64,000 nt of DNA from Macrocystis pyrifera (Eukaryota; Sar; Phaeophyceae; Laminariales; Laminariaceae): the NCBI GenBank assembly GCA_031763025.1, contig JASSKH010000005.1, forward strand, positions 14,110,628 to 14,174,627, given 5' to 3'. Positions 1 to 64,000 of the stretch are shown here, piece after piece. Below the pieces are notes generated by a model. That model did not search any database. It was not told the DNA's origin and was given only the letters and a program-made list of their open reading frames with translations. A program made the position numbers and the translations under genes. Numbering within the stretch: the first letter of the stretch is position 1; every line of letters begins with the position of its first letter.

Positions 1-212
1 TCGTGAAGTGGGAATCGTCAGAGATGCAAATCAATTCTCGTAAAACGTCATCCCACTCAGCAGCGATTCTTGTGAAACAGGCTGTGGGCCGCGGGTCGCT
101 CTCCCTCCCCCGCCCCCTCCCCCCCCCGGTACATATGATCTTGCCTTGGTTGCTATATCGTGCACTACAAAAATATCTCACCACAACAAACAGAGGCCAA
201 TCTTAATGGTAC

Positions 213-3200
213 CTTCGGAATCATCCACTCCGCCGACACGGGCCCCTCGCCCGCGGAGTTCACCCCCAAGGCGGCGTCGCCGGTGCCGGCCACTTGCTCC
301 GCGCACCCCGCCGACCGCATGTCCATCCACAGCAGGGAGGGTCGCAAGGGGTTGCCCTGTCGGCAGCAAGCCGTGCCCGGGCACGAGGTTGGTGTGTCGA
401 CAACGGTGAGGGAAACAAGCAGGAGGGGTTCGAAAGGAATGGCCGGGGTCAGAGGGGGGAAAGGGGGGAACGCCGTCTTCGGTAAAATCGTCGTCGTCGT
501 CCTCGTCGTCGTTTCCGTCATGTTGAAGCCCGTGCGGAGCGCGGGTCCGACCGGCCTAGACCCATGGGAGGTCATCCGCGCGACGTCAAGTTGGTGTCAC
601 CGGGTAAGACAGGAAATGTTTCGGTGAAGCCTCCCGGCCGGCCGACCGGGGGGGTGGGTGTGTATCATGCATGCATGGCTGCAGTTGTATGACAAGAGAC
701 CTCTCGCATCATCCCCTACAATGCCGGGATGGAGCACGTCGACTTTTCACCGACCAGACAAGACCTTGCTTACACCAAAGCGGGGGGGGGGGGGGCTGAT
801 TGAGCGCCCGCCCCCGCTCCCGCAAGGGTGGTGCATTACGTTGACCACCATTCCAGGGTTGACTCATCGCGCTTTCACGCTCACCGTCAACGCGTGAAAT
901 CGTCGGCTGCTTTCGGCAGCGACCACGGCCGCCACCGTTCTGGCCCCGCACAGCCACTGCTGCAATACTCTTTCGCAGCGGGATACATAGGGCAGGCGGC
1001 TCACCACCGCCTGGGCCGCTAAATATTACCACTCTGTGTCCCGAAATATGAATAACATGTTTATATTAATATTTAGTACAAAGTATACCTATATTTATGA
1101 ACATAGTGGTAGGCGGTTACATAGGCCGCCATGAGGACGGACTACAACGGGGGGAGGGGCGACTCAGGGGGGGGGGGGGGGGGGGTGTACTCATTATCGT
1201 GCACGACCGTAGTCACATGACCGTAGACCCTCGAATCGCGTACAATGCCAGGACGGAGCACGTCGGGTTTTCAGTGACCAGGCAGACATTGCTTGCACCA
1301 AGCGCGAAGCGCCGCGAGATGTTGGGCGAGTAGGGGGGGGGGGGGGGGGGGGGGCGACTCACGCGGCCGTCGAGTGCCACAACAGAACAGCAGGTGGTGT
1401 CGAGCCCAATCGACACAATTTCCTCGGAGGGCACGCCCGACTTCTCTACAGCCTCCCTGATAGCATTGCCCGCTCCATCCCACCAGTCGTCGGGGTCCTT
1501 GGACGGGGGTACGCCGTCGAGCAAAATAACACGAGGCACACGCGAGAGACGGGGGGGGGGGGGGAGGGGGGGTTAGGTAGTCGCCGGTTCTGGTTGTAGC
1601 AAGCTTCGCGTTGTTGAGGGCGGAGGGGGGCTAGGTAGGCGCCGTTTCTTATTCCAGGTTATTTTGTGTTGTTTGGTTGAACGCGGGGGTGGGGGTGTGC
1701 GATCGCGGATCTACTGGAGGAGTGTTAATGTCGTTCGATCGGGGGGGGGGGGAGGGAGAGGAGGGGAGGGAGAGGGAGGGAGTTGAGCAGGGGTTTCTGC
1801 TGCATAGACTATGAGCTATTCGCGATGTTTGATACGGCGGTACAATCGATTGAGGCGTGGCACGAGGTCAGAGGCGAGCCAGGGAGTTGCTATAATAAGG
1901 TAGGGGGATGTTTTACTTTGGTCTTGTTCGTGTTTTTTTCGCCAGACTCGGGGCCACCACCACTCCTTTACAGCCACCCCTACCTCCGAAGCCTTAGGTG
2001 TCTGTTGCCGCACAGAAGAAGCGGCGTTTCGCGCGTGAGGATAGGGGGGGGGGCTTCTGGGTTGGGACGAGGTTATAAGCGCTGTCCCCCCTCCTCCCCC
2101 GTCTTGCACAACACCGTCTTGGGAGTACTTAAAGAAAGAAAAAGAGCAGTGAGCAGAAGGATCGACACCGCATATCGTACGAATTCTTAACGAGCACTAC
2201 GGGTAGCTCATGTATGCAACCGGTTTCATATCGCGTCTCTTTTGATATTTCGATGGCTTGTGAACAATTTGCTACCAAGACCTACGAGTACGGCGTGCAT
2301 CCAAGCCACGTCATCGGAGATAAATGGCCTACTCGCCACAGCATCCACTACGCGCTGTTACGTAGGATGCAGGGCACATTTACTGTAGGGATATCTTTGG
2401 GACGACACCGCTATGAGTAGGATACCTTTAGGATATCACCGTTGGAACATCATAAGGGATACCAAAACGGAGCGGAAATGATGAAGAGCTGGTACAGCAG
2501 CAGTATTTTTTTTTTTTTTTTTTTTTTATCCATCACTTTTACTTCCCAGCCCACTCGTAGGAGGTTTTACCCTCGACGATCTTCTGGACAAGCCGTGGTC
2601 ACAGGTGTCGTCCCTTCTCCCCCCCGGTACGTGCCTTTATTTTTTGTCGCGCATATAGGGTTCAGCATTCCCACTGCTCGTCGATTTTCATCGAATGTAG
2701 CCAACTCACGCTTTCGCGCTTTCCGCTTATCAATTTTTTATGCAAGAAAAAGTTCCTATGAGCATGCACTCGGTGGGACTTGAACCCACGAAATTGATCT
2801 TGACAGGCACGCGGACCACCTACCAAGCCACCGGGGACGCCGGGTAACATAGGAATGCATGATTGCTGTGGTAGCACAATAATACGATACCAGGCATTTC
2901 GTCCCCTGCGTTGTTCTCTTGGGTCTTCAAGTCTTGACACAACAAACAACAGCAGCAGCAGCAGCAGCAGCGGCAGCAGCAGCAGCAGCAGCTGAGCAGA
3001 GGGCTATCATATAACTGGTGCGAGTACCTGGTACCTAGCACTCTGCAGCGGTACCACGTGACCATGATGGCAGGTTGTTTAGCTACAGCAGTTGAGTCGA
3101 AGAGCTCTCGAAGCTCTCGAGCCCGCTCGTTCGCGGCTGGCGAGCCCTCTGGCCGGAGGCTGGAGAGCTCTGATCTCTGCCGGGATTCAAGACGACGAGG

Positions 3201-3827
3201 AAAACATCTCCAGCTGTGTACCTACTGCTCAGCAGTGCGAAGCGACGATCGCGATGCCTCGACGACGCGCCGACGGTTATGCACGTGGATTTGGCTGTGA
3301 CACCTACTGCTGCTGTATCTGTATCCTACGTCAAGAGCTGGTAGACGGTAGACGACATAGCGTTCAAAGGTGCAACAGCCAGGGCGGGCGTAACGCAACG
3401 TGCGTTTTCCCGTTTCTTTGTGATCATGTGCCGTGTCGCCTTGTCGCCATCGTCGTGACACACGGAAAACGGCAAGCGACGGAGATATTGCTTCAGGCAC
3501 AGGCGGCACGTAGCCGGAAAGGGGCCACCACAGCAGTTGCAGCTAAAACTGACTAAAGCACAACCGACAAGCGCACCAAGGACACAAGAAGAACAATATT
3601 TTGTCTTGTTTAACTTTTGACCCAAAACATCAAAATCAAGCATGACGTGGGCGGCGTCAGAAAATCTTGTTCAGGGGGGCTCTCACTTGTTCTGCCCATC
3701 CAGGCCGAGGGAATTTCGTTCCGTACGGGCAGCTGGCAAAGGCTAATGCCTTCCCTTCCGTGTCGAATACACCCGCGCGAATTCCCTCGGTGCCTCCGTC
3801 CACTCCAACTACGTAAGGAGGAGACAT
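213..3827 (-). CDS. FGGY-family carbohydrate kinase (ribulokinase-like), 5' three exons, truncated by window edge
   Basis: ATP-dependent sugar kinase of the FGGY family, expected to phosphorylate a pentulose such as D-ribulose in the cytosol or plastid. Exon 1 is 3827-3687 (ATG at 3827, 47 codons) and has the N-terminal phosphate-binding strand VVGVDGGTEGIRAGVFD, ending PRPGWAEQ before a GTGAGA donor. Exon 2 is 1497-1363 (45 codons): DPDDWW, then SIGLDTTCCSVVALDGR, after an AAG acceptor and before GTGAGT. Exon 3 is 356-213 (48 codons): LLWMDMRS and GPVSAEWMIPK, before GTACCA. All three introns are phase 0 and join a continuous FGGY N-terminal domain. The remainder, including the C-terminal ATPase lobe, lies left of the window. 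The LLWMDMRSA motif favours ribulokinase-like members over glycerol or xylulose kinases; the exact substrate is not decided. Introns carry a SINE and C-tailed repeats. Confidence 0.88.
650..795 (-). repeat. C-tailed dispersed repeat, partial copy
   Basis: Minus-strand copy of the family that carries CTGCCTGGTCGGTGAAAACC, GCTCCGTCCCGGCATTGTAG and a C-rich tail. Lies in kinase intron 2 in the same orientation as the gene. Diverged, with a tail of mixed C/A. Confidence 0.65.
1183..1336 (-). repeat. C-tailed dispersed repeat copy
   Basis: Reverse complement carries the family core (GGCGCTTCGCGCTTGGTGCA, CTGCCTGGTCACTGAAAACC, GCTCCGTCC) and ends in GAGTAC plus a long C tail (G run at about 1169-1185 on the plus strand). 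In kinase intron 2; its 5' side also abuts a G run next to exon 2. Confidence 0.8.
2506..2841 (-). mobile_element. tRNA-derived SINE, full length
   Basis: On the minus strand the head (2841 downward) reads GGCGTCCCCGGTGGCTTGGT, with an A box (GGTGGCTTGGTAGGTGG) and a B box (GTGGGTTCAAGTCCCACC), like a tRNA gene. A body of about 250 bases follows, then AAGTGATGGATAA and an A tail (T run 2506-2527). Other copies: 8140-8453 (+), 58217-58574 (-), and a 5'-truncated piece at 63501-63612 (+). Inserted in kinase intron 1. Confidence 0.85.
2951..2992 (+). repeat. CAG trinucleotide repeat
   Basis: About 14 units of CAG with one CGG interruption, in kinase intron 1. No coding role seen. Confidence 0.9.
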
Positions 3828-3866
3828 GTTGCCGAGCCAGCACAAAAGCTGAAGAGCAGCAGGCTG
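3828..3866. promoter_or_regulatory. Head-to-head intergenic spacer, putative bidirectional promoter
   Basis: Only 39 bases separate the start codon of the minus-strand FGGY kinase from the first in-frame ATG of the plus-strand PDZ-PPR gene. Either the two genes share a bidirectional promoter whose transcripts overlap, or the PDZ-PPR protein starts at a later in-frame ATG in exon 1 (for example the Met before TRCSFF, KHTSAA or RRFIAP). No TATA box is visible. Confidence 0.4.
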
Positions 3867-4968
3867 ATGGCTCGCTCAGTTCTCAGCTCGAGTGATCCAA
3901 ACATCAAGTACTTCGCAAGAACGCCACTGAAAGTTGCGGAAAACCGAGGTGACATGACTCGATGCAGTTTTTTTTGTGTGTCAGAGGTAGGAACCGAGTC
4001 AAACGTATCAGAACAGCACGCAGAGCTGCTCTGCGACAGCACCGAGACCGTCCCTTTGATGAAGCACACCAGCGCGGCACGAGGTCGAGCGCGACTCGCC
4101 CCGGGATCTGGGCCCCACAGGCAAGCAGTGGTCGCGTCCCTCTCCAGGGAGGTGGAGCACATGCGCCGATTTATAGCGCCGCCGCGTCAACAGCAGGCAT
4201 CATCAGCGCAGCAGCACTCGAGCGGCGCGTCGGATGCGACGTGCTCGCTGGTGGACCGACATGGGGAGTGCAAGGGGTGTACCAGATCGAGACGACGACG
4301 ACGAGAGAGGGCGGACAAGGAGGAGAAGGAGGAGGTGCCTAAGCCCGTGCTGACGGGCGGCGGTAGCATTTGCAGATTTAGACAACAACGTCGCAGTCGG
4401 CGAGGCGCCAGGTTTGTCACCGCCGCCTCCGTACTGCTCGCTTCCTCGACAGCATCCGCTGCTGCCACCGCCGCTGCCACTGCCACCACCTCAGCCACGG
4501 GCGCTGCCTCTTCCACTCCCGCAATGTCCTCTTCGAGCCACAACGAGAAGTGTCCATTGCGTCGAAGAGAGACCGCGTTCGTGTCGTCGGGCGTCGATGC
4601 TCCTCGCCGATGGGCTACAGGAGGCCGCCCTCTGAGCGGGGGTTGTGGCACCGGCGGCGGCGGAGGCGGCGCGATACGACAAGGAGGAGCCGCCGCTCAA
4701 TCCGACACATGGGGGCGATGTGTCAGCGGTCGGTCAAGCTTCCAAGGCGACTTGCGCGGTGGCAGCGGTGGTAGCGGTGGTAGCTGTGGCAGTGGCGGCG
4801 CAATCGAAGGCTTCTGCCGCTCTCCGTCGAGGGTCCTCCGAATGATCTCCGCGGCCGGAAGTCAACGAGGAGGAGTAGGAGGAGGAGGGGGGCGGGGGGC
4901 GGGGCAGGGCGGCTTCTCGGGAGAGTTCCAGCAGCCAGACGGTTCCTGGAAGCGCTCATCACAAAGGA

Positions 4969-5003
<35 letters not shown>

Positions 5004-5321
5004 TGGTCCTACGTCCGCTCAGCAGCGCCCCCGCCACCATCAAAGCCCGGCGCACGGCGCGCTTCGGGCAGCCAGGGGGCGAATGCCGGGGGTGAGACGG
5101 GGGTGACGCGGCGGGACGAGTTTGCTGTCGGGCTCAGCGGCAGCGGTGGCGACGGGGGGGAACGATCGGTGGCGGTTGGACAGGAGGTCGTTTCGTGGAC
5201 TCCGAAGACGGAAGGGCAGGGGTCGTGGGATCGGCGCAAGGCCGTGGCCGGCTTGGAGGTCCCTGTGTGGCGCGTGGACCTGAGGCGCGGCGTGTACACG
5301 GCGGACGTGAAAATCAAGCAG
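3867..5321 (+). CDS. PDZ-PPR gene exon 1: low-complexity N-terminal region and start of PDZ1
   Basis: Open for 485 codons to a phase-0 donor after AAG CAG (GTTGGT). Composition is low-complexity: Arg-rich (SRRRRRERADKEEKEEV), an Ala/Thr-rich hydrophobic stretch after RFVTAASVLLASS, Gly/Ser-rich segments, and a CAG tract coding polyQ near 4973-5003. The final residues, VWRVDLRRGVYTADVKIKQ, are the only folded-looking part and supply the first strand of PDZ1, completed by exon 2. No clear targeting peptide is visible at the first Met; later in-frame Mets are possible starts. The reading frame continues past the donor through another Ser run to a stop at 5484-5486, so an unspliced form would give a 539-residue protein. 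Confidence 0.6.
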
Positions 5322-8300
5322 GTTGGTCGCATAACCCCGGTGGAGAGCTGGAAAGAAAGCAGCAGCAGCAGCAGCAGCAGCAGTAGCAGTAGCACTTTTG
5401 CGGAAGTAGACGAGTACCTGGCACGTTGCATGATGTTGGACCGGTATTTGGCACCTGTTGTTCGGTTGGGGTCAGCACAGGGGTAGGGGTTGGGGGGTGA
5501 CAACGAAGGAAGACCCATGAGAGTCTTTGGGGGTTTGTGTGCTGTTGTAGACCCGCGTGGTTGTAGCCGTCTGCCTGCCGTGGCGTTGGTGTGACTGCTG
5601 TGTACGTACACAGGTGGAGCGAGCGGAGATCCCACTCGACCGACCTGTTTCAAGCAGCTGCCAGTCGCGAGAGGTGTTCGTCGTGCTGTGCCTGGTACCT
5701 GGTACTGCTGCACCGCTCTTGTCAGGAATTGTAAGGGCTATTGATATTACGGGGGACCATACAGCAGTAGTAAAAAGGACCTGCTATTGTTAGTAAAAAT
5801 GAGTAAATGTGTACCAGGTAGGTTTTTGTTTGGAACGTAGGTCCTATTTACGATGGTCCCGCCCGTAAATATTGATATTAATAGTTGGATATCAACATCA
5901 GCATTCAAACGGTCTTGCCGTGTTGAGACAGAGTGTTTGCCTGGTACACAACACGTACTACTGACTGCTGCAGCATGCCCTTGCAATTGCCGATGTCACT
6001 GGTGGTTTCTTTTTGTGCTCTACGGCAGTAGTTGCTGCTTCGGACTTCCCCCCCCCCTCCCCCCCCCCCCCCCCCCCCCGCTCTATGGTACAGCCCCCTA
6101 TGTGAGAGTAGGCTGATGCTGCCGTTTTATCGCGAAGGATATCATACGTACTCGTATTTGACTTATAATAATCTTATGAACAGCATCAGGTGTCCCGTAC
6201 CAGGTGCCGGTACTTGTCTACCAACCGTCCCCGGTAGAATATAATCGAAAGGAAACGCCGTTGATCTTGCTTGCCCCTCCCACGAGGAAGGGGTGAGGGT
6301 TAAGGAGTTTGAAGTAGGGCTCTGCTAACTATTGCTGTCGGTACGTGTTGAGACAACACATTAAGTACGTGTCGATAGTCCGAGTAGTGGTCATTTTTTT
6401 TGCACGACGTGTTTCTCGATTATACCAGGTGGTTTGTTGACACACGGGTACCAGATACGTACTTGCTAAATATGAAAATCACCAGAATTATCTCAGTTTA
6501 TCTCGGCCTTTCTCTGTTTGGTCAAGTTTGCGAAACTCTTCGTATTGCAGCGAGTGTACGCGTGGGACAGCTGTCACAGCGAGCGGTAAGTGCGTTCAGC
6601 AAGCAAGCGGCGACAGTGCAATGCGATGTGCGCCAATACAACAGTAGATTGATAAGCCGCGGCTAACTTGGGGGGCAGACGCAAAAACCACGGCGCGAAA
6701 GGGAGGTAAAACATACACGCCTCAGCGTCGGGGTCGAATAGGGTGCGGTATGACACCTTTTGCCACGATTGCAGTGTGATATTATTATACGTGTGGTATT
6801 TTTACCGTAGTACGTGGCGCGTGCAACCGTCCGGCACGTACTTGACAGGTTACTTTTCGACACCGAATGCAGTCTCTTTGTGATTCCGTTTCGGCTTGTT
6901 TTGAGATGCGGTGCGGACGTCATGTCACGAGCAGTGGCAACGACACGCCTTTGCGCCGTGATACCATCGACATGCGTACGTAAAAACTCTCGTCCAACCA
7001 TCTCTCGCTCGTTTGTCCGTTCCACCCTCAACCCCCCGCCCCTGCCCCCCGCCCCCGACCATCCCGTGCACCTGGTACTTGCGTAGGCTGTTGACAGTAG
7101 TGTAGTTCTATATGCAGTTCAAGCCCGTTTTTCGGCGTTTATTTACACTATTACATCGGTATTCGCATGCTATTCTACTTATACTGTTACAGAAAGTGCT
7201 ACAGAAGTAAGTATGCACTGGTCCCTATTCGTCTGATTCCACCCTTGCGTAGTCGGGGGGGGGCAGTATGCGTGTGATAGCAGTACTGATTCCTACTGCT
7301 GTTGTTTCGTCGTACGCCTGGTATATAGCTCGATGCGGCCTTCCGCTTGACACCTTACCCCCCCCCCGCTTGGTGCAAGCATATCTGCCTGGTCGGTGAA
7401 AACCTGATGTGCTCCGTCCCGGCATTGTCGGGATGCGAGGTTCTATCGCCATATGACTACGGCCATGCATGATATCGAGTACACACCCCCCGCCCTACTT
7501 TCCCCCCAATCAGTTCATTCGATGCTGTCATCCGTATGGAAGAAAGTCCGCTGCCTCACAAGCGATTCTGACTAGAATGCGGCTCCCCCTTCACGGAGCA
7601 TCGCGCGTGGCGCTATCGATGTCTGCCTGGTCGGCGAGAACCTGATGTGCTCCGTCTCGAAAGGGGAGCGTGGTCTATAGTCGAATGACTGAGGCAAGCA
7701 ACAAACGAGTACGCCCCCTTCCCGCCCCCTCCCCACCACCCCCCCCCCCCTCCCCTCCTCCGCCTTCTCCTCGTGCGGCTGACTGCATCGGTGACCTCAC
7801 CCGTTTTCCTCTCCTCCCGTCTTACTCTTAGCCCCTGGGCTTGGACCTCAGCGAGTGTCAGGGAGGCGTTTGCGTGTCGAAGGTGCGCCCTGGGTCCAGC
7901 GCCATGCTTCAGGGAGTCAGGTGTGCTTATGCAATCGTACGTACTCGTAGCTGGGCCGCCGGGAGCCTGGTGTTCCGCCCTTAGTTGTGAAGGTTTTCGA
8001 TGATATTTTTTTCAAGTGTGTACTCGCATGTACCGGGTACGGTGTAACCGTGGAGTAATGGTACACCTCCTGACCGTAAGGGGTGATTAATTGAGTACGA
8101 TGCGGGGGGTGCTGAAACTTAGAGGTGCAGCTACTGCACAACAGTGGCTTGGTAGGTGGTCCGCGTGCCTGTCAAGATCAGTTTCGTGGGTTCAGGTCTC
8201 ACCGAGTGCATGCTCATAGGACTTTTTTTTGCATAAAAAATTGATAGGCGGAAAGCGCGAAAGCGTGAGTTGGCTACATTCGATGAAAACCGACGAGCAG

Positions 8301-8555
8301 TGGAAATGCTGAACCCTATGCGCGACAAAAAATAAAAGGCACGTTTCGGGGGGTGAGAAGGGACGACACCTGTGACCACGGCTTGTCCAGAAGATCGTCG
8401 AGGGTAAAACCTCCTACGAGTGGGCTGGAAAGTAAAAGTGATGAAGAAAAAAATATATCAGAGCACGCCAATAAGAGTTTACACTCGGCGAGCAGATCAG
8501 GGCACTCCAGTAGTTATCGTTATTGCGTCTCAGCAGCAGCAGCAGCAGCAGCAGC

Positions 8556-8616
<61 letters not shown>

Positions 8617-9084
8617 CTCGATGGCGACATAAACATTAGAACCGCAGCCACGCGGTGCGTGCGTAGCAACGCAAGATTGGCATGATGAGTACGTCATCGT
8701 TAAAAAAAAAAACCGTTCCGTGGCTTGGCTCGTATCGACTTGACTCCTCTGGGAGGCTGCGCTAGGCTCGGCTCGGCCGGGCTTGGCTTGTATCGGCTTG
8801 TGGGCTTGACTTGACTTGGCGCCTGGCGTGTGGGTTAGGTTAGGTTGGGTTCGGTTGGTTTGAGTTCGGTTGGCTGGCTCGGCTGGCTCGGTTAGCACTG
8901 CCTTGGTTTTTGTCGAGGTACCCCCTCACCCTCCCTCCCCCCTCCCTCCCCCCCCGCCCACCCCTCATTGTCGTACTGTCTCCGTCGCGCTCTACATTCA
9001 TCAATTTATTTTTTGCTTCTGGCGCTGCTGCCGCTGCCGCTCCTGCTTTGGCTGCTGCTTCTTCTGCTTCTGCTTCTGCCTCTG

Positions 9085-9121
<37 letters not shown>

Positions 9122-11873
9122 CTACTGTTGCTGCTGCTGCTGTTGCTGCTGCTACTGCTCCTACTGCCGTTGTTTGTGCTGCTGCTGGTGCTGCTGTTGC
9201 TGCTCTTGCGGGCTGTTGCTGCTGCTTGTTCTACTGCTGCGGGTCGCGCAGACCTGGCGACCGAGTGGTGGCCACAAGCGCGACCCTTGGCGACGGCCTG
9301 TGGGGAGAAGAACACGGTGGACGGCATACTCTCCGCGGTGGGAACGCGGCTGGTGTTTTCCGAAACCGTCACGCTGCGCGTCGAAAGACGGCTGGAGCCG
9401 CAGCAGCTGGCCGCCGCGAGGTGATTGGCAGAAGAGTAGTAAAAGGGAAACCAATTGGGAGAGGAGTGGCGAAAGGAAACACATCCATTCACTCCGTTAA
9501 TCCATCCATCCATCCATCCATCCATCCATCCACCCACCCTCCCGTTTTTTTTGTGCGGTGCGGTTCGGTGCGTTGAGGTTGTTCTGCTATTCGAGATTGC
9601 ACCTACGCGAACGTTTTGGCTCGTGGTGTTCTATGCGGTGAGCAACTTGCGTCGCCCCCCCCCCCCTCAATTCATTGACGCTGTCATCCATATACAAGAA
9701 AATCCGCCTCAAAAGCGGTTCTTCGTAGGATGCAGCTCACCCTTCATGCGACTCGCCCAATACCTCACGGCGCTTCGCGCTTGGTGCACGCAATGTCTGC
9801 CTGGTCGGTGAAAACCCGACGTGCTCCGTCCCGGCATTGTGGAGATGCGGGGGTCTATGGTCATACGACTACGGTCATGCATGACAATGAGTACACCCCC
9901 CCCCCCCCCCCCCCCCTCCTTTGCGGCAGCGTACCCGAGTCTATCTAAAACATTTGTCTCCTCGCCGACCCCCCCTCCCCATCTCCCCGCCCCCCCCCCC
10001 CCCCCCCCCCCCTCTCCCCTCCTGCCCTCAATATCTTTACCCCCCCCTTGCCGCCGGATTCGCGCCTGCATGCTCGGCCTCTTCTACGGGGAATCCCAGG
10101 TTCCAGAAGTCCGTGACGCAGACTTTCGAGGTCACCCTGCGTACGCCCCCTGGGCTGATTCTCGAGCAGATTTGGGACCCCTCGCGCAAAGGAAAAGCCG
10201 AAGGCGTTGTTGTGGCGGGGATGGTTGCCGGCAGCCCCGCTGACCTGAGCGGAGCGGTGCAGCAGGGGGATCGAGTGGTGGCGGTTGGCAGCTCCCTGGG
10301 AAACGTCATGTGGCCATACAGGTAAGGGGCGAGGGGGGGGGGGGGGGGGGGGGGGGGAGTTGGGTGGTATGGTATGATTCGGTCTGGTATGTTATGGTAT
10401 GATATGGGATAGGGATGGTATGGTATGGTATGGTATGACATGATATGGTATGGTATGGTATGGTGTGGTATGGTATGGTATGGTATGGTATGATATGGTA
10501 TGGTATGGTACGGGATGGTATGGTATGGGATGGTATGGGATGGGTTGGGATGGGATGGGATGGGATGGGATGGGATGGGAGGGGATGGGATGGGATGGGA
10601 TGGGATGGGATGGGATGGGATGGGATGATATGGTATGGTATGGTATGGTATGGTATGGTATGGTATGGTATGGGATGGGATGGGATGGGATAGGGTGGGA
10701 TGGGATGGGATGGGATGGGATGAGTTGGGATGGAATTGGATGGAATGGGATAGGGATAGAGATACGATAGGGTGGAATGGAAACAGGCTGCTTTCTCCCT
10801 ATCCCTTCTCCCCCTACCCCCGAACGCCTTCTTCATCGTGCGCACAACTGCTTACCCCCCTATTGCGCCCCTCCCCCCCCCCCCCCCCTTCATCTCGCTT
10901 GGCGCGGTAACAGGCGACTGGAGGGCGTGGCGAGCGCCATCGAGCTTCACATCGGCGGCACTATCAACCTCAGGTTTCAGCGCGTCGTCGAGATGGGAAC
11001 TTGGACGGACCCGTCTTCAGCGGTGAGGCAGAAAATAAACAAAGGGAGGGGGGGGAAGGAAGGAAGGAAGAAAAGGGCTGGGGGGGTTTGTTCCTCATTT
11101 TTGTTGGTCTCTGGTGTTGTTTATTTTGGTACGGTTGCTATTGGGGTGGAGAGGGGGGCGGGTGGGGAGGAGGTAGATGGAGGAGAGGAGAGGGGGGGGG
11201 GGGGAGAACGAGGAGAGGGCGAAGGGGAGGGGAAGAGTTGAGAAGAAGGAAGAGGGGAGAGAGGAGGACTATTGGGAGGGGGGGAAGGGAGGGGGGGGGG
11301 GGTGGAACGAGGAGATGAGCGTGTGTGTGGGGGAGTGATGTCTTCTTGTTTACCGGCTAGTCTATTGTTGACGTCATAGCACTCGTCGCCCCAATACTCT
11401 TAAGCTCCTTGTATAACTTATCTGGCGGCAAGGTGACATATGTGGTATATATTCACGATACATCGGTGGTGTTTTCATGCTCGATTTCCCGCGGGCCACG
11501 TACCAAACCCTCGTCCCCCTTCGCCTCCACCTCCTCCGCCTCCTCTTGCTCTGCCGCTGCCGTCATTCCCAACTCAATTTAACCCAACTCAACCCAACCT
11601 AGCCCAACCCAACCCAACCCAACCCAACCCAACCCGACCCATCCCAACCCTCACTGACCAACCCTTCCCCTTTCGACGAGCAGCAGGGGGAGGACCGCAC
11701 AATCGACAGCACCCTCAAGGCTTACCGCGAAAACGGTGGCGCCGTCACGACCCCCGCCCGCCCGCCGCCCGTCCCCGGCGGCGGCCGCCACCGCTGCCGC
11801 GATCGCCGCCGCTACGAACGCCGGCTTCGTCGTCTCCGGGGGCAGCAGCAGCAGCAGCAGCAGCGGTAGCAGC

Positions 11874-11907
<34 letters not shown>

Positions 11908-14585
11908 CCAGCACCAGCAGGGAGGTGGGAGCGGGAGCGGGAGCGGGGGGCGGAGGGGCCGAGGCCAGCGCGGGGGTGGGGCAGCAGGAGGAGGCTCGGA
12001 CTATCGTCCTGGAGAGGTGCGGGGCGCTGGTGAGGTCGTACGGGCTGAGGCGGCAGGCGATCGCGGTGGATAACCTGCTGGATGGCATGGAGAAGGCCGG
12101 GGTGCAGATCAACGCGAGGTTCCTCAACAGCGCGCTGGTGAGTGCGTGCAGGGAGTTAGATGCGTGTGCATTGGAGGCATGTGCGTGGGTGCGTGGTGCG
12201 GGGTTCGGGGTGCGGGGTGTGGGATGTGGTGTTTAGGGGTAGGCGGGGAGGGAGGCGGTGGGCAAGGGCGGGGGTCGGGACGGGTCATTAGGCCGGCCGG
12301 TCGGTCGGGCGGCCCGCCGATCGGTGGGGGTTTTTCCAGGAGGGAGAGAAAAAATTATTGTAGTTTTTTATTTTGTCGGCGCGGAGCAGTACGGAGCCGA
12401 CTCTTCACAATGCAAGACGAAGAAATTACAAAAACCAATGTTATATGGAGTGGTCTCGGTTCTTAGTTCTCCTCTTTATGTTGTGCGGGGGGGGCTCCTG
12501 GTGATCCGCTATACGCGAAAAGTCGTATTTCTCAAACCCGTCCTTGCCGGGCGAAGCGTTCTACGCCTGCTGCTGCTGGGTTGCTGCTGCATGACGTTTT
12601 CGTTTTTCGTTTTCGTTCCGTGCGTTGTAAGTTTCGACGTCGGCGTGTAGCGACCCCGCGGCGTGCGCACGCACATGTGAAGAACTGGTCGGCCGACGGA
12701 AAACCGCGCTGGAGTGAATGCGGCGCTTTTGGTTTCTCCTCTTGTTGTGTGCGGTAAACCTCTTTGCTTGTGTGACCTAAACGCCTCCCCCCCCCCCCCC
12801 AACTCCCTCAACCCGTCCCCCCCCAACTCCCCCCATATCCGCTCCACCTCCCCCCTACTTTCTCCTCCTTCTCCTCCTTTCCCTGCTCCTTTTTCCTCCC
12901 TGCCCCTCTCTCTCCCTATCTTCCCTCTCCCCCTCCCCCCCTCACTCCCCCCCCCCCCCCTCCCCCCCCCTCCTCGCCTCCGCCGCCGCGAAAACAGATA
13001 TCGTACCTCCTGTGCAAGGAACCCGAAAAGGCCGTGGAGACCTTCCACGCCGTGACGGGCATCGTCTGGCCCGAACTTCCCCCCTGGCCCAGCCTCTCCG
13101 ACGGCGCCTCTACCGCCTCCGCGAGCTCCTCGAAACCCAAGGGCGGCTCCAAGCGTAGCGTTAAAGCTGTCGCCGGCGGTAACACTAAAGGTAACGTCAA
13201 CGGTAATAACGCCATCGGTGACGCTAACGGTAGCGCTAGGGGTAACGTCAACGGTAATAACGCCACGGGTAGCGGGAACACGGTGTCCCCCGGCGCGACA
13301 ACAACCGCCTCGGGCGTGGAACTCCCCGAGGAGTTCCGCCTCCTGAAAGAAGGGCCCCGCGCGGAAGACGCGGCAGCGCTGGAGGCGTCCTCGTGGGAGG
13401 GGACAGGGGGTCAGCGATTTTTGCAGATGCGAGGGGTCGGCGCGGAGGCGATGGCGGCGGCAGCGGCGGCGGCTGTGGGGTTGATGGAGGGGGGTGCGGG
13501 CGGGGGTGGGGTTGGGAGTGGCGGTGGGCTGGGCGGGCTGGGAGTGAGTGGGCCACTTAGGCTTCCGGCGCTGGGAGCGTACGGGGGGGTGTCGTCCGAA
13601 CGCGCTGCTGGTGGCGACCCTGGTGAAGGCGCACGGGAGGCGGAGGCGGCTGGACGATGCTTGCAGGGTGGTGCTGGGGATGGTGGACTGGGGGTTGAAG
13701 CCGGACGTGGCCGTCTTCAACTCGCTCGCCGCGGCGGCCGTGTGGAACGGGAGAATCGACCTCGCGCTGGAGGTGAGAGGCGGGAGGGCGGGCGGGCGGG
13801 GGGGAGGTGGGCGTGCTGGTGCCTGTAAAAAAAGCTCACGTGTTGCTTCCGTGTAGGCGTGCTGAAGGTCACGTGTTGCCATTGTTGAGACGTTGAAGCT
13901 CACGTTGTTGCTCACGTTGTTGCTCGTGTGTGCACGATACAGTACGTACAAGCTTTATATTTGTGTGCGCGTTTTGTCTGTTGTGTTGGTGGGCTTTTTC
14001 GGCTCTTGTTTCCTGTGCGGCGTTTTTTGTCTGCACCTGTCAGCGTCTGCATCTGAGTGTTGTGTTCGTGATTGTGATTGTTTGGTGTTTGTGTCTGTAG
14101 GGACTTCGAGGCGTGACCTGTGGAGTGCCGCTCGTCATCGGGTGCTGGCGGCTGTCGGCGCATGTTTTTGAAACCCGTGTTTTTGGCAGAGGCGTGTTTG
14201 GTCTGGTTGCACGAATATTTAACCCTTTTGAAACTGCAGTCCCATGTTGGGGACAAACCAGTCTAATTCCAAGTAACTTTTCCCCAAAACGGGACTACGG
14301 TCCTAGAAGGGTTAGCGGTGCAGCAGTGGCGTCGGTAGTCATGGGCGGCGTTGTTGCTGCTTTCTTTCGTGCTGAAAACGCCACCGTTAACCGCTAAACG
14401 CGTCACTCCCGGCAATGCACGCCCCCCCCCCCACCCCCCACGGCGCTTCGCGCTTGGTGCAAGCAGTGTCTGCCTGGTCGGTGAAAACCCGACATGCTCC
14501 GTCCCGGCATTGTAGGGATGCGAGGGTCTATGACCATACGACTACGGCCATGCATGAGATCGAGTACATCTCTCCTATCGAGTAC

Positions 14586-14626
<41 letters not shown>

Positions 14627-17600
14627 TCCCCTGGTGTTGCAGGTGGTGCTGGGTGGCATTATGAAGACTTGGGGGGTTGCGCCGAACCAGCTGTCGTACA
14701 ACACCATTATGGATGCGTACGCCCGGGCGGGTAACGTGAATAACGTCGTCAAGATTTACAACTTCATGCAGGTAAGCCGCTCGGCCGGTGGGAAGGTGGT
14801 GGTGCTTGTGCTGGTGATGCTTGTGCTTGTGACATAGTTTGGTTGGTGTGTTTTCATCCGTGGCGGCGTGGTTGTTGGTGTTGGTCTTGTTGCGTTGTGT
14901 TTCTTTTTTTTTTTTTTTTGCTGTTCTGATTAGGCTGTTGTTGTCGCTCCTCGTATAAATCACACCCGTCTCTCTCTTCCCGCCCCCCCCCCCCCCCCCC
15001 CCCCCCGCCCGCCTCCCCGATCCCCGCTACTTTTTAGGCCGAGGGAGTTCCGCCGGACGTGGTGACCACAACGATTTTGGTGAAGGCCCAAGTGGCCAGC
15101 GGGGACGTTAGCGCGGCCATGCGCACTCTCGTGGAGATGTTGAAGGCGTCAAGCCTCCGGGACAAGCTGGACGCGTTCCCCTTCAACACCATCATTCAGG
15201 TGAAGAAAAAAAAAAGCTCTTCCGCCGCCACCTCCGCCGAGGGTCTTCCGTAGGTGGGGGGGTGGGGAGGAGTGGATTGGCGTGCTGCACGGTTTTCCTT
15301 TCCTGCGGAGGGGAGGGGAGGGGGAGGGGGGGGGGGCGAGGCGAGGCGTGTGCTTCGAGCGGGCGTTCGTTCGCCTGCAAAAAGGCGATGGTTGGTTGTG
15401 CCCCAGTTGCTGTCGTGCTTGATCAGTGTATCTCCTCATTCTCGAGTGCTCTCCTGCTGCTGCTGTTGTCGTACCAGGTAGTGACCTGCTCACGCTCTGA
15501 TGTCACCCTGCCGGTTCCATTCCGCTTACATTTCTACGCGTATTTTGCTACCAGGCAAATTCATGTCCGTAGTGCTATACTGGTCCTCTATGAGTAGCCT
15601 ACTGCTAATCTACTAAATGTGTCTCTCGTACTATCTGCTGATTTTCCGCTGGTATTCTGTCGATGCTGATCCTGGTCGTGGCTTGCGCCTGTTTCGTGGA
15701 AGCGTAAGTGGGCGTGCTGTTGTTTATTCTTTGTCGCGTCGGTTCACTATGTACAGTTCTTCTGTCTTGTGTCTGTGCCTCGTGTTTTCTCTGTTTCGCC
15801 GCCCCGCGTTTCCTGCGCACGTTTTTTGATGTTTTCACGATTCACACGTTCACATTCCGCACATTTTTTTTTTTATAGAAGTGTTACGCATTGCTCCTCT
15901 CTTCTGCGCGTTGAGCAGGGGCTGATGAAGACGCTTCAGTGGGAGAAAGCCCTGGACCTGTTCCGCGGCATGAGGTACCACAACGTCAAGCCCGACCTCA
16001 TCACCTTCAACTCCCTGCTGTCTGGCTTGACCAAGGCTCGCCAACCGGCCTTGTGAGAGTTTAGTCAGTTGTCCACGCTGGCGGTCTGCCCGATACATGG
16101 TAATATTCCACCCGCACCCCCCTCCCTCCCTTCCCATTATGTACCCCCCCCCACCTTCACCCTCCCCTCAATCCCTCGCTGCCCCCAACTCCGCCCCCCC
16201 CCCCCCCCTATCTTCTCTCTCCGCTCCTTTTGTATCTGTGGTACAACTTCCTTGAATTTGTACCGGTATATTGTGCTCTCTTTTTTCTGTTTTTTTTTTT
16301 TTTTTATGTGGCGTGCAGCAGCCTTTTATGTCAGTCCAATACCCTATATACCGTAAACCTTTTATAGCTGGTGTCAGTCACTACTCTAAAACGACTGTAA
16401 TACCCGATATGATTGGGTACCAGGTACGTGCAGTACTTCCGTCTATGTTTTTTTTTTGTCTTGTCTTGCCTTGCCTTGTCTTGTCTGGTAAGGACATCAC
16501 ACCTTGTCGTTCTTGAAAAGAAAACTTACCCAGGGCTCCCTCCCCTCCCCCCCCCCCCCCTCCCTCGCATCCCGTGTTGCTTCCTCCCTCCCTCAAAGAG
16601 CGGTGGATCTGTTTGAGGAGATGGTGGAGATGGGGATCAGCCCTGACGTGTACACGTACTCTAGCCTGGTCAGCGCCTACGCCAAGCTCGGTGAGGTGGC
16701 GGCCGCCGTGAAGGTGCTGTCCGACATGGCCAAGGGGGGAGTCAAGCCCAACGGGTTCACGTGCTCGGCGGTCATGCAGGTACATAGGGTCAGCGTGGTT
16801 CAACTCTTGACCAGCGCCTTTGAGGGCAAAACTGCAGTCCCGGTTTCGACGCGAACCATTCAATTTCTAAGTGGTTTGTCTCCGAAATGGGACTGCTGTA
16901 CTGTTCATAACAGCGTCTAATGGAGGAGGGGGGTGGGGTGTGAGGCGGTGTGAGGTTTCATGTACACCACGATGGGCAGGTGTTTGGCTACTACGGGGGC
17001 GAATGTCGACGCAGAGGCATCGGAGGGGGTACCCTTGAGGGTGATGGGGGGGGGGGGGGAGGGGGGGTGTTGAAGGTGGCGTGAGGGTTTACAGTGATGA
17101 TAGAAAGGCGTTGTTGTAAGGGGAATATGCGGAGATGGAAGGCGGGGTAGGGTCGGGTCGGGGGGGGGGGGGGGGGGGGGGGGGTACTCATTCGTTGCTT
17201 GCCTTAGTCGTTTGACCATTGACCACGCATCCCTTTCGAGACGGAGCACCGTTCCTACTCCCAACAGAGACACCTCCAACAATTGGGCGCTCATTACGTT
17301 GTTTCCATATATTACATGGAAACGTTTTGCTAATCTTGTACCCTTCCTGTTTGGTCGGGTGGGGGGGGGGGGGGGGGGGGATACGGGTATGTGTGTGGAA
17401 AGCGTGACTTTCGTTTCCCGGCGAGGTTGCAGACGGATGATGCATGTTGTGCGCAAGCTTTATTCCATGATGTCCCTGAGTACCGTAGCGTCAGGTTTCG
17501 TTCGGGATACGCGCACACTTATTATATCCCGCAGAAGGCCGTATGAAGCCCGCAGAATGCAAACATGAGCTTCGACGAATCCGTCGATCTCACAGAGCTG

Positions 17601-18077
17601 ACGTTTATTTCTCATTTTTTTTTTTCTTTCTTGGAGTGAATTTGTATGCGCGCGGTGTCACCCCGCAGGGATGTCTTGTCCTCCGCCTTCTTCACCATCG
17701 ATCGCGCGTATGTACACTCTGACCGTAAATATAAACGCCGTTTGATATCGGTCTCAATGCTCAAATGGGTGTTAGATTTTTGGTCTGAGCGGTATGCATG
17801 GTGTCACCTCTCAGCTGATACCTTGCCTATCCCCTCCCAACGCGCTGCTGATACCCCCCTACGTACCCCCACTTCGGTGTTGAACGCTACCTCGCAGGCA
17901 TGTATAAAGGGGGGACAGCCCGGCACGGCCCTGGAAGTGTTCGAGCAGCTGACGAGCAAGGGGGGGATTAGGGCCGACGAGGTGATCAGCACGCTCGTGG
18001 TTCAGGCGCACGCCATGAAGGGAGAGTTCGACCAGGCTTTCCAGGCGATTACGGTGAGGGAGGGAGAGGGGGGGGAA

Positions 18078-18109
<32 letters not shown>

Positions 18110-18146
18110 CGATGAGCTTGTTGGCCAGGTTTGTTTTGCCTGTTTC

Positions 18147-18185
<39 letters not shown>

Positions 18186-21100
18186 GTTCTTTTGTCGCGG
18201 TTGGTCTGTTCTATCGGGTTTGCCTCCTTCCCTCCCCCTCCCCCCCCCGGGTTGGTGTCGGTTGGCAACGACTCTGTAAAACATGCCGCTCACTACGTGA
18301 GCTAGACATCCAGGGTACCGTTTTTTTTGTTTGTTTTTGTTTTGGCGGTCGCCCACAGTTGGTCGTCGAGTTAGATCATTTGTGCGGGGTAAATAACCTT
18401 TACTCTGCACAAGGGAATTGATCGTATCACGTAGTGTTCAAGGTAAGGCACCCAAGAGGCAGTTACATAGTACTACCATTGCTGTCTTTGGAAGTGGCTA
18501 CACCGGAAATTAAACTAACTCATTGAAGCTGTCATCCATATGCAAGTCCGCCTCACAAGCGGTTCTTAGTAGGATGCAGCTCACCCTTCATGCTACTCGC
18601 CGGACACCTCACGGCGCTTCGCGCTTGGTGCAAGCAATGTCTGCCTGGTCGGTGAAAACCGGACATGCTCCGTCCCGGCATTGTAGGGATGCGAGGGTCT
18701 ATGGTCATACGACTACGGCCATGCATGAGATCGAGTACATCTCTCCTATCGAGTACCCCCCCCCCCCCCCCCCCCCCCCCCCATTGTATGAAGACCAAAC
18801 GATCCTTCCTTGCGTTGGTGGCGGTGGGGCAGGGGTGATGGTGGTTCTGTGTGTTATTTATGAAATAAACGTAGTCCTGGGCCCTGCACGGGTCATGGGC
18901 CGACGCGGACCCCGCGGGTCAGGAGGGAAGTCTTTGAAATTCACGACTCGGGTCGGGGTGGGAGGTGATCGAGATGTCACGGGTCGGGTCGAGCCAACCA
19001 GACAGACGGACCGGACCCGACCCGACCCGACCCGACGTACCCGCGAGTTTTTATCTGACCCGTGAATAGCCCTCTGCATACATCTTCTACTCCAGCTGCT
19101 GTTGCATTCATGCGTAAGTAAGCTGGACTATCGATATGTTATATGGTAAAGCTGAAAAGTATGCGCGCTGATTGTTGTGTGACCTGCGGGTTTATCGATG
19201 TACGGGCAGGCCATGGGGAAGCGCGGCCAGGACGACAAGATCCCGTTCAACCACCTCGTCAGGGAGTGCGTGCTCGCAGGGGAGTGGGGGAGGGCGTCGG
19301 AGTCGGTGAAGCGTATGTTGCACCAGGGGAAGGGGGGCAAGGGCATCCGGTTCGACCACAACACCTTCAACGCTGTCTCGGCGGTAGGTTGGGTTCGGTT
19401 GGGTTCGGTTGGGTTCGATTGGGTTCGGTTGGGTTGGGTTGGGTTCGGTTCGGTTCGGTTCGGTTCGGTTCTGTTCGGTGAGCGAGAGAGGAGGATTGCA
19501 AGAGTTGAGGTACACACTCTCGTGTGTCGCCCCTGCCTGTTGCTGCTGTGTACTGTTTCATACTACTACAGGAATAGGTGCTCGTTTTTTTAAAGCTGTA
19601 TCGAGAGCTGTATGCGGTGCTGTTCATATTTGTCGTAAATGTATATTTCCCTCGTGATGCTTTTGCTATGTTTATTTTCTATTGTTTCTTATTTTTTTTG
19701 TCCTTCACAGTGCCCACATCTTGGGGGTGTCTTTGTGAGGAGTAGAACCGGTGTTCCATCTCGAAAGGGGTGCATGGCCAATGGACAAATGACTAAGGCA
19801 AACAGCTAATGAGTAGCACCCCCCCCCCCCCCCCCCTGCTCGCCTCCGCCTCCGTCTCCGCCCCTGCCCCCGCGCCCCCGCCCCACCTGCCTTACTGCCT
19901 CGCCGCCTTCCATGCACTCCTCGATGATGCCATGCTTCACGACATATCCCATTATTTTCGCCAGATTCCTCGGGGGTACGACGGCACCGAGGAAGCTTCT
20001 TGGCCTCGGCTAACGTGAGCGTGTTCGGGGTGTTCTACTTTTTGCTGGGTTGGCGTGTACGTATTGGGGTAGGGGGGCATGGGGGTGGCATTGGGGGGAA
20101 GGAGGGGTGGGATTTAGGGGGGAAGGAGGGGTGGGGGGGTCGTTCAGGCGTTTGATACGTGAAGCTTTCAGCTTGAACTTCGTCTTTTGGTTGGTGTGCT
20201 TGAGGGGGTCCGGGGGGGGGGTGGTAAGGGGGGGGGGTATTGGCACGTTGAGAAACGGTGTTTTTGGAGTGCGGTGTGGAGGTTTTATTACGGAGGACCA
20301 TAGTAAATAGGACCAAATATTGTTGGTAAAAAGAGGTAAATATATAGGTTTTTATGTATACCATAGGTCCTATTAATTTATGGACCCCCGCAATAGTGTG
20401 TTTTATTTTTCGCAGGGAGTTCGACCCCTTGGAGGCATGAAGGCTTTTGCCCCCATGAGGTGTCTTTGTCGTGATAGCTTTGGCGGGCCCGGCGCGTTGT
20501 CCTCTCAGACAACGGGAAGGGCGGCTCTTTTTGCTGATGCTGGTGTTGCTGCTGCCGCTGCTCCACAGCCCCATTTGTTTTTGTTTTCATGCTAGGCATA
20601 GGTTCTCAGTTTGTTTCGCTTCGGTTTGCTGCGTGCTGTATTCGTTACGTTCTTGTGTTCATGCACTGAGTGCCCCCCCCCCTACCCCCCCCCTCCCGCC
20701 CCACCCCTGCATGCTGCCTGCCTGTTTGGTGTGTTCGTGTTCCAGGTTTTTGATGCAGACGAAGGACATGGTGGTAGAGCGGGGATGGACGTACAGCTCT
20801 ACCCTGTACCTGGCCATCCTGTACGAGTGCATCGCCAGAGAGGACTACGCCATGGCGAACATGATCGTCGAGGTATACACGTCGGACCATATATTCTTGC
20901 CTCGAGCTCAATGAAATATTTTCGACTGCGGGCTAATTTTTTTATCTTCCTCTCGCTGTGGACTACCGCTTCTGACCCGAAACATACCAACCGTTTGATA
21001 TTGTTGTTGATATGCACACGTGTCTTTTTTTTTTCCGGCCAGGATGGTGAACGCGTCGTTCACCCTGAATGTCTGCTTTGACTGTGCGAGTGTCTGGTAT

Positions 21101-21938
21101 GAGGTATGCATCTATGCAGAAATGCCTGGTGTTGTGTAATTTTCGTGTTTTTTTTTTGTTCCATCGTTTTTTTTGTTTTTCGTCCCTTTTTGCAGGAACG
21201 AAAGGAAGGCGTGGTGTTCGTTCACTCCAACGATCTTCAGGCGGTAGAAATGGCGGAAGGGAAAATTGACTTCAAGATGATGATCAGGTCGGTGGGTGGG
21301 AATAGTGGGTGTGTGGGTGGGCTGATGGGTGGGTTGGTGGGTGGGTAGGTGGTTGAGTCGGTCGGTCGGTAGGTGGGTGGGTGGGTGGGTGGGTGGGTGG
21401 GTGGGCGGGGGGGTGGGGTGTTGATGATGACTACTACCCTGGGTACGTTTTTTGTTTGCTTGTATCTTCTACGAGAGAGAGGACTTGACGGCACGGCGCG
21501 CGTGGTAGCGAAACGTGCGGCAGCGGCTTGTGGTGCCAACAACACTTTTTTTTTTCATGAAGCCCGTCCGCTAAAAAACGATACAGTACCTTTTTTGTTT
21601 TGTGATGCGATTTTATGACGCCGTCTCCGAAACGTCTGGGTCTCTCGGGTGACACCGCGACAGCGAAATAAAGGACATCGCCCGAGCGAAGCTACGCTTG
21701 CATCGACAGCGATCACGAACAGCCAGGCGCGCCGCCCTTGATGTCGACGACTAGAGCCTTTCGACATCCTACCACCCCCCGCCCGACCCCCAACAATCCC
21801 TCCTCTCCCCCCCCCTCCCGCCGCCGCCAACTCCAACGTTTTTTTGTTCGGCATGAACAGAATGGGCAGGTATACACCGTGATCAGGAAGGAGACCATGG
21901 TGACGGCGCGACCGAAACTATACTTCTCGGACGGTTGA
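3867..21938 (+). CDS. Multi-exon PDZ-PPR protein gene (about 19 exons, about 1.6 thousand residues)
   Basis: Predicted organellar RNA-binding protein joining two PDZ domains to a PPR array. Exons by splice site and phase: 3867-5321, 7832-7920, 9252-9420, 10100-10321, 10914-11022, 11684-12137, 12998-13772, 14643-14771, 15038-15199, 15919-16052, 16599-16779, 17898-18053, 19210-19383, an exon ending 20017 with uncertain start, 20746-20880, 21043-21103, 21196-21287, 21664-21742, 21861-21938 (TGA). Phases match at nearly all junctions. Exons 3, 6 and 7 each contain one extra base, so the reading frame is broken as written. Long C tracts in several introns probably serve as polypyrimidine tracts. 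Three of the last donors are GTCGG or GTCGA, weaker than the GTGAG/GTAAG type used elsewhere. PPR repeats bind RNA and PDZ domains bind protein C-termini; plastid or mitochondrial location is an inference. Confidence 0.75.
5747..5868. mobile_element. MITE with TTACGGGGGACC terminal inverted repeats
   Basis: Begins TTACGGGGGACCAT and ends ATGGTCCCGCCCGTAA, preceded by TA. Internal GGACCTGCTATTG and CGTAGGTCCTATTTAC match other family members at 20288, 55541, 57595 and 63332. TA flanks and short TIRs suggest a Tc1/mariner (Stowaway-like) origin. In PDZ-PPR intron 1. Confidence 0.75.
7340..7495 (+). repeat. C-tailed dispersed repeat copy
   Basis: Core TTGGTGCAAGCATATCTGCC, GGTCGGTGAAAACCTG, GCTCCGTCCCGGCATTGT, then TATCGAGTACACACCCCCC. 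A short tail. In intron 1 of the PDZ-PPR gene. Confidence 0.75.
7506..7755 (+). repeat. C-tailed dispersed repeat, chimeric with second subfamily
   Basis: Starts like the main family (CAGTTCATTCGATGCTGTCA) and contains CTGCCTGGTCGGCGAGAACC. After GCTCCGTC it switches to the second subfamily (TCGAAAGGGG, GACTGAGGCAAGCAACAAAC) and ends GAGTACG plus a C-rich tail. It links the two subfamilies. Confidence 0.7.
7832..9420 (+). CDS. PDZ-PPR gene exons 2-3: PDZ domain 1
   Basis: Exon 2 (7832-7920) encodes PLGLDLSECQGGVCVSKVRP and then GSSAMLQGV before a GTGTGC donor, phase 2. Exon 3 (9252-9420) continues with PGDRVVATSATLGDGLW, then KNTVDGILSAVGTRL and VTLRVERRLEPQQLAAA. This is the usual PDZ order: carboxylate loop (LGLDLSE), 'V.PGS.A...GV..GDRV', helix B, final strand. 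Exon 3 has a +1 frame break around 9314-9323 (GGGG run). Dropping one G restores both the downstream frame and the phase-2 exit needed by exon 4. Between the two exons lie a SINE, a long CAG tract and a CTG-rich tract. Confidence 0.72.
8140..8453 (+). mobile_element. tRNA-derived SINE, near full length
   Basis: Starts inside the tRNA-like head (GTGGCTTGGTAGGTGGTCCG; B box GTGGGTTCAGGTCTCACC). Carries the same body as the 2506-2841 copy and ends AAGTGATGAAGAAAAAAA. In PDZ-PPR intron 2. Confidence 0.85.
8531..8614 (+). repeat. Long CAG trinucleotide tract
   Basis: About 28 CAG units with one CGG interruption, intronic on the plus strand. Read through in any frame it would give polyQ, polyA or polyS, but no splice sites support coding. 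Confidence 0.9.
9040..9235 (+). repeat. CTG/TGC-rich imperfect trinucleotide region
   Basis: Imperfect CTG/GCT/GTT repeats directly upstream of PDZ-PPR exon 3. Pyrimidine-rich enough to act as its 3' splice-site tract, ending at the GCGCAG acceptor. Open frames through it are low-complexity Leu/Cys/Ala/Gln runs. Confidence 0.8.
9660..9918 (+). repeat. C-tailed dispersed repeat copy
   Basis: Begins TCAATTCATTGACGCTGTCA after a C run. Contains GGCGCTTCGCGCTTGGTGCA, CTGCCTGGTCGGTGAAAACC, GCTCCGTCCCGGCATTGT and TGACAATGAGTAC, then a C tail of about 20. In PDZ-PPR intron 3. Confidence 0.85.
10100..11022 (+). CDS. PDZ-PPR gene exons 4-5: PDZ domain 2
   Basis: Exon 4 (10100-10321) encodes FQKSVTQTFEVTLRTPPGLI, then EGVVVAGMVAGSPADLSGAV and QQGDRVVAVGSSLGNVMWPY. 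Exon 5 (10914-11022) encodes RLEGVASAIELHIGGTINLR and FQRVVEMGTWTDPSSA. The split codon across the GTAAGG donor and CAG acceptor gives Arg. It is a second PDZ domain clearly homologous to PDZ1 (GDRVVA.. and the ..G..SA helix are shared). The intron holds the large GGTAT/GGGAT pentanucleotide array. Confidence 0.75.
10360..10790 (+). repeat. GGTAT/GGGAT pentanucleotide array
   Basis: About 430 bp of TGGTA and TGGGA pentamers. GGTAT blocks flank a central GGGAT block, suggesting expansion of two variants. In the intron between PDZ2 exons 4 and 5. The same unit forms an array at 50712-51290 and a short stretch at 54203-54255. Confidence 0.95.
11035..11330 (+). repeat. Purine-rich (GGGA/GGAG) low-complexity tract
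   Basis: G/A-rich imperfect repeats with several G runs in PDZ-PPR intron 5. Open frames here are Gly/Arg/Glu artefacts. Confidence 0.7.
11578..11646 (+). repeat. AACCC pentanucleotide repeat
   Basis: Imperfect ACCCA/AACCC units upstream of exon 6, within the pyrimidine-rich end of intron 5. Short and interstitial, so a telomeric origin is not indicated. Confidence 0.8.
11684..12137 (+). CDS. PDZ-PPR gene exon 6: linker and first PPR repeat
   Basis: Starts after a CAG acceptor (a NAGNAG pair at 11681-11686). The first part reads GEDRTIDSTLKAYRENGGAV in one frame. The later part, ERCGALVRSYGLRRQAIAVD and NLLDGMEKAGVQINARFLNS, is one frame over; this is a PPR-like helix pair. The exon length (454) exceeds a multiple of three by one, and the likely break is a CCCCC run near 11751. 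A CAG/AGC tract (11846-11910) codes Ser, with Thr near its end, between the two parts. The donor is GTGAGT. Confidence 0.55.
12998..13772 (+). CDS. PDZ-PPR gene exon 7: PPR repeats flanking a low-complexity insert
   Basis: Begins ISYLLCKEPEKAVETFHAVT, continuing a PPR motif from exon 6. It then runs through a Gly/Asn/Ala-rich stretch containing an imperfect internal DNA repeat (GGTAACGTCAACGGTAATAA copies at 13190-13262). It ends with RPNALLVATLVKAHG, LDDACRVVLGMVDWGLKPDV and AVFNSLAAAAVWNGRIDLAL, a canonical PPR. The first and last parts lie in different frames, and a G7 run at 13580-13586 is the natural break point. Exon length is 775, one base over a multiple of three. Acceptor AAAACAG, donor GTGAGA. 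Confidence 0.6.
14236..14312. mobile_element. Short MITE-like inverted repeat (GCAGTCCC family)
   Basis: Left end CTGCAGTCCCATGTTGGGGA and right end TCCCCAAAACGGGACTACGG are imperfect inverted repeats. A second copy with the same ends lies at 16827-16907. Both are in introns of the PDZ-PPR gene. Confidence 0.5.
14413..14624 (+). repeat. C-tailed dispersed repeat copy with about 35-base C tail
   Basis: Core GGCGCTTCGCGCTTGGTGCA, CTGCCTGGTCGGTGAAAACC, GCTCCGTCCCGGCATTGTAG, GCATGAGATCGAGTACATCT, a second GAGTAC, then the C tail. The tail lies about 20 bases upstream of exon 8's acceptor and probably contributes its polypyrimidine tract. Confidence 0.85.
14643..14771 (+). CDS. PDZ-PPR gene exon 8: one PPR repeat
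   Basis: Phase-0 exon of 43 codons: VVLGGIMKTWGVAPNQLSYN, TIMDAYARAGNVNNVVKIYN, FMQ. This is a textbook PPR motif (Y-N-T-I-M-D-A-Y-A-R-A-G-N followed by a second helix). The acceptor is GTTGCAG directly after a long C tract, which is also the tail of a C-tailed repeat; the donor is GTAAGC. Confidence 0.85.
15038..15199 (+). CDS. PDZ-PPR gene exon 9: PPR repeat
   Basis: Phase-0 exon of 54 codons: AEGVPPDVVTTTILVKAQVA, SGDVSAAMRTLVEMLKASSL, DAFPFNTIIQ. PPR repeat with GVPPD turn. Acceptor TTTTTAG follows a C tract; donor GTGAAG. Confidence 0.85.
15919..16052 (+). CDS. PDZ-PPR gene exon 10: PPR repeat
   Basis: Encodes GLMKTLQWEKALDLFRGMRY, HNVKPDLITFNSLLSGLTKA, RQPA and two bases of the next codon before GTGAGA. 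Canonical PPR (KALDLFRGM..NVKPDLITFNSLL). Phase 2 exit matches the next exon. Unspliced reading would stop immediately at TGA. Confidence 0.85.
16599..16779 (+). CDS. PDZ-PPR gene exon 11: PPR repeats
   Basis: Encodes AVDLFEEMVEMGISPDVYTY, SSLVSAYAKLGEVAAAVKVL and SDMAKGGVKPNGFTCSAVMQ. Two well-conserved PPR units (GISPDVYTYSSLVSAYAK; GVKPNGFT). The split Leu codon joins exon 10. Acceptor is CTCAAAG after a C tract, donor GTACAT. Confidence 0.88.
16827..16907. mobile_element. Short MITE-like inverted repeat (GCAGTCCC family)
   Basis: AACTGCAGTCCCGGTTTCGA at the left and GAAATGGGACTGCTGT at the right are inverted repeats matching the copy at 14236-14312. Confidence 0.5.
17160..17256 (-). repeat. 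C-tailed repeat, second subfamily
   Basis: On the minus strand: GCTCCGTCTCGAAAGGGATG, then CAATGGTCAAACGACTAAGG, CAAGCAACGAATGAGTAC and a C tail (G run ending about 17184). Shares the GAGTAC-C(n) end with the main family. In PDZ-PPR intron 11. Confidence 0.75.
17898..18053 (+). CDS. PDZ-PPR gene exon 12: PPR repeat
   Basis: Phase-0 exon of 52 codons: ACIKGGQPGTALEVFEQLTS, KGGIRADEVISTLVVQAHAM, KGEFDQAFQAIT. PPR repeat with GIRAD turn. Acceptor TCGCAG, donor GTGAGG, followed by a long G run. Confidence 0.82.
18147..18185 (+). repeat. GTT trinucleotide repeat
   Basis: About 13 GTT units in PDZ-PPR intron 12, just after a long G run (about 18079-18109). Confidence 0.9.
18345..18782 (+). repeat. 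C-tailed dispersed repeat, longest type of copy
   Basis: Extended 5' part (GTCGAGTTAGATCATTTGTG, AGAGGCAGTTACATAGTA, GGAAGTGGCTACACCGGAAA) joined to the usual core and a C tail of about 25. The same 5' part precedes the copies at 25620 and 52090, so the full element is about 420 bases. No ORF or clear pol III boxes recognised. Confidence 0.85.
18945..19056 (+). repeat. GGGTC/GACCC low-complexity region
   Basis: GGTCGGGTCGAGCC and CCGACCCGACCCGACCCGAC stretches, partly inverted to each other, in PDZ-PPR intron 12. Related low-complexity CCCGAGTACCCG text recurs at 33400-33560 and 50430-50570. Confidence 0.6.
19210..19383 (+). CDS. PDZ-PPR gene exon 13: PPR-like repeat
   Basis: Phase-0 exon of 58 codons: AMGKRGQDDKIPFNHLVREC, VLAGEWGRASESVKRMLHQG, KGIRFDHNTFNAVSA. 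PPR-like helices with FNHLVRECVLAGEW and GIRFDHNTFNAV. The donor GTAGGT lies at the start of a GGGTTCGGTT microsatellite. Confidence 0.78.
19384..19470 (+). repeat. GGGTTCGGTT microsatellite
   Basis: Repeats of GGTTGGGTTC and TTCGG starting at the splice donor of exon 13. Not a telomere; the unit is irregular. Confidence 0.85.
19740..19835 (+). repeat. C-tailed repeat, second subfamily
   Basis: CCATCTCGAAAGGGGTGCAT, AATGGACAAATGACTAAGGC and AATGAGTAG followed by a C tail of about 18. The tail adjoins the uncertain start of PDZ-PPR exon 14. Confidence 0.75.
19817..20017 (+). CDS. PDZ-PPR gene exon 14 (5' boundary uncertain)
   Basis: The 3' part encodes YCLAAFHALLDDAMLHDISH and YFRQIPRGYDGTEEASWPRL, ending phase 2 at a GTGAGC donor that joins exon 15 in frame. 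The only upstream AG is the GTAG just before a long C tract, so the exon as written would translate the tract as a Pro run from the tail of a C-tailed repeat. Incoming phase then disagrees with exon 13, which again points to an uncertain homopolymer length. The true acceptor may be non-canonical. Confidence 0.45.
20288..20393. mobile_element. MITE with TTACGGAGGACC terminal inverted repeats
   Basis: TTACGGAGGACCATAGTAAA at left, TTTATGGACCCCCGCAA at right, TA on both sides. Same family as 5747, 55541, 57595, 63332. Confidence 0.8.
20746..21103 (+). CDS. PDZ-PPR gene exons 15-16
   Basis: Exon 15 encodes FLMQTKDMVVERGWTYSSTL and YLAILYECIAREDYAMANMI VE, PPR-like helices. The GAG|GTATAC donor at 20873 is the stronger site, but only the GTCGGA donor at 20881 gives the phase needed by exon 16 (21043-21103, MVNASFTLNVCFDCASVWYE). 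Exon 16 ends at a GTATGC donor in phase 0. Confidence 0.6.
21196..21938 (+). CDS. PDZ-PPR gene exons 17-19 and stop
   Basis: Exon 17 (21196-21287) encodes ERKEGVVFVHSNDLQAVEMA and EGKIDFKMMI. Exon 18 (21664-21742) encodes EIKDIARAKLRLHRQRSRTA RRAALD. Exon 19 (21861-21938) encodes NGQVYTVIRKETMVTARPKL YFSDG then TGA. Phases are compatible using GTCGGT and GTCGAC donors. If the last donor is not used, exon 18 instead ends at TAG (21752-21754) with a C-terminus ...ALDVDD. The C-terminal domain is not recognised. Confidence 0.5.
21291..21425 (+). repeat. GGGTGGGTGGGT microsatellite
   Basis: Imperfect GGTG/GGTC tetranucleotide array just after the donor of PDZ-PPR exon 17. Confidence 0.85.
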
Positions 21939-21939
21939 A

Positions 21940-22470
21940 CGGGGTCCCCCCCCCCCCCCGCCCCCCCCCGCCTTCCGCCTCCCGCGACGTGATGCGAGAG
22001 ATGGGTTTCCAGGATGAGGCAGTAGCGGAACGTTAACGTTAGAACCACGCACCGAGAAAATGGTTGTGTTGGTTGGCGGTAGCCCTTCTTCTGTGTGCTA
22101 GCTTGGAAATAAGGTGGAGGGGGGGCAGGAGGCAGGAGGACATGGACAAGTGGAGTGGAATAATTATTACCGTCGATTTTGTAAGGGTCGAGGGGGGGGG
22201 GGTGTGTGATAGAAAGTCGAGGGCGGAGAAAATTAGCACCGGCAGTGATGCGTTAAGGGTGGGGGGGGGTGTGATAGAAAGTCGAGGGCGGAGAGGTTTA
22301 ACACCGGGGGTGCGCTGACGCGACGCGCGTGTAAAAAGAAGAGGGAGAAAATAAAAAGAGGAAGGCGCTGAAGTAAGCAAGCGACGCGATTTTTCTACGG
22401 CAGCGCCGCTGCGGTAATAGCTTGAGCGCGCGAGGCGAGAGAGAAGAGGGGCGGGCGGATGGGCGGGGAG
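21940..22470. other. Region downstream of the PDZ-PPR gene, no gene recognised
   Basis: Follows the TGA of the PDZ-PPR gene and should hold its 3' UTR. Contains two copies of a short direct repeat (GGGGGGTGTGTGATAGAAAG TCGAGGGCGGAGA at about 22193-22230 and 22265-22298) and G runs. No AATAAA signal stands out. Confidence 0.5.
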
Positions 22471-22477
22471 GAGGGGG

Positions 22478-22546
22478 CGTACTTATTTGTTGCTTGCCTT
22501 AGTCATATGGCCATTCGACCACGCATCCCTTTCGAGACAGTGCTGG
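22478..22546 (-). repeat. C-tailed repeat, second subfamily, partial
   Basis: Minus strand reads TCTCGAAAGGGATGCGTGGT, CGAATGGCCATATGACTAAG, GCAAGCAACAAATAAGTACG and then C-rich sequence. Confidence 0.7.
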
Positions 22547-22623
22547 GGGAAGTCGTCTGACGCCGACAGATTGCGTGTTTTTGTTTTTGTTTTACGTTGC
22601 TGCTGGTGGGTTGGAGCAACAGC

Positions 22624-22625
<2 letters not shown>

Positions 22626-22676
<51 letters not shown>
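22626..22676 (+). repeat. 51-base G homopolymer
   Basis: Uninterrupted run of 51 G. Its length in the assembly may be unreliable. Confidence 0.9.
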
Positions 22677-22732
22677 CGAAAGCGGCGATGGGTCGAATAA
22701 ATCGGAGAAAAAAAACACATTTAAGGGGAGTA

Positions 22733-22736
<4 letters not shown>

Positions 22737-22801
<65 letters not shown>
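22737..22801 (+). repeat. GA dinucleotide repeat
   Basis: About 32 uninterrupted GA units; produces artefact Arg-Glu or Leu-Ser open frames on either strand. Confidence 0.95.
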
Positions 22802-22803
<2 letters not shown>

Positions 22804-22869
22804 CGGCAGAGTCAAGCCGGTCGTACAGTGGATGTGCGCTGGGCGTGTGTGCGTGTGATTCGTGGTAAG

Positions 22870-24500
22870 GTTCATAGGGGTGGGCCGATTTGGGGTTGGG
22901 TGGGATGGGATGGGATGGGAAAGGGGGGGGAAGGGCTGTGACCCGATTTTTTCCCAGGGATATTGTGGCGACGCTGAAGATTTTTAGTGGTGGTGTTGCG
23001 CGAGCGCGGGGGCGGGGGGAGGGGAGGGGGGGGGGGGGGTGTACTCGTTGGGGGCGGCGGATGGCCGGGGGGGGGGAGGGGGGGGGTGGGTGGGGAGGGG
23101 GGGGGGGATGGAGAATGTTGTTGTAGTTTTCCCGGGTGATGGCCCCGGGGGAGAAAGACACAAAACACAGTCACAGACGGACGAGAGAGAAAGCCAGATC
23201 AAGAGCGAGAACGAAAAAGTGAGAGAGCGAGAGAGCGAGCGAAAGAGAGCGATAGTGAAAAGAGAGGGAGAGGGAGAGGGAGAGAGACCGTTAGGCGAGG
23301 AGTAATTTAATCCAGACGCGGTGGGGTGGGTGTTGACCGTTGGGTTGCCCGACACATCGGTGACGGTTTCGACAGTCCGTGCTGCCCAAGCTTGAGAGGG
23401 AGAAGGAGTCGGGGGGGGGGAGGACTTGAGGTTAGGGTTTGCGTTGGAGTTGCCGTTGGCGTTTGGGTTCGGGGTTTGGTTGCCGTGATCGTGAGAATGG
23501 CGCCTCCGTGGCGCCGGGGGGTATCGTGCGCGCTCTTTGCTTCAAGGTGACAGGAGCGGGATTAGGGGGGGGGGGTGTTCCGATGATGGGCGCCACGACT
23601 CTGACCTAATATAGCCAGCTCGGCAGCAAGCAGAACATTGAAAACTGTTTTAGCTTCGTTTTGCGGTAAACTGCTGCTGTAGACAGGGAACTAAACGGCA
23701 GTTTTGGTTGTTTCGGTAAGGCAAGCCCCTCTTTTCCCTCTTTTTTTTTTGCTTTATTTTTCACTCCCGCCCACCCACTCTGCACGGCGGTGCTCGTAGG
23801 ATGGTAGAAGACATCGTAGAATCGAAACGGACCGACGGACAGGCGGACGGACAAACACGGACAGATCGTCTGACATTTCATGCAGTCTAGTGCATGCATA
23901 TCTCCTCTATTGTTTGGTAGCAAAACACGGTATGCGACGTTTTTGTTGCTTTTTCGGTCGTCTCGTCTCGTCGCTGCCCGCATGTGACCGTCGGTCGGTA
24001 TGGAGCGATCGCTCCGTTGGTCGGGTTTTCCCTTCGGTTTGTTCGCTTTGTTTGTCTGTCTGTCTGTCTGTCCGCCCGTCCGTTTTCTTCCTTCTGCCCG
24101 TCCATCCATTCGTCTTATCTTTCTGTAGCCTCTTATTTGATCCCCCCTTTTCGTGTACGGCTTCTACCGGAAGGAGACGCGCCTCGTGCATCAAAACAGC
24201 CCCTTTGGTGACCGGTGACGACGCTGCTTGCTTTTTTAGTTTTTCTAATTTGCCGCTTTGGAGAGCTCTGCTTCCCCGTCGTGGACGGAGCGGAGAACCC
24301 TCCTTGCCTTGGTGTTTATTTTATGTTGTGCGAGATTTTTCTTTTCGCAACCGAGCGTGGAGTGGAGCGGGATGGGTGGGTCAGGTGCGACGCGATGCGG
24401 GGGGGGGAGTGGAATTGACGATGGGAATCATGGCGACGACGAAAAATGATACCCCGAGATTTGTGGATTTTAACTAAAAAAAAAAAAAAAAAAAAAAACT
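22870..24500. other. Low-complexity intergenic region, no gene supported
   Basis: G-rich and GAGA-rich stretches to about 23300, then pyrimidine-rich sequence with CTGTC/CCGTC repeats (about 24040-24100). It ends in an A run at 24476-24499 whose source is not clear (possible retroposed tail). Open frames of up to 195 codons here are repetitive and have no recognisable domain. Confidence 0.5.
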
Positions 24501-25615
24501 CATCCTCCGACGGATTGGTAAAAAATAAAGCTTGAGCTCACCACACTTACTTGCACGTTCCAATTTCGTGTCGTGTGTCAATTTAACCCATAGTTCCCGT
24601 TGCACCGTCAGAATAGGCTGCTGTTGCCACTGACGTTTGGGAACGTTGACCCGACCTGACCCCGAGAGGGGCAGGTGCGGTGGAGATAGCCACCCGGGAG
24701 AGTCATCTCCCCCGGGTAGTGCGGGACTTGCGCGAGCTCACCCACTAACAAAAACCGAGACTATGAGGCCTTTCCGCCGAACTTGGCCCAGTTACGGTCC
24801 ACCCTACCCGTTGGGGAGTTGGTCCGAGATTTCGTGAAATGCTTTATTTCGTCATCTACAGTAGGTACAGGTGTGCTTGCGTGTAGCAAAACTCGCAGCC
24901 TTTTTTGTATGGGAAGCGAGGTTGCTGCTCTTCTTCTCGGATCTGCTGCTCTCGTACTTTCCTGCTGTGTCTGCTCTGCCCTGCTGTTCGTTACCACTGT
25001 TTTATTGTCTCGCTGTGGCGGAATTCAACTGCTGCTTGACGATTTTCAAGTGGCTTACTTTGTTTTTTTTTAAATCCTCCAGGCGAAGCGGTAAACACGA
25101 AGCTTAAGCTCACTGCGGTTCCATGTATGCGTCATGTGTCACGCGTCAATGCCAATGTCAACTTAACTCTCTGGTTCCCTAGGTTTACCTATGGGGTCTT
25201 CTCTTAGCAAAACTCCGAATGTGTCGGTCAAGCCTCTGTGTCCCACTTTTTCCATCACTGCAATCAAATGGACTCTCCCCAATTCTTTCCAACCAATCAG
25301 CACCCAGTAAAACCTACTAGATATTTCACTGCCCGAGCTGCTATTAAGTTGCCGCAACACATCTACAGTTGTGGCAGCAACCACACACGGCAGCAGGGAC
25401 CAACAACAACTGAACATTCCGAGTGGCATGGATCACGGTTTCATTGAATATCCGAAAACGCACACCAAGACACACACAACGAGTTACATGTTTACATGTT
25501 TACTGTATAGGATGGATTGGCTTCGGTTGGCAGCGACGGCGTAAAGCACACCAACCACCCCGCGACCTAGACAACCAGGAGCACTTTTCGTTTGCTTCTT
25601 TCGTTGGCGGTTCCC
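24501..25615. other. Intergenic region, no gene recognised
   Basis: Mixed composition, with short unrelated open frames. Contains two similar segments around 24530-24600 and 25090-25170 (AAGCTTGAGCTCACCACACT vs AAGCTTAAGCTCACTGCGGT; both followed by a TGTGTCAATTTAAC-like sequence), so a diverged direct repeat about 560 bases apart. Confidence 0.45.
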
Positions 25616-25619
25616 AGGG

Positions 25620-26025
25620 CTGGCAGTCGAGCTAGATCATTTGTGCGGGGTAGAGTTTAACTCCGCCGAAAGGGAATGTTCGTATAACGTAGTGCGTACC
25701 GGGTATACTTTGGTAAGGCATCCACGAGGCAGATACATAGTATACCCATTGCTCTCTCCGCGAGTGGCCACACCAGAAAATGAATCAATTCCTTTGACGC
25801 TGTCATCCGCATGCAAGAAAGTCTGCGTCACAAGTGGTTCTTAGTAGGATGCAGCTCACCCTTCATGCGACTCGCCGAACACCTCACGGCGCTTCGCGCT
25901 TGGTGCAAGCAATGTCTACCTGGTCAATGAATGCCCGGCTTGCTTCGTCCCGGCATTGTAGGGATGCGAGCGTCTACGGTCATATGACTACGGCAATGTA
26001 TGACATGAGTACCCCCCCCCCAAAT
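25620..26025 (+). repeat. C-tailed dispersed repeat, full-length type
   Basis: Extended 5' part (CAGTCGAGCTAGATCATTTG, CACGAGGCAGATACATAGTA, GAGTGGCCACACCAGAAAAT), then core (TTGACGCTGTCATCCGCATG, GGCGCTTCGCGCTTGGTGCA, GTCCCGGCATTGTAGGGATG) and GACATGAGTAC with a short C tail of about 10. Confidence 0.85.
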
Positions 26026-26287
26026 TCCGTCCCGTCCCATTCGTTCCGAATGAGCATACACGCAACAACATCGCACAAAATAACACACAAACATGCGAAC
26101 GAAAACCTTAGCCACATAAAAAAATGCATGAACCATCCAGGCAGCAGACGCTTCCTGCCGGGTACATTTCGGCAAGTAATCCCGCCCCAGCAGGAAAACA
26201 CCGCCTCCATTCCACCGACAAAAATAGCCACGTGATTGTGGCTTTATCAATCGGTCGTATCACCCCACCCCAGAGCCTTGCGCTCCG

Positions 26288-26370
<83 letters not shown>

Positions 26371-26432
26371 AGGCTGCGAGGGTCTATGGTCATACGACTA
26401 CGGCCATGCATGATTTCCAGTGCCCCCCCCCA
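26288..26432 (+). repeat. 83-base C homopolymer followed by a C-tailed repeat fragment
   Basis: 83 uninterrupted C (26288-26370), then GCGAGGGTCTATGGTCATAC, GACTACGGCCATGCATGATT and a second C run. The fragment is only the 3' end of the C-tailed family, so a C tract lies on both sides of it. Confidence 0.9.
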
Positions 26433-26744
26433 GGCCCCTGCAACTCCACCTTCTTCCTCACCCTCTGCAACCGAGAATTGGGCGTCGGCAGCAACGACAG
26501 TGATGGAAATGTTACGGGAGTAAAACCTAACACCTAACTAACGTGATAAATTCGACGACTGGCAGACACCGCCACCGGGAGACAACACGCGTTAGCAAAA
26601 GACAAAACGACCGACCGACCGACCGACCGACGGACCGAACGGACGGCTGGACGGGAAGACGAAGCGATCAATCAATCTCGACTACACCGCCCGCCTAGTG
26701 CCACCACCGGCCGGTCTGCTTACTGCCACCGCCCAAGAGCCCGC

Positions 26745-28160
26745 CATCTAAATCCACGTCTGATTCCAAGTTCTCTCCACCCGTCTCCGAATCTTCCCCC
26801 CGACTCAAGCGACAGCGGGCGTCACGGGGACCGTCGTTCCAAGCAGGAGAGTGTTGCGTCCACGCCGTCGCCCAACTCAGGCTAAAAGGGGAAGCATAAA
26901 CCACCTCCTCCTCCCTTTTCTCTCCCTCGCCCCCCTCCCGTTCCTACCCTCGTTCATTGTCGGGAGCGACGGGAAAGAGGCACGCCGCCGGTATACCGAA
27001 TACATACCAGCGCTTCAAGCACCAAAAGCGAAAATGACATCACTACCACCAGTGACAGTTGCAGTGGCATGGGCGGCGGAGGCGGCGACGGCGGTGGCGG
27101 TGGCCCTGCGCAACGCCCCAGTAGAAATACGCCATACCCTCTTCCCCAGGGAGCTTACACCCTCCTGCAGTGGCGGCGGCAGCAGCAACGGCAACAGCGG
27201 CGGCGGCAGCAGCAGCAACAGAAGGGATTGCAGCCAGACCGATGTCGTGACGGGCTTTTTCGACGAAATTCCGACGTATTGTCGAGGCGGAAGCGGTAGT
27301 GGTGGCCGTAGCGGTGGCGGTGGCGATGGCGGTGGTGGGGTCGCTGCCGGCAATGGTGGCGGCTGCGTCGACGCTACCGGAGGAGGCCTGTTCAAGATGG
27401 GGGTGGGGGAGTGGGCCAAGGTCTACGAGGCGAGCAACGACCCGTCGCACGCCCCGTAGAGTTTGGCCCACTTGCCTACCTCCATCTTGGACAGACCTCT
27501 TCCGGTAGCGTCGACGCAGCCGCCACCACCGCCGACAGCGATCCAACCACCGCCACCGCTATCTCAACCGCTGCCGCCACGTCTACCACTTCCGCCTCGA
27601 CAATGCGTCGGAATTTCGTTGAAAAGGTGCGCCAAAACATCGGTCCGGCTGCAGTCCCTTCTGATACTGCTGCTGTTGCTGCCGCCGCTGTTATCGTTGC
27701 CTGCGGCCGCCGCCGCTGCGGGAAGGAATACGGTTCCTGCGGCATGGGTTGGGCGTACTGCTGCCGGGGCGTCGCGCAGGGCTGTCGCCGCCACCGTCGC
27801 CGAGGCTGCCACTGCCAATGCAATTTTTGGTGATAACCCCTTTTTCGCATGTGGTACTACAGTAGAAGTGTTGGCAGACGGCATGGTTCTTACTGGCGCT
27901 GGTGTGCCCGTGACGCGCCCCTTTCCCGTTCCCCTGAAAATGATCGGGGGGAGAAGTTGGAGGAGGGGGCGAAGAGGAGGAAAATGAAGAGGAGGCGGGT
28001 CGTGCTTCCGCTTGGTTGCGACGGCATGGACGCAACACTTCCGTGCTTGGAACGATGACCCCCGCGCCACCCACTGCCGCTTGCAGTCGGGAAAGATTCG
28101 GAGGCGAATAGAGAGGACATGAAATCGGATATGAGTTCGGATGGCGGCTCTTGAGCGGTG
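26745..28160. repeat. Large imperfect palindrome, copy 1
   Basis: Left arm about 26745-27440 and right arm about 27445-28160 are inverted copies around a short centre (TCTACGAGGCG...CCCCGTAGA). Matching landmarks: AAATTCCGACG(T/C)ATTGTCGA, GGCTGCGTCGACGCTACCGG, GTGTTGCGTCCA(C/T)GCCGTCG. Arms look 75-80% alike by eye. Read inward, each arm ends in a similar frame (FKMGVGEWAKVYEASNDPSH in the left arm; SSIRRDCSRTDVLAHLFNEI in the right). Read outward, both have MAH(S/L)PT.ILxRPxPVAST. The CCG/GGC-rich composition keeps several frames open, so the coding strand cannot be settled. It may be two convergent gene copies or a foldback-type element. Confidence 0.75.
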
Positions 28161-28349
28161 GCGGTGAGCACACCGGGGATGACTCCAGAACACGCTTCGG
28201 AGCTGGAAGATAGGCACACGTTGAAATGGATCTCGACTTGGCCGCCGCAGGCAAGCATCTGCATTGGGAAGCGGGGGTAGGTTCCGAGGCCCGTGCAGGG
28301 GCCGCGACGGGGCGGGGCGTGTACGAAAGCATGTGGCACACAGGCGAGA

Positions 28350-29180
28350 TGGTCGACTCTAGTATGGGTACTTACGAAGAGTAGAGGTATTGTCCATACT
28401 CACATTCGTCGTCGTTTTGTTTTTTTTCGTTTGCTATTTTACAATGCGTAGCGCGTGTTTGAGTGACTGAGGTGTAGGTGTACACGGATCAGCACGGTGT
28501 CATTGTCAATATGATTTCCTTGTCTCGATGTATTCATAGACGTATTGGCGTCACAGCACTACATACTGGTGGAGATCGCGGGAAAATGTATCCCACGATC
28601 ATGATTTTACCATCGTCATGATCGCCTATCGCGCTTAATCAAGATAATACGCACCCCTAGCACACGTTTAGGATGAATAGCCAATGTTAATATCTTCGAT
28701 TCTGTGCCCGCGCCCTTGGTGGCGAAGGCGCTAGTGAAGACTGCGGCGGTGGTGGTGACAGAAGTGATCACGTAGCTAGTCTTTCTCTTTAAGTTGATGG
28801 TACACGCTCCTTTTAGGGGGACCGGAGGGTAGTCTGAGATGAAGTGAGCGACTGAAACGGCTGAGGCAAGGCTGGCAACGGTTCCAGCGGCGACGGTGGT
28901 GGCGCCAGTGGCGGTGGTGATTGCGTTAGCGACGGGTGTCGACTTAGTTCGCTAGTTGGCGTCGAGTCAGACGGCCGAGAAATCAAACCAGGGTCGCCGG
29001 CCCGAACGGATGGATGACTCGAATGCGAACGACGAAGCAGGTTCCGACGATTGCGACTACTGTATTTATATGCTATTTGAGTTCCCTCGCTATCGTCGAT
29101 AAAAACGGCGAAACCGGGGGGATTAGCGGCAGCAATGGCGGCGCCGACGTTGATGATTACGGTGGTGATGGTGACGACGG
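28350..29180. other. Spacer between the two palindromes, no gene recognised
   Basis: The first part (28340-28600) is related to the flank of the second palindrome at 30750-31060 (ATACTCACATTCGTCGTCGT vs ATACTCACATTGAACGTAGT), so the duplication extends beyond the arms. The piece TTAATATCTTCGATTCTGTG CCCGCGCCC at 28686 recurs in diverged form at 31860. The rest is GGC-rich without a recognisable ORF. Confidence 0.5.
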
Positions 29181-29214
29181 TAGCGACCTAGTCCACCGTA
29201 CCAGAAATCGCAAA

Positions 29215-30560
29215 GATGGCGACTTCAAGCGGCAGCGGACGTTGGTGTAGTCGTCGTTCCAAGCAGGGGAATGTACTGTCCACACCGTCGCCTCACTCAG
29301 GCCGAGGGGCAGCGTAACCCACCTTCTCTTGTTGCTTCCCACTTCTTCGCCTGTCTCCGCTTCCTGTACCGGCTCATTTTTCAGGATATACGGTAAAGGG
29401 GGGCGCCGCCGGCCTGCCGCACCAGTGCCAACGCCAGCGCCAGCGAGGGCCATACCGTCTACCAGCGCTTCAATCCCCACCAGCTGAAAGGGCGTCACCA
29501 CCACCAGTGGCAGTTGCAGTGGCAGGGGCGGCGGTGGTGGCGGCCCTGCGCACGCCTCGGCAGACGTACGCCAGCCCCCCCGTCCCGCAGGAAGCTTACA
29601 CCCTCCTGCAGTGGCGGTGGCAGCAGCAACGGCAACAGCGGCGGCAGCAGCAGCAACAACAGACGGGAATACAGCAGGTCCAGTGTCGTAGCGCGTGTTT
29701 TCGACGAAATTCCGACGCAAGGTCGAGGCGGTAGTCGCAGCGGTGGCGGTGGCGATGGCGGTCGCGATGGTGGGGTCGCTGCCGGCGATGGTGGTGGCTG
29801 CGTCGACGCTACCGGAGGAGGCCTGTTCAAGATGGGGGTGGGGGAGTGGGCCAAAGTCTACGAGACGAGCAACAACCCGTCACACTCCCCGTAGAGGTTG
29901 GCCCACTTGCCTACCTCCATCTTGGACAGGCCTCCTCCGGTAGCGTCGACGAAGCCGCCACCACCACTGACAGCGATCCCACCACCGCCAACGCTATCTC
30001 AACCGCGACCGCTACCGCTACCACTTCCGCCTCGACAAGGCGTCGGAATTTCGTTGAAAAGGTGCGCCAAAACATCGGTCCGACTGCAATCCCTTCTGAT
30101 ACTGCTGCTGTTGCTGCCACCGCTGTCACCGTTGCGTGAAGCCACCACCCCTGCGGGAGACAACATGGTTCCTGCGGCATGGGTTGGACGTACTGCTGCC
30201 GGGGCGTCGCGCAGGGCTGTCGCCGCCACCGTCGCCGAGGCTGCCACTGCCACTGCCATTGTTGGTGGTGATGTCCTTTCCGCTCGTGATGCCTGAAGCG
30301 TTGGCAGACGACATGTCTTTCATTGGCGCTGGCGCTGGCGCTTGTGGGCCCGCGGCGCGCCCCTTTCCCGTTCCCCTTAAACATGAGCGGGGGAAGGAGC
30401 GCGAGGAATCGAAGAAGAGGAAAGGGTGAAGGAGACGGTCCATGTTGCCTCTTGGGTGCGACGGCGTGGGCGCAACGCCCCCGTGCTTGGAACGACGACC
30501 GCCGCGCCACCCGCTGCCGCTTGAAGTCAGGGAAGACTGGGAGACGAGTAGAGAGGACTT
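29215..30560. repeat. Large imperfect palindrome, copy 2
   Basis: Left arm about 29215-29880, right arm about 29885-30560, same architecture and sequence as the palindrome at 26745-28160. Centre near 29862-29895 (TCTACGAGACGAGC...TCCCCGTAGA). Left-arm frame ends KMGVGEWAKVYETSNNPSHS then stop, and the right arm repeats the MAHLPTSILDRPPPVAST frame outward. Flanked on the right by the same type of sequence as copy 1. Confidence 0.75.
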
Positions 30561-30799
30561 GAAACCGGATATGGGTTGGGATGGCGACTAATGAGCGGCG
30601 GCGGTGAGCATACCGGAGATGGCTCCTGAATATGCTCCGGAGTTGAAAGAGAAGTACACGATGAAATGGGGCCCGACCCGGAAGCCGCAGGCAATTTCCT
30701 GCGTGGGGGGGGGCGGGGGCGGTAACTTGGGCGGGGAGAGGAGAGTCGCATACGAATGCACGTGACACAAAGCCGAGATGTTCGACTCTACTATGCGCA

Positions 30800-32340
30800 C
30801 TTACGACGAGTAGAATTGTTATCCATACTCACATTGAACGTAGTTTTGATGTTTCTTCGTTGGCAGTTCGAGAATGCGTTAGCGCATGTTTCAGTCGCTG
30901 TAGCGTACATGAATCAGGACGGTGTCATTGTCAATAGTGTATTGTTATCACGATGTATTCTGCGATTTAATGGCGATAACGCAATAAACACATGTCAAGA
31001 TGGCGGCAAAAAATATCCCGCGATCACGATACAGTATCATCGTGCTTGCCCATCGCGATTAAACCAGATAGGTATGTATAGGTACTCTTGGCACACTTTT
31101 ACGATTAACACGAAAAAACGCCTCGGAAATGTCTCTACAAAAACTCAGCTAGCAACTGTTACCAATTTAAATTTGCACTTGCGCCGGGTGCTGAGGCACT
31201 TTCTTTTTGAACTGTTGGGCTTCTCCAGCACCGTTTGGTGCTCGTGGTATGCGATACTCCCAACATCATTTTTTGTTGGCGTTTGATCACGACATTCTAG
31301 TGTAAAAAATCAAACGATTGTATCGCAACAGCGTATTGTATCGCACTTTTTCACGCGATGTCTGCCCGGCTAACGAAAACCTTTTATGCGTTCGCCTCGC
31401 CCTAGATATACCTGGAAGTGTCACCTGGTTGTATTTTAGGTTTTCGGGTGGTGCTTTGTAATCAACAATCTGGGGTGCAAGTAGAGATTGGGGTTCGCGT
31501 GAAGGATACCAGACTTTCAGTAAGCAAAGTCACTCCGATAACAGGATGGGTCCATTAGATATTTTCGTGCGCCCGGATCATTATACATACCCGGTGCTAC
31601 TGTATACACCAGTACCCGATTGATACCAGGTACCTGATATTCGATACTTTATGGCTGGTATGCATCGCGCGGGGATTTATGCCCTAAAAAAAACACCGAA
31701 CAAAAATATCGTGTTCGTCTTTCTCCTGCATGCGAGGACTCGTACCCGTTAGGTGCTTGGTGATTTTGTTTGTACCGTTCTGAAGATCGTCCTGTTACCG
31801 AAAGGAAAACAAATATAGCAGCAGAGTACAATGTCAGCTCATGATGACAATAATCAATGTTAACAGCTTCAACTCTGCGCCCGCGCCCATACAGCACGAG
31901 GTAATTGGCTCCCACTGGGGCCAAGCGTTTGCGCAGGATTTACAACGCACATACTTCAACCAGGCAAAATTATTAGAAGATAGAGACCACAAAGATGAGT
32001 CTGCCCTGAAACCTCTACAGCAGTACTCGTAGTAGATAATAAATATCACTCTATTACAAAGTGTAAGGACCGTTTGATTTCTATGGTAATATGTAAAGTG
32101 TACACTCACATGTCGGGACAGAGTGGTAGGGATCTGATCTGTCCGAAACTACTGTATGGCCATCAATACCAGTGTGTTCAGTACCTGGTATGCACGTACG
32201 AGGTAGAGTGCAGACACATGTACCATCAACTCGTACGTACTACTCGTACTGTACTTCGATTTTGTTACTTGGATATTATGCAAGTATACGCATACCGGTA
32301 GTATACACCAACGGTAATAAAAAATAAAATACCCTTGTCT
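30800..32340. other. AT-richer intergenic region, no gene recognised
   Basis: Includes the duplicated palindrome flank to about 31060. After that it contains short unrelated open frames, TACCAGGTA/TACCTGGTA motifs (31625-31640, 32160-32190) and a fragment (GATGTCTGCCCGGCTAACGA AAACC, 31357) resembling the C-tailed repeat core. Confidence 0.45.
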
Positions 32341-32352
32341 ACGGTAACTCAC

Positions 32353-32500
32353 CTTCTTGAGTTGGCGGCTCATCCCGAGATCCGAAGTGATAGGCCGAAC
32401 CGCGTCGTCCGTGCTTGACCCGACGAACCTCAGCTCGCGATCCCTCACCCCCCACACCGCGCGCTCCCCCTCAGCCAGCGCAACAGCCGCGGCAGGGTCC
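32353..32500 (-). CDS. Probable exon of an unidentified minus-strand gene
   Basis: Reads ALAEGERAVWGVRDRELRFV and GSSTDDAVRPITSDLGMSRQ LKK, ending at a strong GTGAGT donor (plus-strand ACTCAC at 32347-32352). A GTCAG acceptor is available near 32513. The sequence is not low-complexity and the frame is open, unlike its surroundings. Upstream minus-strand sequence (32530-32975) has other open frames (including VGSSDSRTGVLELVSGVLSA) that may be a preceding exon. No family recognised and no downstream exon found. Confidence 0.4.
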
Positions 32501-33032
32501 GAATGTTGACTCGCCCTGACCCGACGCTCCTTACGGCAGCCTCTTCTCCTCCAACGACCCCGACACGAACCCTGGCGCGGACAGTACCCCCGACACCAAT
32601 TCGAGCACTCCTGTTCGGCTATCGCTGGAGCCGACGCTGGTACCGGCGACGTTGGCCGCGGTGATAACGGCAGCAGCAGCCACGGTGATAACGGCAGCAG
32701 CAGCCACGGTGGTCACGGCAGCCACGACAGAGGCAGAGGCTTGGCGACGACGGTGGCGTCTGCATCAGCGGCAGAGCTGGCGCAGGAGCAGGCATCAACA
32801 GCGGCGGCGGCGGCGGCGGCGCGGCAGCGGCGGTGGCGATGCCGCTGCCCGGGTCTGACACTGGGACACTACAGTAGGCTGACGCTACGCTGACGCTACG
32901 CTGACGCGTCGCCTTGAGGGCACACCTCGTCCTTTCAGGGCACGTCCATGCCGAAGCCGCACCAGAATGTCTCACCCACTTTGTTGTTTCTGTTTTTTGC
33001 GGAGTCTTGTGGGTTTGCCGATACTGCTGCTG

Positions 33033-33079
33033 TACCAGGTACTATTGGTGTACTGTACGAGTACCAATAGTACCTGGTA
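33033..33079. repeat. Perfect 17-bp hairpin built on TACCAGGTA
   Basis: TACCAGGTACTATTGGT (33033-33049) and its exact inverse ACCAATAGTACCTGGTA (33063-33079) around a 13-base loop. The arms end in the TACCAGGTA/TACCTGGTA motif that recurs throughout the window. Confidence 0.8.
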
Positions 33080-33399
33080 GTTGTTTTCTACACCAGGTAC
33101 CAGAGTGTCTCCTCCGTTATCTGCTTTTTCCCAATCAGCGGGAAGCCGTACTTAGTAGTGACGGAGGTTAGTCTGGTGATGTTTATAGCGGGTGCCACCT
33201 GCTTGGCTGCTGCGTGGGCCCGAAGTGGGGATGGGGAATGCGTGAGGATGGGATGGGATGGAACATGTGCGGAATGCGGAACGATCACGATTTTTGAGAT
33301 TTAAACTCTACGAACCGAATTTAATTATGCCGCGTTTTTTCAGTACCAGGGCCAATCAACTTGTCATGTGCTAAGCCAGATTTCAGGTACAGTATGCTC

Positions 33400-35580
33400 G
33401 AGGTGTATCTCGGATGATCGAAACCGGGGTACTCGGCGGGTACAACTCGGACGGGCAAAACCCGTGACGGGTTCGGGTTCGACTTGAAACCCGCGGGTTT
33501 TGGGAGTGACTAAACCCGAGTACTCGGCGGGTTCGAGTGCCCGGGTACCCGTATGTTTTGACATGCCCCCTGTCAAGTGATGGCCGCGGTCGGGTAAGGG
33601 TGAGGGGCGCAGGCGTATCTGGCAGCTGGGAAACAGTGCTTAGCTTGTTGTTGTTTAGAACTTCGTTGTTGATGGCGAGAGCTGAGGAGGTGCTTTGGTA
33701 GAGAAGTGAGAGGCGGGGGGGAGGGACTCGATATACTCGTCCCACCCCACGCCACGCTCTCCTACATTCCTTGTATCTGATGTACTCCTATAAACTTTCC
33801 TATGGCTACCGATCGTTCTTCTGCTATTATAAGAACTTATCATTTTATGGTCCTATCTCCGTTAAGGAACATTGCTCTCGTCTAACGAGCTATCCGCCCT
33901 AGAGAACATTCTTAAATGAACTGTACTCTCGACTAACGGAATATCCGCAGGGTTAATCCATTCTGTGGATTATTCCTTTATTCTTGAGACTACAAACCTG
34001 CAGACTATACGTATTTATATATCTGTAGCCCATGAGTACTCCACTCATACCATGTTAGACCACCCTGAATAGTCGTATATGCAGACTATAAGATGGTCGA
34101 AAGGTGATGACAAAGGTCATCCCAAACGACCAGGAAAAGTTGGTCGAAGATGCGGCTATTCGAAACAAAAGAAATGAGGCTATCTATTCCCCCACACCTC
34201 GTAATATGACCCAAACACCACGAAGGGAGAAGTGTTTACTGAGAGCAACCATTAAAACGGAGACCAAAGGAGAGGAAGACAGAACTCAAAGCAGAGGCGA
34301 AAGGAGAAATCAGCCTAATCGAAAACAAAGAAAGACCAAAGAAAAAGGGGACAGAAGCCGAAGCGAAGGCTCAAGGAGAAAACTCAAGACCGAAGTGAAG
34401 GCAAAAGAAGGGCGCACACACGTAATACTGGAGCCATCGTCTGGGGCCCAAGGAGGTACGAACGGGGGTTGTCGGGGTTGTGCGCTGAACCGGGTTGGCG
34501 AACGGGGAAACTCTCACAAATATCACATTCCAAAATATATATATATATATATCCGGTAGGCGTCATGCCTTGTCTTGTGGCGAAGGTCCTAACATGGTAG
34601 ACATCACGCGAGACTAAAGGGACACCGCTAGAATGCTATGAGGGCTGCATACACTAGGGTCTACTAAAATCTGGAGACGGAGCGAACAACGCGGCGTCTC
34701 GGAGACCTGTTCGTGGTGTGAACAATACCAGCAAACGTAGGAGGGTAGTGAACTCAACTAAAACAAACTCAAAGACGGCGTCGGCAAGAAGATCTGCCTA
34801 CTGCGTGTAGTTCGAGGTGGTAGATAGCGCGGGGCTAGAACACTAGCGTGTGGAACTTAACATGGGCGACATCAAAGGTGGTGTCGTTTGCCCGAGGGCA
34901 GACGGGCGCGCAGAATACCGAACGAAAAGAAAGGAAAAGAAGGGAATGAGAAAACGAAATACCATCGGGACCAGGAAACTGCAAACAGGCTGGACACAGG
35001 TCAGGGGAAATCAATCCTGTCAGGACCACAATGGTCGATAACTCTGCGGCCGTCCGGGGCGACAATGTTACTTGGGCTCTACTTGGCAAACATGGAAGAA
35101 ACACGGGTGAGCTGAAAACTCGATATAACGCTAGTTCGATGACCGTCTGAAACAGGGGTCGGTGCAAACTGACGAAGGTCAGGGTACAGCCCAACACGTT
35201 TTTACCTCGGCGTGGTATCGCCGATTATTGGCTGTAGGCTAGTGAAGTACAAGCACAAATAGACATGACGGTATCGCGACGACTCGGCGGCCTAAACGGA
35301 GGGAGTTTACACGGAGGTGTAGGCGATAAGAAGAAAATATAAAGGGTGGGGGGGGGGGGACGGTTATATTCCCAGACACACCCAAAAAAATAGCGTAGAC
35401 AGCCTCGGATCGCTAGCCAACACGGAGTCGGTCAAGCGGAACCGGTGGCGGTAGACGGAAACAAACACGCCCAAGAAGCTGGCTGCTGATGACTATTAAA
35501 GACTAACCATGAAGAACTACTCTAAGCTATTGTAGACTAACCAGAATCGAATACCCAGAATTAACAAAAAGGCCAAACCA
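33400..35580. other. Region left of the gypsy element, no gene recognised; LTR not identified
   Basis: Contains a low-complexity CCCGAGTACTCGGCGGGT segment (33400-33560) and AT-rich sequence with TATATAAATACG on the minus strand near 34015. A Lys/Arg/Glu-rich plus-strand ORF of 151 codons (34104-34559) has no known domain. The 3' LTR of the minus-strand gypsy element would be expected here, but no matching copy is visible right of 50 kb, so no LTR is called. Confidence 0.4.
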
Positions 35581-35599
35581 AGGCTAACCAGAGGGGGGA

Positions 35600-36376
35600 G
35601 TGGAAACGGTGGGGGCCCCGCGGGACGCATCAGAGTCCCGCAGTACCCCACGTGCTAGGCTCCCATTCCCATGACGTTGAAGACACCATGATCCGTACAC
35701 GGCGTTCCGTGCTGTAGTGTAGCGGGCGGGTTGTAGATCGATTTTGATCTGGCCGGGGTCGTCCAGGAACCGAATGATGTAGGAGCCGCCCGGTGAAGGT
35801 ATCGGTGGAGTATCCGAAGAGGCGTCCGGGGGTGAGCGGTGAACGATCTTGCCCAGCCACCAGAGGCCGTCGCGCGCCTTGTACAATATGTGTGCTCCGA
35901 AGGGGAGGATGGTAGTGCTGAAGTTGTGGAGCCAAAGACTGCGGGAGACCAAGGCGTAGCCGAGGGCGAGGCAGATTTATCCTTGGGATCGTGTCAGTTT
36001 GCGGTGAGCGGCGCCGATGCGCATCTGGCGGTAGAGGCGGTTCGTCTGCCGGTGCTGTGTCGGTGCTGCTGGCCAGTAGAGTAGGATGTTGCGCCGGAAG
36101 TGTTGAAGGTCCAGCTCGCGTTTCCAAGAGGGACTGAGAAGTCCAGCCCAGAGAGTCTCCTACAGAAATGGCGATGACCCCGCCGCGGCCGCGTTCGAAA
36201 AGATGGCCAGTGGTCTGCTCGACCTCGAGGCGTTCCGGTGGACGAGTGACGTCGTCGACGGTGACGTGGTAAGGTGGGGACTTGGTAGCAGAAGCTGTGA
36301 GCACGTATGTAATGAGGTCCGCGGGTAGATGCTTGGGGATATCGCTGGTGTCGTCGGGGTTCCGGCAAGGGTTCAT
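35600..36376 (-). pseudogene. Gypsy pol C-terminus: chromodomain-like region and tail
   Basis: Carries PPYHVTVDDVTRPPERLEVE and TTGHLFERGRGGVIAI, then in other frames W.G-type chromodomain remains and KARDGLWWLGKI, GSYIIRFLDDPGQIKIDLQP. Homologous text in the second gypsy fragment (52498-53160: YKGDDGLWWLGKI, LVRSLDDLGPIKLPLSPARY) confirms it as a conserved element part. Frameshifted. Confidence 0.65.
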
Positions 36377-37100
36377 CCTTGGACGGAGACGCGTGGAATG
36401 GAGTCCCGTCCCGGAACGTGTGACGGAAGGTCGAGGAAAAGTAGCTTGTGGTGAAGGGGGCGATTGTCGACGGTGTTTGAGGCGGGCGTCGGTCCTACGG
36501 CGAGGACCTTGAAGGGCCCATTCCAGTTCAGGGAAAGCTTCGTCTTAAGGACGGTTGTGTCGGTGTCCTTTTTGACGCCTGAGCCGATGGCGGAGGTGGA
36601 GTTGTAGACCCAAACCCAGCCGCCTACGGTGAAGGGGGGGGGGGTGCTAGGTGGGCGGCCATGATGGGCGCGTTGCGGCGCTGGAGACGCGAGACGGTGA
36701 GTCGGTGTAGTTCGCGGACGAGGGTGTAGGCGCGTCGTTGTCGGTCGGTGGCGAAGTTGATGTAGACCAGGTGTTCGCTGTCCAAGCTTTGGTGACCGCC
36801 GATGTTGTCGGGTTCGAAGACCGAGAGCGGGAGGTGAGGAGTAGGATGTGGACGTTGCCGCGCGGTGTGAGCGGCAGGGGCCCGAAGTAATCGACGCTGA
36901 CGGTGATGCCAGGTCCGTTGGGCAAAGGAAGAGAAAGGGGGGGGAATGATATGCCGGGAGGTCTTCCGCGCCTGGCATTGAAGGCAGCGGCGGATCCACC
37001 AGCGGACGGAAGCGTCCATGCCAATGCACTAAAAGAAACGTGCCAGCATGCGGACCGTTCGGGCAACTCCTAGGTGGAGAGAGATGGTGGCGTGGCATGT
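36373..37100 (-). pseudogene. Gypsy integrase, core deleted
   Basis: Zinc-binding region (HLGVARTVRMLA ... RRCLQCQARK) and the first core Asp (TVSVDYFGPLPL) are present. The sequence then jumps to VFEPDNIGGHQSLDSEHL, with the middle of the core missing; the second fragment at 53920-54105 retains FTDRFSRRADMYAV and WGCPRSILSDNGLQF. The C-terminal GPF module reads KLSLNWNGPFKVLAVGP. The deletion removes the second Asp, so this copy cannot integrate. Confidence 0.75.
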
Positions 37101-38179
37101 GTTCAGCACCCAGGGGCGCTTTAACTTTGGTACGTAGACGCGTGGGGTAAAGGGGGGCGGATGGTGGTAACCTTTTCCCGGGCGGGGTTGTGGATGGTCG
37201 TTGGACCAGGAGGGTGGTTGCATCGTCGGTACGGTGCAGCTTGCTTTTAGAGGCAAGAGTGAGGACGTCCGAAAGTTGTGGGCGCTGGACCGAGGGGATG
37301 AAATCCAGGAGATCGTTCGGCGTGGGGGTAGGGGAGTCCAACGACAGGAACCGGATGGTGGCGCAGCACAGGGGCTCTGCTCGTTGTTCTCGCCCCCAGT
37401 CTTTGTAGGTGTAGTGCTCGACGCAGGCGAGGCAGTCAGCGGGCTCGCCGACGGGCTCCAGAAGGGGCAGTGACGGTGGTGTTGATACCGGCGGAGAAGA
37501 CGTTGTTGAAGGGGTGGGTCCTGATATAGTGGGTGCCAAATGACTCGGGTGGCGTGGATGGTGCGGGCGGCGCGGGGGCTATAGCTGGAGGCGTCGTCGT
37601 TTGAAGAAGTCTTGGCTGGGCCCCAGCCGGGGGCGTGGTCGTACGGTAGGTGGGTGTAGATCGTTTGTGTTTGACGGATGGTGGTCGGCGTCCCAAACGG
37701 TAGTCGGCTGTGGGCCAAGGGGTTCCCGCGGCAGCGGCGACACGATGGCGGGCCCGAGAAAATATCAGACTTGGCTGCTGTCGTGGCGCCAATGGTGGGC
37801 GGCGGAGAGATGACGGACGGCCTGGAAACCGAGCCTGGAGGAGCTCCGGTGTTCACGGCGGCATTCTCGGTGCCAGCAAGCTGTTCGGTAGCGGAGTCGT
37901 GGGTCGCAATAGGCCCGACGAAGGTGTGTGGTGGGGGGAAAGAGTGGGGGGCTCCATACAAGGTCCCAGTAGGCGGAAGTGGCGGAAATCATCGTCGGTG
38001 AAAGGAAGCGGCTGGATGGTTGAGATGGGTCTTGAAGGGGGGGATACGAGTCCACCCAAGCAGATACCCGGGGCGGGGAGGTCGCTCGGCGCAAAGCCGC
38101 AGGGGTGGATGGGGTAGATGCCGACGGTGTTGGGGCCAGTGAGGCGGTTCCGCCCGGTGCCGTCGGCGTCGGTGGCTGG

Positions 38180-38857
38180 TTAGGGAAGCCGGGAGAGGAA
38201 GTCGGCGTTGCCGTTGGCCGTGCATTTCCGGTACTCCAGCGTGTAAGTGTACGCCGAAAGGAATTCGAGCCAGCGCCGGACACGGGCATTATGTTCTCCG
38301 ACCTTAGCGATGTTCTCGAGCGCATTGTGGTCCGAGTAGATCTGGAAGCGGGTGGACCATAAATGTCGGCGGAGGCGTTTGATCGCCCATGCGATGCTCC
38401 CGGTCTCCAGGTCGAGGGGTGTCCATGACCGTTTGGAGTCCAGGGAGGCACGGCTGATGAAAAGGATGGGGCGGACTGAGCCGTCGCGTTGTTCTTGCTC
38501 AAGGGTCGCTCCGAAATCGTCGATGCAAGCGTCGCAGTAGAAGCAGAAGGGAAGGGGGTTGTCACCGACGGCGTCCCGGTCGGGGTAGACGAAGATAGGC
38601 GATTCGGCAAGTTCTTGTAGGATGGCGCGTACGGTGGTTTCCATGGCGGGGGTGAAGTCAAACGTGGTGCCTTGTTTGAGTAGAGCGATGATCGGGCGCA
38701 GACGTCGGGAAAGGTTCGGCAGAAAACTTGCCGTAGTAGTTGATACCTCGAATGAGCGCGGCACTTGTTTCTTGTCAGTGGGCATGGGCATTCTGGTGAG
38801 GGCGACGACCTTGTCGGAGTTGGGGCTGCAACCGCCAGCGGAAATAGTGTGTCCCAC
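38180..38857 (-). pseudogene. Gypsy RNase H domain
   Basis: Open for 225 codons: connection region (DKKQVPRSFEVSTTTASFLP), FCFYCDACIDDFGATLEQEQ (catalytic D in CDA), RSWTPLDLETGSIAWAIKRL (E), FQIYSDHNALENIAK (D), ending TANGNADFLSRLP. Typical gypsy RH. Separated from RT by a frameshift near 38850. Confidence 0.85.
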
Positions 38858-38859
38858 GA

Positions 38860-39567
38860 ATCGGCCGTGGTGGCGCCAATTTTGGCCTTGGCGGGGGAAA
38901 GTTTAAGGTGGTGTTTCCGGAGGCGTCCGAAGAGGGCTCTGATGTTGGCGACGTGGTCGATGAGGTCGGGGTCGAAGACGATGATGTCGTCGAGGTACGC
39001 GGCGACACGTTCCAGGCCTTTGATGATCTCGTTGAGGACCTTGACGAACCAGCCGGGGGAGGCGCTGCTGCCTTGCGGCATAACAAGCCACTCGAATAGC
39101 CGGTTCGGGGTGCAAAACGCTCTTAAAGGGGTGGTGTCCTCGTCGATGGTGATTTGGTGGAACGAGGAGACCAGGTCGAAGAGCGAAAATATGCGACTTT
39201 TGCCCAAGGAGTCGAGGACTTCGTCGACGCGAGGGATGGGGAGTTGTCCGAGGGAGTTGATAGCGTTAAGCTTCTTGTAGTTGGTTGTGACACGGGCACC
39301 TCCATTCGTTTTGGGGATGTCGACCATAGGGCTGGAGTATCGTGACGTGGAATGCTGGATCAGGTCAGCGGCCAGGTATCAGTCTATTACGGCGTCGGCC
39401 TTCTTGGCGAGGATGGGGTTGATCCTGTAGGGGCGGGAAGTGACCGGTGCGCTATCCGAGGGTGCGGTGATCTTAAAGGGCATGAGTGAGCACGAGCCCA
39501 AGTCGGTCTTCGAGGTGGAGAAGACTTCCTGGAATTCGCAGAGGACGTCACCCAAGTTCTTGATCAC
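38860..39567 (-). pseudogene. Gypsy reverse transcriptase
   Basis: RT motifs in order: SRPYRINPILAKKADAVID, then TGA where a Trp is normal (39373-39378), MVDIPKTNGGARVTTNYKKL, FDLVSSFHQITIDEDTTPLR, FEWLVMPQGSSASPG and the catalytic YLDDIIVFD (about 38968-39000). One stop and a downstream frameshift; the core is otherwise well preserved. Confidence 0.9.
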
Positions 39568-39569
39568 CG

Positions 39570-40163
39570 ATAGGGTCCATCCACAACCGTGAAGGTCAAA
39601 GTTGACGTTGTGTAGGTGTAACGGCAGGCGGTGCCAGAGATCGAAGGAGCCTTCTCGTTGATCGGCGTCGAGTGGTGCAAGGAGCTGTGGGCAAGGGGCT
39701 TTTTATGCGGTAGGGGGGTCGTCTGTCGATGGGCTCTGGTCGGCCACGGGGATGTTGTCGTGGAGGGCATGTACGTTTGGAATTGGAGGGGAGTGGGGAG
39801 GTTCCAAGGAAAGGTGCCCAAGGGTAGTAAGTGGTACCTGTACCAGTGGGGAGCAGGAGGTTCCGAGGAGGTCGCCCGGCTCGAGATCGGTAGATCCAGA
39901 CGGTGGGACCGTATGGTACCCGTCGGAGACGAAAATCACCGTGTCAGAAAGGAGGTTCTCGCGGGGAAGCATGTTTCCCATGTAATTCCCGGTAAATGCC
40001 GGAGCGCCTAACTGACGCACCAGGTTGACCTTGACGAGCTTCGGGGTAGAGGAAAACGAAATAGCTCTGTTGCCGGCGATCCGGAGGTGGTAGACGTCGT
40101 CAGTGGAACGATCGTCGGGAATGAAGACTGAGGCTCCGTTGGGGTCGTGGTGACTCAAGAAGA
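39570..40163 (-). pseudogene. Gypsy pol spacer between protease and RT
   Basis: Open frame including LSHHDPNGASVFIPDDRSTD, VYHLRIAGNRAISFSS and LVRQLGAPAFTGNYMGNML. It directly continues the protease-side frame once the nested LTR element is removed. Ends at the GAAGA target duplication (40159-40163). Confidence 0.6.
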
Positions 40164-40411
40164 TGTTCGGAGTGCTCACGTACTTGGTGTATGGATTCAT
40201 GTGTAACGGTATTTGGGAGTTCCACACAGGAAATATGCGTGTTTCTGTGTGGAGCGGTCAGCGGGTTGCGACATATTTTGTCCGCCACTTACTTGATGTT
40301 CTCTCCCTTTCTTCCTTGTCTTGCGTGTTCTAAGTAATACTATATACACCCTGAGGGGCTTCTATGAACAGACCCAGGCTTGGCCTATGATATCAGTGAG
40401 TGCACCGAGCA
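40164..40411 (+). repeat. 5' LTR of the nested element
   Basis: Starts TGTTCGGAGTGCTCACGTAC and ends GTGCACCGAGCA. About a dozen mismatches to the 3' copy by eye. A TACTATATACACC segment near 40347 is a possible core promoter. Confidence 0.88.
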
Positions 40412-40420
40412 CACTAGCGG

Positions 40421-41244
<824 letters not shown>

Positions 41245-41263
41245 AGGTTGGTGAGAGGCTGGA

Positions 41264-41515
41264 CAACAACACGCGGGGGATGCAGGGGCAGTTGCCCGGC
41301 GAGACAGAGCGGAATGCTCTTCCAAGCCGGCCGACTATCGCGGCGGGAGGGATTTCCCCGAACGCGAGAAAATATGTGCCAGATTGTACACACGGCGCGG
41401 AAGTAATGGAGTACAACACGCGGGCGATGCAGAGGCAATTGCCCGGTGAGACTGAGCTGAACGCTCCTCCAACCTTGCCGATCATCGACGACGCGGGAGG
41501 GACTTCCCGCGCGCG
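41264..41515 (+). repeat. Tandem duplication of a 149-bp unit
   Basis: ACAACACGCGGGGGATGCAG at 41264 and ACAACACGCGGGCGATGCAG at 41413 begin two similar units, both encoding MQxQLPGETExNAxP in the same frame, followed by GGCGGGAGGGATTTCC / GACGCGGGAGGGACTTCC. Confidence 0.7.
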
Positions 41516-42369
41516 AGAGAGAGCGCACCAGAGGGTACGCGTGAGCAAGGACGGCTGCTTGGCCGGCGGGATCCATCGCCTACGAAAAAGGGCGAGACAT
41601 CACGAGGGGTTGTAAGCGATGCGCATCGGAGCAGGTACGGCATCGCTGTTGTGCTTACACCAGAGGAGGAGCCGTCTGACGAATCCGGTGCAGAACAGCA
41701 TGGAGGAAACGAGGACCCCCGAGGTGATGGAGGGGTGTCCGGAGCCGAGGACGGCCACAGGGCAGAGGCGGAGAGTAAGGCGGGAGAGGGGCAATGGAGG
41801 GAGAGCCCACATGGCTGACCGAGGGTGGAAGAGCACGCTGCGTCGGAGGACGACAACGAAGCGGACACGAGTTAAAGAGAAGGAGAAGGAGACCGAAAGT
41901 TGGAAACTGGGCGCTTGATGGAAACAGGTTGTTTTTAGATTTCTTGGTTTGGTCGGTTTGGTTGGATGATTTGGTTTTACTGTACAGCACGCGTATTGTT
42001 TTTGGGCCGACATTTTGAGATACTATGGATTTGTTTTTTTGTCAGCGGTATGTTTTTGATGACTGCTGTATCTTGCCCTCCCCCTGACGCCCAACCCCCC
42101 CCCCCTTGAGCGTTGTTGAGGTTGAACTGTTTATGAGTGAGTCAGCGGTTGGTAGAGTATGCGATGAGCGTCAGAGGTAGCTTTGCGGTAGCCTACTGCC
42201 GTGCCCGGACGAGTGTAGCTATATTACTGCTGTGCTGTTTCTGTGCGTTGATATTTGGAGCGGGACATGAGTGACGAGGAGATTAATTTTTGGTCGTGTG
42301 CTTGATCCCTATTTGATGATCCTCGAAATTAGGATCTTTAGCACTAAACCATGTCATTTGTGGTAAAAT

Positions 42370-42600
42370 GCGTAGTATCTCTAGGTTCACGAGAGATGCA
42401 TGTTTTGTTCACAACCGACGGAATTAATTATTTATAGTCATGGGTTCTACCGACGGAAACTAATAGCTGAAGTTTCCCAGAGGCAGGGAGAAGAGAAGAA
42501 CGGCCACACTCGTCCCGCGCCCCCGCCTAGCTACCGAGCACGGCACTGCTCGCTGCCGATTGATAGACCTAGAGGCTTGGTCTACTGTTGTGGTTTCTCT
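42370..42600 (+). repeat. A1 terminal repeat of the Ngaro-type element
   Basis: GCGTAGTATCTCTAGGTTCA to GTTGTGGTTTCTC; matches A2 at 44492-44740 (which has a 20-base extra stretch around TTCTCGTGATAGGTGCACAA). Confidence 0.88.
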
Positions 42601-42789
42601 GCCCCCCTCCCTGTGCCGAAGCTACATGCAGCCGCCGGTGTTTACACTGTGGTCAGACGCTCCCGGCGACGCCGTGGGTTTTTTTTTTTGGGGCCCGTTC
42701 CCGGGGCCGGCGTGTGGTGGCGTGTCGAATTTAACGCCGACGTTCGCGCTCGCCTGCGCGAGAAGGTTAGTGGTTGAAACGATCTGTCG

Positions 42790-43080
42790 ATTAATGTTCT
42801 CGAGTTGCTGGGCATGGTCGTGACAGCGTGGATATTCGTTAACAAGTTGGTGCTGCCTAGTTACGCGCGGGACACCATCCTGATGCGGGGAGACAACACG
42901 TCCGCTGTAAGGGGGGTAGGGAACCCCGATCGGGGGCACTCATGCGTCTTTTAGGGTGCATGGAGGTAGGCAGTGGATGGTGTTTCGACGCGTTGCATGT
43001 CGCGGGCGTGGAGAACACCATTGCCGACGGTATATCACGATGGAAGCCGGAGGCGATCGACGGTAACCTCCGCGCGTCCC
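42790..43080 (+). pseudogene. DIRS/Ngaro RNase H-like 3' part of pol
   Basis: INVLELLGMVVTAWIFVNKL, then ILMRGDNTSAV, and in a second frame HVAGVENTIADGISRWKPEA. These match the end of the RT/RNase H polyprotein of DIRS-order elements (RGDNTSAV and the HV.G..N..AD..SR signature). The RT catalytic motifs upstream are missing. Confidence 0.7.
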
Positions 43081-43109
43081 GGTCCGATGTTGCTTGGCGC
43101 CGATAGGTC

Positions 43110-44180
43110 TTGGGGCCAACGGGCGTCTCGCTATGCTCAGGAGTGCTGGCAGCCAGCTCATCCGCCAGTCGGTTGCGCCGTCGTCTCACCGAGCTTATAT
43201 GTCAGGTTTCCGGTCTTGGACCGCTTTTCGGGGGTTGATAAAGGAGGCTCCGTATTTCGACACGTCAGCCTCCAATTCGGATACGATTCAGGTGTTACTT
43301 GAGTTAGTAGCGTGGTGCGCGTCGGAGGGCAATCAAGTCGGTACTATAGCCAGTAAAATTTCAACCGTGTTGCACTTTCACCGCGTGAACGTGCAGATGG
43401 AGTTGCCCATGTCGTCGCCGCTTGTTAAACGCTCTTTGAAAGGGGTGGCACGGTCGCACGTTGCCGCCGGTACCCCGAAAATAATTCGGCGCCTGTATCG
43501 TGGGACACGTTGTTGGAAGGACAGGGCCTGGCCCTGTCGTGGGGCCCGGGCGGCCGAGTGCTTTAGCTGTCGCTCGCGTTGGGCTATTTTTTCATGGCAA
43601 GGTCTGGCGAAATATTCGCCTCCTCGTCCGGAGTAGTGCACCCCGTGCATTGCTTGGCGAGGGGGGGCATAGCGTTGTTCGCGGGGGGGCGGCGGTTGAA
43701 CTCGTTGCAGTGGTATCAGGCTACCAGCATCGAGGTTCTATTTCGAGGCCATAAAGGCGACCAGGCTCGGCAAGGATTGGTTATCGTGCGCACACGCGAC
43801 GACGCCTTCGGGGCGCGTTGCGGGGTAGGAGCAGGCGGCGGTGCCGTCGCTCTCATGGTGGAGTTGTTGTCGGGATATCCGACGTTGCCAGAAAGCGCCC
43901 CCCTGTCGTCGTATCGGTACGGTAATGAGGTCAGAGTGTGGGGGTACACGGACGCCCTCGGGGCACTCCGCGAAGTGGTAGCGGAAGCAGGAGACGACTC
44001 CAGCGAAGTCGGCCTCCATTCATTGCGTATCGGCGCAACCACTACTCTAGCGGCGGGGGGGGGGGGGAAGTGCCGCAGAGGGTGATTCAGAGAGAAGGTA
44101 GATGGAAGTCCCCAGAGTCTTCCAAGATGTACACCCGCAATAACCCAGAGGACGCGGGTATCGTATCTCGTAAGCTAGCA
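43110..44180 (+). pseudogene. Tyrosine recombinase (YR) of the Ngaro-type element, frameshifted
   Basis: N-terminal core-binding part: SSHRAYMSGFRSWTAFRGLI, then LPMSSPLVKRSLKGVARSH. Catalytic part: FMARSGEIFAS (first Arg), VLFRGHKGDQAR (Lys), GLHSLRIGATTTLAAGG (His-x-x-Arg) and, one frame over, RWKSPESSKMYTRNN (Trp and the Tyr nucleophile). All expected catalytic residues are present, but the frame changes near 43500-43580 and in the G run at 44056-44067. The protein would cut and rejoin circular cDNA at the genome. Confidence 0.82.
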
Positions 44181-44269
44181 GAGACGGGTAAGATAGGGCA
44201 GAGGCAGTCAGGTCAGGGTAGTGTTTGGGGCCGAACACCGTAGTATCGACGCGACCGCGGTATGGGGGT

Positions 44270-44493
44270 ATGTCAATGGTTTCTACTATTGGGGGTCTCG
44301 GTCGTCCGAGACTGCGTTTTTTAGAGCCCCGGCCAGTCGGCTGGGGGGGGGGAACTCCCGGGTACTGGCAGTACGATAAGGCAACAAGAGTCAGCGGCCG
44401 GTGCCGCGGCCCTCGTACCACGCCAGGAGACTCCCCCCCCGACGTCGGAGAGAATAATAATAACCTTACAATTCGAAGGATATACAACAAAGC
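44270..44493 (+). repeat. B1 repeat of the Ngaro-type element
   Basis: ATGTCAATGGTTTCTACTAT through GTCTCGGTCGTCCGAGACTG and CCCGACGTCGGAGAGAATAA to GGATATACAACAAAGCG. Matches B2 at 44874-45100. Each contains a strong hairpin GTCTCGG-TCGT-CCGAGAC. Confidence 0.88.
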
Positions 44494-44740
44494 GTAGTAT
44501 TTCTAGGTTCACGACATATGCATGTTTTGTTCACAACCGACGGAATTAATTATTTATAGTCATGGGCTCTACCGACGGAAACTAATAGCTGAAGTTGCCC
44601 AGAGGCAGAGAGAAGAGAAGAACGGCCACACTCGTCCCGCGCCCCCGCCTAGCTTCTCGTGATAGGTGCACAAGCAGAGCACGGCACTGCTCGCTGCTGA
44701 TTGATAGACCTAGAGGCTAGGTCTGCTGTTGTGGTTTCTC
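44492..44740 (+). repeat. A2 repeat of the Ngaro-type element
   Basis: Starts GCGTAGTATTTCTAGGTTCA immediately at the end of B1 and ends GTTGTGGTTTCTC. Direct copy of A1. Confidence 0.88.
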
Positions 44741-44873
44741 CCGCCCACCCGCCCCTTTCTTCTTTCGAAGGTGGGTGGAACGGAGCGGCCACAGGGTGCT
44801 GGCCACACCGTATTATACTTGCATTATTTTCTGCGATTAAAGCGATTCGGGGCTCTCACCAGGAGAGTGGGGC

Positions 44874-45100
44874 ATGTCAATGGTTTTCTACCATCGGGGG
44901 TCTCGGTCGTCCGAGACTGCGTTTGTTAGAGCCCCGGCCAGTCGGCTGGGGGGGGGGGGACTCCCGGGTACTGGCAGTACGATAAGGCAACGAGAGTCAG
45001 CGGCCGGTGCCGCGGCTCTCGTACCACGCCAGGAGACCCCCCCCCCGACGTCGGAGAGAATAATAATAACATGACAATTCGAAGGATATACAACAAAACG
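44874..45100 (+). repeat. B2 terminal repeat of the Ngaro-type element
   Basis: ATGTCAATGGTTTTCTACCA to GGATATACAACAAAACG; direct copy of B1. Right end of the element. Confidence 0.88.
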
Positions 45101-45304
45101 AGTGCATTTAAACTGCGGGTATTTCTATTCAAGTGATTTACGTGAAGACTAAAGGTTGATGACATGATAGTTGATAGCTGAGTGCGTCATTTCTGGAATT
45201 CTGTTTTTTTGCCTATCATACTGATACGTACATACACGGCTGCAGCAACAGGCGGCAGTACGGAGTGTTTTATGTGTATGTCATCGGTAACAATCCGGCG
45301 TGCT

Positions 45305-45387
45305 TGGAGCCGACAGAGAGGATTGAACTCTCGACCTACATCTTACGAAGGTGTACTGTTTACAATGCCAAGTATGGGCATAAGGGG
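45305..45387 (-). pseudogene. tRNA-Thr(CGT)-like pseudogene with encoded CCA
   Basis: Minus strand: T arm GAGAGTTCAATCCTCTC (5-bp stem), 3' acceptor TGTCGGC, discriminator T and then CCA. Anticodon arm ACACC-TTCGTAA-GATGT has anticodon CGT. The 5' half is degenerate (GCCCATACTTGGCATTGTAA) and pairs poorly, so it is not a functional tRNA. The encoded CCA suggests derivation from a mature tRNA. The same bases on the plus strand begin TGGAGCCGACAG, as a primer-binding site for that tRNA would. Confidence 0.5.
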
Positions 45388-46166
45388 GGCCATACAGTGT
45401 TGCACTATACCCGTACTGGGTTTCTCAAGTTTATGGATTTCCTGAGTTGATGAGTCGATCGTGATTCATGAGTGATGCTTTTTTCCCGTTCCGTTGGGGC
45501 TGGAAGATTGCTGTAGCAGGAAAGCTGAAATATTTGGAACTACTATATAACATTATTATACCGAATACGTACCTACGTACGTAATGTGGAACTGGAATCT
45601 GTTGTATTCGAGGTCGACCGCACTAAACTGGGGCGTTATTTCAGGGACGAAAGTCTGGGTTCTCGTTGCCGTTTGACTGGGTTTAGTGTGTCCCCTGTAA
45701 CTAGGTTATATCGGATTAGTGCTTGGTTGAGATGGAGAGTCTAACCCCAAAAGGTACTGCAGTACTATATAAATGATGCAAGGATTTGATTGTCTGTTTT
45801 CTGAGATTTTGAGGAGTTGCTTTGAGGGTTTTTCGGGGCTTGGCGGGCTTGATCTTTCTGTACAGTCGAGATTTGAGGAGTTGATTTTTATTTTTCTTCG
45901 ATTTATTATTTTTCGGGTTTTGAGCAGCTGTTCTTGGTACTATTTTCTGAGATATGAAGATTAAGTTTCTATCTTAGTGAGATTCGAGACTTTGATATTT
46001 ACATTTGTGAGATTCTGGTTTGAGGCGTTGGTGGTCTTGACATATTCTTATCTTTGAGTACAACACCATGGATTTGGATTTTGGGTGATCGTGGTTTATC
46101 ACCAAGGTACTTTATCATGAGCGATGTGTTTGGTTATCCCATTCACCAAGTAGAGAGCAGAGGGGC

Positions 46167-46414
46167 TGTTCAGAGTGCTCACGTACTTGGTGTATGGATT
46201 CATGAGTAACGGTATTTGGGAGTTCCACACAGGAAATATGCTTGTTTCTGTGTGGAGCGGTCAGCGGGTTGCGACGTATTTTGTCCGCCACTTACTTGAT
46301 GTTCTCCCCCTTTCTTCCTTGTCTTGCGTGTTCTAAGTAATACTATATATACCCTGAGGGGCTTCTATGAACTGGCTCAGTCTTGGCCTATCATATCAGT
46401 GAGTGCACCGAACA
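46167..46414 (+). repeat. 3' LTR of the nested element
   Basis: Starts TGTTCAGAGTGCTCACGTAC and ends GTGCACCGAACA. Same length as the 5' LTR; preceded by a purine-rich tract and followed by GAAGA. Confidence 0.88.
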
Positions 46415-46419
46415 GAAGA

Positions 46420-46947
46420 GCTCACCACGGGTTCGTCGGGGAGGTTGGTGGGGGGGGGGCGGACTGTCGCTAGAGCGTGATATACGAGGGTTGCTCGAAG
46501 CGCATCCAGTTGTCTCGTCCCAGGAGGATGGGTGCTGCATGGTTTCTGCAGGAACTACGCAGGCCCATACTGCTAGGGCAATGGTGGGGGCGCATAAACT
46601 GGATGCGTAAGAGGATGGAAACGGAGGTGGAGAGGGGGGGTTGAAGTGCCGAAACCTCCCCATGAATGGGGGGAACTGTGCCGTTCGCATGCATCGGTAG
46701 CTGCCTGCGAGGCCTTCAGTTGTTCCACCGCGGTTGCGGCTATAAACGACTGGGGCGAGCCGGTATCGAGTACTGCCACGAGTTCGCGGTGCGTAGTGGC
46801 GGTGGGGCCGCTGTGTACAAGTACCTTCGTCATGAACGACGCGTCGTCGACGGTAATGATGCGGCTTGTAAGGCATGGTTCGTGTTCCAGCATCGGCGGG
46901 CGGTGAGTAGGGAGGTGGCAGTGGGCTGCGGTGTTGATGGTGGACAC
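46420..46947 (-). pseudogene. Gypsy aspartic protease
   Basis: Carries VDDASFMTKVLVHSGP, LVAVLDTGSPQSFIAATAVE (catalytic D-T-G, about 46735-46775) followed by a hydrophobic strand. Frameshift downstream of the Trp-Gly at about 46660; another frame continues to the GELF next to the nested insertion. Retropepsin-type domain acting as a dimer to process the polyprotein. Confidence 0.78.
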
Positions 46948-47154
46948 TAGGGTGAGGTGGCTGCTGGGGTAGGCGTCGGGAGTAGACGGTGGTAGGAGTG
47001 GCCCGAGTGGGGGGTTACGCGGTTGGCATGGGGGAGGGGAGCTTGTCTCGTGGATGCCGTCGGCGGTGGGTAAGACCCGTGTTGAGTCGGTGGGGGCGGG
47101 TGTTGGCTCCGGGTCGTGAATATTGGTAGGGAATGGAGGTTGGGCGGAGCTATT

Positions 47155-47625
47155 GCGCCGAGGCTATCTCGAACGGCCATCAGTACCCGGCCCAGCAGGT
47201 TCCGACCATGCCAACGCGTCGGGTCGCAGGCGTCCGGATGGTCGAGCTTGAAGCCTATGCCCCAGATGACGTCGTGTGGGCTGGCCTCGGCGATGTACTT
47301 GTCGCCCGTTGCCGCTAGCTGTCGCCGTAGCTCCGGATGTCGGTGGAACTTGGAGAAGTTGAGGTTGAGGACGATGTTGTAGCGGTGTCGCTCCTAAACC
47401 ATTTCGTCGAAGCCGCAAACGTTTCGACCAAGTTCTTTTTGGTCGGCGAGATCGCGGGTCGCTTTCATGCGGCGCTCAGTTGTGGTGTCCCCGAAGAGCG
47501 CAGCCTTCTGCGCCATCATCATCTGCTCAGCGCAGTTGTATGTGACGCCATCGTGATCGATGTCGCACAGGTACCACTGCGAAAAGACGGAAGATGAGTC
47601 CCAAAAGAAGTGGAAAAATGAGGGG
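47155..47625 (-). pseudogene. NADAR (YbiA/DUF1768-like) domain within the gypsy element
   Basis: N-terminal half: FFWDSSSVFSQWYLCDIDHD, GVTYNCAEQMMMAQKAALFG, DQKELGRNVCGFDE. C-terminal half: RYNIVLNLNFSKFHRHPELR, LAATGDKYIAEASPHDVIWG, RWHGRNLLGRVLMAVRDSL. These follow the NADAR pattern (F..FS.WY, AE..MM..KA..F.D, GR.V.GF, N..KF, LL.TG...I.EAS..D..WGIG, G.N.LG..LM..R) and nearly span the domain. One in-frame TAG (about 47392) sits where a Trp is common. NADAR proteins act on ADP-ribose-linked substrates, including guanine ADP-ribosylation; the role in a retroelement is unknown. Same strand and order as Gag and protease, so it looks like part of the polyprotein. Confidence 0.85.
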
Positions 47626-48279
47626 GCCTCTGCGGTGATGTGTGCTGTCGATGGCGTGTTCTTTGTTGGGGGTGGGGGGAGGCGATAACTATTCATATCG
47701 TCACCTGGCGTCGGTGGGGGTAGAGTCAGCCACGATCTAGTGGTGCTGACCGGAACCCTCGTGTTCGCAGGGGAATTGCTCGGCAAAGTCGAGGTACCGG
47801 GGGGGTCCACGTGGGGGCTTATACGCCGGGCGAGGCGACCCTGAGGGGCCCTATCTTCCAACGTAGGGGGACACTCGCTAGGGTATGCCACACCTGGGGT
47901 CCGTATCCACGCGTTGCGCGAGGCAGGCGAGGAGGACGGGCAAGGGGGCTCAGGGCATGTCCTGGTCGACGGTGGTCGCGAGTCTTCTGTTTTTAAAACG
48001 GAACTGTCCCTCGAGCTCAGGGGCAGCAGTGGTGTCAACACCGTGGCAGCTGGTGGAAGCCCGACGTTCGCGGGTCCAACGCTGTCACAAGAAAAGCGCG
48101 CATGCTGGGACAAGCGTGTATGGGAGCGGCCAATTTGGGGTTGAGGAAGGCTCAGGGGGCGATGGCCCGGTGGACGAAACAGTTATTTCGTGTGAACCGG
48201 AACCGCTGGTGGCCGTAATCGTCGAGACATCTCCCACGGTTGTAATCTGGGGTCTCGGCAATGGTCGGCAAGCAGCGTT

Positions 48280-49944
48280 TCTCACCGCCGGGAGACATCG
48301 AGTGGAGCATGCTGGTGGGGCTCGGCGTCTTGGCCTCCTCCCGCCCACATCTCAAAGCAATCACTTGGGCAAGATGCTCTGTGCTTGAACAAGTGGCTGG
48401 GAAATGGGCTGGGGTAGGGGGGGGGGCATGGGGGGGCAGGGGTCGGGGAGGCGTGGTGCACGTGATTTACTCGTGCGTCCTGGGAGCCTCGGGTGCTCGC
48501 AGTAGATGTTGTTAGTGGAGATGATGCAGTTGCTCCACCATGGGCTTGCCAGTTGGTGCAGAAGGCGCCCGGCTGCCGTTGCTTCGGGTGGGTGGTCGAG
48601 TTGTTGCTGCCCATCCGCATGTTCGCGGGGGCGGCAGGTACGGAAGTGTTGGTCGGGGGGTATGCACCGTCAACGCTGAAGACGAGGGGGCGGGCTCGAT
48701 GCGTTGTTGTTGGAACTGTTGCCCTGGCGACTGTCGGTTGCCATTGTCGTATGAACGGCCGTTGTTTTGGCGCCAGTTGTCGGAGCGCCCTTTGCTGCCG
48801 CGGTAGTTGCGGGTGTAGTTCTGGTTGGAGCGGTTGTTGTTGTAGTTTCCGCTGCGGTTTGTTGTTGTGGTTGCCTCGACGGTTGTTGTTGTTGTAGCGG
48901 TTGGACGTCCGCTCCAGGTTATGCTCGTATTGTCCACAGCGGTAGGACAGCATCCTCTGTTGCCACTGCCGGTAGGCGTGTCTACCGTCGTTCAACTTTC
49001 CGAGTGCCGGGTTTAGGATGTCGGGCGTGTTGAGGAAGCCATCGGAGCAGGTCGTCATGCTATGGTCCATGCCATTGAAGTTGAAGCAAGGGCCACCGCG
49101 AGCACTTAGGGCTTGGGCGCGGGCCGAGATCGCAGGAGCGTTGTCAGGAGCGGTGAGGTCTGAGGGTTAAACGTGGTCGTCACCATGTTTACCTCCTCGT
49201 AATGCCGCAGCGGCCAGTCCGCCTCGTCCTCGCAGAACGGGTCGCCGTCCTGTTCGGCCACGATCATGATGAACGGGTTTGAGGAAGATCCCCTTGCGTT
49301 GGTGCTTGGGCCACGCAGAATTTGCTGCCGCGCTGGGGTAGGTGGAGAGGAGGAGTACGTTGTGGACCCGCCGGAGGAAGTCGTGTGGAAGCAGTGTCCG
49401 TTGATCGCAGTTATCTAGTTGGTCGCCAACACTTCGAATGCTGCCCACATGTCCGCAACCAAAGAGAAGGGCTGCGGGGTGGTCATGAGGCGCCCCGGAT
49501 AAAGCGTGGGCATAAGGGACGGGTATTGGCTGCCCGTGGCGCCGCGTACAATCTCGATAACCATGGCGTCGCTCGGCTTAAAGACCCGCTCCGTGCCTTG
49601 TGCGATGAACACACGTTCTTCAAAATCTCGGACGAAGGTTGCGAAGTCCGTAAGATTAGGGACGCCGAAGGTGTGGAACTGCTTCAAGGCGCGGCCCTGG
49701 TCGCCGACGAAGTGGTTCGTGAGTAGACATAGGAGCTTCTTTTACGCAGATGGTCCGGTGTCGTCGACGGCGAGCTCCTGGCGCACTTGGACGAAGAAAT
49801 CGTCGATGAGGCGGGGCAGTGGCGATGCCACAACCTGGGGGACGAGAGGGCCTTGCGAAAACTCTTTTGTAGTGTGGCATCCCATCTCACTGCCCACTGG
49901 GGTGTGTCAAACGACTGCGTCTCCGAGTCGTCGCACACGATCAA
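48280..49944 (-). pseudogene. Gypsy Gag-like region, frameshifted
   Basis: Segments in several frames: FGVPNLTDFATFVRDFEERV and MVIEIVRGATGSQYPSLMPT (49415-49687), LNPALGKLNDGRHAYRQWQQ RMLSYRCGQYEHNLERTSN (near 48900-49070), and an Asn/Arg/Gly-rich basic stretch (NYRGSKGRSDNWRQNNGRSY, about 48760-48830) suited to nucleic-acid binding. No clean CCHC knuckle was seen. Position upstream of protease supports Gag; the fold itself is not recognised. Confidence 0.55.
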
Positions 49945-49949
49945 GACAC

Positions 49950-50700
49950 CCCCCCCGTTTTGTATTCCTCACAATATACCTAGAAACATCTCAAATCGAC
50001 ATAAAAAGGGGTCCCCAGGCCTCAGGGATACTATCCATTTTTCAGAGCTGGAGGCCCATGCCTTCTTTACGTGTATCCGCTTCTTCGTGTGCAACCATAA
50101 ATATGTATCGCACACCACTACTCATATCATACGACATTTCTCTCTACATCGGCACATATACTCATCATATTATGCAGCTGTGCAAAGCAATACCAGGTAG
50201 GTACGAGTACGTGTATACCAGGTATACCCAACATGCGACATGCACACAAACACCTAGAGGCAAACATTGCATTTATTTCTACTGCTGTGTAGTATTATTT
50301 TTATTTTTGAGTACCCGGGGCACTGTTATTGTTGTTTGATGGATTTTTTAGTTGTCGTTTCGACATCAAATCGTAGAACGCGCTGTCGTCCGTTTGTGAA
50401 ACCCCTCGATGACCGTAAACGAAAACGGGTTGTCCGAGTACCCAGGCTTGTCCGAGTACTCGTTAAATCCGTTTGATTTCGTCTGAAAACCCGGGTTACC
50501 CGCGACGGGTTCGGGTTTCACTTTCGGAATTATCCGAGTACCCGTTTGTGACAGGTACTCCCCGGGGCACACCTGTACAGTATACAGTACAGCAGCAATT
50601 CGCTTATTATGCGTTCAACTGCGCGACGACCAGCACTAGTGAATCACAGCGGTTTGGTGATGTTGATGTCGATGGTGTTGCTATCCTATGAATATGTGCA
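49950..50700. other. Region right of the gypsy element, no gene recognised
   Basis: AT-richer sequence with ACCAGGTA motifs (50190-50225) and a CCCGAGTACCCG low-complexity segment (50430-50570). The 5' LTR expected beyond Gag is not visible. Confidence 0.4.
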
Positions 50701-50711
50701 CACGACTACAT

Positions 50712-51290
50712 GACATGGGATGGGATGGAATAGGATAGCGGGGTGTGATGGGACGGGATAGGATCGGACGAGATGGAATATACGACGGGGTGGGATGTAA
50801 TGAGATGGAAGGAGATGGAATGGAACGCGATAGGATGGGATGGGATGATATCCAATGATATATGGGATGGGGTGGGATAAGATGGGATGTGCTGAGATGG
50901 GATGGGATGAGATGGGATCGGATCGGATATGATGGGACAGGATGCGATGTAATGGGATGGGGTAACACGGAATGTCATGGCGGGGGACGGCATATAATAT
51001 GGTATGGGATAGTATGGTGTTGTATGGAATATGATAGGATGGGAAGGGATGGTATGGGATGGGATGGGATGGGATGGGAAGGGATGGGATGGGATGGGAT
51101 GGGATGGGATATGGTGAGATGGGATGGGATGGGATGGGATGGGATGGGATGGGGGAGCGGAATTGGATGAGATGTGATGGGATGGGATGGGATGTGATGG
51201 GACGAAACGGTATGAGACGGGACGGGAGGCAATGGTATGGTATATTATGTTAAGGTATGGTATATGTATGGTATGACATGGTATGATGTG
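50712..51290 (+). repeat. GGGAT/GGTAT pentanucleotide array
   Basis: Diverged GATGG-type pentamers, most regular at 51055-51155. Same repeat unit as 10360-10790; edges drift into TGGTA units at 51235-51290. Confidence 0.92.
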
Positions 51291-51339
51291 GTGTGGTGTG
51301 TGTTCTTCACATTAAACTGTTCTTTCTACCCGTGTTAAC

Positions 51340-52085
51340 ATCAAGGTCGGGACACTTTGTATCCCTGGGCAGGTTTGCCTATTAAATCTGTACTCGTTGG
51401 TACTCACGTGGGTTGTTCGCTTAGAGATAGAAGAAGAGCAACTTTATTCCTTTCATGCACGCGGAGACTAAGAGCCGAGCTCGTCCCTCGCTGGGAAAAC
51501 CCCTGGTTTTCCATCTACGAAACGCCTCCCAAGTACTACAAATACGCTCCTAATACTTGAACCCAGATAATTACCGGGATTTCAGCCTCATTGAAGGCAG
51601 TATCGTGACACTAGCCCACTCTGATGAGCCGTATATACAGATTTATGGGAAATCCGTCAACATGAGTCGAAGATGCGGCTCCTCAAAACCCACTCCCACG
51701 CTTGTGAACGGCGAGGCAACGAAGCCGACAAGATACGTTGAAAGAAAGAAATAAAAAAAAGAATGAAAGGAAGGCCTAGTCCTAAGGGGCAGGAATAAAT
51801 CGTCAACGAAAGCCATCGCCATGCCACCCGCGACGGGGGGGAGGGGAAGGAAATTTAGTGGAAAATCGAAAAGTGAATACCAATCACGAGAAGAAAAATA
51901 ATACGGAATACGCCAAGAACCACCTAAACCCGGACCACAACTCTGGAAACGCGTCCTGTGCCACAATGAGTGGCCCAATTACCCAGACCAGCCCCGACAC
52001 TGAGCGGGGGGGTAGGCAGGACAAAATACGCCAAAACCATCCCCAACCCAGCCCAAGAAAAAAATAAACCAGAAATACACCGAGC
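51340..52085 (+). repeat. Dispersed repeat, inverted partner at 61600-62245
   Basis: CCCTGGGCAGGTTTGCCTAT TAAA, TACTCACGTGGGTTGTTCGC, GATAGAAGAAGAGCAACTTT and AATAAATCGTCAACGAAAGC recur in reverse complement near 62228 down to 61760. No coding capacity recognised. The pair lies about 10 kb apart in opposite orientation. Confidence 0.75.
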
Positions 52086-52089
52086 AGAA

Positions 52090-52396
52090 CCCCCCCCCAC
52101 GAGGCAGTTGCATAGTAAACCCATTGCTGTCTCTGGAAGTGGCCACACCAGAAATTAAATCAATTCATTGATGCTGTCATCCATATGCAAGAAACCCCGC
52201 CTCTAAAGCGGCTCTTAGTAGGATGCAGCTCACCCTTCATGCGACTCGCCGGACACCTCACGGCGCTTCGCGCTTGGTGCAAGCAATGTCTGCCTGGTCG
52301 GTGAAAACCCGACGCGCTCCGTCCCGGCATTGTAGGGATGCAAGGGTCTATGGTCATGCGACTACGGCCATGTATGATAATGAGTACGCCCCCCCC
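52090..52396 (+). repeat. C-tailed dispersed repeat copy
   Basis: CACGAGGCAGTTGCATAGTA, GGAAGTGGCCACACCAGAAA, ATGCTGTCATCCATATGCAA, GGCGCTTCGCGCTTGGTGCA, GTCCCGGCATTGTAGGGATG, ATGATAATGAGTACG with a short C tail. Confidence 0.85.
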
Positions 52397-52497
52397 GGCC
52401 CGAAAACCCGGAAAACGTCAAGAAGTAGAAAAACCACCCACCAACTTCCAGGAAAACGACAAGAAAAAAAATACCGAGTGCAGCCGAGAAGCGAAAG

Positions 52498-54105
52498 TCA
52501 GCTATCTACGGCGGCGCCTCCAGATTTGTCTACGTTCCGCTGGGCCCCCCGTGCAAACGCGCTAGCCAAGTGAATTTTCAGACAGCAAGAACCTCGTACA
52601 GCTCTCGTCGAAGTCGTGTAGCGCGCCGGAGAAAGAGGAAGCTTGATCGGTCCTAGGTCGTCCAAAGATCGAACCAAATATACTCTATCCGTTGGCGTAG
52701 TCGCGCTGATTTTCCCGAGCCACCACAGACCATCGTCGCCCTTGTACCAAAAGTGGGCCCCGCTGGGAAGCACAGTGTTGCAGTATCGACTAAGCCAATC
52801 GGCGTGTGATACGCAGCCATAGCCGGGTGCCAGAAGCCGCTCGCCGTTACTCTGAGAAAGATCTCGTTGTGCCGCGCCGATTCTTGTTCGGCGGTACAGG
52901 CGGTTGGCTTGGCGGTGCTGGTTCGGAGTGCCGGCCCAGTAGCGCAGACGTTCGTGGCAAGAAAGCTGAAGGTCCATTTCTCGTTCCCAGGATGGACGGG
53001 ATAGTCTTGTTCAGTGCGTCTCGTATATCACCGCGATGACGCCACCTCAACCTCAAACCGCTTGGTGTCCGGTGATATTTCCCACTTCGAGTCGTTGAAG
53101 AGGGGTCGAAACGTCGTCATGGGTGACGTGGTACGGGGGGAATTTCTGAGAGAAGTTGTTGAGCACGTATCAGGTCAGCCCCTCCGGTAATTACTTCGGC
53201 ATGTCGCCACGGTCGTGGGGGTTGGCACAGGGCTTGCAGCGTTGAACTGATACGCGCCTGCGAGCATCAGCGCCGGGCATATCGGAAGGAAGATCCAAAC
53301 ATAGGAGCTTTTCCCCGAGAGGAGATCCGTCCGGGGTGTCCGCTGAGGAGCAGGGGCCAACTGCGAGGACTTTGTAGGGGCCCGCCCAGTTGAGTGAGAG
53401 TTTGGCCTTGAGAACCTTGGCGTCCGTGTCGGGCTTCGCGCTCTGGCGGGTAGTGGCCGCCGTTTTGTACACCCACGCCCAGCCGCCAACGTCAAGTTTT
53501 GGGACTGGACGCAGAGCGTCGAAGAGGGCGGAGTTGCGGCGGTTCACGCAAGCAACAGTGAGGGCGTGGTGTTCGCGAACGACATCCTACGCCCGCTTCT
53601 GGCGGTCCGTCGCCAAGTCGCAGTAAGTGAGGTGGTCGCAGGCCAAGCTCTGGTGGCCGGCGACTCCAGCACGCTCGAAAATGGCGAGAGGGAGGCGTGG
53701 CAGTCGACCCATATGGACCTCATTGGGAGCCAAACCCGTGGCGGCGCTGACGGAGTTGTTGTATGCGAGTTCAACGTGAGGGAGCTGTTCACCCCAGTTG
53801 TTTAGAAGCTCGTTGACGGCCATTGCCAGCATCTGGGCCATCTTGCGGTTTACACGTTCCACCCCACCGTTGCCGTTTGGGTGGAAGGAACTGGTCACAA
53901 TTTTCCGAACCCCGAGAAGCTAAAAAACGGCGTGCGAAAGCTTGGAGCAGAACTGGAGGCCGTTGTCCGAGAGGATGCTGCGTGGGCACCCCCAGAGGGA
54001 AATATACCGGTTGATGAGAATGTTAGCCGTGCCCTCAGCGGTGAACTCTGCCGCTGTGACGGCGTACATGTCGGCTCGGCGGCTGAAACGATCAGTGAAA
54101 AGCAA
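52498..54105 (-). pseudogene. Second Ty3/gypsy fragment: integrase and chromodomain-like end
   Basis: Minus-strand order: integrase core with FTDRFSRRADMYAV and WGCPRSILSDNGLQF (53920-54105), SSFHPNGNGGVERVNRKMAQ (with the catalytic Glu, about 53840-53898), AYNNSVSAATGLAPNEVHMG, then KLSLNWAGPYKVLAVGP (GPY module, about 53370-53420), PPYHVT and chromodomain remains (about 53060-53145), and YKGDDGLWWLGKI (about 52720-52760). Homologous to the end of the 35.6-50 kb element but more complete in the integrase core. Broken by stops and truncated at about 54110 where unrelated repeat sequence starts. Confidence 0.8.
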
Positions 54106-54976
54106 GAGGTAGGTATTTCCTCGACATCCAGCACAACAACCCGTATCCGTGCCGAGTCTTCAATCCTAGAGAGGTACAAATTCTGTGGCCACAAAAGTAC
54201 GCCACACATGGTGTGGTGTGGCATGGTATGGTATGGCATGGTATGGTATGGTACACTAGAGTAACGCTATTAATACACACAATAACACCTACTGGCACCC
54301 AACAATAACCACCTAATCAGAGTAATTCTTCCGTACGAGTAGAGCCACACCCTGGTACAACTTTTATTAATAGTACACTTTGTATTATATATTTATCGTG
54401 ACACAAAACCTTGACATCAACCTCGAATGAGCTTAGGTCACATATTCCCTGGTATATATTAACACCTGGTACTTGATACATACCTGGAATATATACTGGT
54501 GTATTGGTATTAATAGGAATTTGATTAAGGGTTACTCTCTGAGCGTGTAATATCTTACTCCAAACTTTTTAGCGACCCTCATATAGACAGTGAGCTATTA
54601 ATAGACGTCTTGATTGGGCTATTTCTGATTCCTTTGTGGGCCTATACGCGAATACTTACGTACGTACTCATACCTCTCACAGCTGTCAGAATACCACACA
54701 CAGCGAGCAGTGTTGTTCGCAGCTGTTTTTCTTGTACCCCTCAATCCAAGTGTATACATACACGCCCACGTCCTGCTACATACAGCGGTAGGTACAGCCT
54801 CCTGCCCATAGGTAATTGGAAACATATCAATCAACCGTACGAACGACATAAATCTTGTGTCTGAGAGATTCTCGGTTGTCAGGTGTGTGTGCGTTCTTCA
54901 CATTGAACCGCTCTTTCTAACCGTCGACATCCAGCACAACCAGTGTCCGTGCCGATTTTTCAATCCTAAAAAGTGT

Positions 54977-56450
54977 AGGCCGTTCCTAACGAACCGAAAA
55001 AATCACGATTCGCGACTTTTTGGCATGACAAAAGATCACGATCGATGACATTTGTTCTCCCCGAATTCGGAAAATAAATAATTATTTGGGCTAAAGCACA
55101 CAAGTAACATGTAGTACCAGTATGTATGTATGTGCTGTACCTTATATCTATCTAAATACTTTCGTTGCCGGATTTTGGTATCATTTCGTCTTCCGGATGT
55201 CAGACTACATGAATATTTTAGCACACATTTATTGATTTATGTTTGCTAATGGTGGTATCTTGTCTCCCAGGGCACCTTTGACGACGAGTAGAGTCGTTTT
55301 TTTTTTCACTTATTCTGCGTTTTGTTTTGTACGTGCTCCATCTTTATTTTTTCTCGTAAGAAAAAGCCAAGCCTGCTCGTTTTTTACGACTTTCGTTTTC
55401 AGGTTCTGTTTCCCCCCGTTTGGACGGACCCTTGCACAAACACATGCTAGGCTAACCTTAGACGCTATTTAAGGCCCATAGTATGATTTTGATGTTACGA
55501 TTTTTTTATGTATACATATATACATACCTGATATCTATTATTACGGGGGAGACCTATGGTATACATAAAAACCTATATATTTTCACCTATTTTTTATAAC
55601 AATATTTTGTCCCATTCACTAGGGTCCCCGGTAAAAACAGGATAGTTTCAGCGCGAGATGATCGGTGCCCACGTGCCACTCTCAGGCCAAGAACTGCAGG
55701 GAGCGTTTGTATTCGATGCTGCTTTACAAAACGTCAACTTGTATCAAGGGGCAGAGCGGCGAGGCTGTGAGTTTTTTCAGTTCTAACGAAAAACCCGAAA
55801 AAAGCCACGTTTCGTGATATTTTTTCAAATAAAAAAAAAATCCGATATTTCAAACCCAACGATATTTGCGGGTGGAGCCAACTCTCGCAAGTGGGGCACG
55901 GCCAGGCCGGGCCGGACTGGCAGCGCCTGGCCCGGCCCGTGATCTATTCGAATCACGACCTAAAGCCTGACGCAGCCTGCGAGATTCCAATCTCACCGAC
56001 CGTCGGCTTAGCCTGGTCCGCGAGATTTCATCTCGTAGGCCGTCTACCAGGCCTGGCCTGTGACAGTCTCAGGTCATTTTTGCTTCCGTCTTCGACCTGT
56101 GGCCCCTCCTCCTCGAAATTTGGAGGCCACAACGTGCTCGTCAGCCCGCGCCCAGCGGTGTATTTGGGTAGCCGGCCGTTGTCCACAAGCGGCGCACGGA
56201 GCAGAGTCTGACATGCCCCTATACCGGCCTTCGGAGACCGTTGGTCCGCGTGGGTTGCGTAAGGCCTTGATCGGCGTATTGCGAGACACGACAGATGCCA
56301 CGAATCGTGACGTTATTTTTCAAGAGAAAATCTAAAAAATAAGGCGTCATGAATCGTGTTTTTTATGTCATGATTCATGACAAAAAAATCACGATTCAAG
56401 AAAAAATCTCACGACTCGTGATTAGTTTTGTTCGTTAGGAATGGCCCTTA
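54977..56450. mobile_element. Possible TIR-bounded element
   Basis: Left end GGCCGTTCCTAACGAACCGA and right end TTGTTCGTTAGGAATGGCC are inverted repeats, and both continue into ATCACGATTC/CACGACTCGTGAT sequence. About 1.47 kb between. No transposase seen; contains a MITE. A non-autonomous DNA element or chance inverted copies of a smaller repeat. Confidence 0.4.
55541..55634. mobile_element. MITE with TTACGGGGG terminal inverted repeats
   Basis: TTACGGGGGAGACCTATGGT at left, AGGGTCCCCGGTAA at right, with family interior (ATACATAAAAACCTATATAT). Same family as 57595-57700. Confidence 0.7.
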
Positions 56451-57319
56451 CCATGCATGATGGTATGAAGCAGACTGACCGGGGTGGATGTACGCGGTAC
56501 GAATAGCTGTAATAATTTGTTCACCACCACACACATCAGTTCGACCCGGTTTTCCCTGCTGCTGGCTACAGCAGCTGCGATCTCCTTCTTGATCTGACTG
56601 GCCTGTTGCCGGGAAAAAACCCGTGGAACCCTGCTGCCGACCGCGGGTTGACTACAAATAAATATATATATATAAACACATCGTAAATCGTGCGCAACCC
56701 CCACACTCTAAATGAAATATGCAGCAGTAGAACAAGCATATTACGCAGCTTGGGAAAGTTGTGAGTATCATGTACCTATTATCTTTTTAATCAGCCGAAC
56801 TCGTATCGGCACGGACACACTGGTTGTTTTGTGCTGGGTGTCGACGGGTAGAAACATCGGTTTAATGTCAAGAGCACGCACGCACATCTTCTGACCTATT
56901 TCATAAATTTTTAAAATCTATACGGCTGATATATTTCATCATTTTGTTAATTCTGCGGCAGATGAGGCGCTTAAGAAGATCCACATTGTTGAACTTTCGC
57001 AATTTCAGCTCGTGTCCCTCGCCGTTAGTCTGCAAGTCTTCGAATTTCACTGGTTGTTTTGTCTGCTTCATAATTCTTTTGCAGATATTGGGGATATTGT
57101 TGGACCCTTGGACATCACGACATCATGCCCACAAGTCTCAGCCTTTCGACGCAGGAGGAGACAGCGAGATACCAGCGAGACACATACCGAACGAGATACC
57201 GCGACCGATCAGGCACTGCAGTACGGCCCATTGCGCCCGCCGCCACGAGTCCATCTCACACACCCAGCATTCGCCATTCTGCCGGTATCTGCCTTCAGGT
57301 TCACATCACCGAGTACAAA

Positions 57320-57460
57320 ATGTGCAGGCGATGCTGGTCAACAGCTACTACCGCAACAACCTTCCCACGAGCATCACTGCTGCTGCTACTGCTGTTTCTG
57401 GGACTCAATTATGCGGAAAGTGCTACGATTTCTGTGGCGCCAGGTGGTGAAACCATCCAG
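57320..57460 (+). CDS. Probable first exon of a secreted beta-helix-like protein
   Basis: 47 codons from ATG 57320 to a phase-0 CAG|GTGGGT donor. Residues 1-35 resemble a signal peptide: basic start (MCRRCW), hydrophobic core ASLLLLLLFLGL, small residues before cleavage near NYAESA. Then ATISVAPGGETIQ, the typical opening of right-handed parallel beta-helix (pectin lyase-like) domains such as alginate or pectin-active enzymes. The frame is open upstream to another ATG (57125), but the signal peptide supports the later start. No further exon was identified within the window, so the rest may be far downstream or lost. Confidence 0.45.
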
Positions 57461-57594
57461 GTGGGTGCAGATATATACCCATACTCTATATATACTGAAC
57501 GAACTGCTGTACTCTGTTACACCTGGTGGGATACAGTCGTATGGATACGATCGTAGTATCGTAGTGCCGGCGTAGTGGCTAAACCTCGTGACTA

Positions 57595-57700
57595 TTACGG
57601 GGGTCCATAGTTAATAGGACCTATGGTATACATAAAAAAACTATATATTTACCTATTTTTACTAACAAAATTTGGCCCCATTAACTACGGACCCCCGTAA
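57595..57700. mobile_element. MITE with TTACGGGGGTCC terminal inverted repeats
   Basis: TTACGGGGGTCCATAGTTAA at left, TTAACTACGGACCCCCGTAA at right, flanked by TA on both sides. The cleanest member of the family. Confidence 0.88.
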
Positions 57701-58216
57701 TAGACTAACGCCAACGTTACATACGCTTTCTATTAATAGTCCAGCCCAGGCGGATTTTTTTTCTTGTGAAAAAAATTGCAGAAAGCGCCAGCGTGAGTTT
57801 GCAGAAAGAAAACGATGCGAGTCGATTAGGAAACAAAATGCTGAATTCTTCCCGCGATAAAAATCAAGGCATGCATGGCAGTGGGGAGGGGTTACCCCGG
57901 GTTCGAGTTACTACTGGAAAGGAGCTCTGGAGCAACTGGGAGAGTAGGGCGGCAATAAGAAATGGGATGGAGCAAAAAAAGAGATGCTATCTGTGTTGCT
58001 GACGTGTGCATGTTTTTTGTATGGTTGTCGTAATCAGTACGATGACGTGACATTGCATTGTCTACTCTGTGTAGTAGGTTAGTGACCACAGCACTTACTT
58101 GTACTTGTATCTCTCTACGAGCGTGGTGGAAGAGTCAGCACGGACACTGGGTGTGCATTCTAGATGTTGATGGGTAGAAATAACAAAAACGCGTGCATGC
58201 ACACGACACTCTCTAG

Positions 58217-58574
58217 TTTTTTTTTTTCTAATCACATCACTTTTATTACCTCCCAGCTTTCGTAACTCGTAGGAGAGGTTTTACCCTCGGTGACCTCATG
58301 GACAAGCCGTGGCCACAGGTGTTGTCCCTCCCCCCCCCCGGTACGTGCTTTCATTTTTATCGCTCACAGGTTTCAGCATTCTCAATGCTGGTCGGTTTCC
58401 ACTGGTTGTTGCCATTAATAACTCACGCTCTCTCTCGCGCTTTCCGCAATAATGGTCATTTTTGGTGCAAGAAAAGTCCCTGCCTGTACGAGTAGACTCG
58501 GTGAGACTCGAACCCACGAAAAGGATGTTAACTTAGTAGGCATGCGGACCACTTACCAAGCTACCGGGTACGCC
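58217..58574 (-). mobile_element. tRNA-derived SINE, full length
   Basis: Minus-strand head GGCGTACCCGGTAGCTTGGT (A box) and GTGGGTTCGAGTCTCACCGA (B box), family body, then A tail (T run 58217-58227). More diverged from 2506-2841 than the 8140 copy. Confidence 0.82.
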
Positions 58575-58589
58575 GGCACGCGAGTCTGG

Positions 58590-60215
58590 GGTGGCGACGT
58601 GGCGACGTTTTCTTCTTGTGTGTAGCTAGATGGGTTAGTGCGTTCGTTCGTGGATCATTATCCTTCCTCACTGTCTTAGTAAACCACACTGACTTTCATG
58701 ACATACCTACGTATACGTATATATACATACACCTACATGCCACCCGACTACGAGTATAGTACTACCTCTTTTCTCGGGGTTATTGCTGCGACTACGTGAG
58801 TGCACGTCGTACGAGTGGGCGAGGTGGAGATTCGATTGAATATTGTTTACAGCAGTAAATACTACCCTATACCAGTGTATAGTATACTGAAAACACCACT
58901 CTGTCCGCTCTGCCCGGAAATATAACCCACGTTCATCTGGACATCAACAGTGTGAAAAAGAAGTGAAGATCTTCTCGCCGACTCCTTGGTCTCTTTTCTT
59001 GGCGTATGAAAAAGCACCAAGCAAGGTCAAACTTACAGAGCGCGATAAGCGCAGAATACATGCTGCGATGGCAATCGAAACCACTGCATCTACACTTCGC
59101 ATTCACGCGTCGAGTCGTAAAACCGAACACGAAGTGCATTATTTAGTTACACTTGTGAGTTGACACTCACGCATCGAGTTGTAAAACAGAGCACGAAATG
59201 CGATCGCCCCTTTCCATGTTTTTTTTTTTTTTTTTTCGTTGGGTTCCGAATTTCCCCTTGATTCTTATTAACAAACCTTCTTCATTTCGATTAATACGAC
59301 GCGGCGAGTCGACGAAGGAAGAAAATGCTGAGCGCTTCTCGCGATTCAAACGAAGGCGCGCAACGTAGCGGGGGTGGAGGGAGGAATCTGCTATGTGACC
59401 CGGATCTGCGAATTACGACGTGGGGAAGAGCAAGCAGTAGAAGAGCGAGGGCGAATATACCATCAAACGGGATGAAAAACAAAACAAAACGAAACACCAG
59501 CAACGAGTAGATAGCATGTTCGTTCATGAAAGCCTCTCAAACCCGACATGCTGTTATTATCGTAGACTAGAGTTGTTGCTTACCCCCCAAACTTCTATAC
59601 TACTGTAGATGTTTTTATTTCGCCCGATTTTCTCAAGATCCAGATTCTCCTGATTTGTTTTCGAAATATGCGAATTTTAGCTTTCCTGATATTTTTCCCC
59701 CTGTTGACTTTCGCAAATCGTGACAGAACGCCTCCGCATCTTGATACATGTTTCCAAAATTCTCAAAAGTTCAAAGTCCTGGAAGAAAAAACTCTCCGCT
59801 GATAACGGCCAAATTATCTTTGATATTCCGGAAAAAAGGTTTCCAAAAATTAGCAGCTTTAATTCACGCGTGAAACTGAACCCGATGTTAGAGCCCATCT
59901 TAACGAGAAACGTTTTTATGATACTCCGCCAATATTTTTCCGTTTGATTTGATTTGCATCTGATTGGTCGAAAATTGATTAACCAAGCAGGCATTGTGAC
60001 CTTTTATTCGAATAAAACAAATAAAACGAATTCGACAAGAAGTATTTTGTTACTTCTTTTGCTCTTCGTGCTAGGCAAACTTTAAACGTCACGGGACAGC
60101 TTTCGCGGAATTTAGTTGCGCGCCGCGCAAGGTATATAAAACCCCTGTTCTGGCAGGTACTGGAGCAATGCATGGTCATTCCCATTGACTAGCGACAACT
60201 TTTATGGGCATCCTC
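58590..60215. other. AT-rich intergenic region, no gene recognised
   Basis: Short open frames only. Two diverged direct copies of AACTCACAGTTG-type text occur near 59110 and 59175 (CGCGTCGAGTCGTAAAACCG AACACGAA vs CGCATCGAGTTGTAAAACAG AGCACGAA). Confidence 0.45.
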
Positions 60216-60219
60216 AGCA

Positions 60220-60682
60220 GACATCGATCGACAAAACCAGCGACACCGTCATGAAATCAGAACGGAATGGGCTGGTTAAGGTCTCCGACTCAGCCTAGTG
60301 TCACAGTGCTCGTACCCCGGTCGGTGATATGTGGCGTGGGCTGACCAGGTGTCTGATAAAAAACATTTTGGCGCTGGTCTGTAGAAGACAGACCACAAAA
60401 AATCTCGACCCCTCTCCGACTGCAAAAAATAGACCATTTTTCAGGTTTGACATCAATCGACAATCCCAACGATTACGTCACGAACTCTGAATGAAGCGCG
60501 CTGGTTAGAGGCTCCGACCCACAATAGAATCACAGTTTTCACACCTCGGTCGGTGATGTGTGGCGTGGGTGGGCCAGGCGTCTACTAAAAACATATTCGG
60601 CAGCTGGCGTGTAGAAAACAGACGACAATAAGCTCTCGATTCCTCTCCGTCGGCACAAAACAGATTTTTTTGAATTGTTTGA
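60220..60682 (+). repeat. Tandem pair of a 229-bp repeat with tRNA-like motifs
   Basis: Unit 1 (60220-60448) and unit 2 (60449-60682) share GACATCRATCGACAA, CTGGTTARAGGYTCCGACYC, CGGTCGGTGATRTGTGGCGT and AAAACAGACNACAA-type sequence. GGGCTGGTTAAGG followed 35-40 bases later by GCTCGTACCCC loosely resembles pol III A and B boxes, so a SINE-like origin is possible but weak. Confidence 0.6.
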
Positions 60683-60689
60683 CGAATAG

Positions 60690-61595
60690 CATCGGACGCC
60701 GCGGCCAACCTCTCGCCCCCTAGACCACGGATTCCAATGATACCCCCGAGAGGCCATACTTTACACTCCTTGGCCTTGCTCGGTACGAAGCTAGTTGATC
60801 GTGGGTGGATTATATCTCGAGATCGAAGGTCAATCGTTGCGTGACTGCGGGTGTGCGAGCTGCGAGCTGCGAGCTGCGTCGTTCTTCTAGTTTGTGTGCG
60901 GCGTGATTTTCACGGGGTTCCCGTGGTTCCCGTTAATGCATCGGTTTTATTGGAAGATGGCTCCCGTCGTTCGCGTTATTTCAGCCATTTGATTGGGAGA
61001 TAGCTGGCGTCAACTGCCCCGTATTATTTTAGACTTGCCTTCGTGTTACTCAATTTGGGGAGTTTGTCTAACTCGACGTGGCATGTTCCTGAAACCGAAG
61101 TTTGTCTAAGTCGACGTGTCATCCCCCATTCCCGAGAGACAGGGCCACCGGAGCAGCCGCAGCGCGAGGTCCGATGGCCCCTAGGCACAGAGTAGACCAT
61201 CCGCGGCGCCTCAAAACTTTACAAGGCCGTCGCAAACCTAGTTTTTCATCGCTCTCTTCCCGGCGAGCCACACGAGCACCGACCAAGTCACGACTTCGCT
61301 CAGAAGTTCGATCGCTGCATCCCCGTCGCTGCTGCCTGCGTGCGGGTTCGGGGCTGCGCCAGCACATAATGTTTCCCAAGAGCGATAGGCTTTTCGGTGG
61401 TGTCGACAGAAAAATTCGGCCGCTGACCGCGGCGCCCCAGGGAAGACGGAGGCCGTCGCTCGCCTCGTGGGTTACCCTCGGGTGTTCGTTGACCCTCGCG
61501 CGTTATTTGATTTTTTCAAATACGCTATTCCTCGATAGGACCCAAAGGCGTATTTTTCGCGAATTTCTATTCAAATCAAATCAAATTCTATTTTT
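60690..61595. other. GC-richer region with an uncharacterised ORF
   Basis: A plus-strand frame of 183 codons (61102-61653) is Arg-rich (RDRATGAAAARGPMAPRHRV) with no recognised domain; coding status is doubtful. GCTGCGAGCTGCGAGCTGCG lies near 60870. Confidence 0.3.
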
Positions 61596-61599
61596 CCTA

Positions 61600-62245
61600 T
61601 TCGATTATCATGTAGGTTTCTCGTCAAGACGGGTCCTTACGGTGCTGCCTTGAATGAGGCTGAAAGCCATTTTTTGTGTTCACTTTTCGCTTTTCCGTAG
61701 ACACTTTCTCGGCCTCCCCACTTTGCGGGAGGCATGGCGGTGGCTTTCGTTGACGATTTATTCTAGTCCCTTAAGGTTAAGCAGCTAGGCCTTCCTTCTT
61801 TTTTTTGTTTTTGTTTTTGACGTACCTTACCGGCTTCATTACCTTGCCGTTCAGAGGTGTGGGAGTGGGTTTTGAGAAGCCGCATCTTTGGCTCATGTTC
61901 TAGTCCGTGGGATCGGGGTTTCCATGACTTTCTCATAGTTTTGTATATATGGCTCATCAGAGTGGGCTAGTGTTATGGTACTGCTTTGAATAAGGCTGGA
62001 AGCCCGGTAATTACCTGGGTTCAGGCATTGGGATGGTATTTGAAGTACTTGGGAGGCGAATCTTAGATGGAAACCAAGGGGTTTCTCAGCGAGGCACGAG
62101 CTTGGGTCTCAGTCTCCGCTTGCACGAAAGGAATATATAAAGCTGCTCTTCTTCTTCTATCTCTAAGCAAACAACACATGTGAGTACCAACGAATACCGG
62201 CTTAATAGGCAAAAACCTGCCCAGGGATAAAAAGTGCCCCGGCGT
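61600..62245 (-). repeat. Dispersed repeat, inverted partner of 51340-52085
   Basis: Reverse complement contains GGGCAGGTTTTTGCCTATTA, TGTTGTTTGCTTAGAGATAG, AGTACTTCAAATACCATCCC and AATAAATCGTCAACGAAAGC in the same order as the other copy. Confidence 0.75.
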
Positions 62246-62249
62246 TGAT

Positions 62250-63325
62250 CCTAACACCGAAATGACGAGAGAGGACTCATTTTTTTCGCTGCCGATGCTC
62301 TTTGCCGCCTGGACCGTGTCGAAGCTGGTCGTGCTGGTGATCCTGCGGTGCTGCTGCAGAGAGTTTCGTAAGCGCTCAAAACAAAAAAAAACATCTCGCG
62401 TACAAGGGAGTAAACTAAAAAAACTATACCACTTGCCTCTTTCGAAAACTCGTGAAAAAAGGAGCGAAAACCCAGGGATGCTGCGTATCCCAGTATCCCG
62501 CGGGCGAAACCTCGAGAATGTCCCAACTGAACCGGTAAATAAGTACATACCCCGAGTAACGCGATTGATTGAAGCAAATATGTACCAGTACGTACGCAGT
62601 TTCAATTGATTTTTCGATCTCAACTGATCTCAAAGCTGAGTTTTTCGTTTTTTTTTCGTATTTACATTACTTATTTACTTTATTTATGTTATTTTTTTTC
62701 CCGCACAAACTGGTTCATGTTCAAACTGAACACCCCAATTTCCTTTTCAAGCAATATCTACCGTATACTTTCTCCCCCGCCAATGACGCTTGTACTATCT
62801 CTTATTCGCAAGTCACACATACATGTCCTTTGGTATGTATATCGTATTACTATTAGTATTGTCGTACTTACGGCAACCCCCATTCAAAGGCATGAACAGC
62901 GGAGGAAGAAAACGTTGGCGTTCGACTTCAAAACTACAAGCAGTACTACAAGGCAGTAGTATTCATAGTAGTAGTTGTTTAGGCAAAAGTTGTGTAAAAA
63001 CAAAACGTTGAAAACAGAAAGTATGGCAGAAGTACCGGCGGTATGGCGTCGTCGAGTTTTTCTATTCTTGATCATGAATGCACACACATAAATACATGCT
63101 AATCTAAGTCCATGCACCCGACGAAGATCATATTGTTTGTCTCCAGCACCCAGGTACAACACGTTGATTGACTTCTTCTTGGATTCAATTTGGTCCGTCA
63201 AAAAAACAGTCTTAAATGCTTCCCCATGCAGATACGACTCGTATATTATTATACTGGTACCTGGTATGATTTACTTATATTTTTTGTTTCGAATGTTCTT
63301 CGCCTTGTTGTCGGCGATGGACTAC
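62250..63325. other. Intergenic region, no gene recognised
   Basis: Short frames only. A minus-strand stretch near 62290-62360 (LQQHRRITSTTSFDTVQAAK) looks compositionally coding-like and has AG and GT around it, but no homology or partner exon supports it. Confidence 0.35.
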
Positions 63326-63331
63326 GTACTA

Positions 63332-63614
63332 TTACGGGGGTCCATAGTATATAGGACCAAATACTGTTAGTAAAAATAGTGAAATATATAGGTCTTTGTG
63401 TGTACCGTAGGTCCTATTTACTAGGACCTACGGTACACACAAAGACCTATCTATATATTTCACTATTTCTACAGCAATATTTATTTGGTCCTATAAAAAC
63501 TAAAGGCACGTACCGGGGGGGAGAAGGGACGACACCTGTGACCACGGCTTGTCCAGAAGATCGTCGAGGGTAAAACCTCCTACGAGTGGGCTGGAAAGTA
63601 AAAGTGATGATTAA

Positions 63615-63645
<31 letters not shown>

Positions 63646-63660
63646 CTATGGACCCCCGTA
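63332..63660. mobile_element. Composite MITE with head-to-head palindrome and nested SINE fragment
   Basis: Outer ends TTACGGGGGTCCATAGTATA and ACTATGGACCCCCGTA. Inside is a near-perfect palindrome centred near 63424 (GGTCTTTGTGTGTACCGTAG ... CTACGGTACACACAAAGACC). A 5'-truncated SINE (63501-63612, ending GTAAAAGTGATGATTAAATA) and a TA microsatellite (63615-63645) follow before the right end. Confidence 0.7.
63501..63612 (+). mobile_element. 5'-truncated tRNA-SINE fragment
   Basis: AAAGGCACGTACCGGGGGGG to AAAGTAAAAGTGATGATTAA matches the 3' third of the SINE at 8140-8453. Sits inside the composite MITE. Confidence 0.8.
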
Positions 63661-64000
63661 GTACTGTGTTGTTGTTCTCACATTACCTCATCGCCACACT
63701 ACAAAAATGCAGTCCGTGGTCGCAGGACAGGCTCCAATAATAACTCTGGAGTGGAAGAATACCTCGCGAAAAAATAAATAAATAGGCAAATAATATTAAA
63801 TACCTGGTACGTTATTTCGTGTCGTTTTTATTTGGGTGTGCTTGACCCTTGAATTTGTGATCATTTTTTGCTTTTGGTCTTCCTCTGTCTCACAGCAGTC
63901 TGTGATCACAGAATTTGTATCTCTTTAGGATAAAGAACCAGGACGGACGCTGGGTGTACTGGCGAAGCTGGGTAAAAAGGACGATTCAATGTGAAGACAA

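Follow-up and report, generated by a model that had tools for sequence, protein, structure and literature searches.

A NADAR domain as a likely regular polyprotein component of an abundant, probably brown-algal Ty3/gypsy retrotransposon lineage

A domain of the NADAR superfamily is most likely a regular part of the polyprotein, encoded just upstream of the protease, in an abundant lineage of Ty3/gypsy retrotransposons. One copy of such an element lies in the 64,000-nucleotide stretch of DNA analysed here (the window), and the retrotransposon family to which it belongs is probably brown-algal; we regard the identity and lineage of this NADAR-gypsy element as nearly certain. Elements of this kind have already been published, and what is new here is their description in a second genome, the conservation of the active site, the selection seen between subfamilies, and an amplified family from which the reverse transcriptase (RT) has been deleted. 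NADAR is one of three enzyme families named as reversers of ADP-ribosylation (PMC11833690, PMC13036486), and what it does in nature, apart from toxin-antitoxin pairs, has been called unclear (PMC11125620).

Results

A NADAR domain in a decayed gypsy copy

A first-pass annotation of the window, made from its letters, had recognised a NADAR signature with a single stop codon, flanked by Gag-like sequence on one side and a DTG protease on the other, and had proposed a comparison with the NADAR/DUF1768 profile. The signature was borne out by hmmscan against Pfam. Two neighbouring stop-to-stop frames of the minus strand, which share one register and are parted by a single TAG, match PF08719 separately and each over its 35.1-bit cut-off, the first half (47394-48182) with E 6.4e-13 and 49.7 bits over profile positions 1-82 of 163, and the second (46947-47393) with E 7.3e-24 and 85.3 bits over positions 87-162. 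These matches are well past chance level, and a chance match as the source of the NADAR call is ruled out by the E-values. The domain limits that we set by motif positions (Table 1) agree to a few bases with the earlier estimate of 47155-47625. Reading the TAG as a reassigned codon is unsupported, since stop-free copies of the domain are common: among 150 scored candidates from the same genome, 126 had no in-frame stop and 24 had one, as counted from the listing.

In a search of solved structures, the NADAR of Phytophthora nicotianae (PDB 8bau) matched the second half of the window domain with E 2.2e-7, and the first half had no match at E 0.001. The catalytically relevant residues Glu E43 and Lys K50 (P. 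nicotianae numbering) are both present in the window, and the equivalent of E125 is a Glu, the residue of the YbiA type, as opposed to the Asp of the BC4488 type and the His of the phage type (PMC11543638; PMC11125620). By its profile matches and by E43, K50 and E125, the window domain is placed in the YbiA subfamily of the NADAR superfamily, with hydrolase activity predicted.

Table 1. Window positions of the NADAR-bearing gypsy copy, its parts, and the elements nested in it
Feature	Position	Strand	Basis
Degenerate zinc-knuckle-like motif CFNFNGMDHSMTTC, upstream of NADAR in the Gag-like region (about 48.3-49.7 kb)	49047..49088	-	by eye
NADAR (YbiA-type) domain, near-complete, one stop inside	47160..47618	-	PF08719 on halves; limits by motif positions
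In-frame stop (TAG) within NADAR domain	47394..47396	-	sole in-frame stop; border between the two stop-to-stop frames
Aspartic protease active-site motif LDTGSPQSF, different frame from NADAR	46744..46770	-	surrounding 55 residues 73% identical to P0008
Later protease-region segment, near the nested insertion	46538..46579	-	surrounding piece matches P0008, P0055, P0062, P0066, P0069
Nested LTR retrotransposon, 6.25 kb, inside the gypsy protease region	40164..46414	.	TG...CA ends, 5-base target duplication GAAGA, by eye
Right LTR of nested element, 248 bases	46167..46414	.	alignment to left LTR
Ngaro-like tyrosine-recombinase unit in nested LTR element	42367..45100	+	repeat pairs D15, D17
Left LTR of nested element, 248 bases, 95.2% identical to right LTR	40164..40411	.	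alignment; also repeat pair D13
Gypsy sequence resuming past the insertion: conserved protease-RT segment (linker)	39706..40163	-	protein alignment to relatives
Reverse transcriptase RVT_1; YLDD at 38986-38997	38875..39318	-	Pfam E 4.5e-23
RNase H (RT_RNaseH, RT_RNaseH_2)	38249..38656	-	Pfam E 1.6e-24 and 1.9e-16
Integrase zinc-binding remnant	36957..37022	-	Integrase_H2C2 E 2.7e-4, 21.4 bits, under 25.5-bit cut-off
C-terminal tail past integrase, possibly chromatin-reader-like	35587..35976	-	48% identical to residues 647-752 of Ectocarpus P0047

All of the gypsy parts, from the Gag-like region through NADAR, protease (PR), linker, RT, RNase H and integrase remnant to the tail, lie on the minus strand, with PR, RT and RNase H in Ty3/gypsy order and a nested insertion between PR and RT. 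The label Gag-like is given only for the position of the region and its zinc-knuckle-like motif, and three pieces of the region matched no Pfam profile even at E 0.1; the tail likewise matched no Pfam domain. The linker is 44% identical to P0069, 75% to P0008 and 81% to P0068 over 95 residues, with other relatives down to 31%. No convincing LTR pair was found for this element between 32.0-36.2 and 49.4-53.0 kb in the decayed copy, and the stop, the frame changes and the insertion together mean that the copy is dead.

The insertion is identified as an LTR element by its terminal repeats, its TG/CA ends and its GAAGA flanks. Another copy of the gypsy element in the same genome, L063, aligns unbroken to window positions 48606-46414 plus 40163-37916 at 88% identity. 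The repeats at 40164 and 46167 therefore belong to the nested insertion, and we rejected them as LTRs of the NADAR element. Three elements are nested at this place, the Ngaro-like unit within the LTR element and the LTR element within the gypsy protease region. The Ngaro-like unit has split repeats at 42367-42532, 44343-44494, 44489-44654 and 44949-45100, and its frames at 43067-44085 (+) hold motifs that we take, by eye, to be recombinase-like; the piece 43067-43636 had no Pfam match.

Elsewhere the window holds a second, diverged gypsy remnant at 52498-54159 (-), with an integrase-core (rve) match of E 1.2e-7 and 32.4 bits, just under the cut-off of 32.6 bits, and a tail similar to 35587-35976 (72% over 136 bases). 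It also holds a dispersed repeat family with 242-base copies at 9667, 14340, 18511, 25786 and 52160, the others being 63-90% identical to the reference copy, together with related shorter families (D9-D11), and two arrays of a TGGGATGGGA-like repeat (D1), at 10352-10800 and from 50906. Neither the Rfam scan nor the tRNA scan gave a match in the window.

The NADAR-protease order recurs across the genome

A NADAR profile search of the genome from which the window comes (537,376,219 bases, 223 contigs) gave 1264 first-look candidates, of which the best 150 were scored and all 150 exceeded the PF08719 cut-off. We inspected 52 loci, namely every third rank (50 loci) and ranks 5 and 8 of these 150 best-scoring candidates; because they were drawn from the top NADAR scores, intactness among them is overestimated. 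Downstream of NADAR, PR was found in 50 of the 52, the PRc segment and the linker in 49 each, and 30 of the stretches included RT, with the order NADAR-PR-PRc-linker-RT throughout; L073 and L076 had no PR downstream of NADAR. In some copies NADAR, PR and RT are contained in one open frame, so intact copies of the NADAR-PR-RT part exist. Only one of the 52 loci had an exact CCHC zinc knuckle in the 1 kb upstream of NADAR, and the degenerate one of the window lies farther away.

The first-pass annotation had allowed that a host NADAR gene might have inserted once into one gypsy copy. That reading did not hold, as the domain occupies the same place in 50 of the 52 loci, in proteins from Ectocarpus and from ENA, and in a published gypsy lineage (PMC12477816); we consider a one-off insertion excluded by this recurrence, with a vanishingly small probability left to it.

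Protein relatives

Searched against a protein database, the RT piece of the window had 73 relatives at E <= 1e-10, the best an ENA protein at 87% identity and the closest named organism Ectocarpus sp. CCAP 1310/34, which points to a brown-algal host, perhaps a kelp. Nine of the 73 contain PF08719 (P0024, P0030, P0047, P0056, P0059, P0060, P0061, P0065 and P0069), a count that is no frequency because few of the other 64 extend even to the protease; to the eight Ectocarpus proteins with PF08719 among these matches the window RT is 45-66% identical. Similarly, no intact relative clearly without NADAR was found among proteins of which few extend far enough upstream. We considered P0031, whose 363 residues ahead of the RT match neither NADAR nor PR, as a counter-example and set it aside: by eye its upstream part is non-LTR-RT-like, and a fused gene model is the probable explanation, which leaves the protein uninformative on the absence of NADAR.

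Several relatives do span the region. For example, a single frame of P0069, colinear with the window, extends from the end of NADAR across PR and the linker and into RT. A search anchored on the NADAR of P0059 found 14 proteins. Three of these, P0076, P0077 and P0078, have NADAR followed by a protease motif in the same protein; P0076 and P0078 have a full-length NADAR (profile 1-163) with the DTG/DSG motif farther down the chain, and P0078 matches both 8bau (E 3.4e-17) and E. coli YbiA (2b3w, E 7.3e-6). The window thus has NADAR upstream of PR in the same order as P0069, P0076, P0077 and P0078. Ectocarpus gene models frequently omit PR, and the Ectocarpus relatives P0036 and P0056 carry an integrase (PF00665), of which the window copy has only the sub-threshold Integrase_H2C2 match. 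P0080-P0083 are NADAR proteins with no retroelement domain in our domain table. P0080, which is not a retroelement protein by its table entry, combines in one chain of 724 residues PF03747, PF00293 and NADAR, the first two being, we presume, an ADP-ribosylglycohydrolase and a NUDIX domain.

An RT tree of 56 rows, made by a quick method and with 18 of the 73 proteins left out for their short RT segments, placed the window and 14 Ectocarpus rows in one 54-row group against the outgroup P0071 and P0074 (SH-aLRT 100). Of the 14 Ectocarpus rows, five have NADAR and nine have none in their records.

Origin of the domain

In a NADAR tree of 54 rows, 22 of them from retroelements, the retroelement rows fall on one side of a branch with support 78/80, not starred, which was present in 78% of 200 bootstrap trees, and the window sits in a clade of subfamily B (described below) with starred support of 99/100. 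Left out of this tree were the partial P0024, P0030, P0061, P0065 and P0069 as well as 39 of the 52 loci. Monophyly of the retroelement NADARs, which the first-pass annotation had put forward for examination, is favoured by the tree and stops short of proof, and a single origin is accordingly favoured, not proven. The nearest outsiders are bacterial, fungal and viral-contig NADARs. None of the matches among 536 phage and 57 plasmid records reached 60% identity, and for this reason we name no donor. Single NADAR or RT pieces as queries found no relative in the genome-contig or viral-contig collections; with an alignment as query, 24 NADAR-bearing viral contigs were retrieved, of which 19 entered the site counts and the tree (L017 and L021-L024 of that set were left out).

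The active site is conserved

We used the 8bau alignment to locate the contact sites described for the P. nicotianae enzyme (PMC11543638), the number in the paper being the 8bau chain number minus 2 consistently at all 11 sites. In the window, eight of the 11 sites are identical, Y84 to F and D86 to E are conservative changes, and one site falls at the stop. Among the 52 loci of the same genome, E43, K50, R93 and E125 are each kept in 51, K75, D130 and W133 in all 52, and R79 in 49. Y84 is F in 52 of 52, the eleventh contact site is invariant, and D86 is freely variable (30 E, 19 C, 3 Y). An AlphaFold2 model of P0076 from a four-row alignment had a mean pLDDT of 32.1 and was unusable.

Thirteen polyprotein relatives extend this comparison. 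K75 is altered in three of 11 readable rows, and P0077 is altered, as read from the alignment, at three contact sites (R79, D130 and W133). Such changes are what might be expected if the NADAR were a captured fold with no enzymatic role, serving as a structural spacer or an RNA-binding module of Pol. Against this, E43, K50 and E125 are each unchanged in all 11 relatives that can be read there as well as in 51 of the 52 loci, and we consider a non-enzymatic module quite unlikely. The NADAR of intact copies is instead predicted from these residues to be an active hydrolase, which we hold to be likely.

Two subfamilies, an RT-deleted derivative and selection

The 52 loci split into subfamily A (22 loci) and subfamily B (30, including the odd L076), between which synonymous divergence is saturated. 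RT is present in 10 of the B loci, and 19 others cross one identical junction without RT. At this junction the RT-bearing B loci have extra sequence of about 1.17-1.18 kb in nine of 10 and 0.9 kb in L070; the window is an RT-bearing member of B, in which 38272-39443 occupies the junction site. The RT-deleted derivative comprises L043 and 18 further loci (for example L047, L052, L056, L061, L072 and L079). Sixteen RT-deleted loci share 96-97% identity with L043 along almost the full 1.95-kb stretch compared, and two, L044 and L064, are interrupted. The common junction and this identity indicate that an RT-less derivative was amplified with NADAR and PR kept. Its RT was presumably supplied in trans.

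Selection was assessed with stop-bearing copies excluded from all ratios, so that 41 of the 52 NADARs were retained. Between A and B (375 pairs), the median pN/pS of NADAR was 0.47 in the true frame as compared to 1.20 and 1.32 in the wrong frames, at a saturated pS of 0.736; the Jukes-Cantor corrected median dN/dS was 0.177 over the 236 pairs with finite values. The corresponding medians were 0.45 for PR, 0.61 for PRc and 0.19 for RT. Between-subfamily constraint on NADAR is therefore similar to that on PR, and NADAR evolves faster than RT. Within subfamilies, NADAR pN/pS was 0.51 in A, 1.16 in RT-bearing B and 0.46 in RT-deleted B, and PR gave 0.50, 0.74 and 0.97, respectively; wrong-frame NADAR controls ranged from 0.43 to 1.75, and all of these within-subfamily ratios come from young copies with few changes in a sample biased to intact NADARs. 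Purifying selection, which the first-pass annotation had suggested looking for, is thus seen between A and B, and the picture within subfamilies is mixed (0.46-1.16).

Discussion

NADARs including E. coli YbiA strip ADP-ribose from guanosine in DNA (PMC11125620) and in RNA (PMC11833690), in line with the first-pass annotation, which linked the family to reversal of guanine ADP-ribosylation. Those assayed were inactive on RNA phosphate ends (PMC11833690) and on uracil (PMC13036486). This in-vitro activity on guanosine does not by itself fix the cellular role, since in E. coli exposed to the DarT1 toxin only two DarT-type NADARs rescued and YbiA did not (PMC11125620).

Given the conserved active site, the simplest reading of the domain is a guanosine-ADP-ribosyl hydrolase delivered with Pol. 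The NADAR would be produced with Gag-Pol and then carried into, or released within, the virus-like particle. Acting as an N-glycosidic ADP-ribosyl hydrolase, it could keep the RNA template or the new cDNA of the element clear of guanosine ADP-ribose adducts, which might otherwise stop reverse transcription or flag the nucleic acid for attack. Such a Pol-delivered hydrolase guarding the RNA or cDNA of the element is the best explanation overall, and we hold it with about even confidence; we infer its activity, substrate, particle location and benefit. That the NADAR acts on the nucleic acid of the element itself we place slightly below even. A more specific, tentative proposal is counter-defence, in which a de-ADP-ribosylase in the particle would keep RNA and cDNA free of host guanosine ADP-ribosylation and would be retained even in the RT-deleted family; this we regard as doubtful. 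To our knowledge no defence by nucleic-acid ADP-ribosylation is known from algae, and we know of no host attacker.

The retained ADP-ribose-contact sites of the genomic loci would also suit an enzyme whose substrates are soluble ADP-ribose, signals derived from NAD or reactive riboflavin-pathway intermediates, and which thereby dampens a host alarm or aids NAD balance during retrotransposition. Activity of NADARs on such riboflavin intermediates is described, and those of viruses have been proposed to favour soluble ADP-ribose derivatives (PMC9503650; PMC11543638). The placement of the domain in the polyprotein suggests that it is delivered to a particle and not to the cytosol, and an enzyme of small metabolites would have no need of fusion upstream of a protease, so that we consider a small-metabolite role unlikely. 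A further alternative is that the NADAR strips ADP-ribose from proteins, such as Gag, integrase or host restriction factors, after their modification by PARP-like enzymes of the host. Positive-strand RNA viruses have Macro and NADAR domains in their polyproteins, and these have been proposed to work against host macromolecular ADP-ribosylation (PMC9503650). The NADAR activity described in the available parts of PMC11833690 and PMC13036486 is on guanosine bases, with no protein substrate found there, and we judge a protein substrate very unlikely.

Under the preferred reading of a Pol-delivered hydrolase, as under the alternatives, the abundance of the family (more than 1000 first-look candidates in one genome) makes the role of the NADAR testable. 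A lineage that has kept its active site through long divergence is a supply of natural variants, and the putative Gag-Pol particle is a setting for asking how replicating RNA or cDNA is affected by nucleic-acid ADP-ribosylation. Counter-defence, if true, predicts a host ADP-ribosyltransferase that targets retroelement nucleic acid.

The first-pass annotation did not know NADAR as a standard gypsy component, a view now outdated by the description of a gypsy lineage in Ectocarpus whose Pol begins, in every family, with a NADAR of the YbiA type (for example Gypsy-12_Ec32; Dinatale et al. 2025, PMC12477816). Its authors proposed a role in the processing of RNA intermediates. Among the matches listed in our literature search, which covered published articles and not preprints, we recognised no further report of NADAR in retrotransposons, and the parts of the PMC12477816 main text available to us hold no mention of active-site conservation, selection or an RT-deleted derivative.

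The element described here is like that Ectocarpus lineage in having NADAR directly upstream of PR and in its RT lineage, a likeness judged through Ectocarpus proteins. Gypsy-12_Ec32 has a C-terminal chromodomain fused to its integrase (PMC12477816); the tail in the window is 48% identical to the tail of P0047 and matched no Pfam domain. The present lineage differs in coming from another genome (537 Mb), in its two subfamilies of saturated divergence, and in its amplified RT-deleted derivative. A Tx1 LINE of Crassostrea gigas is also a retrotransposon with a YbiA-family NADAR; likened here by description, it is a non-LTR element that carries the domain in ORF1 and not in Pol, and its matches are called divergent (PMC12477816). 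Outside retroelements, nidoviruses and further viruses with positive-strand RNA similarly have a NADAR embedded in a polyprotein of an RNA-based replicator for which counter-defence has been proposed (PMC9503650), a likeness that is again by description, and these viruses infect animals and use an RNA polymerase instead of an RT. The P. nicotianae NADAR (8bau) and E. coli YbiA (2b3w) belong by sequence to the same family as the domain described here and stand outside any retroelement, and it is within the Pol of a Ty3/gypsy lineage, just upstream of its protease, that the present NADAR is found.
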